The notes below the pieces were generated by a model, which worked only from the letters and a program-made list of their open reading frames with translations, was not told the origin of the DNA and did no database searches. A stretch of 64,000 bases of DNA. It comes from Komagataeibacter xylinus. Lineage in GTDB: Bacteria; Pseudomonadota; Alphaproteobacteria; Acetobacterales; Acetobacteraceae. Location of the stretch: positions 1-64,000 of the forward strand of contig NZ_QQBI01000008.1 of NCBI RefSeq assembly GCF_004302915.1, written 5' to 3'. The position numbers and the translations under genes were made by a program. Shown here piece by piece: positions 1-64,000 of the stretch (position 1 is the stretch's first letter; each line of letters begins with the position of its first letter).

Positions 1-1
1 G

Positions 2-67
2 AAAACCGCGGCATCCTTCCTCTCCGTCATCCTCATCGCGGCTACAGCAGAATATATCAAGGCCTAA
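2..67 (+). pseudogene. IS5-family transposase, C-terminal fragment
   Basis: The first bases of the window read in frame as the last 21 residues of an IS5-family transposase (KTAASFLSVILIAATAEYIK, then A and a stop). A second, diverged copy of the same C-terminus lies at 4484-4633 on the same strand, also followed by related non-coding sequence. Everything upstream is outside the window, so whether this copy is complete cannot be seen. Confidence 0.6.
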
Positions 68-121
68 CAGGCCCTAGAGGGTGTTATGTACTTTCGTGCG
101 TGATTGGTGCTGTAATGAGGG

Positions 122-510
122 ATGACACCTGCACGTAAACCATATCTCTCTGATATATCAGACGAAGAATGGTCTCTGCGTATCCCGTGATGCGTGAAGA
201 TGCGGAACAACGGCCTCCTGCATTGCGCGAACGGTTCAATGGGTTGCGCTCCATGATTTTCTACGGAATTATCTGGCGCGCCATGCCGAATGACCTTCCA
301 CCGTGGTCGGCGGTCTACCAGCAATTCCGTTGCCGAATGGAGGCAGGCTGTTTTGACGCGCTGGGGCACCTGCTGGCCCTGCATGTCACACCAGCCAGTC
401 GGGATAATCGCGCCGAGATGGGACGTCTTGTGGCCGCTGTTCAGGATGCGACGGACGAGAGCGTTGAACTGGCTTATGTCAATCAGGGATATACCAGCGA
501 GAAGCCTGCC
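122..510 (+). pseudogene. IS5-family transposase, frameshifted and internally deleted
   Basis: An ATG at 122 opens with MTPARKPYLSDISDEEW, a typical IS5-family N-terminus, and stops after about 22 codons. The protein resumes in another frame (VMREDAEQR, then FNGLRSMIFY, WRAMPNDLPPWSAVYQQF) and jumps from the N-terminal domain to the late sequence LHVTPASRDNRAEMGRLVAA and AYVNQGYTSEK. The DDE core is therefore partly missing. One frameshift and one internal deletion make it inactive. It lies directly after another transposase fragment and before an IS3-type remnant. Confidence 0.65.
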
Positions 511-587
511 AGAACCGATCGACATTCAGGATTTTCTTTTTGTGGAGATGTTCAATTCAACCATTGTTTGCGCCCATCAGGAGGCTG

Positions 588-1387
588 CTATATCAAGCCT
601 GCCCTGTGATCTGCATAGAAAACCCGTTCGGCTTCGGCGGGAGGCCTGTAGCCGATTGGTGCTAGCAGGCGTCAATTATTATACCAGTCCACCCATCTGA
701 GGGTTTCCCATTCGACCTGCGCCATAGATTTCCATGGCCCCAGATGATGGATAACCTCGGCCTTGTATAAACCGTTGATCGTCTCCGCCAGTGCATTGTC
801 GTAGCTGTCACTGACCGAGGCGTCGATGTCAGCCAGCGCCAGGCGTTCGGTGTATCGGATCGACAGGTCTTGTGGTCCACGGTCCGAATGATGGATCAGC
901 GCCTTGTTTCCTGCGGGCTTTCATTGCCAGATGGCCTGTTCAAGGGAGTCGGGCACGAACGGGGTGGTCATGGAAGTCGAGACTTTCCAGCCCACGATCC
1001 TGCGAGCAAACCCGTCAGTGACGAACGCCATATAGACCATGTCATTCCCGGTCTGGACATAGGTGAAGTCCGAGACCCATAGCTGGTTGGGACCTCGGCC
1101 CGGAACTGCCGGTTGACCCTGTCATCGGGACAGGAGCGCGCCACCTGCCGCCCTTCACGCCGCAGGTTGCGCCAAACCTCGCGCGCACCGTAAACAGCAC
1201 GGTTCTCCTGCCAGATCCGACGGATATGCGCCATCAGTTCCCTATCGCGCCGGGCACGTGTGCTAGCCTTGGCTGGGTCTCTCGCCACGGCCCCCTGATG
1301 ATAAAACGTGGACGGGGCAATCGGTAGAACGCGACAGATTGGCGCGACCCCGTAATCGGCACGGTAGGCTTCAATAAACGCGATCAT
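588..1387 (-). pseudogene. IS3-family transposase orfB remnant
   Basis: Read on the minus strand from 1387, the protein starts MIAFIEAYRADYGVAPICRV and keeps the helper region RIWQENRAVYGAREVWRNL. It then loses frame near REGRQVAR. The C-terminal half can be followed in other frames: ALADIDASVSDSYDNALAE, INGLYKAEVIHHLGPW and QVEWETLRWVDWYNN. A stop follows that point, and the normal ending GYRPPAEAERVFYADHR comes after it. Multiple frameshifts and a stop make this a dead integrase-core protein. Its start overlaps the end of the orfA remnant (ATGA), the normal IS3 arrangement. Confidence 0.7.
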
Positions 1388-1715
1388 TTGCGAAACGGGC
1401 GGTCGAGCGCTACCTGAGAAAAATAAGCCGAGGCCTTCTTGAGGATCTCATTGGCCTGACGCAGTTCACGGACCTCACGCTCCAACGCCCTGATCCGTGC
1501 CGTCTCGGCCGTGGTCGGTCCCGGTTGCGCACCCGCATCCCGACGGGCCTGCTTCCACCAGTCGTGCAGGCTGTCGCCAAGGTTGCCACAAATCTCGCGA
1601 CAGGTCGCCGAAAGGCTCGGGTAATCCGATCGATATTATTCCAGAAAGCGCACGGCGCGCTCACGGAACTCAGGCGAATAACGCGATATCTTCTGCTTTC
1701 TACCATAGGGTCCAT
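1384..1715 (-). pseudogene. IS3-family transposase orfA remnant
   Basis: The minus strand begins with an ATG at 1715 but soon changes frame. The recognisable orfA sequence (EFRERAVRFLE, in-frame stop, YRSDYPSLSATCREICGNLG, then EREVRELRQANEILKKASAY) carries an in-frame TAA and a frameshift near the start. The leucine-zipper-like tail that precedes programmed frameshifting in IS3 elements is intact and leads into the orfB remnant. Confidence 0.7.
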
Positions 1716-1786
1716 CCTCCGAGAGTTTTACTCTTCGGTAAACCCGGGCTGTTCACCCTGAATGTCGAGCGGTTCTTGCCCTTCAT

Positions 1787-3445
1787 TCAGGGCAAGGGAG
1801 GAATATCACTCAGTTGGTGGCCATGACAATCTATCGTGTTAGATACATCGTAATCAGGTATGTTCAACCGATAGGCGATAAAACCTTGTTCCAGATAACC
1901 GTTGGGATAACGAGCGATTTCTGTTGACTGAGCTTTCAACTCCCGCTTTTGCTCTTCTGAAAAAGTAAATACAGCATACCCGTATGAATATTTTCTATAG
2001 TTAACATCTTGAACATTATCCATTATATTAGAAATTATTTTTTCGTTTGGACTATAGTCATTTATAATGAGAACTATAGAAGGAGTATGCGTGCAAATTG
2101 AATTCCTTTTTGATTCTTCAATAATATCTTCCATAGAATAATTTAGACGTCCGTTACTGCTATACGGAACAACACGATCAAATTTTCTTTGCATCATGCT
2201 GTAAAGGCCATTATTTATATAATAAGGCATGCTTTCAATTATAGCGTCATCTGACGCTATAATTGTAGCATCTGACAAGTCAGGCGTATTTATAACCAAT
2301 TTGGCAAATTCTCTAGCCCTAGAATTTGGCGTCTGGATTTCATGAAACTCCAAACTTACAGACGGTAAAATTTGCACAAAAAGCATAAATAAAAGAGAAA
2401 ATACCCCAAATTTATTCAAATAATTTATTGTATTCTTGTTGTTTTTTCGATAAATCCAAAAAATAGAAAAAATAAAGACGATCCATAATGATTGATGACG
2501 ATATCCCCCAAAATAAACTATTGTGAAAAAAGAAACAAACGCAATATGAGTTACGAACGCAACAGAAAATAGCAATACATCTCCCCAAAGCGAAAAAATA
2601 CATGAAAAAACAGAAATTATAGAAATATAATTTAATAATATAAAAATTTTATGCGAAATGTAGCCATTTCCAAATATATTATAAAAACATCCCTCAAAAG
2701 GAGAAAGTGTTATTCCATCCAGAAAATTTATTTTTGAATAATACTTTATATTGCTTATTGATGGTTGTGCAGCGAGATCATCATACCGGGGAGGATAGAT
2801 GGTTAACACACAAGCAATAAATCCAGCACAACCCATAGAGGCTGCGGGTAAAATTTTACGAACATTTTCATTAAAGGACCATCTATTTTCCCTCCATACA
2901 CACAAAGGCCACATGAAAGAAAATAAAATTGAAATAATTGCAGAATGCACATTTGTATTTGCTAGCAAAAAAAGTGTAGGTCCAGTTAATTTATAGCGAT
3001 AATTTTCTGAGGAAAATACCATTGCTAAAACAATCATTAGCAACATACTTATTCCATAATTTCTTGCCATGACTGTATATTCATACAAAGAAAAGTAACC
3101 AAAAATAAACGCTATATTTGTAATAATTCCAAATGGTGAAAAAAACAAAACGAGAAAAACTGCCAAAAAAGATATAATAAACGATGATACTGGAAGCACT
3201 TTATAAGTGTGAAAAATTAAATATCCTAACTTTTGAATCAAATATGATACGGCAGGGTGAGCATTACCAATAATATGTATGCTATTTGTTGCATTAATGG
3301 CAATCATGAAATTTCTAACTTCATCTCGCCACATAGAATGGTAATTAATCGCACAACATGTAATAATTATCCATATTATCAACACAGTTAATTTAAATAA
3401 CTTTTTGTTTTTGAAATATTTATCTATAAATTCCATCTGCACCAT
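1787..3445 (-). CDS. Putative GT-C fold membrane glycosyltransferase
   Basis: A 552-residue protein with one hydrophobic segment at residues 17-35, a long loop, then a series of membrane segments up to about residue 360 and a soluble C-terminal domain of about 190 residues. The first extracytoplasmic loop has WRDE followed by NAHPAVSYLI, the acidic-pair arrangement of GT-C glycosyltransferases that use polyprenyl-phosphate sugars. MARNYGISMLLMI resembles a segment seen in uncharacterised relatives. It would move a sugar from a lipid carrier to a glycan on the outer face of the inner membrane. The gene is strikingly AT-rich compared with the chromosome downstream and lies between IS remnants, so it was probably acquired. 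The GtrA-like gene at 5011-5403 has the same strand and composition and may be its partner. Substrate unknown; family assignment is by motif and topology only. Confidence 0.65.
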   Translation of the reverse strand: MVQMEFIDKYFKNKKLFKLTVLIIWIIITCCAINYHSMWRDEVRNFMIAINATNSIHIIGNAHPAVSYLIQKLGYLIFHTYKVLPVSSFIISFLAVFLVLFFSPFGIITNIAFIFGYFSLYEYTVMARNYGISMLLMIVLAMVFSSENYRYKLTGPTLFLLANTNVHSAIISILFSFMWPLCVWRENRWSFNENVRKILPAASMGCAGFIACVLTIYPPRYDDLAAQPSISNIKYYSKINFLDGITLSPFEGCFYNIFGNGYISHKIFILLNYISIISVFSCIFSLWGDVLLFSVAFVTHIAFVSFFTIVYFGGYRHQSLWIVFIFSIFWIYRKNNKNTINYLNKFGVFSLLFMLFVQILPSVSLEFHEIQTPNSRAREFAKLVINTPDLSDATIIASDDAIIESMPYYINNGLYSMMQRKFDRVVPYSSNGRLNYSMEDIIEESKRNSICTHTPSIVLIINDYSPNEKIISNIMDNVQDVNYRKYSYGYAVFTFSEEQKRELKAQSTEIARYPNGYLEQGFIAYRLNIPDYDVSNTIDCHGHQLSDIPPLP

Positions 3446-3616
3446 ATCCTAATCTGTAATTTTTTAATGATACCATCATGTTGTAATTCACCAGCTTTCA
3501 AAAAAAAGATGGAGTGAATATTGACATGGATTGGCCTTACATGATGCGAACATAGCCGAAAAACACTGCAACATCCATAAGATATGCCAAGTTAGCATTT
3601 GAATGACCCCAGAGCG

Positions 3617-4390
3617 TCAGCTCATAAACACCGGCACCAGCTTCTCGCTGCGACGCTTTACAACGGCGAGATGGTTTTCGGGACGCTTGTCGTATCGGGT
3701 AGCGATGCCTCGGGGACTGTCTGATCCTGTTGAAGAAGCGTTCCACGAGGCTCCTTGCGGACAGACCCAGCGTGAGAAGGCAAAGCTTCCCTAGCGATTG
3801 GTCTTTGACGGGATGTTGGCCCAAGCCTTTGGGGCCGCTGCCTTGGTGCGACTGGCATTGCTGTCATATTCCCTGTCGGCCAGCAGGATGCCTCCCTATC
3901 TTAGGCTATCGGTCAGCGCATCAGCCTCGATGCAACCGGCGACTTGGCTACCTATCAGGAGAAGACTACCGGGACGGTTTCCTGCGTTGACGAGAACATG
4001 GATCTTGCTGGTGAGGCCGCCGAGGAAACATCCCATGCCGCGATCATTTCCATCCCTTTTTTCTCATAGCCGCGTGCTGATGAACGCGAACACAGGTTGA
4101 ATCGATCATGATGATGTCACCATCATAAGCGTCTAAAACGGCTTCACGAAGCCGATCGATCCCAGACGCGTGCTTTTCGCCAACGGACGAAACGGTTGTA
4201 GCTGGTGGTCGGCGGCCCACAACATTCGGGGATTTCCGCCCAGGTCAAACCTGCCCGAAAGCACCAAAGAATGCCATTCAGCACACGGCGCTCATCGACG
4301 CGGGGAACGAACGCTACGCGGCTTGTTGGGCAGCGATGGCGGCAAGATCGACTATTCGCGGTCAGCGAGTTCGTAGCGGCAGCGCGTCAT
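3617..4390 (-). pseudogene. IS5-family transposase, multiply frameshifted
   Basis: Reading the minus strand from an ATG at 4390 gives MTRCRYELADRE and an early stop. Recognisable pieces follow in shifting frames: VDERRVLNGILWC, a stretch with DGDIIMIDSTCVRVHQHAA (first catalytic Asp), RDRGMG, GGLTSKIHVLVNAG, GGILLADREYDSNASRTKAA (second Asp), then SLVERFFNRIRQ. The end reads KLVPVFMS and stops at 3617. Several frameshifts and stops show it is inactive. It separates the two AT-rich glycan genes. Confidence 0.7.
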
Positions 4391-4483
4391 CAAGGCTCTC
4401 TCAGTCCGAAGCCTTCAATCGCGCGAGCCGCTAAACACCAACAATTTTTATGAGTTCGCGACCTAAGATCCGGTTAGGCCATA

Positions 4484-4633
4484 GCTGTTTATGATAAACC
4501 GGCATATGGTCGAAACCCTGTCGACACGGCTCAAGGAATGGTGGACTGTCATACCCGATATGAGAAAACAGCTGCATCCTTCCTCCCCATCATCCTTATC
4601 GCTGCTACAGCAGCAGACTACATCAAGGTTTAA
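4484..4633 (+). pseudogene. IS5-family transposase, C-terminal fragment (second copy)
   Basis: An open stretch ends HTRYEKTAASFLPIILIAAT followed by AADYIKV and a stop. This is the C-terminal tail of an IS5-family transposase and is close to the fragment at the start of the window. No upstream DDE domain is in frame. The two copies on the same strand, about 4.5 kb apart, bracket the GT-C gene and could be relics of one element type that moved the cassette. Confidence 0.6.
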
Positions 4634-4782
4634 CAGATCCTAGCGGGATGTCAGATAAGATTGTGGCGTAGTGATATTGATGGAAGCAAAGGGTGCAGTC
4701 CACAAGCCACCTGAGCGGTGCCCATGGTTCTGGGCAGATGCTTACCTTGCTACGCGGTATTACGATTTGTATCTCTTCAATA

Positions 4783-4962
4783 AAAATAAGAAGGAGGAAT
4801 TTGACTTACGACCGGCATCTTTGTGAGCAGCGACACGGGGCCGAGAACCTCTTCAAGAACATCAGAGACTGGCATCGTATCACAGCATATTATGATCGCA
4901 GCACCCACATACTTTTCTCAGCCGCCTGGCTCGCAGCGATTGTTATCTTCTGGAAGATATAA
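4783..4962 (+). pseudogene. IS5-family transposase, C-terminal fragment of a different subgroup
   Basis: In frame before the stop at 4960-4962 lies TYDRHLCEQRHGAENLFKNI followed by RDWHRITAYYDRSTHILFSA and AIVIFWKI. This matches the end of the IS5/IS1031-type transposases (RH-x-ENxF, then the basic YDR region and hydrophobic tail). The sequence is unlike the tail at 4484-4633, so it comes from another element. No start or N-terminal domain is present. Confidence 0.6.
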
Positions 4963-5010
4963 AAAGTCCTGTATCCAGAATATATTAATTATTTTTAAAA
5001 TAAACTCCTT

Positions 5011-5403
5011 TTAAACCCTGAATGCCCAAAATTTTGTACCAATGAAATTGATTATAGTTGTCACAATTATAGAAATACAATTTGCTATTCGTGCGTCTAT
5101 ACCTATGTTTTTTACTAAAAATTTTAGCACATACAAATTAACAAGTAAAGATATAAAGTAAATAATTCCATACCTACAAAAATAACATGATTTATTATTA
5201 AAATTAACTTTATATGTCCATTTTTTGTTTAATGGAAACCCAACTGCAACCCCAGTCAAAAAACCGCATACTGAAGCCACTTGATATTGCTGCCCACATT
5301 TCTCGAACAAAATAAGGAAAACTACATAATTAACTATTGTTGAAATGCCACCCACTAATAAAAAACGAAATAAATGATCTACACTATTTCCAAAATTTTT
5401 CAT
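5011..5403 (-). CDS. GtrA-like membrane protein
   Basis: A 130-residue protein with four predicted membrane helices (about 10-30, 40-58, 75-95 and 105-125). It has the GtrA-family opening FRFLLVGGISTIVNYVVFL and the internal FPLNKKWTY. GtrA-type proteins are thought to flip or help transfer lipid-linked sugars for O-antigen or other surface glycan modification. Like the GT-C-like gene at 1787-3445 it is strongly AT-rich and on the minus strand; IS debris lies between them. A GtrA protein next to a polytopic glycosyltransferase is the usual make-up of a serotype-conversion cassette, although the middle GtrB-type glucosyltransferase is not seen. The start ATG follows a purine-rich GAAAGATGA. 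Confidence 0.8.
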   Translation of the reverse strand: MKNFGNSVDHLFRFLLVGGISTIVNYVVFLILFEKCGQQYQVASVCGFLTGVAVGFPLNKKWTYKVNFNNKSCYFCRYGIIYFISLLVNLYVLKFLVKNIGIDARIANCISIIVTTIINFIGTKFWAFRV

Positions 5404-5586
5404 TTAATTCATCTTTCAAAAAAAATTAATAATTTCTACATTATATATTAAATTAGAGAATTAAAAAATACTCTAGGGATTACATAGATAAGAAGGTCAA
5501 AGCGAATTTCAATCGAGATGTTTGGGCTGAATAACCTCCAGATTTCTAGACGCCCAGACTCCTGAAAATGAGAACAGAAAACGTTG

Positions 5587-5765
5587 ATGGGGAAGTCCAA
5601 TTTCAGTCATGCGTTCAAGCGAAACGCAATGGCGCAGATTACCAAACGGGAACCTTCGGTAGCGGAAGTTTCGCAGCGGCTTGGGTCAGCACACACGCGC
5701 TGTTTGCGTGGAAGCGGCAATTCGCGAAGATGACATCAGGCGATACCGGCAGGGATGCAAAATGA
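5587..5765 (+). pseudogene. IS3-type transposase orfA (HTH) remnant
   Basis: An ATG at 5587 gives MGKSNFSHAFKRNAMAQITK, then REPSVAEVSQRLG, a helix-turn-helix of the IS3 orfA type. After a one-base slip the next frame continues VSTHALFAWKRQFAKMTSGD and stops at 5765. The orfB part is absent. Upstream, 5404-5586 is AT-rich and holds nothing I can assign. Confidence 0.6.
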
Positions 5766-6093
5766 AATACGCTTTCATTGCCGGACATCGCGATCATTCT
5801 GCAATTCGGGCAATATACCTGCCATCATGACGGTCAGGGCGGATATCGTGCAGATGACTGTACCATTTGGAGCATTCAGACGCTTCACATAAGCCTCCAT
5901 AGCCACAGCAATCTGGCTGATTGGCCCAGCGATGATCCTAGCCATGATAATAGGTGCAAGACATAGGCGCCTCCCCTCCAGGACCCGCAGAGTGATTTCC
6001 GGGCGTACCGACATCGCCCGATCTCCCCTGTTCTGGTTGTTCATTTTCTCCTGACCCCCGGCGTAAGTCTTGCCTGCAGGGTCATGGCCGCGA
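5766..6093. other. Unassigned stretch between IS remnants
   Basis: A minus-strand reading frame at 5775-6044 could encode 89 residues, including the moderately hydrophobic AGPISQIAVAMEAYVKRLNA. I do not recognise it, it has no convincing ribosome binding site, and it lies between transposase fragments. It may be a frame-damaged gene. No function is proposed. Confidence 0.25.
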
Positions 6094-6216
6094 TCATGCC
6101 GGAACGGCTCTCATGGAATGACCTGTCTTGTCGCTGCGCCCGCAATCCATCTTCTTTCCAAGGCGCAGCGGTTCCATCTTCGCCCATTGGGCATCCGTCA
6201 GCGCAAAGCGATCCAT
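6094..6216 (-). pseudogene. IS5-family transposase, N-terminal fragment
   Basis: From an ATG at 6216 on the minus strand the sequence reads MDRFALTDAQWAKMEPLRLG followed by KKMDCGRSDKTGHSMRAVP and a stop at 6094. The LTDAQWAKMEP opening is the standard start of one IS5 subgroup. The remaining roughly 80% of the transposase is missing. This is the last IS trace before ordinary chromosome resumes. Confidence 0.6.
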
Positions 6217-6270
6217 CCAGATTTTAACGCATATCAAGAGGTTTTAAAAAAACCAATTCCCAGCAGGCCC

Positions 6271-6296
6271 TCAAAAAGGCTTCACCAAAACCCTTT
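6271..6296. repeat. Partial copy of the composite palindromic element
   Basis: The bases TCAAAAAGGCTTCACCAAAA directly 3' of the deaminase stop match one hairpin arm plus outer arm of the element seen complete at 12541-12627 and elsewhere. Only this end is retained. Confidence 0.4.
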
Positions 6297-6807
6297 ATGA
6301 TCGGGTGGCCTTGCTTTCATTCCAGAAGGCCTGCTGCAGGGCCGCGGCCTCGGCTTCAAGCAGCGGGCCGATCACCTCCACCGGGCGCTGGCCTGCGGCA
6401 AACACCGTGCGGCAGGGCAGGTCGAGAGTCGGGTTCTCGGGGTGGTTGCCCGTCATTTCCTTCAGGCTGTGCTCGCTCTGGCCAAAAACCACACGGCCAA
6501 TGCCGCTCCAGTACACCGCACCCGCACACATCGCACACGGTTCGGCTGATGTGTACATGGTGTGCGACGCCAGCACGGCAGGCGGGAAGCGCTTCGAGGC
6601 CCGGGTGGCCAGCAGGCGCTCGGCATGGGCGGTCATGTCACCCCCTTCGGCGGTGTAGCCATTGCCCTGTTCCAGCACCACCTGCCCCTGCGCATCGACC
6701 AGAATGCAGCCAAAAGGATGGTCACCCCCCTGCCGTGCCTGCTCGGCCACCGCAAAGGCACGACGCAAAAAATGCGCGTGATCGAGATCGGGCGGCAGGT
6801 CGGTCAT
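6295..6807 (-). CDS. Nucleoside/guanine deaminase (CDA-fold)
   Basis: A 170-residue zinc-dependent deaminase. The zinc and catalytic residues are visible: H61 and E63 in the HAE motif and C91/C94 in PCAMC. FGCILVD and the small-residue region AGAVYWSGIGRVVFG fit the guanine deaminase/tRNA adenosine deaminase branch. The length and the EMTGNHPENP segment are closer to soluble purine (guanine) deaminases than to TadA, so hydrolytic deamination of a free purine base or nucleoside is the best guess. It is a cytosolic single gene. It marks the right boundary of the IS-rich island. Confidence 0.82.
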   Translation of the reverse strand: MTDLPPDLDHAHFLRRAFAVAEQARQGGDHPFGCILVDAQGQVVLEQGNGYTAEGGDMTAHAERLLATRASKRFPPAVLASHTMYTSAEPCAMCAGAVYWSGIGRVVFGQSEHSLKEMTGNHPENPTLDLPCRTVFAAGQRPVEVIGPLLEAEAAALQQAFWNESKATRS

Positions 6808-6869
6808 GGCAAATCCTTCATCATGCAGAATGCGCCTTGCCCGGCTGGCCGGGTTCGGCCCCCGCCGGC

Positions 6870-7121
6870 CTATTCCGGCAGGGGGTGCGCCATGTGCTGG
6901 CGCAGCGTCTGCATCTCGTCATCAAGGTAGCCCACGATGTCGGTGCTGTCATATGCGCCATCAAACCGGGTGGCGGCGAGTTCGGCCCGCATGGCGGCAA
7001 TCCGCTCAAGCTGGTGGGCCAACTGGGTGGTGTAGCGGGCGACCCATGCGGGCTCATCGGGTGCGAATCGGGCATCGATATTAGCCTGCGTGCACCCAGC
7101 GGGCAGATAGGAATTTTGCAT
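6870..7121 (-). CDS. Small conserved-looking hypothetical protein
   Basis: An 83-residue protein beginning MQNSYLPAGCTQANIDARF. It is charged and helical in the middle (YTTQLAHQLERIAAMRAEL) with a short acidic stretch (YLDDEM). I chose the start at 7121 because GGAACGA precedes it at a usable distance; an in-frame ATG at 7136 has no clear ribosome site. It is divergent from the HTH/zinc-ribbon gene at 7241, and the shared gap holds an inverted repeat. Function unknown. Confidence 0.5.
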   Translation of the reverse strand: MQNSYLPAGCTQANIDARFAPDEPAWVARYTTQLAHQLERIAAMRAELAATRFDGAYDSTDIVGYLDDEMQTLRQHMAHPLPE

Positions 7122-7208
7122 CTGTTTTCGTTCCATGTGTGTGAATAAGATACACAAATGGATGGAAGGCGGCGATGCGGACCTAAATGTTCTCATAAAG
7201 TTCTTGCT

Positions 7209-7233
7209 GTATGTGTGTTTTTTCAGCACATAC
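7209..7233. promoter_or_regulatory. Inverted repeat GTATGTG-N11-CACATAC, possible operator
   Basis: A perfect 7-base inverted repeat with an 11-base T-rich centre lies between two divergent genes, just upstream of the HTH/zinc-ribbon gene. Spacing and place suit a dimeric regulator site, perhaps autoregulation. A small hairpin in RNA is the alternative. Confidence 0.35.
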
Positions 7234-7240
7234 TGTGCGT

Positions 7241-7564
7241 ATGAAAAATATGCACAACATCACCACGGCACCCTCCCCTGCCCCGCCACGCCGCACGCGC
7301 CCGCCGCGTGTTGACTGGCCCAGCCTTGCCCCGCGCGTGGCCGCCCTGCGGGCACAGGGCTGCTCCACGCGCGAGACCGCCCGCAGGCTGAACATGAACA
7401 TCAAGACCCTTGAGGCCCATCTGCGCCGCCACCGCATCCGCCATGCCATACCGATGGACCGCCCCGACCAGGTGCGCCGCACCTGCCTGAACTGCGACAC
7501 CGCCTTTGTAGCCGATGGCCGCTTCCTGCGGCTGTGCCCGGAATGCCGGGCCATGTTCAGCTAA
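7241..7564 (+). CDS. HTH and zinc-ribbon small DNA-binding protein
   Basis: A 107-residue protein. Residues about 30-65 form a helix-turn-helix of the resolvase/LuxR-like kind (RVAALRAQGCSTRETARRLN, then MNIKTLEAHLRRHRI). Residues about 80-105 carry a zinc ribbon with two Cys pairs, CLNCDTAF and CPEC. The N-terminal 20 residues are proline-rich. The start at 7241 (MKNMHN) is chosen over 7211 because the longer form would begin inside the inverted repeat. It looks like a small sequence-specific regulator, possibly of the divergent gene at 6870. I know no named family with this exact pairing. Confidence 0.6.
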   Translation: MKNMHNITTAPSPAPPRRTRPPRVDWPSLAPRVAALRAQGCSTRETARRLNMNIKTLEAHLRRHRIRHAIPMDRPDQVRRTCLNCDTAFVADGRFLRLCPECRAMFS

Positions 7565-7648
7565 CGGCGCTCACATTCCCGTGATGCTGGAACCGAAGCG
7601 GCAATCACTCACTTAAGGATGCAATGACATCGCAACAGGATACCGGGC

Positions 7649-7975
7649 ATGGATAGCGCCTTACGCAACCGCACGCAGACCCCCTCCAGCACGGAGCCAG
7701 CCCGCCTCCAGTTCCGCATTGCCCTGCGCCACTGCGCGCCGGCCCCCACCGCATCTGGCGCGCCTGCTGCCCGGCGGCGCCTGCGCTCCGTAGCCGCCCT
7801 TGGCCTGGCCCTGATGGTAGCAGGCACGGGACTGAGTGGATGCAAGCGCCACCATGAGACAGCGGGCGAGAAAATCGATCATTTTGGCGACAAGATGCAG
7901 GATACCTTCGACCCGCCCAAAGGCCCCGGTGAAAAGGCAGGCCGCACGATCGACCGCACCCTGCATGATGACTGA
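7649..7975 (+). CDS. Small lipoprotein
   Basis: A 108-residue reading frame whose middle is a lipoprotein signal: RRRLRSVAALGLALM, then VAGTGLSGC with Cys at the lipobox. The mature part is only about 43 residues, charged and helical (GEKIDHFGDKMQDTFD), somewhat like entericidin-type or CsbD-like stress peptides. The first 48 residues are unusually long for a signal peptide, so the true start may lie further in, but no in-frame ATG with a good ribosome site is seen before the signal. A strong terminator follows. Confidence 0.5.
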   Translation: MDSALRNRTQTPSSTEPARLQFRIALRHCAPAPTASGAPAARRRLRSVAALGLALMVAGTGLSGCKRHHETAGEKIDHFGDKMQDTFDPPKGPGEKAGRTIDRTLHDD

Positions 7976-7998
7976 TATTTTCTAGAATAATTTTAAAT

Positions 7999-8029
7999 AA
8001 TACCATCTTATTATAAATAAGGTGGTATT
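7999..8029 (+). terminator. Hairpin terminator after the small lipoprotein
   Basis: AATACCA...TGGTATT arms enclose a second near-perfect pairing (TCTTATT/AATAAGG, with one G-T pair), giving a 14-base stem with a 3-base loop followed by a T-rich run. It lies 24 bases after the stop at 7975. Confidence 0.7.
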
Positions 8030-8046
8030 TTCATTTCCATAAAGTC

Positions 8047-8126
8047 AAAAGTTTTTGGTGAATATTTTTTCAAAAAGCTTCGTAAAGAACGCATTTTTTG
8101 AAAAAAGGCAGAACCCAAAAACTTTT
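8047..8126. repeat. Composite palindromic element, full copy 1
   Basis: Outer arms AAAAGTTTTTGG and CCAAAAACTTTT enclose two weaker internal hairpins: AATATTTTTTCAAAAAGCTTC and a degenerate GCATTTTTTG...AAAAAAGGC. It fills the convergent gap between the lipoprotein gene and ddpX and could act as a two-way terminator. It is the most diverged of the full copies. Confidence 0.7.
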
Positions 8127-8835
8127 ACTTCCTTTCAGCCCGCGCCACCGCATCAAACGACAGATCAAGCACCGGGTATTCCGCCCAGTCCCTAAAGTCG
8201 AAATGCCACCATTCCTCCGCCAGGGGCAGGAAGCCACTCGCCTGCATGATCCGTGCAAGCAGGTCACGCCGCTGCCGTGCCGTGGCATCACCACCGGCAT
8301 AATCAACATGGGCGCGGGGCGTCATTTCATCAAAGCCCGATGGCATAGGCACAACACAGCGCGTTGCCAGATCCCACAGGGTCAGGTCAACCGCGCAGCC
8401 CCGGTTATGGCGTGACCCGGTGGCCGGATCCCCCACAAATTCATGCAGGGCCTCCGGCACGGCAGCGCGGAACAGCGCCGTGACATGCCAGGGCCGATAT
8501 GCATCATACACCAGCAGGCCATAACCATGCTGCCCGGCCAGCCTGCGCGCGTGTGACAGGGCCAGCGCCGCCGGGCGCTGCAAAAACGCCCGCACGGCCG
8601 GATAAACCGGAAAGCCCAGAAAATTCCGGCTGCAGGCATAGCGGATATCCAGCGCAATCGCCGGATCAACCCTTGTTATGTCAACAAGGTCCGCAGCCCT
8701 GGGTGCTGGCGCAAAGGCGGGCATGACCGCCTGCCCGGCCAGAGCCTGCAATGCACCGGGCGCAAGGCGCGCGGGCACGCGAAACAGGTCGTCAGCCTCC
8801 AGCACGGGGCCGGGCGGGCTTATGGATGCAGGCAT
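8125..8835 (-). CDS. ddpX: D-alanyl-D-alanine dipeptidase
   Basis: A 236-residue member of the VanX/DdpX zinc peptidases. The zinc site is complete: H143 and D150 in SRHNRGCAVD and H211 in EEWWHFDF, with catalytic E208 just before. AYRP (R113) supplies the conserved substrate-binding arginine. It cleaves D-Ala-D-Ala, either to recycle cell-wall dipeptide or to use it as a nutrient; without vanH or vanA neighbours there is no reason to infer glycopeptide resistance. There is no obvious signal peptide, so it is probably cytosolic. The protein is about 30 residues longer than VanX at the N-terminus. The stop touches the palindromic element at 8047-8126. Confidence 0.88.
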   Translation of the reverse strand: MPASISPPGPVLEADDLFRVPARLAPGALQALAGQAVMPAFAPAPRAADLVDITRVDPAIALDIRYACSRNFLGFPVYPAVRAFLQRPAALALSHARRLAGQHGYGLLVYDAYRPWHVTALFRAAVPEALHEFVGDPATGSRHNRGCAVDLTLWDLATRCVVPMPSGFDEMTPRAHVDYAGGDATARQRRDLLARIMQASGFLPLAEEWWHFDFRDWAEYPVLDLSFDAVARAERK

Positions 8836-8868
8836 TACCGCACCCCGATCAGGGGCAGCGCAGGCCCT

Positions 8869-9102
8869 TCAGTTTGTTGGGGGCGTGTAGGCCTGTACAT
8901 CTTCCACCGTATGGCTGAGCAGGATCTTGCCGTTATCGGCAGACTGCACCCATGCGGCGGGAATGGTAAAGGCACTTTCTGCCGGACCATCAACGGTAAC
9001 CTGAATCGTGCCATCCGTATTGACGGCCGTGAGCGTGCCCATGCGGCCCGAGCCCGCAGCGATCACGTCCTGGCCCAGCATGGCCTGCGTTAAATCCGTC
9101 AT
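8869..9102 (-). CDS. Small DUF2171/PRC-like protein
   Basis: A 77-residue protein beginning MTDLTQAMLGQDVIAAGSGR. It has the small beta-barrel look of DUF2171 or PRC-barrel proteins (GTLTAVNTDGTIQVTVDG, then FTIPAAWV). The start at 9102 follows a good ribosome site, GGAAAGGGAAT, at the right distance. It lies 34 bases upstream of ddpX on the same strand and may share its transcript. Family call is by eye only; role unknown. Confidence 0.6.
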   Translation of the reverse strand: MTDLTQAMLGQDVIAAGSGRMGTLTAVNTDGTIQVTVDGPAESAFTIPAAWVQSADNGKILLSHTVEDVQAYTPPTN

Positions 9103-9316
9103 GAATTCCCTTTCCTTGCCGGGCATGCGGGCTGGCACCTGGGTGCCGCCCCATGCCCTGTCTCTTCACATGGCGGGCCCTGTCGGCCGCCTTCCGTGCG
9201 CCGGAGCCTTTACGGCAACCGCTCCGGCTTCTTCCCCATGCCCGTTACACCTGGCACAGGCACCCAGGGGCGCATTTGCGAATTCAACGCCCGGCATGGG
9301 CCGAAGTTGTCCTGGC

Positions 9317-9763
9317 CTAGTTCACGCCAAACTGGCTGCGCTGGGCCATGACCTGATTGAGCTGCTCGTTGTAATGGTGATAGGTGCCTTTTGGCACGCA
9401 GCCCATTTCCTCAAGATCTTCGAGCTTGATGCTGTCATTGAGCCAGGAATTGACTTCATTGAACTGGATCTTTGCCGGCACCGGGCGCCCGCTGAAGATC
9501 ACCGGGTCATCCTGTCCCTGCACATAGCCGAATTTCTTGTACACCCCATCGGCGGGCGGATTGTGCTCCGCCATTTCGCCGCACACCACCGATGCGCCAT
9601 CCACGGCATGCACCGTGGCATTGCGGAAGGTCACGGCATGCGGGTCGGGCAGGGTAGCGGCCACATGGCGCTCGGCCTCGGCGATGACGGCAGCGCCGCC
9701 CGCCGCATGCGCCAGCCCGGAATACAGGCAGAGCGACACGCCCAGTATAATGACTCGTTTCAT
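9317..9763 (-). CDS. Secreted hypothetical protein
   Basis: A 148-residue protein with a clear signal peptide (MKRVIILGVSLCLYSGLAHA, cleavage after AHA). The mature part contains HAVTFRNATVHAVDGASVVC followed by GEMAEHNPPADGVYKKFGYV, a pattern I associate with small periplasmic proteins reporting on residue-level turnover, but I cannot name a function. Two cysteines (in VVCGE and MGCVP) could form a disulphide. It stands alone, with about 180 bases free on the downstream side. Confidence 0.65.
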   Translation of the reverse strand: MKRVIILGVSLCLYSGLAHAAGGAAVIAEAERHVAATLPDPHAVTFRNATVHAVDGASVVCGEMAEHNPPADGVYKKFGYVQGQDDPVIFSGRPVPAKIQFNEVNSWLNDSIKLEDLEEMGCVPKGTYHHYNEQLNQVMAQRSQFGVN

Positions 9764-9989
9764 GCTTCCACCGCCTGATCACTCATATTGCCATAGCTTG
9801 TTTTTATTGTGATGCGCTGCCCGCCTGCATCGGTCAAGCCGGGGGCGGGATGCAGTTGCCATCAGCAATTATGTCATGGGTGATAATATACAGGCATGAC
9901 AGAGGGGGCGCACAGACCCGGCCAGCCGGGTTATAACAGGGCACCCTGCGGCCCCGTGGCCGCCCACTGCATCAAAGGCCCGTTCTCCC

Positions 9990-12530
9990 ATGTCACAGCG
10001 CCCCGTTCCCGCTCCTGCGGCTGACCCGTCCACACGGCCCGACTTCGTGCATGTGCGCGGCGCGCGCGAGCACAACCTCAAGGATGTCAGCGTGGACATT
10101 CCGCGTGACCGGCTGGTCGTGTTCACCGGGGTTTCAGGGTCGGGCAAGTCCTCGCTGGCCTTCGGCACGCTGTATGCGGAGGCACAGCGGCGCTACCTTG
10201 AATCGGTCTCGCCCTACGCGCGTCGGCTGTTCCGGCAGATGCCGGTGCCCGATGTCACATCCATCGAGGGGCTGCCGCCTGCCATCGCACTCCAGCAGCA
10301 GCGCGGCACGGGCACCGGGCGCTCCACCGTGGGCAGCATCACCACGCTGTCGAACCTGCTGCGCATGCTCTATTCCCGCGCGGGGCATTACCCGGCGGGG
10401 ATGCAGCGGCTGGAGGCGGAATCGTTTTCCACCAACACGCCCGAAGGCGCGTGCCCGCAATGCCACGGCCAGGGCCGCATCATGGACACGACCACCGACC
10501 TGCTGGTGCCTGATGACGGCCTCTCCATCCGCGAGCGCGCGGTCGCGGCATGGCCCACCGCGTGGCAGGGACAGAACCTGCGCGATATCCTGATCACCAA
10601 GGGCGTGGACGTGGACTGCCCCTGGCGCGACCTGCCGGAAAAAACCCGCAACTGGATCCTCTACACCGAGGAAACACCCACCTACCCCGTCTATCCCGGC
10701 CTCGACCATGCAGCCGTGCAGCGCGCGATACGCGACCACGTGCCCCCTGCCTATAACGGCACCTTTACCGGCGCGCGGCGCTATGTGCTGCACACCTTTG
10801 CCACATCGCAGAGCGCCAACATGCGCAGGCGGGCCGAGCGGTTCCTGACCGCAACGCCGTGCCCCACCTGCCATGGCGGCCGCCTCAACCCCGAGGCGCT
10901 GCGGGTCACCATCGCGGGGCTGAACATTGCCCAGCTCACCCGCCAGCCACTGGCCACCATTGCCCGCACGCTGGCCCCGCTGGCTGACGGCACGCAGCCA
11001 CCCGAGCACGCCCCGCAGGCGGGCGATGCCACCGCCATCGCCGCGCGCCGCATAGCCAACGACCTGCTCGGCCGCATTGCGGTGCTGGAGCATCTGGGCC
11101 TTGGCTACCTGCAGGCCGACCGCCCGGTTACCACGCTCTCCCTCGGCGAGTACCAACGCCTGCGGCTGGGCACGCAGATCCGCTCCAGCCTGTTTGGCGT
11201 GGTGTACGTGCTTGATGAACCCTCCAGCGGGCTGCACCCCGCCGATGCCCATAACCTGCTCGATGCGCTGGAAGGGCTGAAGCGGGCGGGCAACTCGCTG
11301 TTCATTGTCGAGCATAACCTCTACCTCATCCGCCGGGCGGACTGGATTGTCGATGTCGGCCCCGATGCGGGCACGCGCGGGGGCGAGGTGCTGTATAGCG
11401 GCCTGCCCGAGGGCCTGCGGGGGGTCAAAAACTCCCGCACCGCGCCCTATCTGTTTGCCAGCAATGCGCCGATTGCGGGTACGCCGCGTCCGGCCAAAGC
11501 GTGGCTTAAGCTTGCGGGCATTACGTGGAACAACCTGCACGACCTTACGCTCGCAATCCCGCTGGGCACGTTCGTGACCGTGACCGGCCTGTCAGGCTCG
11601 GGCAAGTCGAGCCTGGTCAGCCAGGCGCTGCCCGCCATCATGGCGCATGCGCTAGGGCAGAAACTGCCCGATGCGACAGACCCCGACACCATCGAGGACA
11701 TGCCCGAAGGCACGCCACAGGGGCAGGTTACGGAAGGTGTTAAAAAAATCAGCCGGCTGGTCATGATCGACCAGAAACCCATCGGCCGCACCCCGCGCTC
11801 CAACCTTGCCACCTATACCGGCCTGTTCGACACCATCCGCCAGATCTATGCCGCGACCGACCTGGCCAGATCGCGCGGGTATGACGCGGGTCGTTTTTCT
11901 TTCAATCTGCCAAAAGGCCGCTGCCCCACCTGCGAGGGTGCGGGCTCGGTGATGGTGGAGCTGCTGTTCCTGCCCAGCGTGTATTCCCCCTGCCCCACCT
12001 GCCACGGCACACGCTACCGGCCCGAGGTGCTGGAAGTGACCATAGGCGGCAAGTCCATTGCCGATGTGCTGGCCATGACGGTGGATGACGCCGCTGCCTT
12101 CTTTGCCCACAACCCGGCCCTGTCCGCCACGCTCGCCACGTTGCAGCAGGGCGGGCTTGGCTACCTGCGGCTGGGGCAACCCGCCACCGAGCTTTCGGGC
12201 GGCGAGGCGCAGCGCATCAAGCTTGCCACCGAGCTGCGCAAGCAGCGCCGGGGCCATACGCTCTACATTCTTGATGAACCCACCACTGGCCTGCACCCTG
12301 CCGATGTGGACCGGCTGCAGGCCCACCTGCAGTCACTGGTGGATGGCGGCCACACCGTGGTGGTGGCCGAGCACGACATGCGGGTGGCAGCCAGGAGCGA
12401 CTGGATCATCGACATGGGGCCGGGCGCGGGCGACGGGGGCGGCACGATCGTGGCTGCGGGCACGCCGCATGACGTGGCCCGTGCGAAAGGCAGCGCTACC
12501 GCGCCCTTCCTCCTGCCGCTGACCGGCTGA
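9990..12530 (+). CDS. UvrA-like ABC ATPase of the short UvrA2 class
   Basis: An 846-residue UvrA homologue with two ABC ATPase halves. Walker A motifs are GVSGSGKSS (47-55) and GLSGSGKSS. Zinc-binding CxxC modules are [23 protein letters not shown] and CPTCHGTR. Canonical UvrA has about 940 residues. Here the sequence goes from the first ATPase lobe ([11 protein letters not shown]) almost directly to the first zinc module, so the UvrB-binding domain is missing, as in UvrA2/DrrC-type proteins linked to tolerance of DNA-binding drugs. The second half has a normal LSGGE signature, but the first reads LSLGE, a substitution worth noting. The gene stands alone and ends at a full palindromic element. 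Confidence 0.88.
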
Positions 12531-12540
12531 TTTGCAGAGT

Positions 12541-12627
12541 AAAAGTTTTTGGTGAAGCTTTTTTCAAAAGGCTTTGAAAAGAACGCCGCCTTTTTGATTT
12601 GAAAAAAGGCGGCACCCAAAAACTTTT
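12541..12627. repeat. Composite palindromic element, full copy 2 (reference copy)
   Basis: This is the clearest copy. Outer arms AAAAGTTTTTGG/CCAAAAACTTTT enclose hairpin A (GAAGCTTTTTTCAAAAGGCTT) and hairpin B (GCCGCCTTTTT...AAAAAAGGCGGC), so RNA or single-stranded DNA would fold as a three-way junction. It separates the convergent uvrA2-like and gntP genes, ten bases after one stop and five before the other. Confidence 0.8.
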
Positions 12628-12632
12628 ATCTT

Positions 12633-14042
12633 TTACCCTGCCGAGGTGGGTAATACGCCCCACAGCGCCGCAACACCTGCAAAGACCAGCAGCGACGCCA
12701 CCAGCGTCATGAGGCTCCAGCTCCGCAGCCCCTCGCGCACGCTCACGCCGCACAGGCGCGTCACGATCCAGAACCCCGCATCGTTCACGTGCGACAGCGC
12801 CATGCCCCCCGCCCCCATGGCCAGCGCCATCAGCGCCAGATGGGTCTGGTCAAGGTGCAGGCGACCAATCATGGGGCCAAGGATGCCCGCCGTGGTCATC
12901 AGCGCCACCGTGGTCGGCCCCTGGGCTACGCGCAGGATCATGGTCAGCACGAAGGCCAGCACCAGCAGCGGCAGGCCGGTCGCGGCCAGCAGGCCGCCCA
13001 GCGCATCGCCCACGCCGCTGCCCACCAGCACCTGCGCAAACGCGCCCCCCGCCCCGGTAATGAGGATGATGATGGCCGTGCCCGGCAGGGCGGCCGCCAC
13101 GACATCAGACACGGTAGCCAGCGCCATGCCGCGCCGCAGCCCCAGCAGCCACGCGCACAGCAATACGTCCAGCCCCAGCGCCACGAAGGGAATCCCTGCA
13201 AAGACCAGCAGGGTGCGCACCCGCCCCGGGGCCATCAGTTCGCCCGCCAGCGTGCCCGCCACCATCAGCACCACCGGCACGGCGATGACGCCCAGGATCT
13301 CGCCTACGCTCACCGGGCTGCGCGCGGTGGCCTGCATGAAAATACCCGCCGCGTCATCAGCCGTATCCTGCCCCTGCGCAGGCGCACGGGCCTCATCCAC
13401 CACGGCGCGGATATCGGGCGCGCAGCCCAGCGGTTGCGCCATGATGGGCCGGGTCAGCACATAGGTCAGCACCGTGGCCACGGCTGCCAGCGGCAGGCCC
13501 AGCAGCAGCATGTGCCCCGCCCCCACGCCCAGCGCTGCCGCAACCGCCACGGCACCGGGGTGGGGCGGCAGCAGGGCATGGACGGTGAGCATGGTCACGG
13601 CCATGGGAATGCCGAACACGGCGGGCACGCGGCCCGTCTGCCGCGCCATGCCATAGACCAGCGGCATGAGCATGATCACGCCAACCTCGAAAAACACAGG
13701 AATGCCCACGCCAAAAGCGGCAATGACCAGCGCCAGCGGCACATGGGCGGAGCCTACGCGGCGCACCAGCGCATTCGCCACGGTGGCCGCCCCGCCCGAG
13801 AGGTCAACCATGCGCCCGATCATGGCCCCGAACGCCACGATAATGGCGATATGGCCCATGATGCGGCCCATGCTACCCTGAATGGCATCGGCCAGCCTGG
13901 CCACGGGCATGCCGGTAAGCAGGGCCACCGCCACGGCCACCACCAGCAGGGCGACGAAGGGATGCAGCCGGAGTTTGAGGATAAGCAGGAGCAGGACGGC
14001 AATGGAGCCTATGCCGGTCAGGATCAGCGCGAGCGGAGTCAT
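12633..14042 (-). CDS. GntP-family gluconate/organic acid permease
   Basis: A 469-residue polytopic protein with about 12 membrane segments. GntP-family features are the opening LILTGIGSIAVLLLLI, the region GVGIPVFFEVGVIMLMPLV and the loop LLPPHPGAVAVAAALG. These symporters bring in gluconate or related aldonic and hydroxy acids with protons, which suits an organism that oxidises sugars outside the cell. The start at 14042 (MTPLALILTG) is chosen because an upstream in-frame ATG at 14132 would add a charged, non-conserved tail. No gluconate kinase or regulator is adjacent, so the exact substrate is open. Confidence 0.87.
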   Translation of the reverse strand: MTPLALILTGIGSIAVLLLLILKLRLHPFVALLVVAVAVALLTGMPVARLADAIQGSMGRIMGHIAIIVAFGAMIGRMVDLSGGAATVANALVRRVGSAHVPLALVIAAFGVGIPVFFEVGVIMLMPLVYGMARQTGRVPAVFGIPMAVTMLTVHALLPPHPGAVAVAAALGVGAGHMLLLGLPLAAVATVLTYVLTRPIMAQPLGCAPDIRAVVDEARAPAQGQDTADDAAGIFMQATARSPVSVGEILGVIAVPVVLMVAGTLAGELMAPGRVRTLLVFAGIPFVALGLDVLLCAWLLGLRRGMALATVSDVVAAALPGTAIIILITGAGGAFAQVLVGSGVGDALGGLLAATGLPLLVLAFVLTMILRVAQGPTTVALMTTAGILGPMIGRLHLDQTHLALMALAMGAGGMALSHVNDAGFWIVTRLCGVSVREGLRSWSLMTLVASLLVFAGVAALWGVLPTSAG

Positions 14043-14312
14043 GGGGCGGTCCCGTGCGTGAGAGAGGCCAGTCTCGTCCAGCCAAACGCGCCTTTTAAGG
14101 GGCAGCCATGCAAGAAAGCAACAACCTTGCACAGAGGCCCCGCACAGCCAGCCCCCGCCACCCCTGCCATGCCGGAACCCTTGCTACCGCCCGCGGCCCT
14201 GCCACCGGCCGAACCGGGCACGCAAACACGCTCCCGACGGGCAGGATGTGCCCGGCCGCCACCTGCGGGCAGGAAGGTTACGTGGGCCATGATGCCCGGA
14301 ACAAAGGGGCTT

Positions 14313-14822
14313 TTACTTCAACTTTTTTATGACGCCGGATTCATGGACGGTAATTTTTCCAATCCTGTCGCGGCCCCGGGCGTTGCAGACCAGCTCCTGC
14401 GTGGCGGGCGAGAGCATGCAGGTGCCTGTTGCCTTCTCATCATGGGACTGGCCATTGGTCACAATCTGAATTCCGTTGATGTTCTGCCCGATCGCATGAT
14501 TTTCGCTTGCTGCGGCTGAAAAGAAACCAAATATCACGACCTGCGTATTGTTGTTCCCGAATATTTCCGTGCTAACGAAAATTCTGTTATTTATACTATA
14601 TAAAGATATATTACAGGTATCAGATCGATCGTTTCCATTCTTGTATTCTATACGGAAATTGCATTTTTCATGCGTTGCAATGGAAAGCAGGTTTTTTATG
14701 TCCGGGTTGGCAAGGGCTGCCCTGATCTGGGGCACGGCCAGTTCTTCACTTGGCGTTTGCGCATAAACCGGCGACGCAACAGCCAGGCAGGGCGCTGCCA
14801 TGATCCATTGATGAAAATGCAT
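14313..14822 (-). CDS. Secreted hypothetical protein
   Basis: A 169-residue protein starting MHFHQWIMAAPCLAVASPVYA, a signal peptide with cleavage after VYA. The start at 14822 has AGGACAG upstream; an in-frame ATG at 14903 is rejected because it would bury the signal. The mature part is richer in Asn, Ile and Lys than its neighbours (EYKNGNDRSDTCNISLYSIN) and locally AT-rich, which could mean recent acquisition. Four cysteines are spread over the mature chain. No family recognised. Confidence 0.6.
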   Translation of the reverse strand: MHFHQWIMAAPCLAVASPVYAQTPSEELAVPQIRAALANPDIKNLLSIATHEKCNFRIEYKNGNDRSDTCNISLYSINNRIFVSTEIFGNNNTQVVIFGFFSAAASENHAIGQNINGIQIVTNGQSHDEKATGTCMLSPATQELVCNARGRDRIGKITVHESGVIKKLK

Positions 14823-15109
14823 GAACTGTCCTGTCACCCCATCCATTAGGAACAGCCAGTCCATACGCTGTTCCAGGCAGGCGCAGCCCTGTTGTGCTGG
14901 CAATGCTGCCAGCTGCGGCCCGCAGCAGGACAGTTGTCCCCGCGCGAATCACCCCAGGCTGGAACCAGAGGCGCGGGCTGACCCGCCTGCCCCATCCGGC
15001 ACAGCAGGACCGCCCTGCATGCAAAACATACGGGCGTGAAAAATGGCCTGAAAACCGGGGTTTTTCAGCCCCCCGGGTTGCATGCCCCAAGCGCCGCCGT
15101 TTTTCATGC

Positions 15110-15138
15110 TTGACAGCGTGCCGCCGTGTCTCCATTAC
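15110..15138 (+). promoter_or_regulatory. Possible sigma70 promoter
   Basis: TTGACA at 15110-15115 and CATTAC at 15133-15138 are separated by 17 bases, 62 bases before the small gene at 15200. The -35 is perfect and the -10 weak. The rest of the gap 14823-15199 holds only an imperfect stem-loop at 15048-15068. Confidence 0.35.
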
Positions 15139-15199
15139 GCGCCACCGGTCACGCACCGCAGTCGCTTTTTTGGGCCCTAGCGCCCCGGGACGTCACGCC

Positions 15200-15382
15200 A
15201 TGGCAATCATGCTCAATCCATCCCTGTCGCCCGCGCGCAGCCCGGCCACACGCCGCGCCATGACGCATGTGACAACCTTCATCCGCGAGGCCTGGATCGT
15301 GCCGATGGTGGTCATGGGCAGCGTGCTGTGCGGGGGCGTGTTCACCCTGCTCTCGCACCTGCTGGGCCACGCGGCGGGATAA
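15200..15382 (+). CDS. Small single-pass membrane protein
   Basis: A 60-residue protein with a basic N-terminal part (ARSPATRRAMTHVTTFIREA) and one membrane helix (WIVPMVVMGSVLCGGVFTLL) near the C-terminus. It is bounded by a possible promoter and by a strong terminator four bases after its stop, which is the main reason to think it is real. The ribosome binding site is weak. Function unknown. Confidence 0.5.
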   Translation: MAIMLNPSLSPARSPATRRAMTHVTTFIREAWIVPMVVMGSVLCGGVFTLLSHLLGHAAG

Positions 15383-15385
15383 AAA

Positions 15386-15413
15386 ACGCCGCCCCGGTGC
15401 AGCAGGGCGGCGT
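15386..15413. terminator. Strong bidirectional hairpin terminator
   Basis: ACGCCGCCC and GGGCGGCGT form a perfect 9-base stem around a 10-base loop. A-rich sequence lies on the left and CTTTC on the right, so it can serve both the small gene ending at 15382 and the minus-strand gene ending at 15455. Confidence 0.75.
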
Positions 15414-15454
15414 CTTTCAAAAATGGCATCGATTTCCGGGCTGAACCAGGGTGC

Positions 15455-15982
15455 TCAGCGGGCGGCCTGCCGCATGGGGTGGCGGGTGTCACCCTTTTTG
15501 GGGGCGGGTTCCGCCAGCCAGTGAATGCGGACCTGACGCAGCTCGAAATTGCGCTGGCCCTGCACGCCCATATCCCCAAACGGGTCATAGACCACGCCGG
15601 TCACATCGGCACGGCACTGCTCGTGCTGGCCGGTATCCCCACAGATCTGCTGTGCCTTGCGAAAGGAGGCTTCCTCCATCGTGGGGCCATCGAGCGGTAT
15701 GGCGCCGTTCCAGTCCACCTTGCCCGGCAGGTCGGCAATACGGAAGGTGGCGCAGTCCGCCCCGCCCGAATTGGCGGAGGTAATGGTGCACCCCTCGATA
15801 CGCACGGGCTTGCCCACATACTGCGCCGCCTGCGCCTGGAAGGAGGCGACATCAAGCGTGGGTGGCGGTACGGGCGGGACGCCATGCCCCCTGGGCGCGC
15901 GGGCCATGGCGGGTGTGGCCGCCACGCCGGTGGCCATGAGAGCCAGCCCGGCCAGCGCACCAAGATGAAAACGTCGCCTCAC
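15455..15982 (-). CDS. Secreted hypothetical protein (GTG start)
   Basis: A 175-residue protein. A GTG at 15982, preceded by GGAAGGAC about eight bases away, gives a good signal peptide (VRRRFHLGALAGLALMATG, then VAATPAMARA); the longer ATG form from 16090 would hide it. The mature part (YVGKPVRIEGCTITSANSGG, then ATFRIADLPGKVDWNGAIPL) looks like a small periplasmic beta-barrel of the OB-fold type with a possible disulphide. The C-terminus is basic. Function unknown. Confidence 0.6.
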   Translation of the reverse strand: MRRRFHLGALAGLALMATGVAATPAMARAPRGHGVPPVPPPTLDVASFQAQAAQYVGKPVRIEGCTITSANSGGADCATFRIADLPGKVDWNGAIPLDGPTMEEASFRKAQQICGDTGQHEQCRADVTGVVYDPFGDMGVQGQRNFELRQVRIHWLAEPAPKKGDTRHPMRQAAR

Positions 15983-16131
15983 GTCGTGTCGTCCTTCCGT
16001 CAAGAAATCAGCCTGCGGCTTGCATTCGGCAAGGCCATTTTTGCCATAGACACGCGGTTTGTGACCACAACGCAACGTGCGGGCAGCCATGCATGCGCGG
16101 CTGGACGGCGACTGGACGGTCGGTCAGACGA

Positions 16132-16743
16132 TCAGAACGGTGAGGATTTCTGCCCCGCACCCTGGCCGAGATCGGCAAAATGCTGGGTTTCAGCACAGCC
16201 GCGAAAGCGGTCGAGCACGGGAACGCTGCCCGCGAGATTGACGCTGAGCGGCGGGTGGTCGCCAAAGCGCACCACCGCAAGATGCTGGTGGGCCATGGCG
16301 TCGAGCAGGCTGGTCATGTCGGCTGCGGGCATGGTGGCAGCCAGCGTCGTGGCGTCATTGGCCTGCATGTGAAAGACATGCGTATAGGCGCCGACCGTTA
16401 CCGTCATGTCGCCTTTTTCGCCATTGGCCAGGGTCCAGTGATCATCCGCGCTGCGCACCTGCAGCGAGTCGGCATCGGCGCGGAACATCAGGATCTCGCT
16501 TTCCGACCCGGCGATGCACAGGTCGGTATGCACCCCGGCATCGGGCGTGTGATGGATGGCGACCCAGCCGCCACCATGTTCATCAACGAGCATCTGCGAT
16601 GGGCTGGGGCTGCTGTTTTCATCCTGCGGCTGCATGGCCACCGGCATGGCATGCGCCGTGTTGTCATAGGACTGCGCCCACGCCCCGCCCGGCAGGGCAA
16701 GACAGGCCAGGCAACCCAGAAGAACCTTAAATTTCGTGCTCAC
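16132..16743 (-). CDS. Secreted hypothetical protein (GTG start)
   Basis: A 203-residue protein. The GTG at 16743 opens VSTKFKVLLGCLACLALPGG followed by AWAQ, a signal peptide with cleavage after AWA. The mature chain carries WVAIHHTPDAGVHTDLCIAG and ends in a region with SVNLAGSVPVLDRFRGCAE. The C-terminal SVNLAGSVPVLDRF resembles FSLKGAMPALEDL in the divergent secreted protein at 17062-17991, so the two may be distant relatives that bind similar ligands. This is inference from a short match. Confidence 0.55.
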   Translation of the reverse strand: MSTKFKVLLGCLACLALPGGAWAQSYDNTAHAMPVAMQPQDENSSPSPSQMLVDEHGGGWVAIHHTPDAGVHTDLCIAGSESEILMFRADADSLQVRSADDHWTLANGEKGDMTVTVGAYTHVFHMQANDATTLAATMPAADMTSLLDAMAHQHLAVVRFGDHPPLSVNLAGSVPVLDRFRGCAETQHFADLGQGAGQKSSPF

Positions 16744-17061
16744 TTTGCGACAATCCCATTGCAACAAGGACCGACGAATCGGAATGGTGGACGGTTTCGG
16801 CATCACCCAGGCGTGATGTTGACATATATTGTCATAATTATGGATAAGGAAAGGGGTTTGCCCAACCCATGCTACAAAGCATGTCTTTCCGCCTGCCCGA
16901 TGCGTGCCACGCAGGCGCGCATAATAATACTAAAGAAGATTTTCATTTTCGTGCCCGGACACGGCCGCCGTGCGTGCGCGGCATTGGCCTGCGGGCGCGG
17001 GGCCGTTATCATGCGGTTCGCCCACACTGTTTTTTCATGGATCTGGAAGGAAAAAGCCGGG

Positions 17062-17991
17062 ATGCGCCTGTTACCTGCTGCCATCCTGGCAATCGGAACC
17101 CTTTGCGCCACAACACAGGCTCGCGCCGCCGATCCTGACTGGATCTTTGCCAATAGCGGCCCCGGCGGGCAGCCCATGATCATATCGCACCAGGGCACGC
17201 TTGATGTGATGTTCTACCGATCGGCCAGCGGCACGCTGGGCATTGCCTTTCACCAGCGTCATGGCAGGTACCGCAACCCCAAGGGCGTGGAAACCGCCAT
17301 GGCGATGATCGGCAAGTTCACCGTCGCCCTCCAGACCTTCCTGACCGGCCAGAAATGGGACACGGCGGGCGGCGACCTCAAGCCCGACACCGTGCCCGAC
17401 ATGATCAATGCGCTCAAAAACGCCAGCACCGGCGCGCTCATTCCTTTCGAGCATGATCCCGTTTCGTTTTCGCTCAAGGGTGCCATGCCCGCCCTTGAGG
17501 ACCTGGCCCATTACGCGATGGCCCATGGCGAGAGCCTGCCGCCCCCGCTGCAACCAGCCGCAGCCGCCCCCCCGACCCAGCCAGGACTGGACATAGAAAA
17601 ACTGGCCCACCACCCCTATGACACCCAGCACGGGCGCAAGGTGGCGCTGCCGCAATACGATATTGCCGCCAACTGCGACCGTGCCCATGTGGAAATGCTC
17701 GATACGGATGGCGAATGCGTCGGCGCCGAGCAGAAAAGCCAGGCCACGCTCGGCGCGCACTGGACCGGCTATGACAGCGACCTGCGCGGGGCATGCCTGT
17801 CCTTGGTGAATGATCCGGGCCGGCTGGAAAAATACCAGGCCCTGCTCATGTGCCTCTCGCGCTATCAGGATGACCGGCGGCAGTGGCAGCTCGTATCAGG
17901 CTCAAGCGGCAGCGATGACATCCTGCCCGCCAAGAACGCGACCGCCACGCCACAGGCCGCGACAGGACAGATCCCTGACCAGAAACAATAA
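17062..17991 (+). CDS. Secreted hypothetical protein
   Basis: A 309-residue protein with signal peptide MRLLPAAILAIGTLCATTQA (cleavage near ARA). The start at 17062 follows GGAAGG; the open frame continues far upstream but without any sign of coding. Two regions are seen: an N-terminal domain (residues 25-170) ending in SFSLKGAMPALEDLAHYAMA, then a proline-rich linker (PPPLQPAAAAPPTQPG) and a C-terminal domain with five cysteines (ANCDRAH, GECVGAE, GACLSLV, LMCLSR). It may be an exported lysozyme-inhibitor-like protein; I have no family match. Confidence 0.55.
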   Translation: MRLLPAAILAIGTLCATTQARAADPDWIFANSGPGGQPMIISHQGTLDVMFYRSASGTLGIAFHQRHGRYRNPKGVETAMAMIGKFTVALQTFLTGQKWDTAGGDLKPDTVPDMINALKNASTGALIPFEHDPVSFSLKGAMPALEDLAHYAMAHGESLPPPLQPAAAAPPTQPGLDIEKLAHHPYDTQHGRKVALPQYDIAANCDRAHVEMLDTDGECVGAEQKSQATLGAHWTGYDSDLRGACLSLVNDPGRLEKYQALLMCLSRYQDDRRQWQLVSGSSGSDDILPAKNATATPQAATGQIPDQKQ

Positions 17992-18009
17992 AAATTTCTT
18001 CTGACACTT

Positions 18010-18037
18010 CTAAAAAAGGCGGCGCCCGGAAACTTTC
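18010..18037. repeat. Partial copy of the composite palindromic element
   Basis: TAAAAAAGGCGGCGCCCGGA followed by AACTTTCA matches the hairpin B arm and right outer arm of the element, diverged. It lies between convergent genes, as full copies do. Confidence 0.5.
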
Positions 18038-18099
18038 ATGACCTGAAAGCTGCGGCGGTTACAGCCATGCAACCTGCCCGTAGCACAGGCGTTGACCTG

Positions 18100-18468
18100 T
18101 CAGTTCGCCGTATTGTCGCGCCGCAGCGCCTGTATGAAAAAGATCACGCCGCTCAGCAGCAACCCGAACAGAATGACCAGCGGCTGCACGTAAAGCACGA
18201 CCAGCACCACGAACAGCACAAGAAGGGAGCCGTATTTCAGCTTGCGGTCCTCGTTCGAGAACAGGTCGATAAACCCGTCTGAAATCAGGCGCAGGGCGGA
18301 ATCACTGCCTGCCGGGGTCACACTCAGGCCCTGCCGCTCCAGCCGCTGCATGAAGGCGCGCGCCTGCTCGCGCGCGGCGGGGGTAAGGGCCGGGGGTGCC
18401 GCGTTCCCCTCCAGCGCCGTCGCCACAGCGTCAATCACATGACTATCCACAACCGCCTGATCGCTCAT
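18100..18468 (-). CDS. Small membrane protein, hypothetical
   Basis: A 122-residue protein. The first 75 residues are soluble and charged (ALTPAAREQARAFMQRLERQ). A hydrophobic pair of helices follows (KLKYGSLLVLFVVLVVLYVQ and LVILFGLLLSGVIFFIQAL), and the tail RRDNTAN is basic. Two membrane passes with both ends in the cytoplasm are likely. Function unknown. Confidence 0.55.
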   Translation of the reverse strand: MSDQAVVDSHVIDAVATALEGNAAPPALTPAAREQARAFMQRLERQGLSVTPAGSDSALRLISDGFIDLFSNEDRKLKYGSLLVLFVVLVVLYVQPLVILFGLLLSGVIFFIQALRRDNTAN

Positions 18469-18563
18469 TTTTATCTGTTCCCTAAGCCATGTGGTGCGTA
18501 AGCCCGTGGCCCGTCCACCCGTTTATCCACATTATTTACCGTTTTATCCACAGGGATGGAGAC

Positions 18564-19028
18564 TCACTCCCCCTCGCCATGCGTGGCCTTGCCGCAGGCA
18601 ATGCGGCGTCCGTCGCGCAGGGAGGGGTCGACCGTCATTTCGCCACGCGGCACCGGACCATCGGCAATACGGTGCCCCGTGCCCATGTGCCCCGACCAGG
18701 TGGAATAGGCCATTGTGCGATAGGTATCGCCCGCGCAGTTATAGACGACGGAAAACCGCACCGAGGCAAAAGGCAGCCCGTGGCGGATCATGTCCTCGTC
18801 AAAATCCTGGATGAACGTGGCAGAGGAATGGGTGCCACGCGCCTGCACCGAGGCAAGGTCGATATATTCGTTCACCTTGTTCTGGTACGGCGGCAGTTTC
18901 TGCAGGTTCGCCGCCACGTGCGGGGCGGGGGAGACAGCTTCCTGCGCCAGTGCCGCCCGCGCGCCGCCCGCCAGGCCAGCACAGGCGAGTCCTCCGGCCA
19001 TCACTGCCAACACTACCCTGTATCCCAT
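18564..19028 (-). CDS. Secreted protein, surface-adhesin E-like
   Basis: A 154-residue protein. The start at 19028 has AAGGGAGA just upstream and opens a signal peptide (MGYRVVLAVMAGGLACAGLA, cleavage near ARA or ALA). The mature region VNEYIDLASVQARGTHSSAT and the Cys-containing VVYNCAGDTYRTMAYSTW resemble the fold of the small adhesin_E family, where a Val/Ile-rich strand and a single Cys pair recur. I regard the match as plausible and not proven. Divergent from galM, with 143 bases between them. Confidence 0.5.
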   Translation of the reverse strand: MGYRVVLAVMAGGLACAGLAGGARAALAQEAVSPAPHVAANLQKLPPYQNKVNEYIDLASVQARGTHSSATFIQDFDEDMIRHGLPFASVRFSVVYNCAGDTYRTMAYSTWSGHMGTGHRIADGPVPRGEMTVDPSLRDGRRIACGKATHGEGE

Positions 19029-19171
19029 TGTCTCCCTTTCATATGCATGTGCGATGTCCATGCATGCCAGACCCCACATCACGAGACTGTTTTGCAGGAT
19101 CATGCCAGTAGCGGCAAGACAAACCACCCGCAAACACGTCGCATATCGCTTCGCGCTGACAGGAAGCCGCC

Positions 19172-20359
19172 ATGCAGGCCCTTTTTTCACGCATGAACGC
19201 CGCCCTGTTCGCGGCCACCCTGCTCTTGGCCAGCCCGGCCCTGGCGCAGCCTTTGCCCGCGCCCACTTTGGTCCGCGCGCCATTTGGCGCAACGCCCGAC
19301 GGGCAGGAGGTGGAGCGCTTCACCCTGGCCAATGCGCACGGCATGCGCGTGCAGGTGCTGAGCTATGGGGCCATCATTTCCGCCCTTGAGGCGCCAGACC
19401 GCACCGGCCATGTCGATGACGTGGTGCTGGGCTTCCCCACGCTGGCGGGCTACACGATGGACAGTGCCCGCGGCGGCCTGTTCTTTGGGGCAACGGTCGG
19501 GCGCGTGGCCAACCGCATTGCCCACGGCACCTTCATGCTGGAAGGCCAGCGCTACCATATTCCCCCCACCAAGGGCACGACCGCGCTGCATGGCGGCCGA
19601 CGGGGGTTTGACAAACAGGTGTGGACCGTGGAGGGCACGGAGCTTGCCGCAGATGCCGCCAGCGTAACCCTGAAGCTCGTCAGCCCCGACGGGCAGGAAG
19701 GTTTTCCCGGCACGCTGACCACGCATGTCACCTTCGCGCTCAACACGCGCAATGAGCTTTCGCTGCACTACCGCGCTACGACGGACCGGCCCACGGTCGT
19801 CAACCTGACCAACCACAGCTATTTCAACCTGGGCGGCGAAGGCAGCGGCACGGTGGAAAACCATGTGCTCCAGCTCAATGCCGATGCCTACACGCCCACC
19901 GATGCCAACGCGCTGCCGCTCGGCACCATCGCTCCCGTGGCGGGCACGGCGCTTGATTTCCGCACGCCACAGCGCATCGGCGCCCGCCTGCGCGACAGCA
20001 TGCCCCAGATGCTTCATGCCCACGGCTATGACCAGAACTGGGTCATCAACCCCGCCCATGCCGCAACACCGGTGCCTGCGGCCCGGTTGCGCGACCCGGC
20101 ATCGGGCCGGGTGCTCGAGGTGCTGACCACCCAGCCCGGCATGCAGGTCTATACGGCCAATTCCCTTGATGGCGCCTATGCCGGGCCTTCAGGCCGCACC
20201 TACCGGCAGGGCGACGGCATAGCGCTTGAAACCCAGCATTACCCCGACAGCCCCAACCACCCGGACTTCCCTTCGATCGAACTGCGCCCCGGCCAGACAT
20301 ATGATGAAACAACCATCTACCGCCTTGGCGTGGAACCGGTTTCAGCCTCCACCCCTTAA
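19172..20359 (+). CDS. galM: Periplasmic aldose 1-epimerase (mutarotase)
   Basis: A 395-residue galactose mutarotase with an N-terminal signal peptide (MNAALFAATLLLASPALA). Family residues are clear: the substrate-contacting Arg in GRVANRIAHG, His in NHSYFNLGG (general acid), Asp in HGYDQNWV and the C-terminal catalytic Glu in SIELRPGQTY. It interconverts alpha and beta anomers of glucose, galactose or similar sugars. An exported form fits an acetic acid bacterium whose sugar dehydrogenases work in the periplasm and are anomer-selective. There are two possible starts (19172 and 19193); the second gives a shorter signal. A second, unexported mutarotase lies at 35955-36824. Confidence 0.9.
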   Translation: MQALFSRMNAALFAATLLLASPALAQPLPAPTLVRAPFGATPDGQEVERFTLANAHGMRVQVLSYGAIISALEAPDRTGHVDDVVLGFPTLAGYTMDSARGGLFFGATVGRVANRIAHGTFMLEGQRYHIPPTKGTTALHGGRRGFDKQVWTVEGTELAADAASVTLKLVSPDGQEGFPGTLTTHVTFALNTRNELSLHYRATTDRPTVVNLTNHSYFNLGGEGSGTVENHVLQLNADAYTPTDANALPLGTIAPVAGTALDFRTPQRIGARLRDSMPQMLHAHGYDQNWVINPAHAATPVPAARLRDPASGRVLEVLTTQPGMQVYTANSLDGAYAGPSGRTYRQGDGIALETQHYPDSPNHPDFPSIELRPGQTYDETTIYRLGVEPVSASTP

Positions 20360-20440
20360 AGATACGGGGAAAGGCTTTGATTCCGGCACCAATATCCTTA
20401 CATACCTCGCCATATCGTGATCGAAGGACGCAAACCCTCA

Positions 20441-20614
20441 ATGAAAAAAATTACCGTTCTGCTGCTTCTCGCAACGCTGGCAGCCTGCCAGTCCGGCCAC
20501 CCGCCCAGCGATGCCGACCAGAGTGGCGGCGTGGGCGGCATGACCGGCTCGCCCGGCCAGGACTCGCCCGATGACGGACCGGGCGGCTCAGGTGGCCCCG
20601 GCATGGGTAACTGA
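20441..20614 (+). CDS. Tiny glycine-rich lipoprotein
   Basis: A 57-residue precursor starting MKKITVLLLLATLAACQSGH, with the lipobox LAAC. The mature peptide is about 42 residues of Gly, Ser, Asp and Pro with no predicted structure (GGVGGMTGSPGQDSPDDGPG). It probably sits on the inner face of the outer membrane. Function unknown. A stem-loop follows its stop. Confidence 0.6.
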   Translation: MKKITVLLLLATLAACQSGHPPSDADQSGGVGGMTGSPGQDSPDDGPGGSGGPGMGN

Positions 20615-20620
20615 GGGGCG

Positions 20621-20640
20621 GCCAGGCCCGGCGCCCTGGC
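20621..20640. terminator. Hairpin between convergent small genes
   Basis: GCCAGG and CCTGGC pair around an 8-base loop directly after the lipoprotein stop. A second pairing, GGGCGC/GCGCCC, overlaps the stop of the opposing gene. Neither has a T-run, so termination strength is uncertain. Confidence 0.4.
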
Positions 20641-20646
20641 GGGCGC

Positions 20647-20838
20647 TCAGTCGCGCCCGCCGCTTATGTTGATGATCCCCAGCCCCAGCAGGCCCAGCCC
20701 CGCAAGTCCCTCGGCCACCATCCATGAGATGGGGCCAATGCCGTCAGCCGTCATGCCGCGCACCAGCACGCCCACGCTGCCCATCATCAGCAGCAGGGAC
20801 ACGATGGTCCCCCATTTCACAATCTTGCCGCGGTTCAT
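20647..20838 (-). CDS. Small two-helix membrane protein
   Basis: A 63-residue protein starting MNRGKIVKWGTIVSLLLMMG. Two membrane helices (IVSLLLMMGSVGVLVRGM and ISWMVAEGLAGLGLLGLGII) are joined by a short polar turn. The start at 20838 has GAAGAGA upstream; longer in-frame starts give a cysteine- and arginine-rich tail unlike a signal. Function unknown. Confidence 0.55.
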   Translation of the reverse strand: MNRGKIVKWGTIVSLLLMMGSVGVLVRGMTADGIGPISWMVAEGLAGLGLLGLGIINISGGRD

Positions 20839-21084
20839 CAAATCTCTTCGCTGTCTGTCAGTCCGGTTCCCGGCGTAGCCGGTTTTCGTACTTCTATCAC
20901 CATGTGGGCGCAACCGTCCAAACCCGGCATGCGCGGCGGCAATGCGCCTGCCGCGCAACGGCGCATCACTCATGCAGATGTGATACCCGCCCCGACCGCT
21001 TTCATGCTTGCATTTCGTTACAGGGATAACGGGCTGGCCCCTTAGGCCCACCTTCCTGTGCAAAAGCATTCAAGGAGCACGGCC

Positions 21085-21201
21085 ATGCAGATACTGACAG
21101 CCCCCGCGCCTGGCGCCGAATGGCCTGGCCGCATGATGGATCTGATGCGGACCTGCATGGCCTATCCATACGCCTTCCTGCGCCTGTGGGATGGAGACTG
21201 A
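21085..21201 (+). CDS. Candidate 38-residue peptide
   Basis: An ATG at 21085 follows a textbook AAGGAG seven bases upstream and opens a 38-codon frame (MQILTAPAPGAEWPGRMMDL, then MRTCMAYPYAFLRLWDGD). It is unstructured with aromatic residues near the end. The ribosome site is the only support; there is no homology I recognise. It converges on the small gene at 21213-21389. Confidence 0.4.
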   Translation: MQILTAPAPGAEWPGRMMDLMRTCMAYPYAFLRLWDGD

Positions 21202-21212
21202 CCGCAGCCCCG

Positions 21213-21389
21213 TCATTCGTGGCGCAGGTCGCTGGCCGAAAACCAGGCATCATTGCCGGTTTTGTCATTGCGCACGCGCACCTGCCCGTTTTCTATCATC
21301 TCCACGATGGCGCCCTTGAAGCCGCGCTGCTCGGGCCTGACCGCAGCATCATCCTTCACCACCACGATATCGCCGTCCTTGAAATCCAT
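21213..21389 (-). CDS. Small SH3/KOW-like protein
   Basis: A 58-residue acidic protein starting MDFKDGDIVVVKDDAAVRPE, with a strand pattern (GDIVVVKDD, GFKGAIVEMIENGQVRVRN, AWFSASDLRHE) typical of a small five-strand SH3-like or KOW barrel. GGAAAGGAGT upstream is a strong ribosome site. Such proteins are often housekeeping or nucleic-acid-contacting in alphaproteobacteria; the precise role is unknown. Confidence 0.6.
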   Translation of the reverse strand: MDFKDGDIVVVKDDAAVRPEQRGFKGAIVEMIENGQVRVRNDKTGNDAWFSASDLRHE

Positions 21390-21568
21390 CAGCCCTTACT
21401 CCTTTCCCTCATGCGCGTTGAAATCCTGACGCGCATCATGCCAGCGCCCCTGCGCGCTGCAAGCCACTGATCCGCCACGGCATACCACATCCGCGCAAAA
21501 AACAGGTTGTGCCAGCCCCAATCCATTCCGACATGAACGGAAACCACCTTTTTTTATGGAGCCCGTTC

Positions 21569-21730
21569 ATGTCTGCAGACCATCGCATACCGTCCAACAC
21601 CGATCTCGAGCGTGAACTCGAGCAGGTACGCCGCGACCACGCCATCGCGCTGAAGGACCGCCCCGAGCATGCCCATGCGCTTGCTGCACGCATGAAAAAG
21701 CTTGAAGACGACCTTGCCCGCGCAAAATAA
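21569..21730 (+). CDS. Small coiled-coil protein
   Basis: A 53-residue, highly charged protein starting MSADHRIPSNTDLERELEQV. Heptad-like spacing runs through LERELEQVRRDHAIALKDR and ARMKKLEDDLARAK. It is cytosolic and probably dimeric. GGAGC precedes the chosen start. A full palindromic element begins 14 bases after the stop. Confidence 0.55.
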   Translation: MSADHRIPSNTDLERELEQVRRDHAIALKDRPEHAHALAARMKKLEDDLARAK

Positions 21731-21743
21731 GACCTGAAAAGAT

Positions 21744-21824
21744 AAAAGTTCCTGGTGAAGCCTTTTTCAAAAAGCTTCGTAAAAAACGCCGCCTTTTAAA
21801 AAAAGGCGGCACCGAAAAACTTTT
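21744..21824. repeat. Composite palindromic element, full copy 3
   Basis: AAAAGTTCCTGG on the left and AAAAACTTTT on the right enclose hairpin A (GAAGCCTTTTTCAAAAAGCTTC) and hairpin B (GCCGCC...GGCGGC with A/T centre). It fills the convergent gap between the coiled-coil gene and the PsiE-family gene, seven bases from the latter's stop. Confidence 0.75.
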
Positions 21825-21830
21825 ATTCTT

Positions 21831-22343
21831 CTACTCTTCAGGCGTGGTGGGTGCCGTGACACCGGGCGTGGGCGCGCGCACCAGCCAGTAGACAATGCCC
21901 AGCGACAGTACGGCGGCCGACAGGGCCAGCAGCTCCATCACATCGACTTCCTTGAGGTCGATGACGATGAACTTGCGCACCGTGGCCAGCATGCCGATCA
22001 GCAGCACCGAGCGCATGCGGATCATGCTGTGCGGCTGCGCATCGGGCAGCACCAGAATGGAATGCTTGAACTCAAGGGCAATCAGCACGGTAAAGAACAT
22101 GCCGAAAATGCCCTGCAGCACCTCCGGGCTGGTCGGGTTCAGCCCCGAGGTCAGCACCATGCGCCCCACCGCCACCACCACATGCACAAGCGAGGTGCCC
22201 GCGATCACCACGATCAGCAGGGTCAGGATGAGCATCACCCCCTCCTCGAACAGGTCGAACAGGCGGGCCATCTGAAAGAAACCGGGCAGGCGTTTCATCA
22301 TATGCGGGGCAGTCTCCTGGCTGGGGGTGCTGACGGCAGTCAT
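21831..22343 (-). CDS. PsiE-family membrane protein
   Basis: A 170-residue protein with four membrane helices, matching the phosphate-starvation-inducible PsiE family in layout: LFDLFEEGVMLILTLLIVVI at the first helix, then FTVLIALEFKHSILV, RSVLLIGMLATVRKFIVIDL and a last helix near residue 140-158. The RKFIVIDL stretch at the end of helix three is the family hallmark. PsiE is induced by phosphate limitation in E. coli, but its activity is unknown. No Pho box was looked for beyond reading the upstream sequence, where none is obvious. Confidence 0.8.
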   Translation of the reverse strand: MTAVSTPSQETAPHMMKRLPGFFQMARLFDLFEEGVMLILTLLIVVIAGTSLVHVVVAVGRMVLTSGLNPTSPEVLQGIFGMFFTVLIALEFKHSILVLPDAQPHSMIRMRSVLLIGMLATVRKFIVIDLKEVDVMELLALSAAVLSLGIVYWLVRAPTPGVTAPTTPEE

Positions 22344-22560
22344 GCCGCGCCATGAAAGGCAGCCCTTGTAACAAGCTTACCCCTGGCTGTGCAAAACCGG
22401 CGGCAGGACCCCTGTATCAACCGCCGCCATGTCAAGATTGCGTCGCGGCATCCTGCCATGCAGGGACGGGTCTGGATGACGGGCCCGCGCCACCCCATCT
22501 ATGGTGGAACGGACACCGCCGTGTGTCCCTGATACACACCATGAAGAATAGGATGCCATC

Positions 22561-22737
22561 ATGAGCAAAGCCGTACCGACCGGACCCGACGCACAGGGCA
22601 AATTCGCGCTTGAGATCAACATCGGTGGCCTGACCGGCAGCATTGCCGGGTTCAGCTCCAAGATGGAAGCGGAAGACTACGCAACCTCGCTGCTGCGCCG
22701 CGTCAAGGAACTCGCCAAGGCCGACGGCCTGAAATAA
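22561..22737 (+). CDS. Small conserved-looking protein
   Basis: A 58-residue soluble protein (MSKAVPTGPDAQGKFALEIN, then GGLTGSIAGFSSKMEAEDYA and LLRRVKELAKADGLK). A beta-hairpin followed by an amphipathic helix is likely. AATAGGATG lies upstream. The gap 22344-22560 holds nothing else obvious. A diverged stem-loop with GAAGATTTTTGAAAAAAACTTC follows at about 22828-22850. Confidence 0.5.
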   Translation: MSKAVPTGPDAQGKFALEINIGGLTGSIAGFSSKMEAEDYATSLLRRVKELAKADGLK

Positions 22738-23003
22738 GCAGGCAGGCCGGGACGGGAAGGCCAGACCTTCTCCTCCCGGCCACCCTCCTTCCACATAGCG
22801 GGAAAGGAGGGAAGAAAGTCGTGTTTTCTGAAGATTTTTGAAAAAAACTTCGCCCAGAACCCCTTTCTGTGAAAAAACGGAACCACGGTTTCCCCACGCC
22901 CTTGCATGCGCGTGAAAAGACCGGAACAGTCGCCTTAGTGCATTCATAGCGCCCCGCAGGCCCAGACCCTGCCCCCGCAATGACAATAAGGACGATTTGC
23001 CCC

Positions 23004-23402
23004 ATGAAAAAACTGACCCGATCACTCTGCGTACTGGCTGTAGCCAGTGGCCTGAGCGCCTGCGTGGACGGCCCGCGCGGCGGCTATTATGGCGGATATG
23101 GTGGATATGGCGGCTACGGTTACGGCGGCTACTATAATGGGTATGGCGATTATTATGGCGGCGCGCCGGAATACATAGGGCGCGGTGGCGGGCCCCGTGG
23201 GCCCCGTGGCGGCGGCTTTGGCGGTCCGCGCCGGGGTGGTGGCGGTGGCCCCTTCATGGGCGGCGGGCCGCGCGGCGATCATGGCGGCGGGCCGGGCCGT
23301 GGTCCTGGCGGTGGTGGTCCGGGTGGCGGCGGGCATGGGGCCGGTGGCCCTGGCGGACCCGGCGGCGGCGGGCATGGCTTTGGTGGAGGTCACCGCCGCT
23401 GA
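23004..23402 (+). CDS. Glycine-rich lipoprotein
   Basis: A 132-residue precursor with lipoprotein signal MKKLTRSLCVLAVASGLSAC. The mature protein is a low-complexity chain of Gly, Tyr, Arg, Pro and His: first GGY repeats (residues 27-52), then Gly-Pro-Arg blocks, and a His-rich end (GGHRR). It is likely surface-exposed or periplasmic and disordered. The Tyr/Gly part resembles structural or RNA-binding tails, but the signal sends it out of the cytoplasm. A strong terminator follows. Confidence 0.6.
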   Translation: MKKLTRSLCVLAVASGLSACVDGPRGGYYGGYGGYGGYGYGGYYNGYGDYYGGAPEYIGRGGGPRGPRGGGFGGPRRGGGGGPFMGGGPRGDHGGGPGRGPGGGGPGGGGHGAGGPGGPGGGGHGFGGGHRR

Positions 23403-23412
23403 GCGTGACATG

Positions 23413-23442
23413 GGCTGGCTCCCTGCGGAGCCAGCCTTTTTT
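23413..23442 (+). terminator. Rho-independent terminator
   Basis: GGCTGGCTCC and GGAGCCAGCC form a perfect 10-base stem with a 4-base loop and a run of six T. It lies 10 bases after the glycine-rich lipoprotein stop. Confidence 0.9.
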
Positions 23443-23493
23443 AACGGACCGCCTTCATCAACGCTTTTTGCAAAAAAGCTGCGCCCCAGGCCC

Positions 23494-23829
23494 TTATCCG
23501 TGCTGCCCTGCCCCTGAAAGCAGGTTCATGACCAGCACGCCACACACGATCAGGGCCATGCCCGCAATGGCGGCCAGATCGAGCTTCTGCCCCAGCACCA
23601 CGCGGCAGACCAGTGTAATGAGCACCGTGCCAATACCTGACCAGATGGCATAGGCCACGCCGGTGGGAATAACCCGCAATGCCAGCGACAGCGCATAGAA
23701 CGCCACCCCATACCCCACCACCGTCACGCATGATGGACCCAGCCGCGTAAAGCCGCTGGACAGGGTCAGGCAGAATGTTGCCGTAACCTCCGCCACGATG
23801 GCGATGACCAGATAACAATACGCCACCAC
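23494..23829 (-). CDS. Small multidrug resistance (SMR) efflux protein
   Basis: A 111-residue protein with four membrane helices. Glu14, the proton/drug-coupling residue of EmrE and QacE, is present in VIAIVAEVTATFCLTLSSGF. IPTGVAYAIWSGIGTV matches the third-helix signature of the family. It works as an antiparallel dimer exporting lipophilic cations, or guanidinium in the Gdx branch; which branch cannot be told safely. It starts with GTG immediately after the TGA of the 61-residue gene upstream (TGAGTG), which suggests coupled translation. Confidence 0.85.
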   Translation of the reverse strand: MVAYCYLVIAIVAEVTATFCLTLSSGFTRLGPSCVTVVGYGVAFYALSLALRVIPTGVAYAIWSGIGTVLITLVCRVVLGQKLDLAAIAGMALIVCGVLVMNLLSGAGQHG

Positions 23830-24015
23830 TCAATCCCCTGCGGGTGGCGTGGCGCGCGGGGGCAGGCCGCGCAGGCGGGCGCGTGGCGCGCGCGGCGGCG
23901 GGGGTGTTTCATCGCGAATCGCCACGGCGTCCTGCCCCCTGGCCTGCAGGGCGGCGGCAAAGCGCTGCACGTGCGTCCATTGCGCGCCAGCATAGAGCTC
24001 ACGCCCGTCCAGCAT
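23830..24015 (-). CDS. Small hypothetical protein coupled to the SMR gene
   Basis: A 61-residue protein (MLDGRELYAGAQWTHVQRFA, then a proline/arginine-rich tail PPPPRAPRARLRGLPPRATP). It ends directly at the SMR start. There is no strong ribosome site at 24015. The sequence may be a leader that sets SMR translation or a genuine small protein. The N-terminal half looks like a single helix-strand unit. Uncertain. Confidence 0.35.
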   Translation of the reverse strand: MLDGRELYAGAQWTHVQRFAAALQARGQDAVAIRDETPPPPRAPRARLRGLPPRATPPAGD

Positions 24016-24179
24016 CACACGATGTCGTCTCAAGCCCTGATCCTGTCCTGTTTCGTTCCTGCCTGTAGATGGGGATGGCCGCCCTGCGGCGCAACCGCGG
24101 CACAAAATGGAACCAGTTTCCAGGAAACCTTCGCTTTTACGAAACGATTCATGTATGAAGAGGATAGGAGGTATGATCC

Positions 24180-24281
24180 ATGAGCAACTCTGCACGTATG
24201 ATCGCCCATCTGCTGATTACGGTCCGGCTGAGCACGCGCAACCGGCCTTCTCCCACAGTTTCCCAGCCTGCAAAGGACTGA
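24180..24281 (+). CDS. Candidate 33-residue peptide behind a perfect ribosome site
   Basis: AGGAGGT at 24166-24172 is followed seven bases later by an ATG opening MSNSARMIAHLLITVRLSTR and NRPSPTVSQPAKD. The same site also has a closer ATG at 24172 in another frame. The rest of the gap 24016-24353 shows no other signal. Only the ribosome site argues for it. Confidence 0.3.
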   Translation: MSNSARMIAHLLITVRLSTRNRPSPTVSQPAKD

Positions 24282-24353
24282 GCACCTCACCCGCAGGATG
24301 GGGCGCGCGAGCAGGTAGGCGGGCCCGTGTCATGTTATGACACAATATGTCCG

Positions 24354-25436
24354 TCATGCCTTCTTGCGCGCCCGCGCCAGCCGGGCGGCAAAGGCGGGCA
24401 GTTCATCGTGGTGCAGCAGGAACACGTTGTTGGAGCGCGCAAGCTGCCGCGCCGGAATCGTGTAATCCGCATTCGAGACCACGGCCGCCACATCGGCGTG
24501 GTAATACAGGCGGGCGGCTGCAATCTGCTGCACGGCCTCGTTGCCCACCGCGTTGCGGTACAGCTTGCACTGCACCACCAGCCTGACAGGACCATGCACG
24601 GCAATGACATCCGCTCCCTGGTCACCGCCCGGCGGGGTGGCATGGGCATCCCAGCCACAGCCCCGCAGGCGGGCGGCGCAGTACCGCTCATAGGCGATGG
24701 GGTCCATGTCGGGTGAAAAGCCATCGGTGGGTTCGCTGCCCGAAGGGGCCTGACGCGCCACCTGATCGACCAGCGCCAGCACGGGCCGGGCAAGGGCTGG
24801 CCACAGACCCGCCAGCTTTCTGCCGCGCAGGGCGGGCTGGATGATTGTCTTGACGAATTCGGCCTGCTCGCGCTCCCACTTCGTGGTGCGCTCCACCCCA
24901 TAACTGTTGAACTGCACCAGTTGCCTGCGGCGGATGCGCAGGGCCTCGGCATGGCGGCGCACCAGTTGCCCGCACAACTGCCACGCCCGCCTGCGCCGCC
25001 ACCATCGCGCGCCATAGCGCAGCACGGGCCACAACAGCACCGCCACACCGCCCGCCAGCACAAGCCGCCACACCCCCGATGGCAGTGCTGTGGGCGCGGC
25101 ACCCGCTACACGCACGGCACTGGCGGCAAAATACAGGGGCGCGCTCCCCCGCCGCACCGGCAGGGCGCGCAACCGCACCACGGCGCCATCATCGCGCGTG
25201 CCCAGTAACTGCCATGTTCCCGCCCCGTCAGCGCGCTGGCAATGCAACTGGGCCAGCGCCTGCCCGTAGGCCGCGGCAGGCATGGAAAGCGGCAGTTCCG
25301 CTACCCGGCGCAGGCTGGCCGCCTGCGTGCACCCAATGGCATCAGGCGCGACCTGATAGGAGGTGGGGGCTGCCAGCGCGGCTACGGGGGCCAGTAGAAG
25401 CCACAAGCCCAACCATGGCGCGATGCCTACCCGCAT
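24354..25436 (-). CDS. Membrane-anchored Mrr-like restriction endonuclease domain protein
   Basis: A 360-residue protein. Residues 1-23 are a signal peptide or signal anchor (LGLWLLLAPVAALAAP). A small exported-looking domain follows, then a membrane helix at about 122-140 (VWRLVLAGGVAVLLWPVLRY), an arginine-rich cytoplasmic stretch and a C-terminal Mrr/PDDEXK nuclease domain from about 243. Catalytic residues are visible: D276 in GGDQGADVI and the Q289-x-K291 pair in VVQCKLY, with conserved VGNEAVQQI after. The start at 25436 gives the hydrophobic N-terminus; the open frame continues upstream without coding character. With no methylase nearby, a role in degrading foreign or modified DNA at the membrane is an inference. 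Confidence 0.75.
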   Translation of the reverse strand: MRVGIAPWLGLWLLLAPVAALAAPTSYQVAPDAIGCTQAASLRRVAELPLSMPAAAYGQALAQLHCQRADGAGTWQLLGTRDDGAVVRLRALPVRRGSAPLYFAASAVRVAGAAPTALPSGVWRLVLAGGVAVLLWPVLRYGARWWRRRRAWQLCGQLVRRHAEALRIRRRQLVQFNSYGVERTTKWEREQAEFVKTIIQPALRGRKLAGLWPALARPVLALVDQVARQAPSGSEPTDGFSPDMDPIAYERYCAARLRGCGWDAHATPPGGDQGADVIAVHGPVRLVVQCKLYRNAVGNEAVQQIAAARLYYHADVAAVVSNADYTIPARQLARSNNVFLLHHDELPAFAARLARARKKA

Positions 25437-25508
25437 TTGTATTCCTGCTCCCCTGCATTCGTGGCACAACCAGTCTAAAACGTGAGAACAAAATAAGAAA
25501 GTAGAGAA

Positions 25509-26150
25509 ATGCCAGTGCCTTCGCCCAAGGCCCGGGCCTATCATGCCCGCATGCGACTCTGCTTTATCGGTGACAGCTACGTCACGGGAACGGGCGATGA
25601 AACCTGCCAGGGCTGGGCCGGTCGGCTTTGCGCATGCGAGCGGCAGGCCGGGCACGACCTCACCCTCTACAACCTTGGCGTAAGGGGCCAGACCAGCCAC
25701 GACATTGCGCTGCGCTGGCAGGCTGAAGCGCAGGCGCGGCTGCACGGGCGCGATGATGGCGGCATTGTCCTGTCCTTCGGGGCCAATGACGTCATGCCCG
25801 ATGCCGCAGGCCAACCCCGGCTTGCCCACGCCGACAGCCTGCACGCCACCGAACGGATCCTGCACCAGGCCCGCAGCAGATGGCCAACCCTGATGATCGG
25901 CCCCCCGCCCGTGGGGCGGCCCGGCCCCGACCAGCGCACCCGCGTGCTGGAGCAGGCCATGGCGGCATCATGCAGCCGGGCTGGCGTGCCCTTCCTGTCC
26001 GTCTGGGCGCCGTTGCTGGGCAGCGCCGCATGGTGTGGCGGGATTGCCCGGGGTGATGGGCTGCACCCCGGCGGGGCAGGCTACGACGTGCTGGCCCGGC
26101 TCGTGCGGGACTGGCTTGCCTGGCGGGATCTGATGGCCGCACCGCCATAG
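25509..26150 (+). CDS. SGNH/GDSL-family hydrolase
   Basis: A 213-residue esterase-type protein. The nucleophile is in FIGDSYVTGTGD, the Gly and Asn oxyanion residues are in NLGVRGQTS and GANDV, and the Asp/His pair is in DGLHPGGAGY. It has no signal peptide, so it is probably cytosolic. Substrate (acyl ester, acetylated sugar or lipid) cannot be inferred. The start could also be the ATG at 25551, directly before MRLCFIGDS, as in many relatives; neither has a strong ribosome site. Confidence 0.85.
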   Translation: MPVPSPKARAYHARMRLCFIGDSYVTGTGDETCQGWAGRLCACERQAGHDLTLYNLGVRGQTSHDIALRWQAEAQARLHGRDDGGIVLSFGANDVMPDAAGQPRLAHADSLHATERILHQARSRWPTLMIGPPPVGRPGPDQRTRVLEQAMAASCSRAGVPFLSVWAPLLGSAAWCGGIARGDGLHPGGAGYDVLARLVRDWLAWRDLMAAPP

Positions 26151-26248
26151 AAAACGCATATCCCCATTCCCCTTGGCAGGAACCGGCATTATGGCCACAT
26201 AAGGCGCGCAGCCCCATGCCGCGCTTTTTCGAATGAAGGCATACAGAC

Positions 26249-26644
26249 ATGAACAAGATCATCACCTGTGCCCTGCTGGGCACGCTGGCCGTAGCCTGCG
26301 TGCCCGCCGCCCGCGCCGACGTGCCCGAGGCGGAACTGAATTCGCTCTACATCCGCCCCGAGGTGCAGCTTCCCGCCCCCGCGCTGACCTTTCCCGCCTA
26401 TCCGATAGTGGATGACTGCACCACCGAGTTTGGCGACGAGGTGACCAATGCCTGTGTCACGGCGGAAAAGGAACGCGCCCTGGTGCTGCAACCCGCGTGG
26501 GAGGAATACAAGGACAGCGACAAGATCGGCTGCCAGGAGGACGTCACGCACATCCGCCACATCCAGCTCTATCGTGACCTGGCCTACTGCCTGGACAAGC
26601 GCCGCTATGACGCATGGCGCAAGGACCACCCCAACGGCAAGTAA
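26249..26644 (+). CDS. Secreted cysteine-containing hypothetical protein
   Basis: A 131-residue protein with signal peptide MNKIITCALLGTLAVACVPA (cleavage near ARA). The mature part has four cysteines (DDCTTEF, NACVTAE, IGCQEDV, AYCLDKR) that could make two disulphides in a helical domain ending KRRYDAWRKDHPNGK. It is conserved in style with other small exported proteins here but unassigned. Confidence 0.6.
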   Translation: MNKIITCALLGTLAVACVPAARADVPEAELNSLYIRPEVQLPAPALTFPAYPIVDDCTTEFGDEVTNACVTAEKERALVLQPAWEEYKDSDKIGCQEDVTHIRHIQLYRDLAYCLDKRRYDAWRKDHPNGK

Positions 26645-26661
26645 AAGGCCTGAAAAAAGTT

Positions 26662-26740
26662 AAAAGTTTTTGGGTGCCGCCTTTTTTCAAAAAGGCGGCG
26701 CTCTCTCGAAGCTTTTTGAAAAACGCTTCACCAAAAACTT
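26662..26740. repeat. Composite palindromic element, full copy 4 (inverted orientation)
   Basis: Here hairpin B comes first (AAAAGTTTTTGGGTGCCGCC, then AAAAAGGCGGC) and hairpin A second (GAAGCTTTTTGAAAAACGCTTC), closing with ACCAAAAACTT. The order is the reverse of copies 1-3, so the element inserts or works in both orientations. It lies between two convergent genes. Confidence 0.75.
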
Positions 26741-26756
26741 CTTTGGTCATAACCGG

Positions 26757-28412
26757 TTAATCGCGTGTGATATGACAGCTCTGGTCGTCATGGCTGTGGT
26801 CGTAATCCACGTTCTGGTTGGCGGCACTATCGCCATGCACGATCCGGCGCGGGCGGGCGGGGTCGGCTGACAGCACCGACAGGCTGCGATCCAGCCCCGC
26901 ATAGGCCAGCCCCGCCGCCTCAAGCACGCTGGCGGGCATGCTGGCCAGCGTAAACGGCGCATGCACATTGGCGCGCGCGGCCTGCATGGCCGGGGCGTGG
27001 GCAGCCTGCCAGCCAGGCGAGGCCCAGAAATAGAGCGGCACCTCATAGGCTGCACGCACATCGCCATGCGCGGGGATGCCGCCTGAGCATTCATTTACCC
27101 GCACCCCATGGTCCGGCACGTAGAACAGGGCGGCTTCACCCCCATGCGCCTGCAGGCTGGCCTGCACGCGGGCAAGGATATGGTCGGTATAGGCGATGCT
27201 GTTGTCATAGGCGCTGCCCAGATGGGCGAAGCCTGGAGGGGCGCGATCCGCCGCATTCTCGTGGCTGCCAAACAGGTGCAGCACGACCAGCACCGGCCCC
27301 TTCGCCCCGGCAATGGCCTGATCGAACACGGGCAGCATCTGTTCATCAAGCACGGGGCGGCCCATCACGCCGCCCCGCACGGTGGTATAGGCGATATGGT
27401 GCGCCTGCTCCGAATAGGCGCCGATCACGCTGTCATACGGGCCAAGGCGGGGGTGGTTGCTGATCCACCACGTATCGAACCCCGCCGCATTGAACACCGA
27501 GACAAGGTCATGCCCCGGCACGGACCCCGGCCGCAGCCGGTCATAGCCTGACAGGATGACCGGCACGGCACCCACCGTGTAGTCAAAGGGCGTAACCACA
27601 TTGTCAAAGCGCAGCAGGCCGGGCAGGTGGTCCATTTCAGGCGTGGTGGGCAGGGCGTAGCCAAAGCCGTGATGGTGGTCGCGGCGCGCGCTCTCGCCAA
27701 TGACCAGCACGATCACCTGCCGCGCACCGGGTGCGGGCGGGGTGAGAAACTCGACCGGCTCATGGCTGATGCGCCGCGCCATGGCGGTTACGCGCCATGT
27801 CTCGCGCCTTGCTGCCGCATAGCCGGTCAGCAGGCTCCACGGCCAGGCACGGTCGAAATGGGCATGGATGGCCACCAGCGGGTTCTCCGTGCCCGCACGG
27901 GTGGGGGGCAGGCTGTGCCACAGCCGCATCACGGGCACCACCAGCACCGTCACCAGCACCGCCACCGCGCCCAGACGCCACCGGCCCGGCCACGGCACCA
28001 CCACCCCGCGCGGGCGCGACAGGTAAAGGGCGGCCAGCCCCGACCACAGCACCGCCCACGCACACAGCCATGGCAGCACCGGGGCGACATAGCCCATCAC
28101 CACCGGCACCGAGCAGTAGAACAGGATCAGCCATAACGGATAACCCGGCGGCACGCCGCTGATATGGATGTAATACACAGCCCCCGGCAGCAGCACGACG
28201 GCAGGCAGCAAGGCCGCCAGCAGCACCCGCCTGCTGTTGCAGGCGAGTGCGATCACCCCCCACAGCATGAGCGCGCGCGCAATGCCCTGCAACGCCGTGC
28301 AGGCGGGCAGCAGTGCCAGGCCGGCCATCAGCCCCAGCAGCGCATCGGGCCATGCCTGCCGCCATGAGCGCGACCGATGCAGAAACCTGCGCGGAGGGGG
28401 GAGCCTGTTCAT
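26757..28412 (-). CDS. Phosphoethanolamine transferase-like sulfatase-fold protein
   Basis: A 551-residue inner-membrane protein with about five N-terminal helices (residues 20-175) and a periplasmic alkaline-phosphatase-fold domain. Family motifs: VIGESARRDHHHGFGYALPT at the active site, PFDYTVGAVPVILSG, VLHLFGSHEN and FYVPDHGVRVNE. This is the layout of EptA/CptA-type enzymes that move phosphoethanolamine from phosphatidylethanolamine to lipid A or another glycan. In known enzymes the nucleophile is a Thr within GE(T/S)(T/S). Here the motif is GESAR, so the nucleophile would have to be the Ser, or activity may differ. The start at 28412 avoids an uncharacteristic 19-residue extension. Confidence 0.8.
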   Translation of the reverse strand: MNRLPPPRRFLHRSRSWRQAWPDALLGLMAGLALLPACTALQGIARALMLWGVIALACNSRRVLLAALLPAVVLLPGAVYYIHISGVPPGYPLWLILFYCSVPVVMGYVAPVLPWLCAWAVLWSGLAALYLSRPRGVVVPWPGRWRLGAVAVLVTVLVVPVMRLWHSLPPTRAGTENPLVAIHAHFDRAWPWSLLTGYAAARRETWRVTAMARRISHEPVEFLTPPAPGARQVIVLVIGESARRDHHHGFGYALPTTPEMDHLPGLLRFDNVVTPFDYTVGAVPVILSGYDRLRPGSVPGHDLVSVFNAAGFDTWWISNHPRLGPYDSVIGAYSEQAHHIAYTTVRGGVMGRPVLDEQMLPVFDQAIAGAKGPVLVVLHLFGSHENAADRAPPGFAHLGSAYDNSIAYTDHILARVQASLQAHGGEAALFYVPDHGVRVNECSGGIPAHGDVRAAYEVPLYFWASPGWQAAHAPAMQAARANVHAPFTLASMPASVLEAAGLAYAGLDRSLSVLSADPARPRRIVHGDSAANQNVDYDHSHDDQSCHITRD

Positions 28413-28644
28413 TGCCCCTTCATGCCACGGGCGCACACAGGCGGGTAGACCCGCGCGCAATGGCGGCAAACGGCCCAGCGCCGCGGGGCTGGCACGTTTG
28501 TGAACGAACCGGCATGCGGCAATGCTTTTTATCGTCCGGGCACGCGCCTAATAATGCGGGCCGCCGGGAGGGCCCGCGCAGACGGGCGCCACAAGAAAAC
28601 ACCCTTCAAAAAAACCAGATTCAACAAAGGCACACAGACGTACC

Positions 28645-29865
28645 ATGGCAAAGATCAAGGTCAAAAATCCCGTTGTCGAGATGGATGGCGACGAGATGAC
28701 CCGCATCATCTGGCATTTCATCCGCGAGCGGCTGATCCTGCCCTATCTCGACATCGACCTGAAATATTATGACCTCGGCATCACCCACCGCGACGAAACC
28801 GATGACCGCGTGACCGTGGACGCCGCCGAGGCCGTGCGCCGCTACGGCGTGGGCGTGAAATGCGCCACCATCACCCCCGACGAGGACCGGGTGAAGGAGT
28901 TTGGCCTGAAAAAGATGTGGCGCTCGCCCAATGGCACCATCCGCAACATCCTTGATGGCACCATCTTCCGCGAGCCGATCATCTGCACCAACGTGCCGCG
29001 CCTCGTGCCGCACTGGACCCAGCCCATCGTGATCGGCCGCCATGCCTATGGCGACATCTACCGCGCGGCCGAAACGCGCATTCCCGGCCCCGGCAAGGTC
29101 ACGCTGCGCTACACCCCGGCCGATGGCGGCCCCGAGCAGGTGCTGGACGTGCATGACTTCAAGGGGCCTGGCGTGGCCCTTGGCATGCACAACACCCGCG
29201 CCTCGATCGAGGGGTTTGCCCGCGCCTCGCTGGCCTATGGGCGCGACCGCAGGCTGCCGGTCTACCTGTCCACCAAGAACACCATCCTCAAGGCCTATGA
29301 CGGCATGTTCAAGGATGTGTTCCAGGAAGTGTACGAGCGTGAGTTCAAGGCCGAGTTTGAAAAGCTGGGCCTGACCTACGAGCATCGCCTGATCGATGAC
29401 ATGGTGGCCTGCGCGCTGAAGTGGAAGGGCGGCTATGTCTGGGCGTGCAAGAACTATGATGGCGACGTGGAAAGCGACATCGTGGCCCAGGGCTTCGGCA
29501 GCCTTGGCCTGATGACCTCGGTGCTGCTCAACCCCACGGGCGACGTGGTGGAGGCGGAAGCGGCCCACGGCACCGTGACCCGCCATTTCCGCGAGCACCA
29601 GAAGGGGCGGCCCACCAGCACCAACCCCATCGCCTCGATCTTCGCCTGGACGCGCGGCCTGGCCTATCGCGGCAAATTCGATGACACGCCCGATGTCACC
29701 CACTTCGCCCATACGCTCGAGCGCGTATGCATCGAGACGGTGGAGGGCGGCCAGATGACCAAGGATCTCGCCCTGCTGGTGGGCAAGGACACGAAATGGC
29801 TTGATACCCAGCCTTTCCTTGACGTGCTGGACGAAAAGCTGCGCGCGGCACTGGCCAAGGCATAA
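28645..29865 (+). CDS. icd: NADP-dependent isocitrate dehydrogenase
   Basis: A 406-residue enzyme of the eukaryote-like (type II) isocitrate dehydrogenase group: the opening [20 protein letters not shown], substrate residues in [18 protein letters not shown], metal and substrate Asp residues in [20 protein letters not shown], and the coenzyme region [11 protein letters not shown]. It converts isocitrate to 2-oxoglutarate in the TCA cycle and makes NADPH. It stands alone. A piece of the palindromic element with a GC-rich hairpin follows its stop and could terminate transcription. Confidence 0.96.
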
Positions 29866-29870
29866 AACAG

Positions 29871-29916
29871 AAGTTTCCGGGTGCCGCCTTTTTTCAAAAA
29901 GGCGGCATTCTTTTTA
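29871..29916. repeat. Partial palindromic element (hairpin B) after icd
   Basis: GGGTGCCGCCTTTTTTCAAA and AAGGCGGCATTCTTTTT form the hairpin B of the element, 11-base GC-rich stem plus T-run. The other hairpin is lost. It lies between the convergent icd and dicarboxylate symporter genes. Confidence 0.65.
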
Positions 29917-29929
29917 ATCTTTGCCGGGG

Positions 29930-31213
29930 TTACGCCCCCTCCTCCAGCGCGTGATCGGCCAGTTCGCCTTCCCACCGGGCCGCGACGGCGGCGGCGTAGC
30001 CATTGCCCAGCACATTGGTGGCCGTGCGCGCCATGTCGAGAAAGTGGTCAATGCCCAGGATCAGCGCCAGCCCCGCCTCGGGCAGGCCGAACTGCGGCAT
30101 GACGGCCGCCAGCGTGACAAGGGCGGCACGCGGCACGCCCGCAATGCCCTTGCTGCTCAGCATCATCACCAGCACCATCGCGATCTGCTGGCCTACGGGG
30201 ATGTGGATGCCATAGGCCTGCGCAATGAACAGCGCGCCGAAGGACTGGAACAGCACCGAGCCATCAAGGTTGAAGCTGTAGCCCAGCGGCAGCACGAAGC
30301 CGCTGATGCGGTCGGGCACGCCAAACAGCTCCAGCCGCTCGACCAGCAGCGGGTAGACGGCCTCGCTGCTCGCGGTGGCGAAGCCAAGCAGGATGGGCTG
30401 GATCAGCAGCTTCGCCAGTGCGAACACGCGCCTGCCCAGCACGCAGAAGGTCATGGTGGTCAGCAGCACCCACAGCACGCCCAGCGTGCCGTAGAACTTG
30501 CACAGGAACACGCCAAACATGCCCAGGATGCCAACGCCGCTATGGGCCACGCTGCCCATGACCGAGCCGAACACGGCCACGGGGGCGGCATACATCACCA
30601 TATCGGTCATGCGCAGCATGATGCGGGCGAGTTCGGCGGTCCAGGGCAGGATCATGCGCTGCGCCCCCTTGCCGGCCGCGGGCAGGGCCAGGCCAAACAG
30701 GACAGAGAACACCACGATCTGCAAAATGTCGTTGCGGCCCATGGCATCAAAAATGCTGGTGGGCACCACATGCAGCACGAACTCGACCGGATCGAAATGC
30801 GCATGCGCCAGGCCCGTATCGCCCAGGCCCTGCGGCACGGTAAAGCCTATGCCGGGCTGGAGCAGGTTGGCGGCCAGCAGGCCGGTCACGAGCGACAGGA
30901 AGGAGGCGACGATGAACCACAGCAGGATACGCCCGCCAATGCGCATCACCTGCGTGCCATCGCCAAGGCTGCCAATGCCCGACACAAGGGTGGCAAAAAC
31001 CAGCGGGGCAATGATCATGCGCACAAGCCGCAGGAACAGCCCCGTCAGCAGGGTTGCGCAGCGGGTGGCGGCCTCGGCCGCAGCCGGGCCCGCCGCATGC
31101 AGGCCCAGCCCCACGACCACACCCAGCAGCAGCGCGACCACAATGGCGCGCGTGCGCCCGCTGGCATTACGTTTTACGGGCTTGGCCAAATCAACAATCC
31201 TGCTGCCATTCAT
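29930..31213 (-). CDS. Dicarboxylate/amino acid:cation symporter (DAACS)
   Basis: A 427-residue protein of the DctA/GltP family with about eight helices and two re-entrant loops. Signature parts are LVRMIIAPLVFATLVSGI, the serine-rich loop FATASSEAVYPLLVERLELF, then SFNLDGSVLFQSFGALFIAQ and the substrate/sodium region MLSSKGIAGVPRAALVTLAA and DHFLDMARTATNVLGNGYAA. It imports C4-dicarboxylates or acidic amino acids; the neighbouring icd is opposite in strand and gives no further hint. The start at 31213 is chosen over 31258, which adds an arginine-rich tail. Confidence 0.88.
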   Translation of the reverse strand: MNGSRIVDLAKPVKRNASGRTRAIVVALLLGVVVGLGLHAAGPAAAEAATRCATLLTGLFLRLVRMIIAPLVFATLVSGIGSLGDGTQVMRIGGRILLWFIVASFLSLVTGLLAANLLQPGIGFTVPQGLGDTGLAHAHFDPVEFVLHVVPTSIFDAMGRNDILQIVVFSVLFGLALPAAGKGAQRMILPWTAELARIMLRMTDMVMYAAPVAVFGSVMGSVAHSGVGILGMFGVFLCKFYGTLGVLWVLLTTMTFCVLGRRVFALAKLLIQPILLGFATASSEAVYPLLVERLELFGVPDRISGFVLPLGYSFNLDGSVLFQSFGALFIAQAYGIHIPVGQQIAMVLVMMLSSKGIAGVPRAALVTLAAVMPQFGLPEAGLALILGIDHFLDMARTATNVLGNGYAAAVAARWEGELADHALEEGA

Positions 31214-32157
31214 CAGAAGATAACGCCGCAAGTAACGCACGCCCCCCCGGTTTTGCAAGGTAGGCGTGCAACACCCCTCTGGTCGGCGTGCAGGCAGGGC
31301 AGCATAAAAAAACTGTTATACCCATACCCCCTACCTTTCTGGACAGAATGCGATTATAGGGATGTTCCTGTGAAATTATGCACCTGATGCATTATCTCCT
31401 CCTTGACCCAAGGGCGCACCAGGACGGGAAAGGCGGAATAAGGCGGACGGACATGCGTGCAGGATGGCCAGCCACTGGCCGGGAAGGCTTATGGCCCCCA
31501 GGCCAGATGTATCACCACGGATCAGGCGGGATGGTACGCATCAGGCGCGCGCAAAAGTGGTGCGAATCGCATTTCAAGATGCAGATCACATGACAGGCAA
31601 GACTACGGGCGTGCAGGAATCCCTGCCACGCGGATGGTGGGGTTCAGCAGTCTGTGCCTGTTTTCTGGTGGTTTTCCTTAGTTTTTTTAATATTATCTCA
31701 ATGCCGCAGCGCGCATGCGGGTCCCTGCTAGGCCCCGGTCCGGCGCATGGAAACGCACCTCCTGCCACCACTGACGCCGATGCTTATTGCTCACCCTAAT
31801 CACTCGCATGATGAAATCGTGTGTCAGCCTCCCTCCCTTTTCCCACCCGGGCAGGAAGCGCAACGAGAGACTTAAGCTATTAAGTCATTGAAAATACGAT
31901 ATTAAATTCTGGAAAACAGGGCTTTTTCCATGCTGGCGCACAAACCGGAATCGCTTGTGAGGATAGAGGCAGGATGATGGCGGTTATCTGTTACTTCAAT
32001 CACATTGTCGTGATACTATAGCACCGAATTTGTCGCCTTTAAGCGCAATCAAGGCCCCAAAACCAAGGGTTGGAGGGGATTTAGCCCATTAATATGCATT
32101 CATTATGCAATTTATAGAGGTCTGTTTCTGCTCATTCACGCCATGCTAGCTATCGGT
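31214..32157. other. Long gap upstream of the NsrR-like gene
   Basis: About 940 bases without a convincing gene. A plus-strand frame from 31590 could encode a 69-residue protein with one hydrophobic stretch (SAVCACFLVVFLSFFNIISM), but it has no ribosome site I trust. The last 250 bases are AT-rich, with motifs such as TTAAGCTATTAAGTCATT, and contain the promoter region of the regulator. No repeat, tRNA or IS end was recognised. Confidence 0.4.
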
Positions 32158-32646
32158 ATGCGCCTGACCCTGCACACCGATTATGCCTTACGCACGCTAT
32201 TATACATGGGATTGCATGCCGACAGGCGTGTCTCGATCCATGAGATCGCCAGCGCGTATGACATTTCCGAGAATCACCTTGTCAAGGTCATCCACCGGCT
32301 GTCGCGCCTTGGGCTGGTTGATGCGCGGCGCGGTCGTGGCGGTGGCCTGATCCTTGGCCATCCCCCCGAGGATATCCGCATTGGCGATGTCGTGCGCCAG
32401 ACCGAGGATGACCTGCAACTGGTCCATTGCGAACCCAGCCACGCCGATGGCAGCTGCTGCATCCTTTCGGAGATGTGCAAGCTGCGCGGCGTGCTCTCTA
32501 TCGCGCTGGGCGCCTTCATGAGCGTGCTGGACGCAACAACACTGGCCGACCTGCTGCCAGATCATGAACGCCCGCATCTGCTCGCACGCCTGCCCGGCCC
32601 GGCCCAGGTGCAACAGACACAGCAGCCATTGGCCAAAAGCGCCTGA
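32158..32646 (+). CDS. Rrf2-family regulator, NsrR-like
   Basis: A 162-residue Fe-S transcription factor. The N-terminal winged helix (MRLTLHTDYALRTLLYMGLH; ISENHLVKVIHRLSRLGLVD; RRGRGGGLILG) is NsrR-like, and the Asp8 that ligates the cluster in NsrR is present. Cysteines at 91, 100, 101 and 107 are spaced nearly as the three NsrR ligands, with one extra Cys. NsrR senses nitric oxide by losing its 4Fe-4S cluster and derepresses detoxification genes; RirA and IscR are relatives with other signals. I chose 32158 because MRLTLHTDYA is the family start; an upstream ATG at 32143 is possible. Targets are not seen in the window. Confidence 0.78.
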   Translation: MRLTLHTDYALRTLLYMGLHADRRVSIHEIASAYDISENHLVKVIHRLSRLGLVDARRGRGGGLILGHPPEDIRIGDVVRQTEDDLQLVHCEPSHADGSCCILSEMCKLRGVLSIALGAFMSVLDATTLADLLPDHERPHLLARLPGPAQVQQTQQPLAKSA

Positions 32647-32661
32647 CCATAACGGTCAGGC
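32641..32661. terminator. Shared hairpin at converging stops
   Basis: GCCTGACC and GGTCAGGC make a perfect 8-base stem with a 5-base loop, overlapping the stop codons of both the NsrR-like gene and the dedA-like gene. No T-run, but its place suggests a bidirectional transcription end. Confidence 0.55.
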
Positions 32662-33306
32662 GGCCTGTGTTCCGCCCCCCGCATTTTCCGCCTCGGCCTC
32701 ACGCAGGGCCTGCGCGGTCAGGCGCTGTTCATTGCGGCGCAGGAACACGGCACTCGCCACAAGCCCCACCGCAACCGCAAGGCCAAGCCCGATACTCGCG
32801 GGCCCCGATACCTGCGTGACCTTGCGGCCCAGGTAATACGCCCCGGTGGCGTACCCCCCTGCCCAGCACAGCCCACCCAGCGCATTAAAGATCATGAAAC
32901 GCGGCCAGGGCATGTGGTTGGCGCCGGCCAGCAGCGCCACGAAAACACGCAGCAGGGCGATAAAACGCCCGAAAAACACGATGCCACTGCCATGGTGGCG
33001 GAACAGGAAGCGGCCAAGCAGCAGCCTCTGCGGCGTAAGCTTGATGCGGCTGCCATATTTCTGCAGCAGCGGCAGCCCCACCCTGCGCCCGATCATGTAA
33101 CCGATATTATCGCCAATGACGGCGCCCATCACGGCGGCAAGGGCCACCCAGCGGATATCGAGCCGATGGGTGGCGGCACAATAGACGGAGGCGGAAATGA
33201 TCAGCGTCTCGGCAGGCAGCGGCAGGCCCATGCTTTCCAGCATGACAATGAACGTAATGACCCCATAGCCATAATGCTGGAACAGGTATTCGAAATGATG
33301 CAGCAG
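32656..33306 (-). CDS. DedA-family membrane protein, probable CTG start
   Basis: A 216-residue SNARE-associated/DedA protein with about five helices. Family features: the acidic ESMGLPLPAETL near the start, VMGAVIGDNIGYMIGRRVG and the Arg-containing FFGRFIALLRVFVALLAG. DedA proteins move lipid carriers such as undecaprenyl phosphate or phosphatidylethanolamine across the membrane. The first ATG, at 33243, would cut off the conserved N-terminal helix. The frame is open further to CTG codons at 33306 and 33303 (encoding LLHHFEYLFQHYGYGVITFI), preceded by GGAGGAC and a stop. A non-ATG start is therefore likely. Confidence 0.78.
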   Translation of the reverse strand: MLHHFEYLFQHYGYGVITFIVMLESMGLPLPAETLIISASVYCAATHRLDIRWVALAAVMGAVIGDNIGYMIGRRVGLPLLQKYGSRIKLTPQRLLLGRFLFRHHGSGIVFFGRFIALLRVFVALLAGANHMPWPRFMIFNALGGLCWAGGYATGAYYLGRKVTQVSGPASIGLGLAVAVGLVASAVFLRRNEQRLTAQALREAEAENAGGGTQAA

Positions 33307-33613
33307 CGTTCAGTCCTCCGTGCCGGGCAGGTCATCATGATTTCTTAGCGGAACATAGACAGGGCATGCCCGGACCAGATACGCGATACAAAGCCGCAAG
33401 GTGCCTGTACCCCCGGCCTGGAATCCGGTCGGTACAATGGGTGAAACAGGCGCAAGGCAAAACCGGATTTAACGAATATCTGCCACCCGTTTTTTCAACC
33501 ATCCGTTAAGATGGCCCATAATACCGGCCCCGTGATACGGGCCAGCCCCATGTAACCGCGCCATGAATACACAAGAACCGGCAGCGTTGGCCCTTACCTG
33601 GCATGCCTGCCCC

Positions 33614-34114
33614 TCATGCACGCAAGCAGAGCCGCTCCTTTACAAAGGCGATGTCAGCGCGTGATGCCAGCTCCAGCACCGCATCATCATAACCGGACAG
33701 ATCTTCGGCCAGCCAGTCGTGGCCAGGGCGGTGCATCTTCCACACAACGGCCTGCCGCGCGCTGCCCGCCACCCGGCTTTTCGAGATCAGGCACACGAGG
33801 CCATCACCCCTGCCCTGCTGCTTCTCCCATAACGCAAAAACCGCATCGGAAAACCCAAGGGCGGCCAGCAGCACATGGGTCCGGTACCAGTCTTCCACAT
33901 GCAGGGAATTGACCCAGCATTCCCGCCCCGTCCCATCAGGGCTGGCCTTGCCCGCGGGCAGGGCCGTGCGTGCGCGGCAATAGGCCAGGTACGTGTATTC
34001 CCCTTCGTTTACAATGCCCGCATCCAGCACCGGGGCGAAACGACGCGCCACCCGCAGCGTGGCATGGGCAGGCACCCGGGCCAGGGTGCGCAGCATCCGC
34101 TCATTGGCACGCAT
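33614..34114 (-). CDS. Hypothetical protein downstream of bluB
   Basis: A 166-residue soluble protein (MRANERMLRTLARVPAHATL) with a mixed alpha/beta pattern. Possible motifs are YTYLAYCRARTALP and ECWVNSLHVEDWYRTHVLLA. No signal peptide or membrane helix. It follows bluB by 21 bases on the same strand and is probably co-transcribed, but nothing in it points to cobalamin. The gap 33310-33613 contains no other feature I can support. Confidence 0.55.
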   Translation of the reverse strand: MRANERMLRTLARVPAHATLRVARRFAPVLDAGIVNEGEYTYLAYCRARTALPAGKASPDGTGRECWVNSLHVEDWYRTHVLLAALGFSDAVFALWEKQQGRGDGLVCLISKSRVAGSARQAVVWKMHRPGHDWLAEDLSGYDDAVLELASRADIAFVKERLCLRA

Positions 34115-34135
34115 GGGTAACGCCCCGCCTGCCGC

Positions 34136-34780
34136 CTAACGCCGGATCCACTGCCGCCGCTCGGGCGCGCGGCGTTCCCAGCCGCGCCGCTCGAGTTCGG
34201 GGGTGCTGGCGGGAGCCGCCGGGTAGCCCACGCACAGATAGGCCACGAGTTCGAGTGCGGGGTCCATCTCCAGCACGGCCGCAACCCGCCCGGGGTCGAT
34301 GATCGAGACCCAGCCCACCCCCACCCCTGCCGCGGTCGCCGCCAGCCAGAACGTATGGATGGCCATGACGGTGGACCAGGTGGTGGTCTGCGGCATGGTC
34401 GCCCGCCCCAGTCCGCGCCCCTGGGCGGGATCGGGGTGGGAGAACACGGCCACATGGTGGGGCGCATCATCCAGCCCGGCCAGTTTCAGCCGCGCGTAGC
34501 GCAGGGCATCCGGCCCGTCACGGTCGGCCAGGGCAGCTTCGTTGCAGCGGGCAAAATCAGCCCGGACCGCAGCCCGCCGGGCCGGATCATCCACGCGCAC
34601 GAAGCGCCACGGCTCGCTCAGCCCGACCGAGGGCGCAAGGCAGGCGGTGCGCAGCAGGTCATCGAGCACGGATTCGGGCACCGGGTCGGGGCGGAAATGG
34701 CGCACATCACGCCGCCAGCGCAGCAGGTCGCGCAACTGGTCCATGAAGGGCGATGGAAATTCCGGCGGGGTAGTGGTCAT
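34136..34780 (-). CDS. bluB: 5,6-dimethylbenzimidazole synthase
   Basis: A 214-residue nitroreductase-fold protein with the BluB marks: RWRRDVRHFRPDPVPESVLD for FMN binding, PSVGLSEPWRFVRVDDPARR near the flavin, and GVGVGWVSIIDPGRVAAVLE in the C-terminal half. BluB breaks down reduced FMN with oxygen to make 5,6-dimethylbenzimidazole, the lower ligand of cobalamin. Its presence says this organism makes true B12 and agrees with the cobalamin riboswitch at 61460-61656. It sits second in a three-gene operon; its neighbours are unassigned. Confidence 0.9.
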   Translation of the reverse strand: MTTTPPEFPSPFMDQLRDLLRWRRDVRHFRPDPVPESVLDDLLRTACLAPSVGLSEPWRFVRVDDPARRAAVRADFARCNEAALADRDGPDALRYARLKLAGLDDAPHHVAVFSHPDPAQGRGLGRATMPQTTTWSTVMAIHTFWLAATAAGVGVGWVSIIDPGRVAAVLEMDPALELVAYLCVGYPAAPASTPELERRGWERRAPERRQWIRR

Positions 34781-34793
34781 GCCTGTTTGTGGT

Positions 34794-35426
34794 TCATCGC
34801 AGCCCGTCTGTCACCCCCGGCCCCTCATCACCCGCACCGGGCAGGCCCGTGGCGGCCGCCGGGGGAATGCCTTCCTCCTGGATTGCGGGCGTGGCGTAGG
34901 CGGGGTCTTCACTGAACTGGGCCGAGACTTCCTTGATCTCGTCAAAACTGGCCTTGTACCAGTCCACCTGCGTCATGGTGTGGCTGCGCACGACAAAGCT
35001 GAGGAAGGTCGGCTCGGACACGGCATAGCCATACAGCGCATCATCCTGCCCCGCCCGGTTGCGGAACATGAACCGGCACGTCGCCGCATCGGTATAGCGC
35101 AGGAAGGTATGGTAGATGATGGTCGGCACGATCTCGTGCATGGCCTGGCCGATATAGTATTCGGGCCGCTTGTTGATGAGGTCGGTCGTGGCGTTATCGA
35201 GAATGCCTTCGTTTTCCAGCGCGCCCGCACTCTGGGCAAAACGGGCGGGATTGACGCGCACCGTCACCTCGCAGCGCCGCACATGGTAGGCGGAGGAAAC
35301 CGTAATGCCGAATTTCTCGTAATCCGGCATCTTGTTGAAGGCCGTTGTCGCCGCCCCGGCAGTGCCCCCATGCGCCAGCATGGCAAGGCCAATTCCCCCC
35401 ATGCAGTTCAACATGCGCCTGTGCAT
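34794..35426 (-). CDS. Secreted hypothetical protein upstream of bluB
   Basis: A 210-residue protein starting MHRRMLNCMGGIGLAMLAHG, with a short signal peptide ending near TAGA. The mature part (KFGITVSSAYHVRRCEVTVR; MHEIVPTIIYHTFLRYTDAA) is mixed alpha/beta with two cysteines and a proline-rich tail. It ends 13 bases before bluB, so the pair is likely one transcript. Whether it has a role in cobalamin handling is unknown. Confidence 0.6.
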   Translation of the reverse strand: MHRRMLNCMGGIGLAMLAHGGTAGAATTAFNKMPDYEKFGITVSSAYHVRRCEVTVRVNPARFAQSAGALENEGILDNATTDLINKRPEYYIGQAMHEIVPTIIYHTFLRYTDAATCRFMFRNRAGQDDALYGYAVSEPTFLSFVVRSHTMTQVDWYKASFDEIKEVSAQFSEDPAYATPAIQEEGIPPAAATGLPGAGDEGPGVTDGLR

Positions 35427-35540
35427 CGCCCTGTGCCTTCCTGTTCGCCCGCGCCATGCGGCAGTTATGAATATGGCGGCACACCGTGATGCGCCGCCAT
35501 ATACAATATCACAGGACTGGCCTGCCCGCAGGCAGCAGTT

Positions 35541-35768
35541 TCAGGCCCGGTCCCACCCGCGCAGCGCGAGCAGCGAGGGGCTACCTTCCATGCCGCAATG
35601 GCAGCCCGAGGGCACGGCCACGCTGGGCAGCGTGGCGAGCAGCATCATCCCCTGCTTGCGATAGGCCGCACCCACCCACGCACTCACGCGCTGGCGGAAG
35701 GAACGGATCGGGAGGGAGGGGGAAGACGGGGAAAATCCCACGGCGGGGACAGGAGAAAAACTACGCAT
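35541..35768 (-). CDS. Possible small protein, weakly supported
   Basis: A 75-residue reading frame starting MRSFSPVPAVGFSPSSPSLP, with RKQGMMLLATLPSVAVPSGC later. No ribosome site is convincing and it may be a chance frame in the 530-base gap between the bluB operon and the mutarotase. The rest of that gap holds only the stem-loop at 35909-35942. Confidence 0.25.
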   Translation of the reverse strand: MRSFSPVPAVGFSPSSPSLPIRSFRQRVSAWVGAAYRKQGMMLLATLPSVAVPSGCHCGMEGSPSLLALRGWDRA

Positions 35769-35908
35769 CAAGGCGTTTCCCGTGAGCCTAGCGGGCGATA
35801 CTGCCGCATGCTGCTCCTGTTGCTCTACTACGCCGCAACCAACGCCTTGCACATCCGATATTTTCGCAGATTTACGGGCCGATCCATGCTGTTTTCGCAA
35901 GGCTTATT

Positions 35909-35942
35909 CCGGCGGGTGTTGCGCGGAAAATACACCCGCCGG
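35909..35942. terminator. Long perfect stem-loop
   Basis: CCGGCGGGTGT and ACACCCGCCGG form a perfect 11-base stem with a 12-base loop, 13 bases after the mutarotase stop at 35955 on the minus strand. There is no T-run. Confidence 0.55.
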
Positions 35943-35954
35943 AGGCCGCAGCGC

Positions 35955-36824
35955 TCAGATGCAGCCAACCTGCCAGCCAGCCCGCCATTCCTGCCCCGAC
36001 TGAAGGTGGAACACACCCGGGCGGGTGGAAAATTCACCACTGAACCCCACCGGGCTTGCAATGCCGTGCCAGGGCTCGATGCACAGGAAATCACCGCCCG
36101 GCTTCATCCACAGGCCCAGATAGGGAAAGCCCTCCCATGTCAGCCGCAGGCCCGGCCCATCGGGGATGTGGTAGGTCAGGCCATGGCTGGCCAGCTGGTC
36201 GAGAATCAGCGCGTCCGGCGCAAACAGGGCCTCGTCAAGCGCCAGCGTGCGGCCCCTGATCGGGGTTGGCAGGGCTTCGGGCAGCAGCAGGCCGCCTTGC
36301 AGGCGGCGGATGGGGGCAGGCTCGGGCGCATCAAAGGTAATGACATGCCGGTTCTTGGGCACATCGGGGGCGAGCGGCCAGATGAAGGCGGGGTGCGCGC
36401 CAAGCGAGGCGGGCAGCACGCGCGCGCCATCGGGGTTGGTCACGCAGTAGCGCACCGACAGGGTGCCGTGCTCGATCCGGTATTCGATGACGAGGCTGAA
36501 GGCGAAGGGGAACATTTTGCGCGTCTCGTCCGTATCGACGAGTTCGAGGCGGCAGCCGGTCTCGTCACGCGCGAGCCAGCGGAAGGTGCAGTCGCGCGCA
36601 AAGCCATGCTGGGTCATGCGGTAGGGCCTGCCCTCCACCCAGGCGGTATCCTCGACCAGCCGCCCCACGATGGGGAACAGCACCGGCGACTGCCGCTGCC
36701 ACGGCGCGCCGCCGCCCCACAGCAGGTCGCGCCCGCCCGCGCGCAGGGCGCACAGTTCGGCCCCCTTGGCGTGCACGCTGGCAGCAAGGCGGCCATCGCC
36801 AAAACTATGGGTATTCTCGGTCAT
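35955..36824 (-). CDS. Aldose 1-epimerase family protein, LacX-like
   Basis: A 289-residue cytosolic member of the mutarotase superfamily, distant from GalM. Key places are LLWGGGAPWQRQSPVLFPIV, RPYRMTQHGFARDCTFRW (a conserved His), SLGAHPAFIWPL (catalytic His) and the C-terminal FLCIEPWHG (catalytic Glu). LacX-type proteins act on an unidentified sugar or sugar phosphate. Unlike the galM at 19172 it has no signal peptide. The start at 36824 (MTENTHSFGDG) drops a 14-residue extension. Confidence 0.82.
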   Translation of the reverse strand: MTENTHSFGDGRLAASVHAKGAELCALRAGGRDLLWGGGAPWQRQSPVLFPIVGRLVEDTAWVEGRPYRMTQHGFARDCTFRWLARDETGCRLELVDTDETRKMFPFAFSLVIEYRIEHGTLSVRYCVTNPDGARVLPASLGAHPAFIWPLAPDVPKNRHVITFDAPEPAPIRRLQGGLLLPEALPTPIRGRTLALDEALFAPDALILDQLASHGLTYHIPDGPGLRLTWEGFPYLGLWMKPGGDFLCIEPWHGIASPVGFSGEFSTRPGVFHLQSGQEWRAGWQVGCI

Positions 36825-36884
36825 GCTGGCGGCTCCATCAGGTTTCATGATGAAGCTACCATGCACGATCAGGGTGCCGCCTGC

Positions 36885-37454
36885 CTATTGGCGTGATGCA
36901 GGGCTGGTGGCCGGAGCGGGTGCTGCGGCAGGCTGCTGCGCGGGCGGCGTGGTGCCGGGGTTGAGCCGAATGGTCAGGCGCTCGACCGAGAAGGCAAGCC
37001 GCGCGCCGCTGCTGGTTGAGGTGAACTTGATATAGATGCCGTTATTGTTTTCCATGACGGCACCGCCCTTGCCCGCCCCCATCGTGGCCTCGCCCTGCAC
37101 GGACCAGTACGTGCCCTCGATATCGGACACGCGATACAGGTTATAGACGGTGCCCACCGCCCTGGTGCGCGAAAAACCGATGGCAGCCCCCGAGCCACCC
37201 CGGATGCGGAAGGGATAGTCATGCCCCTCGAAGGTCAGCACGCCCTTGCCCCATGATACACCTGCCCCGACATCCGCCGCCGAAATGGCAAAGGTGATCG
37301 TTCCCGTATGGTCACCAAGCGCATCCGCCGCGCGGGCATGGGCGCACAGCGGACCAAAACCGGACAGGGATATAACAGCCGCGGTAGCGGCCACATATGC
37401 TAGGCGCAAAAGCAAACTCCCTGACTTCTGGCGATATGTGTCGCCCGGCTCCAT
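36885..37454 (-). CDS. Secreted hypothetical protein with an uncharacterised periplasmic fold
   Basis: A 189-residue protein with an N-terminal signal (LRLAYVAATAAVISLSGFGP). The core reads GTITFAISAADVGAGVSWGK, then GVLTFEGHDYPFRIRGGSG, VYNLYRVSDIEGTYWSVQG and GAGKGGAVMENNNGIYIKFT. This strand-turn-strand pattern with repeated glycine turns is familiar from uncharacterised exported proteins in other proteobacteria and resembles DUF1134-type barrels. The C-terminus is proline/alanine-rich. The start is uncertain: no good ribosome site at 37454. Confidence 0.55.
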   Translation of the reverse strand: MEPGDTYRQKSGSLLLRLAYVAATAAVISLSGFGPLCAHARAADALGDHTGTITFAISAADVGAGVSWGKGVLTFEGHDYPFRIRGGSGAAIGFSRTRAVGTVYNLYRVSDIEGTYWSVQGEATMGAGKGGAVMENNNGIYIKFTSTSSGARLAFSVERLTIRLNPGTTPPAQQPAAAPAPATSPASRQ

Positions 37455-37552
37455 GAAGGATTGGCATGGCTTCCATGCCGTAACGCCAACAGTGCCGCAC
37501 AAATAGCAGCCATGCAAACCCTATCATGGACTTTATGCCAGGCGGCCCGGCT

Positions 37553-37990
37553 TTACGGCCTGGCAGGCGGGGTCAGGCGCTCGATCTGGGCGCGGGCCTC
37601 GCCATTGGGCAGGGCAGCGGTGTGCAGGTTGACGTAAACCTGCCCGTTCTGCAGCGCCTGCGCCTGCTCGGCCGAGAGCAGCACCGAACCGTGCTGGCCT
37701 GGCTTATAGGGGCCGGGAATGGGCACGAGCACGCCCGCTTCCTCGCCTGCCGGGGCGGGGCCATGGAAATGCGCCGCCGTGACCGGGCCGCTCAGGCCGC
37801 TCCATGTAATGACATACTTCACGAGGTTGGTGCGCGTGTTCAGCGCGGCCTCGACCTTGCCCTCGGGGTGGGATGTCGCACCATGTTCGCCTGCAAAATG
37901 CCCTTCAAGACGCACGACCGACGCCAGCGCGGGCGAGGCGAAGGCAACACTGGCCACGACGAGGGCCGGCAGGGCGGAAAAACGGATCAT
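37553..37990 (-). CDS. CHRD-domain secreted protein
   Basis: A 145-residue protein with signal peptide MIRFSALPALVVASVAFASP (cleavage near ALA) and a single CHRD domain covering the mature part (VRLEGHFAGEHGA; LVKYVITWSGLSGPVTAAHF; HGPAPAGEEAGVLVPI; NGQVYVNLHTAALPNGEARA). The HFHGP loop and the closing VNLHTAALPNGEARAQI are the family hallmarks, first described in chordin. In bacteria these are small exported proteins of unknown role. The start at 37990 has AGAGAG upstream. Confidence 0.85.
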   Translation of the reverse strand: MIRFSALPALVVASVAFASPALASVVRLEGHFAGEHGATSHPEGKVEAALNTRTNLVKYVITWSGLSGPVTAAHFHGPAPAGEEAGVLVPIPGPYKPGQHGSVLLSAEQAQALQNGQVYVNLHTAALPNGEARAQIERLTPPARP

Positions 37991-38157
37991 CTCTCTGACT
38001 CCAGTGCGGGGGGGTGGCCCGCATGCCTTGTTTCCGGTTTTTATGGGATATGCGTAACGTGAATGCGTATCACATGCATGAACCCCCGGGCAGCGCAACA
38101 CAAATCCCTGTAGGGCCATGATGTTGCCAGATACTTAATCCTGATGGCGCTTTTTTT

Positions 38158-38295
38158 TCAGATATCCAGCGGGCGGGGCCGCTCCATCCAGCGCATGTCG
38201 GGGATGAGCCATCCGGCAAGGCGGCGGTAGCACAGGCTGCGGCGGGGCCATAACAGCCCCTTAAGGCCCGGCGTGGTGACATCGTGATCAGTCAT
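38158..38295 (-). CDS. Small basic hypothetical protein
   Basis: A 45-residue frame: MTDHDVTTPGLKGLLWPRRS, then LCYRRLAGWLIPDMRWMERP. GAGGGATGACAGG lies upstream as a possible ribosome site. It is basic and tryptophan-rich, as short uncharacterised membrane-associated proteins often are. Moderate support only. Confidence 0.4.
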   Translation of the reverse strand: MTDHDVTTPGLKGLLWPRRSLCYRRLAGWLIPDMRWMERPRPLDI

Positions 38296-38364
38296 CCTGT
38301 CATCCCTCTTTTACCATCAGGAGATTGCCTGAAAAGGCAGGCCCGATCATGCCTTGAAATGATG

Positions 38365-38414
38365 AAAGTTTTTGGGTGCCGCCTTTTTGAAAAAAGCTTC
38401 ACCAAAAATTTTTA
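38365..38414. repeat. Palindromic element, internally deleted copy
   Basis: AAAGTTTTTGGGTGCCGCCT on the left and AAGCTTCACCAAAAATTTTT on the right: the two outer arms are kept and the middle is lost, leaving GCCGCCTTTTTGAAAAAAGC as a chimeric hairpin. It lies 3' of the small gene at 38456-38569. Confidence 0.65.
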
Positions 38415-38455
38415 TCAAGGCGTTGTTTTAAAATACCCTTTCATGAAGGCGCGTG

Positions 38456-38569
38456 TCACCACGGATGGGAATCCGATATGAACCGCCCGGCATCGGTAAT
38501 CATGCCAATGGCGAAGTAACACGCCGCGACACCAAGCAGCATCAGCAGGGCAGGAATGATCATGCGCAT
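38456..38569 (-). CDS. Candidate 37-residue membrane peptide
   Basis: MRMIIPALLMLLGVAACYFA followed by IGMITDAGRFISDSHPW: one membrane helix and a short polar tail. It starts at 38569 with only a weak purine site upstream. It resembles the small single-pass proteins often missed in annotation. The palindromic remnant follows its stop, as with true genes here. Confidence 0.4.
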   Translation of the reverse strand: MRMIIPALLMLLGVAACYFAIGMITDAGRFISDSHPW

Positions 38570-38608
38570 GCCTGTGCTGTGCCACCGCGCGCAGCACAGC
38601 GCAAGGGT

Positions 38609-39610
38609 TCAGCCAACCCCCGTGCCGCCCGAGGCCGCATAGACCTGCCCGGTGATGTAGCTGGCCTCAGATGAGGCCAGGAGCACGTAGATCGGCGCGA
38701 TTTCCGCCGGTTGCCCGGCCCGGCCCATCGGGGTCTCGCCACCGAAATTGTGGATGTTCTCCTCCGTCTGCCCGCCACTGACCTGCAGCGCGGTCCAGAA
38801 CGGGCCGGGGGCGACAGCGTTGACGCGGATGCCCTTGTGCACCATCTGCTTGGCCAGCGACTTGACGAAGGCGACAATGGCCCCCTTGGTCGCGGAATAG
38901 TCCAGCAGGATCTCGGACGGGCTGAACGCATTGACCGAGGCCGTGGCAATGATCGCGGCCCCGCGCGGCATGAGCGGAATGGCAGCCTTGCTCAGGTGGA
39001 ACAGCGCATAGATATTGGTGCGGAAGGTTTCGTCGAACTGTTCGTCGGTAATATCAAGAATGCTGGCCTGATGGCGCTGGCGGCCCGCGTTGCTGACCAG
39101 TATGTCCAGGCCGCCCAGTTCATCATGCGCGCGCTGGACAAGCTGGGCGCAATATCTGCTGTCACGCAGGTCACCGGGGAGGGCCACCGCCTTGCGCCCG
39201 GCCTCGCGGATGAGGGCCACGACCTCGCGCGCATCGGGTTCCTCCTGCGGCAGGTAGGCTATGGCCACGTCCGCGCCCTCGCGGGCATAGGCAATGGCGG
39301 CGGCACGCCCAAGGCCGGAATCACCGCCGGTGATCAGCGCCTTGCGCCCGGCCAGCCGGCCCGCGCCACGGTAGCTCGTCTCGCCATGGTCGGGGCGGGG
39401 GTTCATCTTGCCCGCAAGGCCGGGCCAGGGCTGTGACTGCTCGGGAAAGGGCGGGCGGGGATAGGCGTTTTCCGGGTCGACCAGTGGCGGGCGGGGCGCG
39501 GCCATTTCGGCGGCCTGCGCCCGGCTTGAGGCCGCCGCTGCCGTTACAAGCCCCGCCGCTGCTGCCAGCACGGTGCGGCGGGAGGAGGCGATATGGCTGT
39601 CATCTGGCAT
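38609..39610 (-). CDS. SDR oxidoreductase with a Tat-like signal
   Basis: A 333-residue short-chain dehydrogenase of the YghA/GSP39-like group. The Rossmann motif is TGGDSGLGRAAA, then NAGRQ; catalytic Ser, Tyr and Lys lie in ATASVNAFSPSE and DYSATKGAIVAFVK. The protein starts MPDDSHIASSRRTVLAAAAG, a twin-arginine signal with a hydrophobic stretch ending near SRAQA, followed by a 60-residue proline-rich lead-in (YPRPPFPEQSQPWPGLAGKM). A Tat-exported SDR would need to fold with NAD(P)H in the cytoplasm first. The lead-in NPRPDHGETSYRGAGRLAGR is typical of the group. Substrate unknown. Confidence 0.85.
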   Translation of the reverse strand: MPDDSHIASSRRTVLAAAAGLVTAAAASSRAQAAEMAAPRPPLVDPENAYPRPPFPEQSQPWPGLAGKMNPRPDHGETSYRGAGRLAGRKALITGGDSGLGRAAAIAYAREGADVAIAYLPQEEPDAREVVALIREAGRKAVALPGDLRDSRYCAQLVQRAHDELGGLDILVSNAGRQRHQASILDITDEQFDETFRTNIYALFHLSKAAIPLMPRGAAIIATASVNAFSPSEILLDYSATKGAIVAFVKSLAKQMVHKGIRVNAVAPGPFWTALQVSGGQTEENIHNFGGETPMGRAGQPAEIAPIYVLLASSEASYITGQVYAASGGTGVG

Positions 39611-39774
39611 GGGGCAGGCTCCGTATCTGTAACAGGGGCGCTTGTGGCCCCGGGGCTACAGATCAAACAGTGCGCCTGCCGCGCGGTTGCATGCCGGGCG
39701 GGTTTTGTGACCGTCCGGTGCCAAAAGGACTTCGTGGAAATCCTATCGGGTCAATATGTTGCACATGGAAAGAT

Positions 39775-39811
39775 GCCGCCTTTTTGAAAAAGGCGGCACT
39801 CAAAAACTTTT
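39775..39811. repeat. Partial palindromic element (hairpin B)
   Basis: GCCGCCTTTTTGAAAAAGGC and the right arm CAAAAACTTTT remain. It follows the RidA gene (minus strand, stop at 39819) and could terminate it. Confidence 0.65.
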
Positions 39812-39818
39812 ATCCTTT

Positions 39819-40169
39819 TCAGGCCAAGGCGGCGATGCCGGTGATCTCGACCTTCCATTTCGGGTTGGCCAGGCGGGCCTCCACCGTGGCGCGGGCGGGC
39901 TTGCTGGCGGGATCGAGCCAGGCATCCCATGCACGGTTCATGGCTGCCATGTCATTCATGTCGCTCAGGAAGATCTGCACCGAAATCAGGTTTGCCTTGC
40001 TGGTGCCGGCCTCGGCCAGGATGGCGTCAATCTGGCGCAGGATGTCGGCGGTCTGGCCTTCGGCATCAAGGTCGGCATCATCGGCAACCTGCCCGGCAAG
40101 ATAGACAAGCCCACCATGCACGACAGCCCCGGCGAGGCGTTCTTCAGGTTGCAGGCGTTTGATGGTCAT
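39819..40169 (-). CDS. RidA-family protein
   Basis: A 116-residue YjgF/YER057c/UK114 fold protein: VVHGGLVYLAGQVADDADLD at the start, ADILRQIDAILAEAGTSKAN in the helix region and ARATVEARLANPKWKVEITG with the imine-binding Arg (PARATVEA). Archetypal RidA hydrolyses reactive enamines or imines made by PLP enzymes. The residues before the Arg differ from archetypal RidA, so this may be one of the Rid paralogues. It lies upstream of nothing obvious and downstream of the FUSC gene on the same strand. Confidence 0.85.
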   Translation of the reverse strand: MTIKRLQPEERLAGAVVHGGLVYLAGQVADDADLDAEGQTADILRQIDAILAEAGTSKANLISVQIFLSDMNDMAAMNRAWDAWLDPASKPARATVEARLANPKWKVEITGIAALA

Positions 40170-40223
40170 GAAACGAATTCCTTATTATTGCAAGTTTCCA
40201 GAAATAACACCTTATCAAAATAA

Positions 40224-40280
40224 TAAAAGTTTTCGAATGTCGCCTTTTTCCAAAAAAGCGATGGTCTTCCGAAGCTTTTG
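40224..40280. repeat. Diverged palindromic element
   Basis: AAAAGTTTTCGAATGTCGCC with TTTTTCCAAAAAAGCGA and a following GAAGCTTTTG fragment are a heavily changed copy, adjacent to the stop of the FUSC gene at 40288. Confidence 0.5.
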
Positions 40281-40287
40281 TCCTGGT

Positions 40288-42432
40288 CTATGCGCGCCCC
40301 TTGGCCGCCCCATCAGGCGGCAGGTGAAAGCGGCGCGTCACATCGAAAAACCGGGCATTCATGTGCAGTTCACGCACCAGTATTTCCAGATAGGCCACGC
40401 TCCACCCCAGATCGAGGCGGCGCGACAGGTTGACCTCGCCATCCACCGCAGCCCGCATCTGCGCAAGGGCCGCGGCCACGATGCGGGCCAGCTCCACCGG
40501 CGGGCCGCCCTTCCATGCGCCAAAGGCCGCAAGCGTGCGCTCGACCGTAGCCACCACGGCGGGCGGCAGGCTGCCGCGGGCCAGCAGGCCGCGCAGGCGG
40601 ATCAGGTTCAGCCCCACCGTCATGGCCGACAGCACGCCATCCAGATACGCATTGGTCTGCGCATCGGACATGGTGGTCGCGTGCCTTACCAGCCGGGCAA
40701 AGCCGGTCGTGAGCCGGTTCACCCACGCGCCGGGGTCAGGTATGGCGGGAGCGAGGGCAATGCGGCGCAGGTCGCGCACGATCTGGCGGCGCATGCGCCA
40801 CCGCTCGGCATCGGGGTCAAAAGGCAGCACGAGGCGAAACACCAGCACGCTGCACCCGATGCCCAGCACCACCGCGCTGTTGGTGTTGAAAAAGGTCAGT
40901 TCATCCAGCCGCGACTGGTTGCCCGGATAGACCATGAACGGCAGGAAGTTGTTATAGGGCGCTGCCGTACCCGCCGTGCGCGCATCGCGCAGCGCAAGGC
41001 CGCCCACCATCATGGGCACGAACAGCGAGAGCACCAGCGTCTCCCACACCGCCTGGTCGGGCAGCACCAGGAAGGTGATGATGGCCGCGACCAGCACCGC
41101 CCATACTGCCCCGCGCAGGAAGCCGATGCTGTCGCGCACCGGGTTTTCATTGGCGGCAAAGCGGCTGCAGGTCACCACCACGAACATGGCGAAGGTCGCG
41201 CCATCGGGCCAGCCGGTGCACTCCCACACCAGCCCGCCCATAAGCACCGCAACCGCCGAACGGATGCCGTTATGCCACGCCGCCGTGCGGTCGCGCCATG
41301 GGGGGATGGAGAAGTGAAAGTGGTCATGCGCCGGCGCAACCTGTGTTGCCGCCAGATGCGCCAGCGCCGCATCAAGCCGCACCAGCAGCACGCCAAGCGA
41401 GGCATTGAGGATGTAGCCATCAAGATGCTGCTGCCCCGCCGCCCGGCCCGGCGGGGTGGGGCCGGATACGGCAATGATGTCATTGACGAGCTGCTGGCGG
41501 CATTCCGCCCCAAGGTCGCGCAACTGCGCGCGCAGGGCGGGAATGGCGGCCAGCGGGTCCGGCCCCGCCAGTGCCGCCTGAATGTTGCCGAACAGCGCCT
41601 GCGCGCGTGCAAGCGGGGTAACGAAGGCAGACGGCAGGTCGCCCGTGGCATGCATGCGCGCACTCAGCCCCAGCCCGCGCGACATCACTACCGCAATCGA
41701 GGCAAGTGCTGCGCGCGCATGGTCGCCCGCGCGGGTGCGGTGCTGCATCTCCACCTCGCTGAATTCGATCTGGTCCGATACGGAAAAGACCGAGCCCAGC
41801 AATGTGCGTGACTTGAGGAACGCCCCCTCGTGCCCCTGCATCATGCTGCCGAGCGCCTGTACTGCCTGGCCTATGGCAGCGCCCACTTTCTGGCCGATCT
41901 CGCGCCGGGCCACGTCAATCAGGCTGGGGGCGAACACGGCGGCCAGCGCGCTCTCGCACAATATGCCCACAAAGATGTAGGTCGAGCGCGACAGCGCGAT
42001 GTCAAACACCTGATGCGGCGCATTGGCGGCGTTCAGCGCAATCAGCCCGCTGGTAAAGGCCATGAGCACCAGCGCATAGGAATGGAAATTGCGCAGGAAG
42101 GTGGCCAGCCCGCAGCACACCCCCACCCACAAGGCCAGCACGGGAAACAGCAGCCACGCCGATTGCGGCATGGCGGCAATCAGCGCAACACCGGCCACTG
42201 CGCCAAGGCAGGTGCCCAAAAGCCGCCACCGCGCCTTGGACATGCTCTGCCCGCGTGAATTCTGGGCCACGATCCATGTGGTCATGGGGGCCCATTGCGG
42301 GTCGTCCATCTCCATCCACAGCGCCAGCACGAGGGCCAGCAGGGCGGCGATGGTCGTGCGCAGCGCAAAGCCGAAATCCGCAAGGCGCGGGGCGTAAAGC
42401 CAGCGGAACCGCCGCAGCAAGCCATCCGTCAT
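40288..42432 (-). CDS. FUSC-family aromatic acid/inner membrane exporter
   Basis: A 714-residue protein of the fusaric acid resistance/YccS/AaeB family: two blocks of about six helices, each followed by a cytoplasmic domain of about 180-200 residues. The first block (residues 15-160) includes ALRTTIAALLALVLALWMEM and MTTWIVAQNSRGQSMSKARW, the FUSC signature; the second repeats it as GIRSAVAVLMGGLVWECTGW and FAMFVVVTCSRFAANEN. Members export aromatic carboxylic acids with an HlyD-type partner, which is not adjacent here. The start at 42432 (MTDGLLRRFRWLYAP) is preferred to 42459. Confidence 0.85.
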   Translation of the reverse strand: MTDGLLRRFRWLYAPRLADFGFALRTTIAALLALVLALWMEMDDPQWAPMTTWIVAQNSRGQSMSKARWRLLGTCLGAVAGVALIAAMPQSAWLLFPVLALWVGVCCGLATFLRNFHSYALVLMAFTSGLIALNAANAPHQVFDIALSRSTYIFVGILCESALAAVFAPSLIDVARREIGQKVGAAIGQAVQALGSMMQGHEGAFLKSRTLLGSVFSVSDQIEFSEVEMQHRTRAGDHARAALASIAVVMSRGLGLSARMHATGDLPSAFVTPLARAQALFGNIQAALAGPDPLAAIPALRAQLRDLGAECRQQLVNDIIAVSGPTPPGRAAGQQHLDGYILNASLGVLLVRLDAALAHLAATQVAPAHDHFHFSIPPWRDRTAAWHNGIRSAVAVLMGGLVWECTGWPDGATFAMFVVVTCSRFAANENPVRDSIGFLRGAVWAVLVAAIITFLVLPDQAVWETLVLSLFVPMMVGGLALRDARTAGTAAPYNNFLPFMVYPGNQSRLDELTFFNTNSAVVLGIGCSVLVFRLVLPFDPDAERWRMRRQIVRDLRRIALAPAIPDPGAWVNRLTTGFARLVRHATTMSDAQTNAYLDGVLSAMTVGLNLIRLRGLLARGSLPPAVVATVERTLAAFGAWKGGPPVELARIVAAALAQMRAAVDGEVNLSRRLDLGWSVAYLEILVRELHMNARFFDVTRRFHLPPDGAAKGRA

Positions 42433-42644
42433 GCCTGGCGCCGCAGCTCCCTGCCCCACCTGCTGCGGGCTGGCGCAATGCCCCTCTCACGTAATCGTGT
42501 CATGCCCCTCCCAATGGCAATAACGGGGGCACAAATCTACATGTTATAACGTAAATAGTTTTTCATGTTTCCCAGCCTTTTCGCCGGGCGTTACGGGCGA
42601 TGGCGCCGCGTGCGCAGGGGGCTGCAAGGATACAGGCTTCCATG

Positions 42645-42671
42645 TGCAGCCTTTATTTAAAAAAGGCTGCA
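42645..42671 (-). terminator. Stem-loop after rlmB
   Basis: TGCAGCCTTT and AAAGGCTGCA form a 10-base stem with an A/T loop, 15 bases after the rlmB stop on the minus strand. Confidence 0.6.
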
Positions 42672-42685
42672 TTTTCCCTGTAGCT

Positions 42686-43516
42686 TTAGCGGTGGCGGAA
42701 CATCTCGTACAGCGCCACGGCGGCAGCGTTGGATACGTTGAGGCTTTCCATGTGGCTGCTCATGGCCAGACCCGCGATTTCATCACAATGCTCGCGCGTC
42801 AGCCGCCGCAGGCCCGCGCCCTCCGCGCCGAGCACAAGGGCAACCCGGCGCTGATGGAAGGCCGCACCATCCAGAATGCCGCCGCCCGCATCAAGCCCCA
42901 CCACCCACAGGCCACGCGCCTTGAGCGCATCAAGCACGCGCGAGAGGTTGACCACGCGGATCAGCGGCACGATCTCGAGCGCGCCCGAGGCCGCGCGTGC
43001 GAGCGTGCCGGTCTCGTCAGGGGCGTTGCGGTCCTGCATCACCACCGCCACCGCGCCAAAGGCCGCCGCCGAGCGCAGGATGGCGCCCACGTTGCGCGGG
43101 TCGGTCACCTGATCGAGCACCAGCACCGGGCCGGGCTGCTCGAGCACCGTATCAAGGTCGGGCGGGGTCAGCATATCGGCCAGCAGGGCCATGCCCTGAT
43201 GCACGGCGTCAGGGCCGCACAGCGCATCAAGCTGGGCACGCTCGGCGCGGACGGCCTGGATGGGAAAGCCACCTTCAAGCCTTGCCGCCAGGGTTTCCTG
43301 CGCTTCCGCCGTGACCAGGAGCTGGCGCAGCTTGCGGGCCGGGTTTTCAAGCGCGGCCTGAACCGCATGCAGGCCATACAGCCAGCATGTGCCGTGTGGA
43401 GCCGATGCGGCCCCACGACCACCCCGCCTGCCGCCCCTTTCAGGTGTGGCGCGGGCGGAAGAAGCGGAATGAGCCCCGGACGAGGCGCCACGGCGGCGGG
43501 ATGTGCGCATGTTCAT
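42686..43516 (-). CDS. rlmB: 23S rRNA 2'-O-ribose methyltransferase, RlmB-type
   Basis: A 276-residue SPOUT/TrmH methyltransferase. An arginine-rich N-terminal extension (about 50 residues) precedes the substrate-binding domain (WLYGLHAVQAALENPARKLR) and the knotted catalytic domain: LVLDQVTDPRNVGAILRSAA, ALVLGAEGAGLRRL and SLNVSNAAAVALYEMFRH. It modifies a G in the 23S rRNA peptidyl-transferase region (Gm2251 in E. coli) using SAM. The tRNA-Tyr gene is transcribed divergently 118 bases away. Confidence 0.93.
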   Translation of the reverse strand: MNMRTSRRRGASSGAHSASSARATPERGGRRGGRGAASAPHGTCWLYGLHAVQAALENPARKLRQLLVTAEAQETLAARLEGGFPIQAVRAERAQLDALCGPDAVHQGMALLADMLTPPDLDTVLEQPGPVLVLDQVTDPRNVGAILRSAAAFGAVAVVMQDRNAPDETGTLARAASGALEIVPLIRVVNLSRVLDALKARGLWVVGLDAGGGILDGAAFHQRRVALVLGAEGAGLRRLTREHCDEIAGLAMSSHMESLNVSNAAAVALYEMFRHR

Positions 43517-43634
43517 GATCGCTCTTTAAGCCCAACGGGCACCGGCGTCATTCCCCCAAACGAAAATTGTCGCAAATTTTTCACCCATACCCTTGACTTA
43601 CCCCCCGCATACCCCGTATTTACCCGCCCAACCT

Positions 43635-43720
43635 GGAGGGATGCCCGAGTGGCTAAAGGGGGCGGACTGTAAATCCGCTGGTGTACGCCTACGTTGGTTC
43701 GAATCCAACTCCCTCCACCA
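43635..43720 (+). tRNA. tRNA-Tyr(GTA)
   Basis: An 86-base class II tRNA. The acceptor arms GGAGGGA and TCCCTCC pair fully, followed by an encoded ACCA end. The anticodon loop reads CTGTAAA (anticodon GTA), the long variable arm GCTGGTGTACGCCTACG suits Tyr, and the T arm is TTGGTTCGAATCCAACT. The T-rich sequence after the gene (TTTTCCTTTTTTT) may terminate it. Confidence 0.95.
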
Positions 43721-43918
43721 TTTTCCTTTTTTTAAAATGACTGCAATCTGCATCACAACGCTGGCGCGCCGGCGCTTTTTGTGTTTTCCCGCCGTGCGAA
43801 TTCGTTTGTGTATCGGCCATGACCCGAAGCGATGCAGGGCCTATTAGGAAGTTACACCCCCTTCCGCCATAATGGGCTATCAGGTGCCTGCCCTGTCGTG
43901 GCAACCCGGTTCGGTTTT

Positions 43919-44701
43919 ATGGATATGATAGGCAAGATGGCGCGGAGAGGCTGGCATAGAATTATTTTCTGCATCGGCCTTGTCTATGCTGTCTGGGCCT
44001 TTGCGGTATTCAATGCTGTTGCGCTGCTGCTGGCCCCTGTCGTGCCGCGCAGGTGGCGGGGCACGGTCGGGCGGCGGTGGGTGTGGGTCATGTCGCGGCT
44101 TTCGCTCAACGTGCTGCGCGGGCTGGGCGGAATCCGGTGCGATGCGCGCGACCTCAGGGCACTGGCCCATATCCGCAACACCGTGGTGGTGGCCAACCAT
44201 CCATCGCTGATGGATGCCATGCTGTTCACCGCCTACCTGCCCGACCTTGTGTGCGTGACCAAGCAGTCCCTGCTCGATCACCCGTTCTGTGGCGCGGCGC
44301 TGCGGCTTGCGCAGTATCCCGGCAACGACACGCCGCTGCGCCTGATCCGCAGCACGGTTGCACATGCGCGCGCGGGCCAGCCCATCCTGCTGTTCCCCGA
44401 AGGCACGCGCTCGGGCCGGGCACAGGTCAATGACGCCTTTCACCCCGCCTTCGCCGCCATTGCCATGCAGGCGGGCTGCACGGTGCAGATCATGGTCATC
44501 ACCAGCACTTCGCCCTACCTGCGCAAGGGCGCCTCCCTGCTGCGCAGGCCAGCGCTGCCCATTACCTATACCGTCACGCGCGGCGCGACCCTGCCCCCGC
44601 AGGCCACCCACGCCATGACATCACGCGAACTGGCAGGCCAGGTGCAGGCCTGGCTGACCGAGGCCCTTGCCCGGCAGGCACCCCATGGAGGCATGGCATG
44701 A
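43919..44701 (+). CDS. 1-acyl-glycerol-phosphate-type acyltransferase (polyene cluster)
   Basis: A 260-residue PlsC-type acyltransferase. N-terminal helix IFCIGLVYAVWAFAVFNAVA, then the catalytic HX4D in VANHPSLMDAM (H94, D99) and the phosphate-binding FPEGTRSG. Its stop overlaps the start of the GT2 gene (ATGA). Within aryl-polyene clusters such an enzyme is thought to attach the finished polyene acid to a glycerol or lipid head group. The start is uncertain: 43919 or 43925, both giving MIGKMARRGW shortly after. Confidence 0.82.
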   Translation: MDMIGKMARRGWHRIIFCIGLVYAVWAFAVFNAVALLLAPVVPRRWRGTVGRRWVWVMSRLSLNVLRGLGGIRCDARDLRALAHIRNTVVVANHPSLMDAMLFTAYLPDLVCVTKQSLLDHPFCGAALRLAQYPGNDTPLRLIRSTVAHARAGQPILLFPEGTRSGRAQVNDAFHPAFAAIAMQAGCTVQIMVITSTSPYLRKGASLLRRPALPITYTVTRGATLPPQATHAMTSRELAGQVQAWLTEALARQAPHGGMA

Positions 44702-45462
44702 ACCCGCCCGCCCCGCGCCATCTTGTCGTGATCCCCTCCTACAATACCGGCCCGGTGCTGGCGCGCACGGTGGCCGAAGCCCTGGCCTCCTGGCCCGATG
44801 TGCTGGTGGTGGTCGATGGCAGCACCGATGGCAGCGCCGACACCCTGCCCGCCCTTGCCGACACCCACCGGGGCCTGTCGGTCACGCACCTGCCGCGCAA
44901 CCGGGGCAAGGGGGCGGCCATCCATCATGGGCTGCGCTGGGCGCGCACGCATGGTTACACCCATATCCTGACCATGGATGCCGACGGGCAGCACCCTGCC
45001 GAACAGATTGGCCGGTTCATCAAGACTTCACGCAGCGCGCCGGCGGCCATGATCCTGGGGCGGCCGGTCTTTGCCGATGACGCGCCCGCGCTGCGGGTGC
45101 AGGGGCGCCGGGTTTCCAACTGGTGGGCACGGCTGGAAACCCCGGGCAGTGACATCGGGGATTCGCTGTTCGGCTTCCGGGTCTATCCGGCGGCCGACCT
45201 GCTGGCGGTCATGGACACGGTATCGGGTATGCGCCGCTATGATTTCGACCCCGAGGCCGCCGTGCGCCTGTGCTGGCGCGGGCTGGACTGTGTCAATCTT
45301 GATTCACCCGTGCGCTATCTCAGCCACGATGAAGGGGGCATCTCCCACTTCCATTACCTGCGCGACAACCTGCTGCTGATCCGCATGCATGTGCGGCTCA
45401 TGATCATTTTTCTGGGCCGCCTGCTGCTGCGGCCCCTGCGCAGGCGCGCCGCACGGGCGTGA
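44698..45462 (+). CDS. GT2-family glycosyltransferase (polyene cluster)
   Basis: A 254-residue family 2 glycosyltransferase: VVIPSYNTGPVLARTVAEAL at the nucleotide-binding start, the acidic residues VVDGSTDGSADTL and the DxD motif MDADGQHP (D94, D96), with GDSLFGFRVYPAADLL later. Two C-terminal hydrophobic stretches (LLLIRMHVRLMIIFLGRLLL) probably bind it to the membrane. ATGA overlap with the acyltransferase means the two are co-translated. In related clusters GT and acyltransferase together join the polyene to a membrane anchor. It converges with the COG4648-like gene, leaving only 12 bases between stops. Confidence 0.82.
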   Translation: MNPPAPRHLVVIPSYNTGPVLARTVAEALASWPDVLVVVDGSTDGSADTLPALADTHRGLSVTHLPRNRGKGAAIHHGLRWARTHGYTHILTMDADGQHPAEQIGRFIKTSRSAPAAMILGRPVFADDAPALRVQGRRVSNWWARLETPGSDIGDSLFGFRVYPAADLLAVMDTVSGMRRYDFDPEAAVRLCWRGLDCVNLDSPVRYLSHDEGGISHFHYLRDNLLLIRMHVRLMIIFLGRLLLRPLRRRAARA

Positions 45463-45474
45463 AAGGGCGGCCCC

Positions 45475-46086
45475 TCACCCCCGCGCGCGGTTGTTGAAGG
45501 CCCTGACGGACTCCATGATCGAGGCATGCTCGAAATTGCGGATGCGCCAGCGCCGCACGCCCGCTTCAACCCCGAACATGACCAGCACCAGCGGCAGGCT
45601 CGCCCCATGCAGCACCGCGCGCCACCATCCCGCGGGTCCCGCCAGCGCAAGAAGCGCGGGCAGCAGGAGCTGCACCGCAAAGAAAAGGCTCCATGCCCAT
45701 GTCAGCTGGCGGGTATAAAGCCGCACATCGGGCCGCAGCGTGCCGTGCACCTGTCGGGCCAGCATGGTGACAAGCGGCTCACGGCCGGGCCGCAGGGTGC
45801 GCGCGAACAGCAAAAGCAACACGCCCTGAAGCACGGTGTACAGCACCACGGAATCCGCCAGCAGCACAAAACCGGGGGGCAGCACGTATCCAAGCGCCGC
45901 AAGGACTGCAAGGCCCGCCCCCCATGCCACGCGCCAGCGCATGACGGATGCCGCCAGCAGCATGCAGCCCGCCATGGCCTGCCCCGTTACCAGCCAGCGC
46001 GCGGCAGGGGCCACAAATCCCATGCCCGAGAGCACATGCGCCCCTACACTCGCCACAAACAGCATGATAATGCCAGTTAAACGCAT
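45475..46086 (-). CDS. COG4648-like membrane protein (polyene cluster)
   Basis: A 203-residue protein with about five helices: LTGIIMLFVASVGAHVLSGM, WRVAWGAGLAVLAALGYVLP, ADSVVLYTVLQGVLLLLFA, TWAWSLFFAVQLLLPALLAL and LHGASLPLVLVMFGVEAGVR, then the basic tail RRWRIRNFEHASIMESVRAF. This is the layout of the COG4648 family found in aryl-polyene gene clusters, where it is thought to take part in export or in anchoring. It is the only gene of the cluster on the minus strand, and its promoter region is shared with the acyl carrier gene. Confidence 0.75.
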   Translation of the reverse strand: MRLTGIIMLFVASVGAHVLSGMGFVAPAARWLVTGQAMAGCMLLAASVMRWRVAWGAGLAVLAALGYVLPPGFVLLADSVVLYTVLQGVLLLLFARTLRPGREPLVTMLARQVHGTLRPDVRLYTRQLTWAWSLFFAVQLLLPALLALAGPAGWWRAVLHGASLPLVLVMFGVEAGVRRWRIRNFEHASIMESVRAFNNRARG

Positions 46087-46176
46087 AGAACCGCCTGACC
46101 GTAAGAACCCACCATACCAGCATCACACTGAAGAACGATGCACAAAACCCGGCTTCTGTTACAGAATGATTCAGTA

Positions 46177-46205
46177 TTGTTACAGGCCATGGGGCAGGGT
46201 ATGCT
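46177..46205 (+). promoter_or_regulatory. Putative promoter of the polyene operon
   Basis: TTGTTA (46177-46182) and TATGCT (46200-46205) are separated by 17 bases, 49 bases upstream of the carrier protein start, in a locally AT-rich gap. Both boxes differ from consensus by one or two bases. The opposing gene starts in the same gap. Confidence 0.45.
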
Positions 46206-46254
46206 CCGGACCACAAACCTTCTGATATTAATGTAAATAAATAGGCATAAATTA

Positions 46255-46527
46255 GTGGCGGAAAACCCTCCATCTCCATCAGAAACCGAAGTAGCGGCCC
46301 TTATTGTAGAGACCCTGCAACTGGACATGCCCGTCTCCACAATCGATATGGACGCCCCCCTGTTTGGCGATGGCCTTGGCCTGGACTCCATTGATGCGCT
46401 GGAACTCTCGCTGGCCATCAAGCGGCAGTACGGCGTGGAACTCCGTTCGGACACTGCCGATAAAGTGGATATCTTCCGCTCCGTGCGCAGCCTGACCCAT
46501 TACATAGCAGCGCATCCCCCGTCCTAA
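46255..46527 (+). CDS. Acyl carrier protein (polyene cluster, GTG start)
   Basis: A 90-residue ACP. The phosphopantetheine Ser is S45 in DGLGLDSIDALEL, flanked by a typical acidic helix. It would carry the growing chain as a thioester. The start is GTG at 46255. The next gene begins nine bases after its stop. Only this carrier protein is seen, whereas the well-studied E. coli and Vibrio aryl-polyene clusters have two, so the starter and elongation steps may share it. No phosphopantetheinyl transferase is in the window. Confidence 0.87.
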   Translation: MAENPPSPSETEVAALIVETLQLDMPVSTIDMDAPLFGDGLGLDSIDALELSLAIKRQYGVELRSDTADKVDIFRSVRSLTHYIAAHPPS

Positions 46528-46536
46528 GCCATCAGC

Positions 46537-48171
46537 ATGCATGCGTTTCCCCTGCTCGGCCACCCGGCAGCCCCCCTGTTCAGAACACCGGAACGCCTCA
46601 TAACCGGCAATGGCGTGCTCCATGCAGCCCACGCCCTTGCCGCGACACTGCCGCCGCGGCCCATCATCAACCTGTGCCGCGACAGGCTGTACTTTACCGC
46701 CGCCTTCTGCGCCGCCGTGCTGCGCGGGCAGTACAGCGTGCTGCCGGGCAGCAGGGCTGCCGGGCCGCTCGCGCACCTGCTGGCCCGCTACCCCGATGCG
46801 GCCATCGTGACCGATGCCGACCTGCCGCCCTGCCCGCTCCCGGCCGCAACGCCTGTCATCCGCCTCTCCACCCTGGCAGCCGATGGCACGGGCACGCCCG
46901 TCAACCCGGACATTGCCGCAACACAGGTCGTGGCGCATATCCTGACATCGGGCAGCACCGGCACGCCGGTCGCCCATGCCAAGACATGGGGCGCGCTGAG
47001 CCGCCGGGCGCAGGCGAGCATAACGCTGTTCACGCCCGTACCGGGCAAGGTTGCCACCATCGTGGGCACGGTGCCGCCCTACCACATGTACGGTTTCGAG
47101 ACGACGGTCATCCAGCCCCTCGTCACGGGCTGCCCCAGCACCACGGGGCCTGCCCTGTTCCCCGCCGATATCCGCGCCCGCCTCGGGCAGGGGCCGCAGC
47201 CGTGCATCCTGCTCACCACGCCGCTGCACATCCGTACGTTCCTGGCCGACCCCACGCCCCTGCCGCCCATTGCGCGGGTCATATCCGCCACGGCGCCACT
47301 CGATACCGCCACCGCCGAGATGGCGGAACGCTGCTGGCATGCCCCCGTTTTCGAGATTTATGGCAGCACCGAAACCGGCTCCATCGCCACGCGCCGCACC
47401 ACCGCAACGCAGGCATGGCGCCTGCACCCCGGCATCAGCCTGCACCCCCGCCCCGATGGCACCGCCCGCATCGAGGCGCCCGATGCCACGCCCCATGTCG
47501 TGGCCGATGCCCTCACGCCCCTCACGCCCGATACCTTCAGGCTGGAAGGCCGCATGACCGACATCATCAAGATCGCGGGGCAGCGCACGTCCCTTGCCGG
47601 GCTGAACGCCATCCTGCTGGGCATGCAGGGCGTTGAGGATGGCACCTTCATTGCCCCCGAACCCGATGCCGTGCCCGGCCAGCCCGTGGGGCGCATGGAG
47701 GGCGTGGTGGTGGCGCCCACCCGCGCGGCACCCGACATCCTGGCCGCGCTGCGCGCACGCGTGCCGCCTGCCTTCCTGCCGCGCCGGGTCATGCGCGTGG
47801 ATGCCCTGCCCCGCAATGAAATGGGCAAGCTGACCCGTACCGCCCTGCTCGCCCTTGTGCGTGAACCACGCCCGGCCACCCCTGCCACGGCGGTGCAGGA
47901 TGCGGGCTGCTTCAGCATAGCAGCAGACCACCCTGCCCTTGCCGGGCATTTTCCCGGCTGCCCCATCGTGCCCGGCGCGGTGGTGCTGAGCGAGACCTTT
48001 GGCCTCATGGGGGTCGAGCCCGCCCGGCTTGAACAGATCAAGTTCCTCCACCCCGTGCGGCCGGGCGATACCGTGCGGGTTACGCACACGACGCAGCCGC
48101 TGGCATTTACCTGCACGGTGGGCACGCAGGTCGTGGCGAAAGGGCGCCTGCGCAATGGCGCCCATGCGTGA
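46537..48171 (+). CDS. Acyl-ACP/CoA ligase fused to hot-dog dehydratase
   Basis: A 544-residue fusion. Residues 1-445 form an ANL-family adenylating enzyme: P-loop TSGSTGTPVAHAK (137-149), YGSTETG (275-281), RLEGRMTDIIKIAGQR with the hinge Asp, and catalytic K431 in NEMGKLTR. Residues about 455-544 are a FabZ/ApeI-like hot-dog dehydratase with DHPALAGHFPGCPIVPGA, where HFPG (471-474) is the family motif. The ligase would load an aryl acid on the carrier protein and the dehydratase would dehydrate the 3-hydroxyacyl intermediates. In E. coli-type clusters these two are separate genes. It overlaps the next gene. Confidence 0.87.
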   Translation: MHAFPLLGHPAAPLFRTPERLITGNGVLHAAHALAATLPPRPIINLCRDRLYFTAAFCAAVLRGQYSVLPGSRAAGPLAHLLARYPDAAIVTDADLPPCPLPAATPVIRLSTLAADGTGTPVNPDIAATQVVAHILTSGSTGTPVAHAKTWGALSRRAQASITLFTPVPGKVATIVGTVPPYHMYGFETTVIQPLVTGCPSTTGPALFPADIRARLGQGPQPCILLTTPLHIRTFLADPTPLPPIARVISATAPLDTATAEMAERCWHAPVFEIYGSTETGSIATRRTTATQAWRLHPGISLHPRPDGTARIEAPDATPHVVADALTPLTPDTFRLEGRMTDIIKIAGQRTSLAGLNAILLGMQGVEDGTFIAPEPDAVPGQPVGRMEGVVVAPTRAAPDILAALRARVPPAFLPRRVMRVDALPRNEMGKLTRTALLALVREPRPATPATAVQDAGCFSIAADHPALAGHFPGCPIVPGAVVLSETFGLMGVEPARLEQIKFLHPVRPGDTVRVTHTTQPLAFTCTVGTQVVAKGRLRNGAHA

Positions 48172-49096
48172 ACCCGGACCCGGCTGGGTCAGGCCCGAGC
48201 GTGGCACAGCCGCGCTCTCGCGCTTCATGATCTGGCTGACGCTGCGGGTGGGCCGCCCGTTTGGCGAGGCCATCCTGCCATTCATCACGCTGTATTTCCT
48301 GCTCACGGCCCGGCAGGCGCGCCGCGCCTCGCGCCAGTACCTGGCCCGCGTGCTCGACCGGCCCGTGCGCATGGTGGATGTGGCGCGGCATTTCCATACC
48401 TTCGCCGCGGCCATACTGGACCGGGTCTTTTTCCTGGCAGGGCGTTACAGGGGCTACAAAATCGACACCAGTGGGCTGGACTGCGTGCATGCGGCCATGG
48501 CGGGCGGGCGCGGATGCATCCTGCTGGGCGCGCATATCGGCTCGTTCGAGGCATTGCGCAGCGTGGGCCGCATGTCGCCCTTTCCCGTCAAGGTGCTCAT
48601 GTTCCGCCGCAACGCAGGCGCGCCCACCCGCCTGCTGGAGCAGCTTGCCCCCGAATTCGCCCATGATATCATTGATATCGGCGAGCCTGACGCCATGATC
48701 CGCGTGCATGAAAGCCTGGCGCGCAATGAACTGGTAGGCATGCTGGGCGACAGGGCGCCGGGGCATGAAAAATCCGTGCTGACCCCGTTCCTTGGCGGCA
48801 TGGCGGCCTTTCCCGCCGGGCCGCTGCTCGTGGCCAGCATGCTGGGGGTGCCGGTCATCCTGTTCAGCGGGGTGCGCACGGGCTACAGGCAGTATAGGGT
48901 GCACTTCGAGCTGCTGGCGGAACAGATCACCATCCCGCGCAGGCAGCGGGCCGAGGGGCTGGCCACGTGGATGGGGCAGTACGCCCGCTGGATGGAACGG
49001 CTGTGCCACGCCCATCCCTATAACTGGTTCAATTTCCACGATGTATGGGTTGCCCCGCAGGTGGGAAAACACGGGGGGAACCATGAAAAACCATAA
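48155..49096 (+). CDS. LpxL/HtrB-family lipid acyltransferase (polyene cluster)
   Basis: A 313-residue membrane-associated acyltransferase: helix ILPFITLYFLLTARQARRAS, then GCILLGAHIGSFEALR with the catalytic HX4E (H127, E132), and GMLGDRAPGHEK and AAFPAGPLLVASMLGVPVIL. It is related to late lipid A acyltransferases. In polyene clusters a homologue is thought to acylate the lipid anchor, so two different acyltransferases (this one and 43919) may build the membrane-bound pigment. The start at 48155 is chosen because AAAGGG lies nine bases upstream; 48164 is the alternative. Confidence 0.82.
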   Translation: MAPMREPGPGWVRPERGTAALSRFMIWLTLRVGRPFGEAILPFITLYFLLTARQARRASRQYLARVLDRPVRMVDVARHFHTFAAAILDRVFFLAGRYRGYKIDTSGLDCVHAAMAGGRGCILLGAHIGSFEALRSVGRMSPFPVKVLMFRRNAGAPTRLLEQLAPEFAHDIIDIGEPDAMIRVHESLARNELVGMLGDRAPGHEKSVLTPFLGGMAAFPAGPLLVASMLGVPVILFSGVRTGYRQYRVHFELLAEQITIPRRQRAEGLATWMGQYARWMERLCHAHPYNWFNFHDVWVAPQVGKHGGNHEKP

Positions 49097-49682
49097 ACGC
49101 GCCCTTGCGCCCGCCTTGATGGCACTGGCCCTGCTCCGGGGGGCGGGCAGCGCGCATGCGCAGGACGTGCAGCCGCCGCCCGACCTGGCGGCGGCCATCA
49201 TCGCCCGCATCGGCATGGTGCCCGCACGGCACAATGCCTTTCATGAAAGCAAGCATATCGCGGCGCTCACGCACGACCTCGACTCATCGGGGGAGCTGAT
49301 CTATGCCCGCCCGGGCCATGTGCAGAAGATCACGCGCGAACCGAGGCCCGAAACCCTGATCGTGCAGGGCGCGACGCTGAGCCTGGCCCGCGGGCAGGGA
49401 CCGGCCCGCGTGGTGGACCTGTCGCACCATGCGCAGCTTGCCGCCCTTGTCGAGGCCATCCGCGCACCACTTGATGGCGACATCACCGCCCTGCGCCATG
49501 ACTATACGCTGGCGGCACAGGGCGATGTTGCGCACTGGACGCTGCAGCTCACCCCCCAGCCCGCCATGGCGCGCTACGTGCGCACGATCACGATCGATGG
49601 CCAGAACAACGCCATGACCGTGATCCGCGTGGTGCAGGCCAATGGGGATACGCAGGTCATGCGCATCGACCCGCCCGCATGA
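49083..49682 (+). CDS. LolA-like periplasmic carrier (polyene cluster)
   Basis: A 199-residue protein with a signal peptide (ALAPALMALALLRGAGSAHA) and a LolA/outer-membrane lipoprotein carrier-like beta fold (KHIAALTHDLDSSGELIYAR; QKITREPRPETLIVQGATLS; LQLTPQPAMARYVRTITIDG; MTVIRVVQANGDTQVMRIDP). LolA-type proteins shuttle lipidated cargo through the periplasm; here the cargo is probably the polyene lipid. The start overlaps the upstream stop by 14 bases and the stop overlaps the MMPL start (ATGA). Confidence 0.8.
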   Translation: MKNHKRALAPALMALALLRGAGSAHAQDVQPPPDLAAAIIARIGMVPARHNAFHESKHIAALTHDLDSSGELIYARPGHVQKITREPRPETLIVQGATLSLARGQGPARVVDLSHHAQLAALVEAIRAPLDGDITALRHDYTLAAQGDVAHWTLQLTPQPAMARYVRTITIDGQNNAMTVIRVVQANGDTQVMRIDPPA

Positions 49683-52012
49683 CGGCACGCCCGCGCTCCA
49701 TAAAGCCGCTGGCCATCGGCCTGCTGGTCTCGCTGGTGGTGGCGGCGTGCGTGTTTGCGCTCATACCGCTGCGCACGGACATGGCGGGCTTCCTGCCCGC
49801 GGGCCGCACGGACAATACGCGCTTCATCATGCGCGAGATCCAGTCCGGCAGTGCCGCCACGGTCATCCTGGCCGGGGTGGAGGGGGCTGCGCCCGATGTG
49901 CTGGCCCATGCCAGCCAGGCCATGGCGGACAGCCTCGCCCGCAGCGGGCTGTTCGTGACCGTGACCAATGGCAGCCGCCCGCCCGATGGCGCGGACGAGG
50001 CCTTCCTGTTCAGCCACCGCTACCTGCTCGCCCCACAGGATCCGGCGCGCGATTTTTCGGTCAATGCACTGCATGATGACATGCAGGTCGTGCTGGACAT
50101 GATGGAATCCTCCGCCGAGCCACTGGCCCAGCATTATGGCCTGGCCGACCCGACCGGGGCCTTCATGGCGCTGCTGCGGGCCTGGGCGCCGCACAGCCAC
50201 GGGCGCAGCATTGATGGCGTCTGGTTCGCTCCCGAGCGCGACCGCGCGCTGCTTTTGCTGCGCACCCGCGCCAACGGCATGGACCTGTATGCGCAAAAGC
50301 AGGTGCAGGCGGCGATCAATGCCGCCTACACGGCTGCGGCACGGCCGGGCATGCGCCTGCTCATGTCCGGGCCTGCGGTGTTTGCGCTGAAAGCCTCGCA
50401 CGCCATGCAGGCGGATGTGGAGTTCCTGTCAACCGCCTCGATGATTCTGGTCACGGCGGTGCTGATCTGGCGTTTCCGCTCGCCATGGGTGCTGGCGGCG
50501 CTGGGCATTCCGTTCGCGCTATCGCTCAGCGTGGCGATGATCGTGGTGCGGGTGCTGTTTGGCTACGTGCATGGCATCTCGTTCGGTTTTGGCATGGCCA
50601 TGCTTGGCGTCTCGCTCGACTATCCCGTGCTGCTGATCGGCCACCGCGACCAGGGCGAGGCGGCAGATGCCCCCCTGCGCCGGATCGGGACCAGCCTGCG
50701 GCTTGCGGTGGCCAGCGCGTGCCTCGGCCTGACGGGCATGGTGTTCTGCGGGCTGCCGGGGCTGGCGCAGCTTGGCGTGTTTTCGGTTGCGGGGCTTGTA
50801 AGCGCCGCGGCCACGACATTATGGCTCCTGCCACGCCTGATCCAGAAGGCCGACCTTTCCCCCGGTGTCGCCACCCATGCCGACGGCATCCTGCGCATTG
50901 AATCCTGGCGGCGTTACCGCCTGTGGTTCCTGATCCTGCCGGTTCTTGGCGCAGGCGTGCTCGTGGCCCATCCCCCCCAGCGCGAGACCGATATCGCCTC
51001 CCTCAGCCCCGTGCCGCCCGCGCTGCGTGCGCTCGATGCGGAACTGCGCCACGAAATTGGCGCCCCCGATGCGGGCCAGGCCATTATCGTGCAGGCCCCC
51101 ACCGTGCAGGGCGTGCTCGAACGCGAGGAGCAGCTCATGCCCGTGCTCGACGCCCTTCAGGCGCGCGGGGTGATGGGCGATGCGGAATACGCCGCCCGCT
51201 TCCTGCCCAGCATGGCCCTCCAGCGCGCCCGGATCACGGGCCTGCCCGACACGCCAACGCTGACCCGTAACCTTGATGAAGCCCGTGCCGACCTGCCCTT
51301 CCAGCCCGATGCCTTTGCGCCCTTCGTGCATGATGTCGCAGCAGCACGCGCCATGGCGCCGTTACAGCCGGGCGACATGACATCCCCGCTCGTTGCCACC
51401 CGGCTGGCCCCGCTGCTATTCGCCCGCCAGGGCCAGTGGTTTGGCATCATCCTGCCCGAAACCGTGCGCGATACGGCAGCCCTTGCCACAGCCTTCGCAA
51501 CGCAGCCCGGCATCATGGTGCTGAACATGCGCAACGAAACAAACGCCATCGTGGCCGACCATATGCATCAGGCCCTGTGGTGGACGGCGGCTGGCACCCT
51601 TATGGCAATAGCCCTGCTGGCACTCGGCCTGCGCAGCGGCGGGCGGCTGGCGCGCGTGTGCGTGGCGGTGGGGAGCGCTGGCATAATCATCCTGGCCGCG
51701 ATGGGCGTGCTGGGGGTCAGGCTGTCGCTCATCCATGTCATTGCGCTGCAGTTCGTGATGGGGGTGGGGCTGGATTACGCCCTGTTCTTCGCCCGCCCCC
51801 AGATCGACCGGGCCGAACGCGCCCGCACCTTACGCACCCTGCTTACCTGCAATACAATGACCCTCCTCACCTTTGGCATCCTGGCATGCTGCCGCACCCC
51901 GCTTTTGCGTGATATCGGCTCAACCGTCGCGATAGGAGCGTTCCTGGCCATGCTGTTCAGTTTCATGATGGCGGCACCCCTGGCCGATACCACGCGGCAG
52001 GCCCGTTCATGA
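49679..52012 (+). CDS. MMPL/RND-type exporter (polyene cluster)
   Basis: A 777-residue integral membrane transporter with about 12 helices in two halves, each with a large periplasmic loop between the first two helices. Conserved stretches are ADVEFLSTASMILVTAVLIW, GFGMAMLGVSLDYPVLLIGH with the intramembrane Asp, and the second-half LRSGGRLARVCVAVGSAGII and QFVMGVGLDYALFFARPQID. It is the usual exporter of aryl polyenes/xanthomonadins to the outer membrane. It is flanked by LolA-like and ketoacyl synthase genes, both with ATGA overlaps. Confidence 0.88.
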   Translation: MTARPRSIKPLAIGLLVSLVVAACVFALIPLRTDMAGFLPAGRTDNTRFIMREIQSGSAATVILAGVEGAAPDVLAHASQAMADSLARSGLFVTVTNGSRPPDGADEAFLFSHRYLLAPQDPARDFSVNALHDDMQVVLDMMESSAEPLAQHYGLADPTGAFMALLRAWAPHSHGRSIDGVWFAPERDRALLLLRTRANGMDLYAQKQVQAAINAAYTAAARPGMRLLMSGPAVFALKASHAMQADVEFLSTASMILVTAVLIWRFRSPWVLAALGIPFALSLSVAMIVVRVLFGYVHGISFGFGMAMLGVSLDYPVLLIGHRDQGEAADAPLRRIGTSLRLAVASACLGLTGMVFCGLPGLAQLGVFSVAGLVSAAATTLWLLPRLIQKADLSPGVATHADGILRIESWRRYRLWFLILPVLGAGVLVAHPPQRETDIASLSPVPPALRALDAELRHEIGAPDAGQAIIVQAPTVQGVLEREEQLMPVLDALQARGVMGDAEYAARFLPSMALQRARITGLPDTPTLTRNLDEARADLPFQPDAFAPFVHDVAAARAMAPLQPGDMTSPLVATRLAPLLFARQGQWFGIILPETVRDTAALATAFATQPGIMVLNMRNETNAIVADHMHQALWWTAAGTLMAIALLALGLRSGGRLARVCVAVGSAGIIILAAMGVLGVRLSLIHVIALQFVMGVGLDYALFFARPQIDRAERARTLRTLLTCNTMTLLTFGILACCRTPLLRDIGSTVAIGAFLAMLFSFMMAAPLADTTRQARS

Positions 52013-53223
52013 GTGCTACCATGACCGCCCTGCGCATGACCGCGGGCACCGGCATCAGCGCCATTGGCCGTGGCGTGGGCCAGACGCTGGCCGCCCTGCG
52101 CAACCGGCGCACCGGGCTGGAGCCGTGCGATTTTGCCGGCATCACCCACGGCTATGCAGGGCCTGTTGCAGGCGTGCAGGCCCACGCCGTGCCCCCGGCG
52201 CTGGCTGCCTATGACTGCCGCAACAACCGCCTGATCGACATGGCCCTGCGCACCGATGGCGTGGCCGAGGCCATCATGGCGGCCCGCGCGCATTATGGCG
52301 CGGGGCGCATTGGCGTGGTCATGGGCACCAGCACATCGGGCGTGCTGGCCAGCGAGGACGCCTTCTGCGCCATGGATGCGCAGGGCAGGCTGCCCGCGAA
52401 CTTTGATTATGAACACACGCAGGACCTGTTCTCGCTCGCGCGGTACGTGCGCGCGGCACTGGAGCTGGGCGGCCCCGCGCTGTGCGTGTCGATGGCGTGT
52501 GCATCCTCCTCGCGCGCGTTCATGGATGCGGCCTACCTGATCCGCGCGGGTATCTGCGATGCGGTGGTGGTGGGCGGGGCGGACAGCCTGTGCCGCATGA
52601 CGCTGCGCGGCTTTGCCGCCCTTGAACTGGTCTCGGCCCGGCGCTGCCGCCCGTGCGATGCGCTGCGCGATGGCATCTCGATCGGGGAGGCGGCGGGCAT
52701 CGTGCTGCTCGAGCGCCCTGATGGCCGCGCCATCAGCGGCCCCTCCGCCGGGTTTCGCGCCACCCTGCTCGGCTATGGCGCCAGCAGCGACGGGCACCAC
52801 ATGTCCACCCCGCACCCGCAGGGCGCGGGCGCGGCCCTGGCCATGCAGCGCGCGCTGGACAGTGCGCGCCTGCCGGTGGACGCCATTGATTACATCAACC
52901 TGCACGGCACCGGCACCCGCGCCAATGACGCGATGGAGGACAGGGCGGTCAGCACCCGGTTTGGCACGCATGTGCCCTGCTCCTCCACCAAGGGCTGGAC
53001 GGGACATACGCTGGGCGCGTGCGGCGTGCTGGAGGCCATGATCTGCGCCCTGGCCATCGAACACGGGTTCATGCCCGGCTGCCTTGGCGTGGATGAAGTC
53101 GACCCCACCTTCAGGGCCAATGTCCTGACCACCAACATGGCCCGGCCCGTGCGCCATGTCATGAGCAACGCCTTTGGCTTTGGCGGGGCGAACTGCAGCC
53201 TGATTTTTGGAAAGGCCGCCTGA
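52009..53223 (+). CDS. Beta-ketoacyl-ACP synthase (polyene cluster)
   Basis: A 404-residue type II condensing enzyme. The catalytic triad is complete: C164 in VSMACASSS, H299 in NLHGTGT and H333 in KGWTGHTLGACG. Elongating ketoacyl synthases of this kind condense malonyl-ACP with the growing chain; the missing malonyl transferase is presumably shared with fatty acid synthesis. It is followed, with a TGATG overlap, by a smaller relative without the triad, which suggests a heterodimer of synthase and chain-length factor. Confidence 0.9.
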   Translation: MSATMTALRMTAGTGISAIGRGVGQTLAALRNRRTGLEPCDFAGITHGYAGPVAGVQAHAVPPALAAYDCRNNRLIDMALRTDGVAEAIMAARAHYGAGRIGVVMGTSTSGVLASEDAFCAMDAQGRLPANFDYEHTQDLFSLARYVRAALELGGPALCVSMACASSSRAFMDAAYLIRAGICDAVVVGGADSLCRMTLRGFAALELVSARRCRPCDALRDGISIGEAAGIVLLERPDGRAISGPSAGFRATLLGYGASSDGHHMSTPHPQGAGAALAMQRALDSARLPVDAIDYINLHGTGTRANDAMEDRAVSTRFGTHVPCSSTKGWTGHTLGACGVLEAMICALAIEHGFMPGCLGVDEVDPTFRANVLTTNMARPVRHVMSNAFGFGGANCSLIFGKAA

Positions 53224-54032
53224 TGCGCGTATGGATTCCGGGCCTGGCCGTGCTGGCCGATGGCATGGCGGGATGGGAGCCCGCCCGCGCCATCCTGCGG
53301 GGGGAAGACACATGGCAGCCCACGCCCTGCGCCCTGCCGCCGCCTGCCACCCTCGCCCCCAACGAACGGCGGCGCACCAGCCCCATCGTGCGCCTTGCCA
53401 TGGCCGTGGCGGCCGAAGCCTGTGCCGCGGCAGGCTGCGACCCGGCCACGGTGCATAACGTGTTTGGCAGCTCCAATGGTGATGGCAGGGTGGTCAATGC
53501 CATCCTGCAGGCACTCGCCGACCCGGCAGCAGGCATATCGCCCACGCAGTTCCACAACTGCGTGCATAACGCGGCGGCGGGGTACTGGACCATCGGCAGC
53601 CAGTCCCACCAGCCCGTGGCCTGTCTTGGCGGGTATGACTGGAGCTGGGGCTTTTCCCTGCTGCAGGCCGCGGCCGAGGCGGTCGTGGAAGGAAAGACCG
53701 TGCTCCTGTGTGTCTATGACATGGCCATGCCAATGCCGCTGGGCCAGAAACGGGCCACGCGGGGCACGTTTGGCGTGGGGCTCGTGCTCTCTCCCCACCC
53801 CGTGCCGCACGCGCTGGCCATGCTGGATGTGGACTATGGAGCGGAGGATGCAGCCGACACCGTGCTGACCCTGCCCGATGCGCAGGCCACAACAGCCCTG
53901 CGCGCGCTGTGCCACGACAACCCGGCGGCCCGCTGCCTGCCGCTTCTGGCCGCCATCGCCCGGGGCGGCACGCATGAGATCCGCGTTGCGGGCGACGTGG
54001 GCCATGTGGCGCTCAGGGTGACGCCATGCTGA
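53223..54032 (+). CDS. Ketoacyl synthase chain-length-factor-like protein (polyene cluster)
   Basis: A 269-residue protein of the Ketoacyl-synt_2 type: ERRRTSPIVRLAMAVAAEAC, FGSSNGDGRVVNAILQALAD, SPTQFHNCVHNAAAGYWTIG and GLVLSPHPVPHALAML. It has the N-terminal half of the thiolase fold and no second half with its His residues, so it cannot condense on its own. It is thought to pair with the full synthase and set chain length. In most relatives the motif is FHNSVHNA; here it is FHNCVHNA, a Ser-to-Cys change. Confidence 0.82.
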   Translation: MRVWIPGLAVLADGMAGWEPARAILRGEDTWQPTPCALPPPATLAPNERRRTSPIVRLAMAVAAEACAAAGCDPATVHNVFGSSNGDGRVVNAILQALADPAAGISPTQFHNCVHNAAAGYWTIGSQSHQPVACLGGYDWSWGFSLLQAAAEAVVEGKTVLLCVYDMAMPMPLGQKRATRGTFGVGLVLSPHPVPHALAMLDVDYGAEDAADTVLTLPDAQATTALRALCHDNPAARCLPLLAAIARGGTHEIRVAGDVGHVALRVTPC

Positions 54033-54469
54033 GCCGGGCGGATATCGAGGCCCGCATGCCCCATGCCGGGGCCAGCTGCCTGCTCGAGCGCGTGATTGCC
54101 CATGACGGGCGCACGATCCACTGCACCACCCGCGCGCATCTCGACCCCGCCAACCCGCTGCGCCGCAACGGGCGGCTCGATATGGTGTGCGGGGTTGAAA
54201 TCGGCATGCAGGCCGCCGCCCTGCATGGGGGGCTGCACATGCAGGCGGGCGGCCCGCGCATCGGCTACCTCACCACCCTGCGCCAGGTCAGCCTTGCGCC
54301 GGGGCGGCTGGACCAGCCGGAAACAGGCACGTTGCAGGTCAGGGCAACATGCGAACAGGCCGATGAGCAGGGCATGCGCTACCACTTCAGCGTGGCGAGC
54401 GAAGCGGGGGCCATGCTGGTCACCGGCCATGGTTTTGTCGTGCTGCAACCACAGGAACAACAGCCATGA
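54026..54469 (+). CDS. Second hot-dog dehydratase, ApeP-like (polyene cluster)
   Basis: A 147-residue protein with a FabZ-like hot-dog fold: the active-site region RMPHAGASCLLERVI (His13) and the helix GVEIGMQAAALHG with its Glu, then strands from RIGYLTTLRQVSLAPGRLDQ to VTGHGFVVLQPQ. Aryl-polyene pathways use two dehydratases that act together; the partner would be the C-terminal domain of the ligase fusion at 46537. It overlaps both neighbours by 7 and 4 bases. Confidence 0.83.
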   Translation: MLSRADIEARMPHAGASCLLERVIAHDGRTIHCTTRAHLDPANPLRRNGRLDMVCGVEIGMQAAALHGGLHMQAGGPRIGYLTTLRQVSLAPGRLDQPETGTLQVRATCEQADEQGMRYHFSVASEAGAMLVTGHGFVVLQPQEQQP

Positions 54470-55185
54470 AACGCGCACTCGTAACCGGGGGCGCCAGCCC
54501 GCTGGGGCAGGCCATCTGCCAGCGCCTCGCACAGGACGGGCTGCACGTTATCGTGCATGCGCATAACGCCATCGACAGGGCGCGCGCCATTGCCGCCGGG
54601 ATTTGCGCCACCGGCGGCTCGGCGCAGGCCTGGCAGTGCGACCTGTCGGACATGGAGGCCACCGCCACCGCCCTCGAAACCCTTCTGGCCGAAGGCGTGG
54701 TGCAGGTGGTGGTCCATAATGCGGGCATTCATGATGACGCGCCCATGGCGGGCATGAGTGCCCGGCAATGGCGCTCGGTCGTGTCCGTGTCGCTTGATGG
54801 TTTCTTTGCCACCCTCCAGCCACTGCTGCTGCCCATGATCGGCACGCGGTGGGGGCGGATCGTGGGCATTTCCTCGGTCGCGGCCATCATGGGCAACCGG
54901 GGGCAGGCCAATTACGCGGCGGCCAAGGCCGGGCTGAGCGGGGCCGCGCGCGCACTCGCGCGTGAGGTGGCCAGCCGGGGCATTACGGTCAATGTGGTGG
55001 CCCCCGGCGTCATTGCCTCGCCTGCCATCGACGCGGTCATGACCCCACGCCAGATTGCCGACCTCGTGCCCGCGAAGCGCGCGGGCCAGCCGGAGGAGGT
55101 GGCCGACCTTGTCGCCTTCCTCACCTCCGATCGCGCCGCCTACATCAACGGCCAGACCATCTCGATCAATGGTGGCATGGCATGA
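54466..55185 (+). CDS. 3-oxoacyl-ACP reductase (FabG-like, polyene cluster)
   Basis: A 239-residue SDR with a FabG layout: glycine motif TGGASPLGQAICQ, NAGIH after the fourth strand, catalytic Ser in ISSVAA, and Tyr/Lys in NYAAAKAGLSG. NADPH-dependent reduction of the ketoacyl intermediate to hydroxyacyl precedes dehydration. It overlaps its neighbours by four bases on each side. Confidence 0.9.
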   Translation: MKRALVTGGASPLGQAICQRLAQDGLHVIVHAHNAIDRARAIAAGICATGGSAQAWQCDLSDMEATATALETLLAEGVVQVVVHNAGIHDDAPMAGMSARQWRSVVSVSLDGFFATLQPLLLPMIGTRWGRIVGISSVAAIMGNRGQANYAAAKAGLSGAARALAREVASRGITVNVVAPGVIASPAIDAVMTPRQIADLVPAKRAGQPEEVADLVAFLTSDRAAYINGQTISINGGMA

Positions 55186-56525
55186 CCCCGGACCCCAGCA
55201 CGAAAGAACGCCCCATGATGCCCCCCACCGACAGCCGCCCCGTGCAGGAATGCGATGTCCTCGTCATCGGCGGCGGCCCTGCGGGGTCAACCGCCGCCGC
55301 CCTGCTTGCCGGGCAGGGGCGCAGGGTGGTCATGGTGGAAAAGGACAGCCATCCGCGTTTCCATATCGGTGAATCCCTGCTGGCATGGAACCTGCCCATT
55401 CTCGAGCGCCTTGGCCTGATGGACCGGGTGCGCGCGTTCGGGGTGTTCAAGCCGGGTGCGGAGTTCGTCTCCGACGTGACCGGGCGCAGCGTCGCCTTCC
55501 CGTTCGCCTATGGCATCGACAAAAGCTACACCAACAGCTACCAGGTCGTGCGCTCCGAATTCGATGAAATGCTGTTCCGCCACGCGGGCAGGGAAGGCGC
55601 GACGCTGCTGGAAAACACCCGCGTGACCGACGTGGCACCGGGGCAGGACGGCGCGCGGGGCCATGTGGAGGCCGTGGGGCCTGATGGCGCGAAACTCGCC
55701 TTCGCGCCGCGCTTCATACTCGATGCCTCGGGGCGCGATACCTTCCTCGCCAGCCGGGCGGGCAACAAGACCAGCAACAAATACAATTCCACTGCCGCCC
55801 TGTTCGGCCATTTCAGCGGTGTCGAATTCCGCGATGGCGAGAGGGAGGGCTATATTTCCATCCATCTGGTGGATAATGGCTGGTTCTGGATGATCCCCCT
55901 GCCCGACGGGCTGATGAGCGTGGGCTTTGTAGGCGACCGCGTGGCGTTTGAAGGCCGCAAGGGCAGCCCGGCCGACCTGTTCTGGAGCAGGGTCAAGGCC
56001 AGCCCGAGCGTGAGCGCGCGCATGCGCAACGCAACACCGCTGCGCGAGATCATGGCCACGGGCAACTATTCCTACCATGCCGGGCAGTCATGGGGGGAAG
56101 GCTATTACATGATTGGCGATGCCTTCGGCTTTCTTGATCCGGTGTTTTCCTCGGGCGTGTTGCTGGCCATGAGCAGTGCCGAGCGGGGCGTGTCGGTTGC
56201 GGATGCGTGGCTCAAGTCACCCAAGGCCGGGCGGCGGGCCGCACACAGGGCGGAGCAGGAAACCCGCGCGGCCATGAAGCGCGTCGCGTGGCTGATCTAC
56301 CGCATCAACACGCCGGTCATCCGCCACCTGTTCATGAACCCGCGCAATGAGTTCCGCATGCGTGACGGGGTGATCTCGCTGCTCGCGGGCGACTTCCGGG
56401 GCAGGCTGAAAACACGCCTGCCCATGGCCGTGTTCAAGGCGGCGTACTATCTTGTCTCGGCGCGGCTGTGGCTGGAGCGCGACAGGCCACAATCCTGCCC
56501 CGAGCTTGAGCGGGGGCGCCGGTAA
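55182..56525 (+). CDS. FAD-dependent halogenase-like oxidoreductase (polyene cluster)
   Basis: A 447-residue flavoprotein. The FAD motif is GGGPAGS (30-36), followed by the variant-B halogenase/PHBH-type VEKDSHPRFHIGESLL. Two halogenase signatures are present: WFWMIP (234-239, the W-x-W-x-I-P motif that keeps halogenases from acting as monooxygenases) and FLDPVFSSG (317-325, the Fx.Px.Sx.G motif). Similar genes occur in xanthomonadin and other aryl-polyene clusters, where the aromatic head can be brominated. It would halogenate the aryl group or a bound intermediate. A separate flavin reductase is not adjacent. The start could also be one of the paired ATGs at 55215 and 55218. Confidence 0.82.
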   Translation: MTPDPSTKERPMMPPTDSRPVQECDVLVIGGGPAGSTAAALLAGQGRRVVMVEKDSHPRFHIGESLLAWNLPILERLGLMDRVRAFGVFKPGAEFVSDVTGRSVAFPFAYGIDKSYTNSYQVVRSEFDEMLFRHAGREGATLLENTRVTDVAPGQDGARGHVEAVGPDGAKLAFAPRFILDASGRDTFLASRAGNKTSNKYNSTAALFGHFSGVEFRDGEREGYISIHLVDNGWFWMIPLPDGLMSVGFVGDRVAFEGRKGSPADLFWSRVKASPSVSARMRNATPLREIMATGNYSYHAGQSWGEGYYMIGDAFGFLDPVFSSGVLLAMSSAERGVSVADAWLKSPKAGRRAAHRAEQETRAAMKRVAWLIYRINTPVIRHLFMNPRNEFRMRDGVISLLAGDFRGRLKTRLPMAVFKAAYYLVSARLWLERDRPQSCPELERGRR

Positions 56526-57844
56526 TGGGCATGGCACAACACCTTTTGCGCCGCATGTCCTGTGCGGCCCTGCTGGCGGGCACCGCCGTGCTTGCCGCCT
56601 GCGCGCCGACCAATTTCAACCATCCCGGCCAGGTGAGCCGGCCCGATGTGTACAACCAGGCCTTCCCGTATTACGCCGAGCTGTGCGCGGTCTCGCAGAT
56701 CTCGAAAAAACCCGGCTTCGGCGCGGATATCAGCGGGGGGGCTGGCGGGCATGCGGTCATGTTCCTTGGCGGCGTGTGCCTCGACCGCAAGGCGGGCTAC
56801 CCCGTGCTGACCGAATGCGATGCCACACGTACTGCCGACCGGCCCGATGGCGTGGGCTTCAGCATGAACTCCCATTACAGCAACGCCAACTGGACCGGGG
56901 CGGAGGGCAGCGCCTTCTACTTTGATGGCACGCTGGCGCCGGGGCAGGGGCTGACGCGCGCGGGCTACGTGGCAACGCAGGACGAGGCCAAGCGGCGCGG
57001 CATCTATGATGGCGTGATCTTCCACAAGGAAGTGTTCAACGGCAAGCCTGCCAACATGTCCGCCGTGGACTGGAAATATGAAATGTCGGTCGGCACCGAT
57101 TACGCCACCACGCTGGGGCGCGCGCGCTTCTGCGCCCGCCTGCCCGTGACCGGGCCACAGATGCGCAAGATCATGGATTTCCTCAACGCGCGCAACGCCG
57201 TCTATCGCAACGGACCCAAAACCTATGACTCCAACGTGTTGCAGGACAACTGCAACCACTTGACCCATAATGCGCTGGCGGCGGCGGGTTTCTGGAGCGA
57301 ATGGCCGATCAACCGCTTTGTCATGCTGGCGGCGCTGAGCTTTCCCGTGCCCAAGAATGAACTGGTCAACCTGATCCACCGCACCGATGCGGTGCCGGTG
57401 GAAAAAATACAGGCCATATTCAACGACAGGCTGACCTACCAGACCTTCATGCAATATGACTGGCTGGCCGATGAGCCGGGCGTGCTGCTGGAATCCGAGC
57501 CGGTGCATACCCCCAACGAGGTTTACAACACCTCGCTGTCGCTCATCTTCTACGATGACCCGGTGCTGGGGTCGTATCACCGCAATTTCGCCCACTACCT
57601 CAAGAACGCGCATTATTACGACCTGCGCACCAACCTTGAGTATTTTTCCGGCCGCTACGCCCGCATCCTGCAGGAGCGCCAGCCGCTTTCATGGTGGCAG
57701 GCGCACCACCCTTCACTGGCGCGGGCCTCTGGGCCGTTCCCGGCGTTCTACCAGCGTTACTATGACTATATTGCAGCCCAGCAGGCCAAGGTGCAGCAGG
57801 CCCTGGCCGACCTGCGCAATACCGAGGCCCCGCAAGGGCGCTAA
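56525..57844 (+). CDS. Lipoprotein with NCNH motif, PPPDE/LRAT-like (polyene cluster)
   Basis: A 439-residue lipoprotein: signal ALLAGTAVLAAC with lipobox C26, then a soluble domain. H76 in GGAGGHAVMFLGGVC and the later N242-C243-N244-H245 in LQDNCNHLTHNALAAAG match the circularly permuted papain fold (PPPDE/LRAT/NlpC type), where His comes first and NC-x-H later. Length and the remaining C-terminal 190 residues, rich in Tyr and His, are unusual for those families. The TAATG junction places it last in the polyene operon. A thiol hydrolase or acyl transferase acting on the exported polyene lipid is a testable inference, not a known function. Confidence 0.65.
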   Translation: MGMAQHLLRRMSCAALLAGTAVLAACAPTNFNHPGQVSRPDVYNQAFPYYAELCAVSQISKKPGFGADISGGAGGHAVMFLGGVCLDRKAGYPVLTECDATRTADRPDGVGFSMNSHYSNANWTGAEGSAFYFDGTLAPGQGLTRAGYVATQDEAKRRGIYDGVIFHKEVFNGKPANMSAVDWKYEMSVGTDYATTLGRARFCARLPVTGPQMRKIMDFLNARNAVYRNGPKTYDSNVLQDNCNHLTHNALAAAGFWSEWPINRFVMLAALSFPVPKNELVNLIHRTDAVPVEKIQAIFNDRLTYQTFMQYDWLADEPGVLLESEPVHTPNEVYNTSLSLIFYDDPVLGSYHRNFAHYLKNAHYYDLRTNLEYFSGRYARILQERQPLSWWQAHHPSLARASGPFPAFYQRYYDYIAAQQAKVQQALADLRNTEAPQGR

Positions 57845-57860
57845 ACCCTGCGCCGGGCCA

Positions 57861-57884
57861 GGGCCACGCACGGGGGCGTGGCCC
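57861..57884 (+). terminator. Hairpin at the end of the polyene cluster
   Basis: GGGCCACGC and GCGTGGCCC make a perfect 9-base stem with a 6-base loop, 17 bases after the last polyene gene. There is no T-run, so it may be a stability or Rho-associated structure. Confidence 0.55.
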
Positions 57885-57980
57885 GCGCGCTCAAAGGCAT
57901 GTGAGCGCGCCACATGGCAACGCAGCGGGCAACGAAACGCTAGGAACAGGAGCGAACCCTGAGCGGAAAGAGACACATCC

Positions 57981-58433
57981 ATGCCCCTGCACCCTGCCCG
58001 CGTAGCCGCCGCCTGCCTCTGCCTTGCCAGCCTTGCCACCACGGCAGCCCATGCCCAGACGGTTGCCTCCGGCCATCGTGATATCCTTTTGCAGGCCGAT
58101 CATTCATGGAATGGCGTGGCGTATGCGCCCTACCCCACCACACGCCCCGAACTGACCATGATCCGCCTGACCATTCCCGCCCATACCGCGCTGCCGTGGC
58201 ACACCCACCCCGTGCCCAACGCAGGCTACGTGCTGGAAGGGCAGTTGACGATTCATGATCGTGATAGCGGCAAAACGGAAACTTTCCATCAGGGCGAGGC
58301 GTTTGCTGAATCCGTTAATGATACGCATCGCGGGGAAACGGGTGATGCCCGCACCGTCGTGCTGCTGACCTATGCCGGCACGCCGGGCACCCCCACCTCC
58401 GTTCCCGCCAGGGGAGAAAAACCGGAATACTGA
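57981..58433 (+). CDS. Periplasmic cupin
   Basis: A 150-residue single-domain cupin with signal peptide PLHPARVAAACLCLASLATT and cleavage near AHA. The metal-binding motif is LPWHTHPVPNAGYVLEGQLT (HxH and Glu), and the second motif is GEAFAESVNDTHRGE with one His. Likely substrates are small sugars or aldehydes in the periplasm. It is 136 bases downstream of the polyene operon and separated from it by a stem-loop. Confidence 0.8.
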   Translation: MPLHPARVAAACLCLASLATTAAHAQTVASGHRDILLQADHSWNGVAYAPYPTTRPELTMIRLTIPAHTALPWHTHPVPNAGYVLEGQLTIHDRDSGKTETFHQGEAFAESVNDTHRGETGDARTVVLLTYAGTPGTPTSVPARGEKPEY

Positions 58434-58620
58434 TCCGCCGCAGCAATATGCGCGTGTGGCGGCACAGTAAAGACAATGCGACAGCAGGCCATAAAACTGC
58501 CGCAATAGAGTCAAAGATACGCCAATGCCCCTTATCGCCTGAAAAACCGTGCCTTTTATGCTCCTGCATCATGGGCATACAGCGCAGCGGCGGGCCCAGA
58601 CCTTGTGGAAAGACGCCATC

Positions 58621-61158
58621 ATGCCAGATATCACACAGATTTCTTCCCCGCTGCTGGAGAAACTGCCTCTGGCCCTGATGATGGCGGACAGCGCGGGCCA
58701 TGTGCTCTATGGCAACGCACGCGCCTGCGCCATGACCGGCTACAGCGCCACGGAACTGGCCGCCACCCGGCTGGGTCGCCTGTTCACCCAATGCCTGCTG
58801 CCCGGTGCGGATGCAGCGGCCACGCTGGCGCTACCCGCCAGCGCGGAACGGGGGCCGACACCTTCGCACTGCACCACGCTGCGCCGCAGGGACGGGCTGG
58901 GCCTGCCCGTGCGCCTGTACCGTGAAAACCTGGAGTGGGATGGCGTGCCCTATGAGCTGATCGCCCTGCATGACCGCACGCATGAGGAACTGGCGCGCGA
59001 GCAGGCCGAGATCAGCGCCATGATCGTGCAGGCGACCGACCGGGGCATCGTGGTGCTTGATGCGCAGTACCGCATCACCCATGCCAATGCCGCCATCGCC
59101 ACCATGCTGGGCGTGGAGCGCGACGCGCTGCATGGCGCGCCGTTTGGCACGCTGCTGGCCGGGGCGGAAAACGATATCGGCACCCTGCGCCAGTTCCGCG
59201 CGCACCTTGCCCGCCGCACCAGCTTCGAGGTGGATGTACAGGCCCGTGGCCCGCAGGGCGTGGCGCTGTGGCTGCGCTGCGCGGTCACGCCGCATTACGC
59301 GGATGACGGCACGCTGGACGATCTCATCATCATCATCCACGACATCACGCACGACCGGCAGCTGCGCAACCTGCAGCGAGACGTGGTCGAGGCTCTGACG
59401 GACCAGTTCTCGCTGCGCGAGATGCTCGATTTCATGTGCCGCCGCATCGAACTGATCGCGCCGGACTGCCTGGCCGTGGTCATGCTCAGCACCGGCGGCG
59501 TGCTGCATGCCGGTGGCCACGGCGCCATGCCCCTGCCCGTGCTGCAGGCGTTCGAGGGGCTGGAGGCCAGCACCGCAGGCGGCGCGTGCGGCACGGCCAT
59601 CGCCACGGCAAAGGAAGTGGAGGTGCCCGACCTTGCGGCGGAAGACCGCTGGCCCGCCCTGCGCACGGTCGTGGCCGAGCACGCGCTGGCGGCGGAGTGG
59701 GCGGTGCCCATCATCCTGCGCAATGGGGATGTGGCGGGCAGCTTCTCGCTCTATTTCCGCACGCCCGGCCAGCCGGGGGCGTGGCACCGGCGCATTGTCA
59801 ATGCCTGCGTGCACCTGGCCATGCTCGCCATCGAGCAGCAGCGCAGCCGTGAATCCATCATCCGCCTGTCCTATACCGACCGGCTGACCGGCCTGCCCAA
59901 CCGCCTGTGGCTCAACCGCCGCCTCAACGAACTCGTGGCCCGGCCGCCTGCAACGGTGCTGAGCATCATGGTCATCGACCTCGACCGTTTCCGCAAGATC
60001 GTGCAGGCGCTTGGCCAGGGCCGGGCCGACCAGATGCTGCTTGAACTCGCGGGCCGCCTGCGCCACGGCATTGTGGGGCGCGACGTGCTGGTGCGCACCG
60101 AGGGCGATGAATTCGTGGTGCTGACCACGCAGGACGCCACCAACATCACGCATCTGGCCGAGCGCATCATCCACACGCTTGAAGAGCCGGTTACGATCGA
60201 TGGCATTCCCATCAACATTTCGGGCAGCATCGGCATCAGCACCCATCAGGACGGGCAGGCGGTGGAAGAAACCCTGCGCCAGGCCTATACCGCACTCGCA
60301 CAGGCCAAGAAGGCGGGGCGGTGCTGCTACCGCTTCTTCCACCCCTCCATGAACCGGCAGGCGGAAGATCACATCATCCTCGCCTCCGCCCTGCGCGAGG
60401 CCATTGCCGATAACAGGCTGACCCTTGTCTACCAGCCCCAGGTTGACCTCAGCACGGGGGAGCTGCATGGCGTGGAGGCGCTCTCACGCTGGAATGATGC
60501 GGTGCTGGGCATGGTCTCGCCGGGGCGGTTCATTCCCGTAGCGGAGGAAACCGGGCAGATCCGCGCCATTGGCGTGTGGTCGCTGCGCGCGGCGTGCGCG
60601 CAGATGGCGCAATGGATCGCCCGCGGCATTCCCGTGCCCACCGTATCGGTCAATGTATCGGCCATCCAGTTCCAGGACCCTGAACTCGTGCCGCAGCTTG
60701 CCAGTATTCTGCACGAGACCAGCGTGCCGCCCGAGCGCCTGATCGTGGAACTGACCGAGACCGCCATGATCGAGAATTTTGAGCAGACGGTCGCCACCGC
60801 CAGGGCCATCCGCGAACTGGGCATCGGGCTGTCGATGGATGATTTCGGCACCGGGTATTCCAGCCTGTCCAACCTTGCCAGCCTGCCCATAAGCGAGGTC
60901 AAGATCGACCGCAGCTTCATGAACGGCTTTGGCAGCACCGGCAACGTGCGCCAGGTGGTGACCGCCATCATCCGCATCGGCCACACGCTGGGCATGACCG
61001 TGGTGGCCGAAGGGGTGGAGGACGCCGCCCAGTGCGCCCAGCTGCGCAACATCGACTGCGACGTGATACAGGGCTATTACTTTGGCCGCCCGATGGATAC
61101 CGCAGCCCTTGATACATGGATCAGGGAACGCCGGGCCGAGCCTGTGCCGGCGGCCTGA
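58621..61158 (+). CDS. PAS-PAS-GAF-GGDEF-EAL cyclic di-GMP protein
   Basis: An 845-residue sensor protein. Domains in order: PAS (about 1-115), PAS (about 120-240, with DRGIVVLDAQYRITHANAAI), GAF (about 255-415, with GACGTAIATAKEVEVPDLA), GGDEF (about 425-590) and EAL (about 600-840). The GGDEF signature reads EGDEF (494-498), which weakens cyclase activity in most cases. The EAL active site is complete: EAL at 619-621, then NVSAIQ, ELTETAMIEN, DDFGTGYSSL (from 740), KIDRSF, AEGVED and QGYYFGRPM. A phosphodiesterase regulated by the sensor domains is the simplest reading. In cellulose-making relatives, PAS-GGDEF-EAL pairs control cellulose synthase through c-di-GMP; the GAF insertion here is different. 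The start at 58621 precedes MPDITQISS. Confidence 0.88.
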   Translation: MPDITQISSPLLEKLPLALMMADSAGHVLYGNARACAMTGYSATELAATRLGRLFTQCLLPGADAAATLALPASAERGPTPSHCTTLRRRDGLGLPVRLYRENLEWDGVPYELIALHDRTHEELAREQAEISAMIVQATDRGIVVLDAQYRITHANAAIATMLGVERDALHGAPFGTLLAGAENDIGTLRQFRAHLARRTSFEVDVQARGPQGVALWLRCAVTPHYADDGTLDDLIIIIHDITHDRQLRNLQRDVVEALTDQFSLREMLDFMCRRIELIAPDCLAVVMLSTGGVLHAGGHGAMPLPVLQAFEGLEASTAGGACGTAIATAKEVEVPDLAAEDRWPALRTVVAEHALAAEWAVPIILRNGDVAGSFSLYFRTPGQPGAWHRRIVNACVHLAMLAIEQQRSRESIIRLSYTDRLTGLPNRLWLNRRLNELVARPPATVLSIMVIDLDRFRKIVQALGQGRADQMLLELAGRLRHGIVGRDVLVRTEGDEFVVLTTQDATNITHLAERIIHTLEEPVTIDGIPINISGSIGISTHQDGQAVEETLRQAYTALAQAKKAGRCCYRFFHPSMNRQAEDHIILASALREAIADNRLTLVYQPQVDLSTGELHGVEALSRWNDAVLGMVSPGRFIPVAEETGQIRAIGVWSLRAACAQMAQWIARGIPVPTVSVNVSAIQFQDPELVPQLASILHETSVPPERLIVELTETAMIENFEQTVATARAIRELGIGLSMDDFGTGYSSLSNLASLPISEVKIDRSFMNGFGSTGNVRQVVTAIIRIGHTLGMTVVAEGVEDAAQCAQLRNIDCDVIQGYYFGRPMDTAALDTWIRERRAEPVPAA

Positions 61159-61181
61159 AACCGGCCTGCAGGCCATGAGAG

Positions 61182-61222
61182 TGTTTCTGGTGAAGCTTTT
61201 TTTTCCAAAAAGCTTCATAAAT
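61182..61222. repeat. Partial palindromic element (hairpin A)
   Basis: GTTTCTGGTGAAGCTTTTTT and CCAAAAAGCTTCATA hold the hairpin A (GAAGCTTTTT/AAAAAGCTTC), 24 bases after the c-di-GMP gene stop. The right half of the element is missing. Confidence 0.6.
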
Positions 61223-61335
61223 GGCTGTCTTTTTTAATAAAACCTTTTCTTATCAACATATTAAATCCATCTCCTTCCTGCGGGGCACAAAAAGCCCAGC
61301 CGCCGCACGAAACCCCGGCCACGCGCCCATAACCA

Positions 61336-61365
61336 CCCACGCAGCACCGCCCGGCGCTGCGTGGG
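61336..61365. terminator. Perfect GC-rich stem-loop
   Basis: CCCACGCAGC and GCTGCGTGGG pair exactly around a 10-base loop. It lies between the c-di-GMP gene and the B12-controlled porin and may isolate the two transcripts. No T-run. Confidence 0.5.
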
Positions 61366-61416
61366 CGTGCCCCATGGCTGCGCCTGCCATGGTGAAATGG
61401 CGATAATGCGCTGATC

Positions 61417-61444
61417 TTGCGCATTGATCCGCGCGCGGTATAGT
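61417..61444 (+). promoter_or_regulatory. Putative promoter for the B12-controlled porin
   Basis: TTGCGC (61417-61422) and TATAGT (61439-61444) are spaced by 16 bases and end 16 bases before the riboswitch. An inverted repeat AATGCGC/GCGCATT (61405-61425) overlaps the -35, which may be an operator. Confidence 0.45.
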
Positions 61445-61459
61445 CCTGCCCGACAAGTC

Positions 61460-61656
61460 AATGGTCCCGTGCAAACGGGTGAAAAAGGGAATGCCGTAAG
61501 TCCCGGCAGGGTATTCAGGCCCGGGGGCGCAGTCGGCAGCTGTACCCGCAACTGTAGGCGGAGAGTGCTTCATCTGGTGCCATGCCAACGGCGACCACTG
61601 GTTCCGGCCGGGAAGGGAGATGATGTGCAATGACCCGCAAGTCAGGAGACCTGCCA
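61460..61656 (+). promoter_or_regulatory. Cobalamin riboswitch
   Basis: Conserved elements appear in order: GGTCCCGTGCAAACGGGTG, then AAAAAGGGAA; the peripheral arm; GCAGCTGTACCCGCAACTGT of the core; and the B12 box CAAGTCAGGAGACCTGCC (61638-61655). This is the standard adenosylcobalamin-type aptamer arrangement. The next gene, 166 bases downstream on the same strand, is an OprB-like porin. The RNA would switch that gene off when coenzyme B12 is plentiful. The exact class (AdoCbl or MeCbl) cannot be told by eye. Confidence 0.93.
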
Positions 61657-61726
61657 TTGTCCTTTAACGATATCGCCGGGCGGGCATGACCGGAGATGGA
61701 TATAAGACCATGCGCCCTCCGAGCTG

Positions 61727-61814
61727 ACATCCCGTATGCCGTAGCAGCGACGGGCCTTTTCATTGGTCCGTCATCTTCTGGCCCTTTGGTGCCAGACCCA
61801 TCCTGACGGGATGT
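61727..61814 (+). promoter_or_regulatory. Possible expression platform of the riboswitch
   Basis: ACATCCCGT (61727-61735) is exactly complementary to ACGGGATGT (61806-61814), which ends eight bases before the porin ATG and overlaps its likely ribosome site. The same left arm can instead pair with ACGGG at 61750-61754, making a hairpin followed by CCTTTT, a weak terminator. Two mutually exclusive structures are what a switch needs. This is reading by eye, not a computed fold. Confidence 0.5.
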
Positions 61815-61821
61815 TTCCACC

Positions 61822-63441
61822 ATGAAACTGCATATTCTCCCCGCACGCCGGCAGCCCCTGTCGCGCCTGCTGCTGCTGTCGGGCGCCCTGGGCGGCGCAT
61901 ATTGCACCGCAGCCCATGCCCAGACCCAGATCGCGCTGGACCGCGCCCGCCTGGGCAACTCCACGCCACTGATCGTGCAGATCGACCCCGCCACGGTGCG
62001 CGATTCAGAACGCGCCACCGCTGAAGCGGAGGAAAAAGCCGCGGGCGACGGTGACAGGCTCGACACCAGCGGCAACCTGCTGGGCAATATGTGGGGTGCA
62101 CGGCCATGGCTGTACAAGCACGGCATCAGCTTCGACATTCAGGAAGTCGATGAAGTATGGGGCAACGGCACCGGCGGCACGCCATCGGGCAATGATGGCG
62201 CCAGTGGCTCGGGCACCGGGCCTGCCTATGATGGTGTGACCATGCCCACGCTCACCGTCGATACCGAGAAGCTGTTTGGGCTGAAGGGCGGCCTGTTCAA
62301 TGTCAGCGCATTGCAGACACGCGGGCGCTCGATCTCGCAGGATCACCTGGCCAATTTCAACCCCGTCAGCGGGTTCGAGGCCGACCGCTCCACCCGCCTG
62401 TTCGAGCTGTGGTACCAGCAGTCCTTCCTGAAAGGCAAGCTCGACGTCAAGATCGGCCAGCAGGATCTCGATACCGAATTCCTGATCAGCGATTACGCCT
62501 CGCTTTACCTCAACGCCAATTTCGGCTGGCCCATGGCGCCCTCGGTCAACCTGTATGGCGGCGGGCCATCCTGGCCGCTGTCGTCTCCCGCCATCCGCAT
62601 CCGCTACCGGCCCAGCGAGAAGTTCACCTTCATGTTTGCCGCAGCCGACGACAACCCGCCGGGCAACCGCTACAATTCTACCCCCATCCAGCAGGCCACA
62701 GGTTCCACCAGCGGGTACAATTCCGATCCGACCAGCCAGACCTATAATGGATCTAACGGTACCAACTTCAATATGGGAACCGGCGCACTGCTGATCACCG
62801 AGCTGCAATACGCGCTCAACCCCCAGCCCGCCGACATGGCGCACGCGACCACGAACCCCGGCCTGCCGGGCGTGTACAAGCTGGGCGGCTATTACGATAC
62901 CGCGAAGTTTGCCGACTACCGCTACAACAATCTGGGCCAGGCGCTCGGCAGCCCGAATGACACCACCGGCATCCCGCGCTGGGACCGGGGTAACTGGATG
63001 GTGTATGGCATCATTGACCAGATGCTCTGGCGGCCTTCCATCACATCGGCCCGGTCGGTGGGCCTGTTCGTGCGCGCCACCGGCAATAGTGGCGACCGCA
63101 ACCTGATCAGCTTCGCCATTGATGCGGGGCTGAACCTCAAGGCCCCGTTCAAGGGCCGCGACAATGACACGATCGGGCTGGGCTGGGGCATTGGGCGCGC
63201 CAGCTCGGGCGAGCGGCAGTTCGACCGCAACACGGCCCTGAGCGCCTATACCCCCGTGCAGGGCAATGAAAACCACCTTGAACTGACCTATCAGGCGCAG
63301 GTCACACCATGGATGGTGATGCAGCCTGACTTCCAGTACGTGTGGAACCCCTCGGGCGGCGTACCGGATTATGGCGTGAGCTATAACCGCCGCGTGGGCA
63401 ACGAGGCCATTTTTGGCCTGCACAGCAGCATTACGTTCTGA
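61822..63441 (+). CDS. OprB-like outer membrane porin under riboswitch control
   Basis: A 539-residue porin with a signal peptide (LLLLSGALGGAYCTAAHA, cleavage before QTQ). The mature chain has the OprB look: the short coiled-coil-like start TVRDSERATAEAEEKAAGDG, then WLYKHGISFDIQEVDEVWGN, FELWYQQSFLKGKLDVKIGQ, LDTEFLISDYASLYLNANFG, AIRIRYRPSEKFTFMFAAAD and the closing strand VGNEAIFGLHSSITF ending in Phe. OprB proteins form 16-strand sugar or small-solute channels. The cobalamin riboswitch upstream suggests uptake tied to B12 need, for example a cobalamin precursor or cobalt complex, or repression of a B12-dependent pathway. The stop overlaps the next start (TGATG). Confidence 0.87.
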   Translation: MKLHILPARRQPLSRLLLLSGALGGAYCTAAHAQTQIALDRARLGNSTPLIVQIDPATVRDSERATAEAEEKAAGDGDRLDTSGNLLGNMWGARPWLYKHGISFDIQEVDEVWGNGTGGTPSGNDGASGSGTGPAYDGVTMPTLTVDTEKLFGLKGGLFNVSALQTRGRSISQDHLANFNPVSGFEADRSTRLFELWYQQSFLKGKLDVKIGQQDLDTEFLISDYASLYLNANFGWPMAPSVNLYGGGPSWPLSSPAIRIRYRPSEKFTFMFAAADDNPPGNRYNSTPIQQATGSTSGYNSDPTSQTYNGSNGTNFNMGTGALLITELQYALNPQPADMAHATTNPGLPGVYKLGGYYDTAKFADYRYNNLGQALGSPNDTTGIPRWDRGNWMVYGIIDQMLWRPSITSARSVGLFVRATGNSGDRNLISFAIDAGLNLKAPFKGRDNDTIGLGWGIGRASSGERQFDRNTALSAYTPVQGNENHLELTYQAQVTPWMVMQPDFQYVWNPSGGVPDYGVSYNRRVGNEAIFGLHSSITF

Positions 63442-63566
63442 TGGGCGACCCCGCCACCCCGCGCACGCGGGGCTGGTCGGGCGCGATCGTGCTGCTGCTT
63501 ATGGTGCTGCTTTTCGCGCCCGGACGGGCCAATGCCCCCAATCCCCGCAACGATACATCCCGGTAA
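63441..63566 (+). CDS. Small peptide coupled to the B12-controlled porin
   Basis: A 41-residue frame starting at the porin stop (TGATG): MGDPATPRTRGWSGAIVLLL, then MVLLFAPGRANAPNPRNDTS and R. It has a short basic start, one hydrophobic segment and a signal-peptidase-like ANA. It would be exported or single-pass. Translational coupling makes it likely to be made with the porin, in B12-limited cells. No relatives are known to me. Confidence 0.5.
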   Translation: MGDPATPRTRGWSGAIVLLLMVLLFAPGRANAPNPRNDTSR

Positions 63567-63649
63567 AGGCAAAAGCACAGGGCTACATTGAAAAATTTGT
63601 ATTCTTGTTACGTCCTCCCCCCGCCCTATAAATAAAAGGGGAGGAATCC

Positions 63650-64000
63650 ATGTCCTACTACGACAGGTTTGATGATGTCCGCACCATCATGCGCACGGTG
63701 GCAAACAACCGATGGCTGGAATGTTCCCCCCGCGCCCCCCAAGGCAGGACCACCTTCATCCTGCTCGACATCTGCAACATCATCCAGCTGAAGCTGGAAT
63801 ATGATGGCACGACCCTGTACCAGAACATCGGCGGTGCAGAACGCTATCCGCTCCATGCTTTTGATGATCCCATCCATGAACTGGCGGGCAGGCTTGGCGT
63901 AAAGGCCATCACGCATATCATGCAGCCGGACTACATCGTGCTGCATGAGCTTGAGGATTATGAGGTTCTGGGCGCGGGCGCGCCTGCACGCGCCCAGCCG
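63650..64000 (+). CDS. Hypothetical protein, partial at the window end
   Basis: The frame opens at 63650 after GGGGAGGAATCC and runs 117 codons to the end without a stop. It starts MSYYDRFDDVRTIMRTVANN and contains RTTFILLDICNIIQLKLEYD and HIMQPDYIVLHELEDYEVLG. It is soluble and mixed alpha/beta. The C-terminus is outside the window, so neither length nor family can be judged. It follows the porin and its peptide by 83 bases and may be separately transcribed. Confidence 0.55.
   Translation, partial: MSYYDRFDDVRTIMRTVANNRWLECSPRAPQGRTTFILLDICNIIQLKLEYDGTTLYQNIGGAERYPLHAFDDPIHELAGRLGVKAITHIMQPDYIVLHELEDYEVLGAGAPARAQP

Follow-up and report, generated by a model that had tools for sequence, protein, structure and literature searches.

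Porin B (OprB; PDB 4gey) is known as a sugar porin, and we know of no link between it and a riboswitch. In Geobacter sulfurreducens, an OprB-family (PF04966) porin is under FUR control with feoAB, and entry of ferrous iron through it has been proposed from this co-regulation (PMC545781). The Synechocystis porin Slr1908, which is compared here as a porin and not as a PF04966 member, carries inorganic iron according to PMC9705863. For cobalt, a 2021 review states that confirmation of any outer-membrane receptor specific for this metal was still lacking, and describes a Novosphingobium unit in which an AdoCbl riboswitch governs a TonB-dependent receptor (a predicted cobalt receptor), NiCoT and CobW (PMC7689651). 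Coenzyme B12 represses cobG, cobW, cbtB and btuB, with a 43-fold effect on cbtBA (PMC8123684), and growth of N. hansenii SI1 on glycerol mildly upregulated cbtA1, cbtA2 and cbtB (PMC12405394).

The locus described here shares its PF04966 family with Porin B and with the G. sulfurreducens porin, but differs from the latter in having a riboswitch instead of FUR and, as proposed below, cobalt instead of iron. Like the Novosphingobium unit, it brings an outer-membrane protein together with a cobalt transporter under B12 riboswitch control, although the outer-membrane protein is an OprB-type porin rather than a TonB-dependent receptor. In the available parts of the literature searched, which also covered PMC2773004, PMC10878165 and PMC4284471 and whose scope excluded the 2003 riboswitch surveys, no report of a B12-riboswitch porin was recognised.

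The window analysed is a stretch of 64,000 nt (bases 1–64000 of a 125,575-base contig) from a Komagataeibacter xylinus genome of 3.63 Mb. It holds, at 1313–1429(–), an ALIL pseudoknot (RF01497, 89.3 bits), presumably a frameshift signal of IS3-type transposases. Among the three Rfam matches found by cmscan at gathering score was a cobalamin riboswitch aptamer (RF00174) at 61445–61672(+), which covered the complete model (positions 1–189) and, at 98.9 bits (E 1.7e-23), was far above the gathering score of 31.5. At 61639–61655(+) lies the motif AAGTCAGGAGACCTGCC (given as in the window; the pattern also occurs in related loci), which we take to be the B12 box. The aptamer ends 150 nt upstream of an OprB porin gene at 61822–63441(+), the first gene downstream. 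The original prediction of a cobalamin riboswitch in front of an OprB-type porin, an unusual client, is thereby borne out, except that the interval it gave started at 61460 and so missed the first 15 nt of the aptamer's 5′ strand. The riboswitch itself is ordinary, sharing its complete aptamer and P13/L5 kissing contact with the RF00174 riboswitches of btuB and cob operons; it is the client gene that is out of the ordinary.

Directly 3′ of the Rfam match, a hairpin at 61672–61697(+) exposes the loop GCGGG (61680–61684), which pairs in a 16-row alignment with the loop CCCGC at 61545–61549(+). We take these elements to be P13, L13 and L5, respectively, so that the P13 hairpin and L5–L13 kissing contact expected of a cobalamin riboswitch are present. 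The kissing pairs were paired in 97.5% of the cells, and a single row, from an A. pasteurianus plasmid (L065), carried a double change there (C-G to U-A), while the seven pairs of the P13 stem were kept in 16/16 rows and showed an A-U to G-C double change in five rows, all of one leader type and perhaps reflecting one single event. Together, these 12 pairs were paired in 99.0% of the cells of the 16 leaders, as compared to 38–51% when slid by 1–3 columns, a control that is biased toward the leader structures because these were derived from the window's own sequence. The two pairs with double changes in this set were equalled in 30/500 shuffles, and its covariation score in 0/500.

Further downstream, a long-range helix was identified whose 5′ arm (61727–61735(+)) is complementary to 61806–61814, just upstream of the porin start. 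This helix was paired in 95.4% of the cells of 12 chromosomal-type leaders and also appeared in the MFE fold. Moreover, the expression platform contains a covarying hairpin (61777–61796(+)) with double changes in two of its six pairs and 94.4% paired cells over 12 rows, followed by an 18-nt block, CCCATCCTGACGGGATGT (61797–61814(+)), that includes a putative Shine-Dalgarno region and is identical in 12/12 chromosomal-type leaders (alignment A1). For the 12-row platform set, the count of pairs with double changes was reached by 174/500 shuffles and is thus not above shuffles, whereas cell counts and covariation scores exceeded the shuffles in both the 12-row and 16-row sets (0/500 in both). The leader 3′ of the B12 box had a folding z of –1.35 (23/200 shuffles equally good), i.e., a modest gain only. 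Since no intrinsic terminator was found on the + strand between 61150 and 63700, transcription termination was not adopted for this leader, and we infer translational control via masking of the ribosome-binding region. The mode of control may differ in A. pasteurianus, where a terminator-like hairpin (11840–11854; one of six such sites vs. 4.2 expected) lies between riboswitch and porin, so that control there may be transcriptional.

The porin has 539 aa, with a signal peptide recognised by eye, and covers positions 3–372 of the 372-position PF04966 profile (343.2 bits, E 3.1e-102); phmmer related it to Porin B (PDB 4gey) with an E of 6e-18. OprB was the only Pfam domain found, with neither a plug nor a TonB-receptor barrel, so the protein is not of the BtuB kind. 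Its closest named relative is a porin of K. xylinus CGMCC 21569 (97% identical).

The pairing of riboswitch and porin recurs, as the original prediction had suggested examining, in other Acetobacteraceae. RF00174 and OprB each matched in 19/19 genus genomes (with at least 150 OprB matches), and among the matches listed the riboswitch–porin pair occurred in 18/19. Specifically, joining both match lists by coordinates, by hand, placed riboswitch and OprB domain in tandem on one contig in 13 genomes among the matches listed (G000, G001, G002, G004, G006, G009, G011, G012, G013, G014, G015, G017 and G018), with three copies in G004 and two in G006. In five more (G003, G005, G008, G010 and G016), the riboswitch is followed by the first part of the porin, within which the contig ends. 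No pair was seen among the RF00174 matches and contig ends of G007.

Among 65 named loci, the riboswitch lay directly upstream of the porin in 14 of the 55 that were scanned with Rfam, and three others (L099, L101 and L121) had a B12 box upstream of the porin by pattern only; 7/65 fall outside the Rfam and pattern counts, and several loci start at the porin, which leaves no upstream region to assess. Among the named carriers are K. xylinus, K. rhaeticus, K. swingsii, K. europaeus, K. oboediens, N. hansenii, N. maltaceti and G. entanii, and the pair extends into Acetobacter (A. pasteurianus and A. okinawensis). No riboswitch preceded the porin in the Zymomonas homologues L127 and L136, and no new riboswitch–porin pair was found outside Acetobacteraceae in the 20 loci scanned out of 30 that 200 genomes had yielded in a family-wide search; only L179 and L180 among these carried a riboswitch, and both seem to repeat named loci. 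On a porin tree of 63 rows, 26 of them riboswitch-linked by pattern, the riboswitch label changed six times as compared to a shuffled mean of 19.9, with long branches flagged in that tree. A single origin of the riboswitch link was thus unsupported.

The company kept by these riboswitches points to cobalt and B12. In 31 riboswitch loci, picked by score from all RF00174 matches, the first recognised gene encoded a BtuB-like TonB receptor (12), the porin (8), CobW (8) or MetE (1), two being unassigned. For the TonB receptor, the best NCBIfam match was the B12 receptor, below cutoff (227.2 vs. 599.7 bits). The window's genome has two riboswitches above cutoff, i.e., that of the porin and one before cobW–cobN, and a weak RF00174 match (24.3 bits) directly upstream of cbtA. 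A stand-alone cbtA was directly preceded by an RF00174 match in 18/19 genomes (G014 excepted), four of these matches being above gathering score. In the window's genome, cbtB (PF09489; L013:7301–7537(–)) is divergent from the cob operon riboswitch and cbtA is on another contig; the porin in the window is not adjacent to cbtAB.

Elsewhere, porin and cobalt transporter genes are neighbours. On A. pasteurianus plasmid pAPA01-011, a riboswitch (11575–11794, 95.5 bits), the porin, cbtB and cbtA follow each other on one strand, and pAP1342-3 has the same order with a riboswitch recognised by pattern only. A common porin–cbtB–cbtA transcript is only a candidate there, and a terminator-like site (13723–13742; among the six vs. 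4.2 expected on pAPA01-011) lies inside cbtB. Downstream of cbtA in A. pasteurianus locus L065, two further riboswitches (14814–15031(+) and 15841–16082(+)) precede small unknown genes. In K. medellinensis pGXY010, the porin, with its own riboswitch of 107.9 bits (G004:C7, the same record), lies beside cbtB–cbtA in a block with genes for a TonB receptor, an ABC transporter, cobyric acid synthase and MetE; a similar block surrounds the porin and cbtBA of N. hansenii p1, where the riboswitch was recognised by pattern. Genome G004 has 17 RF00174 matches in total, mostly in two similar blocks (L045:4700–18800, which is pGXY010, and L058, which is contig C3) with metE-like, TonB receptor, CobQ and unknown genes, where some riboswitches form divergent pairs. 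In A. pomorum, a porin without riboswitch is convergent to a riboswitch–cbtB–cbtA unit. By conserved linkage and by a shared type of riboswitch, the porin thus belongs with the cobalt and B12 genes.

A second copy of the porin is found in an iron-uptake setting. Among the eight OprB matches of the window's genome, the closest paralogue (contig C31) lacks a riboswitch, is 89% identical over residues 31–539, and adjoins an Iron_transport gene (PF10634) and a periplasmic binding protein gene; homologous loci name FecCD and cupredoxin/FTR1. PF10634 occurs once per genome in 19/19 genomes, and an OprB gene lies within 5 kb of it in 10/19 among the matches listed. In six genomes the PF10634 gene is at most 1.6 kb from a contig end, with a porin start at that end in G007, while G005, G010 and G013 show no OprB gene nearby among the matches listed, which are partial for G005 and G010. 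In 14/65 named loci, the porin has iron-transport genes (PF10634, FTR1 or cupredoxin homologues) in its flanks, and none of these 14 has a riboswitch directly upstream of the porin; many other non-riboswitch loci have no iron-transport genes in their available flanks. All 14 iron-linked loci also carry, near the porin, a small membrane-type protein of ~185 aa (e.g., L105:4207–4764(+) and L117:3877–4434(+)) with no Pfam match and, for L105, no NCBIfam match. Other paralogues of the window's genome adjoin dihydroxyacetone kinase and MIP channel genes (C5) or an MFS sugar transporter gene (C13), or lie near a VIT1 gene (C38). A VIT1-family gene lies near a third type of OprB porin (L176:2070–2792(–)), and the same gene accompanies this porin type in nine named loci.

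The riboswitch and iron-locus copies of K. xylinus CGMCC 21569 are identical at 97.3% of their bases and at 90.4% of their fourfold sites, whereas between the window's genome and this strain fourfold agreement is 78.9% for the riboswitch copies and 65.0% for the iron-locus copies. Within-strain agreement likewise exceeds the between-species values in K. swingsii (80.7%) and K. rhaeticus (74.1%), and slightly so in K. melomenusus (77.2 vs. at most 74.8), whereas the window's own pair (76.9%) is above the iron-locus value and below the riboswitch-copy value. Plasmid copies depart from this pattern (51.0% in FXV3). On the porin tree, the CGMCC iron-locus copy groups with the riboswitch copies. 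In some strains the copies thus look homogenised by gene conversion, which leaves a pore common to both, with distinct leader and signal peptide. A cobalt-specialised barrel was rejected because of this sequence similarity and because the two copies in the window's genome are alike in charge (49 acidic residues each; 39 and 41 basic residues).

We put the probability at roughly 0.6 that the riboswitch–porin unit is a metal-linked OprB channel, induced at low B12, that raises Co2+ entry for CbtA/CbtB. By analogy with known homologues, B12 would repress the porin: with ligand bound and the P13/L5 kissing contact formed, the downstream leader would fold over the ribosome-binding region, so that the porin would be made at low intracellular cobalamin. 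The porin would represent a clade of OprB-family channels that are connected with the uptake of transition metals, one copy being linked to iron and the other to B12 shortage. As judged from its genomic setting, the window's porin (61822–63441) is proposed to let cobalt into the periplasm, either as the free ion or in a small chelate; CbtA/CbtB would then carry Co2+ inward, and CobN would insert it into the corrin ring. Against this cobalt reading count the distance of the window's porin from cbtAB, the absence of the pair from the matches of G007, the modest folding gain of the leader, the terminator-like hairpin in the A. pasteurianus leader and the closeness of the barrel to the iron-locus copy. 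Ordinary porins may, besides, let hydrated Co2+ through in any case, and no porin mutant of Anabaena was cobalt-resistant (PMC9705863).

The original prediction had left open whether such a channel admits a cobalamin precursor or a cobalt complex; the linkage with cbtBA and the absence of a BtuB-like receptor match (E 1e-30) in the window's genome favour the latter. Salvage of corrinoids, or of B12 precursors (cobinamide, lower-ligand bases), through the porin would suit its B12 control, and in N. hansenii JCM 7643 the riboswitch–porin unit is directly followed by a riboswitch–TonB receptor–ABC unit. Nevertheless, we regard salvage as quite unlikely, since corrinoids exceed the limits of ordinary porins, nine of the ten genomes without a BtuB-like receptor match have the riboswitch–porin (such a match occurs in 9/19 genomes at E 1e-30), and bluB lies in the window, as originally noted (34136–34780, minus strand; TIGR02476, 244.9 bits vs. 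cutoff 150), so that the host can probably supply the lower ligand itself.

B12 shortage might instead merely raise outer-membrane permeability through a general small-solute channel with no metal preference. Porins are usually unspecific, and the signs of gene conversion with a non-riboswitch copy and the six label changes on the tree fit this as well. The scanned loci, however, tie riboswitch and non-riboswitch copies to cobalt or iron, with many further loci showing neither, and we hold a purely general channel to be unlikely. The originally suggested channel for sugars or diols, with a link to B12-dependent catabolism, draws on the Pfam family name and the Porin B relative, but it is highly improbable: the OprB genes beside glycerol or sugar genes (C5 and C13) are distant paralogues, only 22–23% identical in the OprB domain, and none of the 19 genomes showed a match to the large subunit of diol dehydratase (PF02286), a weak search as every control genome was silent too.

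Building on the cobalt-entry reading, we tentatively suggest that acetic acid bacteria keep one metal porin under two switches, i.e., an iron-locus copy and a B12-riboswitch copy, homogenised by conversion in some lineages and with distinct leaders and signal peptides; metals may then enter this sugar-type pore as chelates of self-secreted gluconate or ketogluconate. For the family, the locus is a warning against reading 'carbohydrate porin' annotations literally. If true, the two-switch reading would add a cobalt-serving outer-membrane porin under RNA control, without precedent in the literature searched. As the linkage of a riboswitch porin with cbtBA occurs in vinegar and cellulose bacteria, which are easy to handle, the crossing of the outer membrane by cobalt becomes directly testable.
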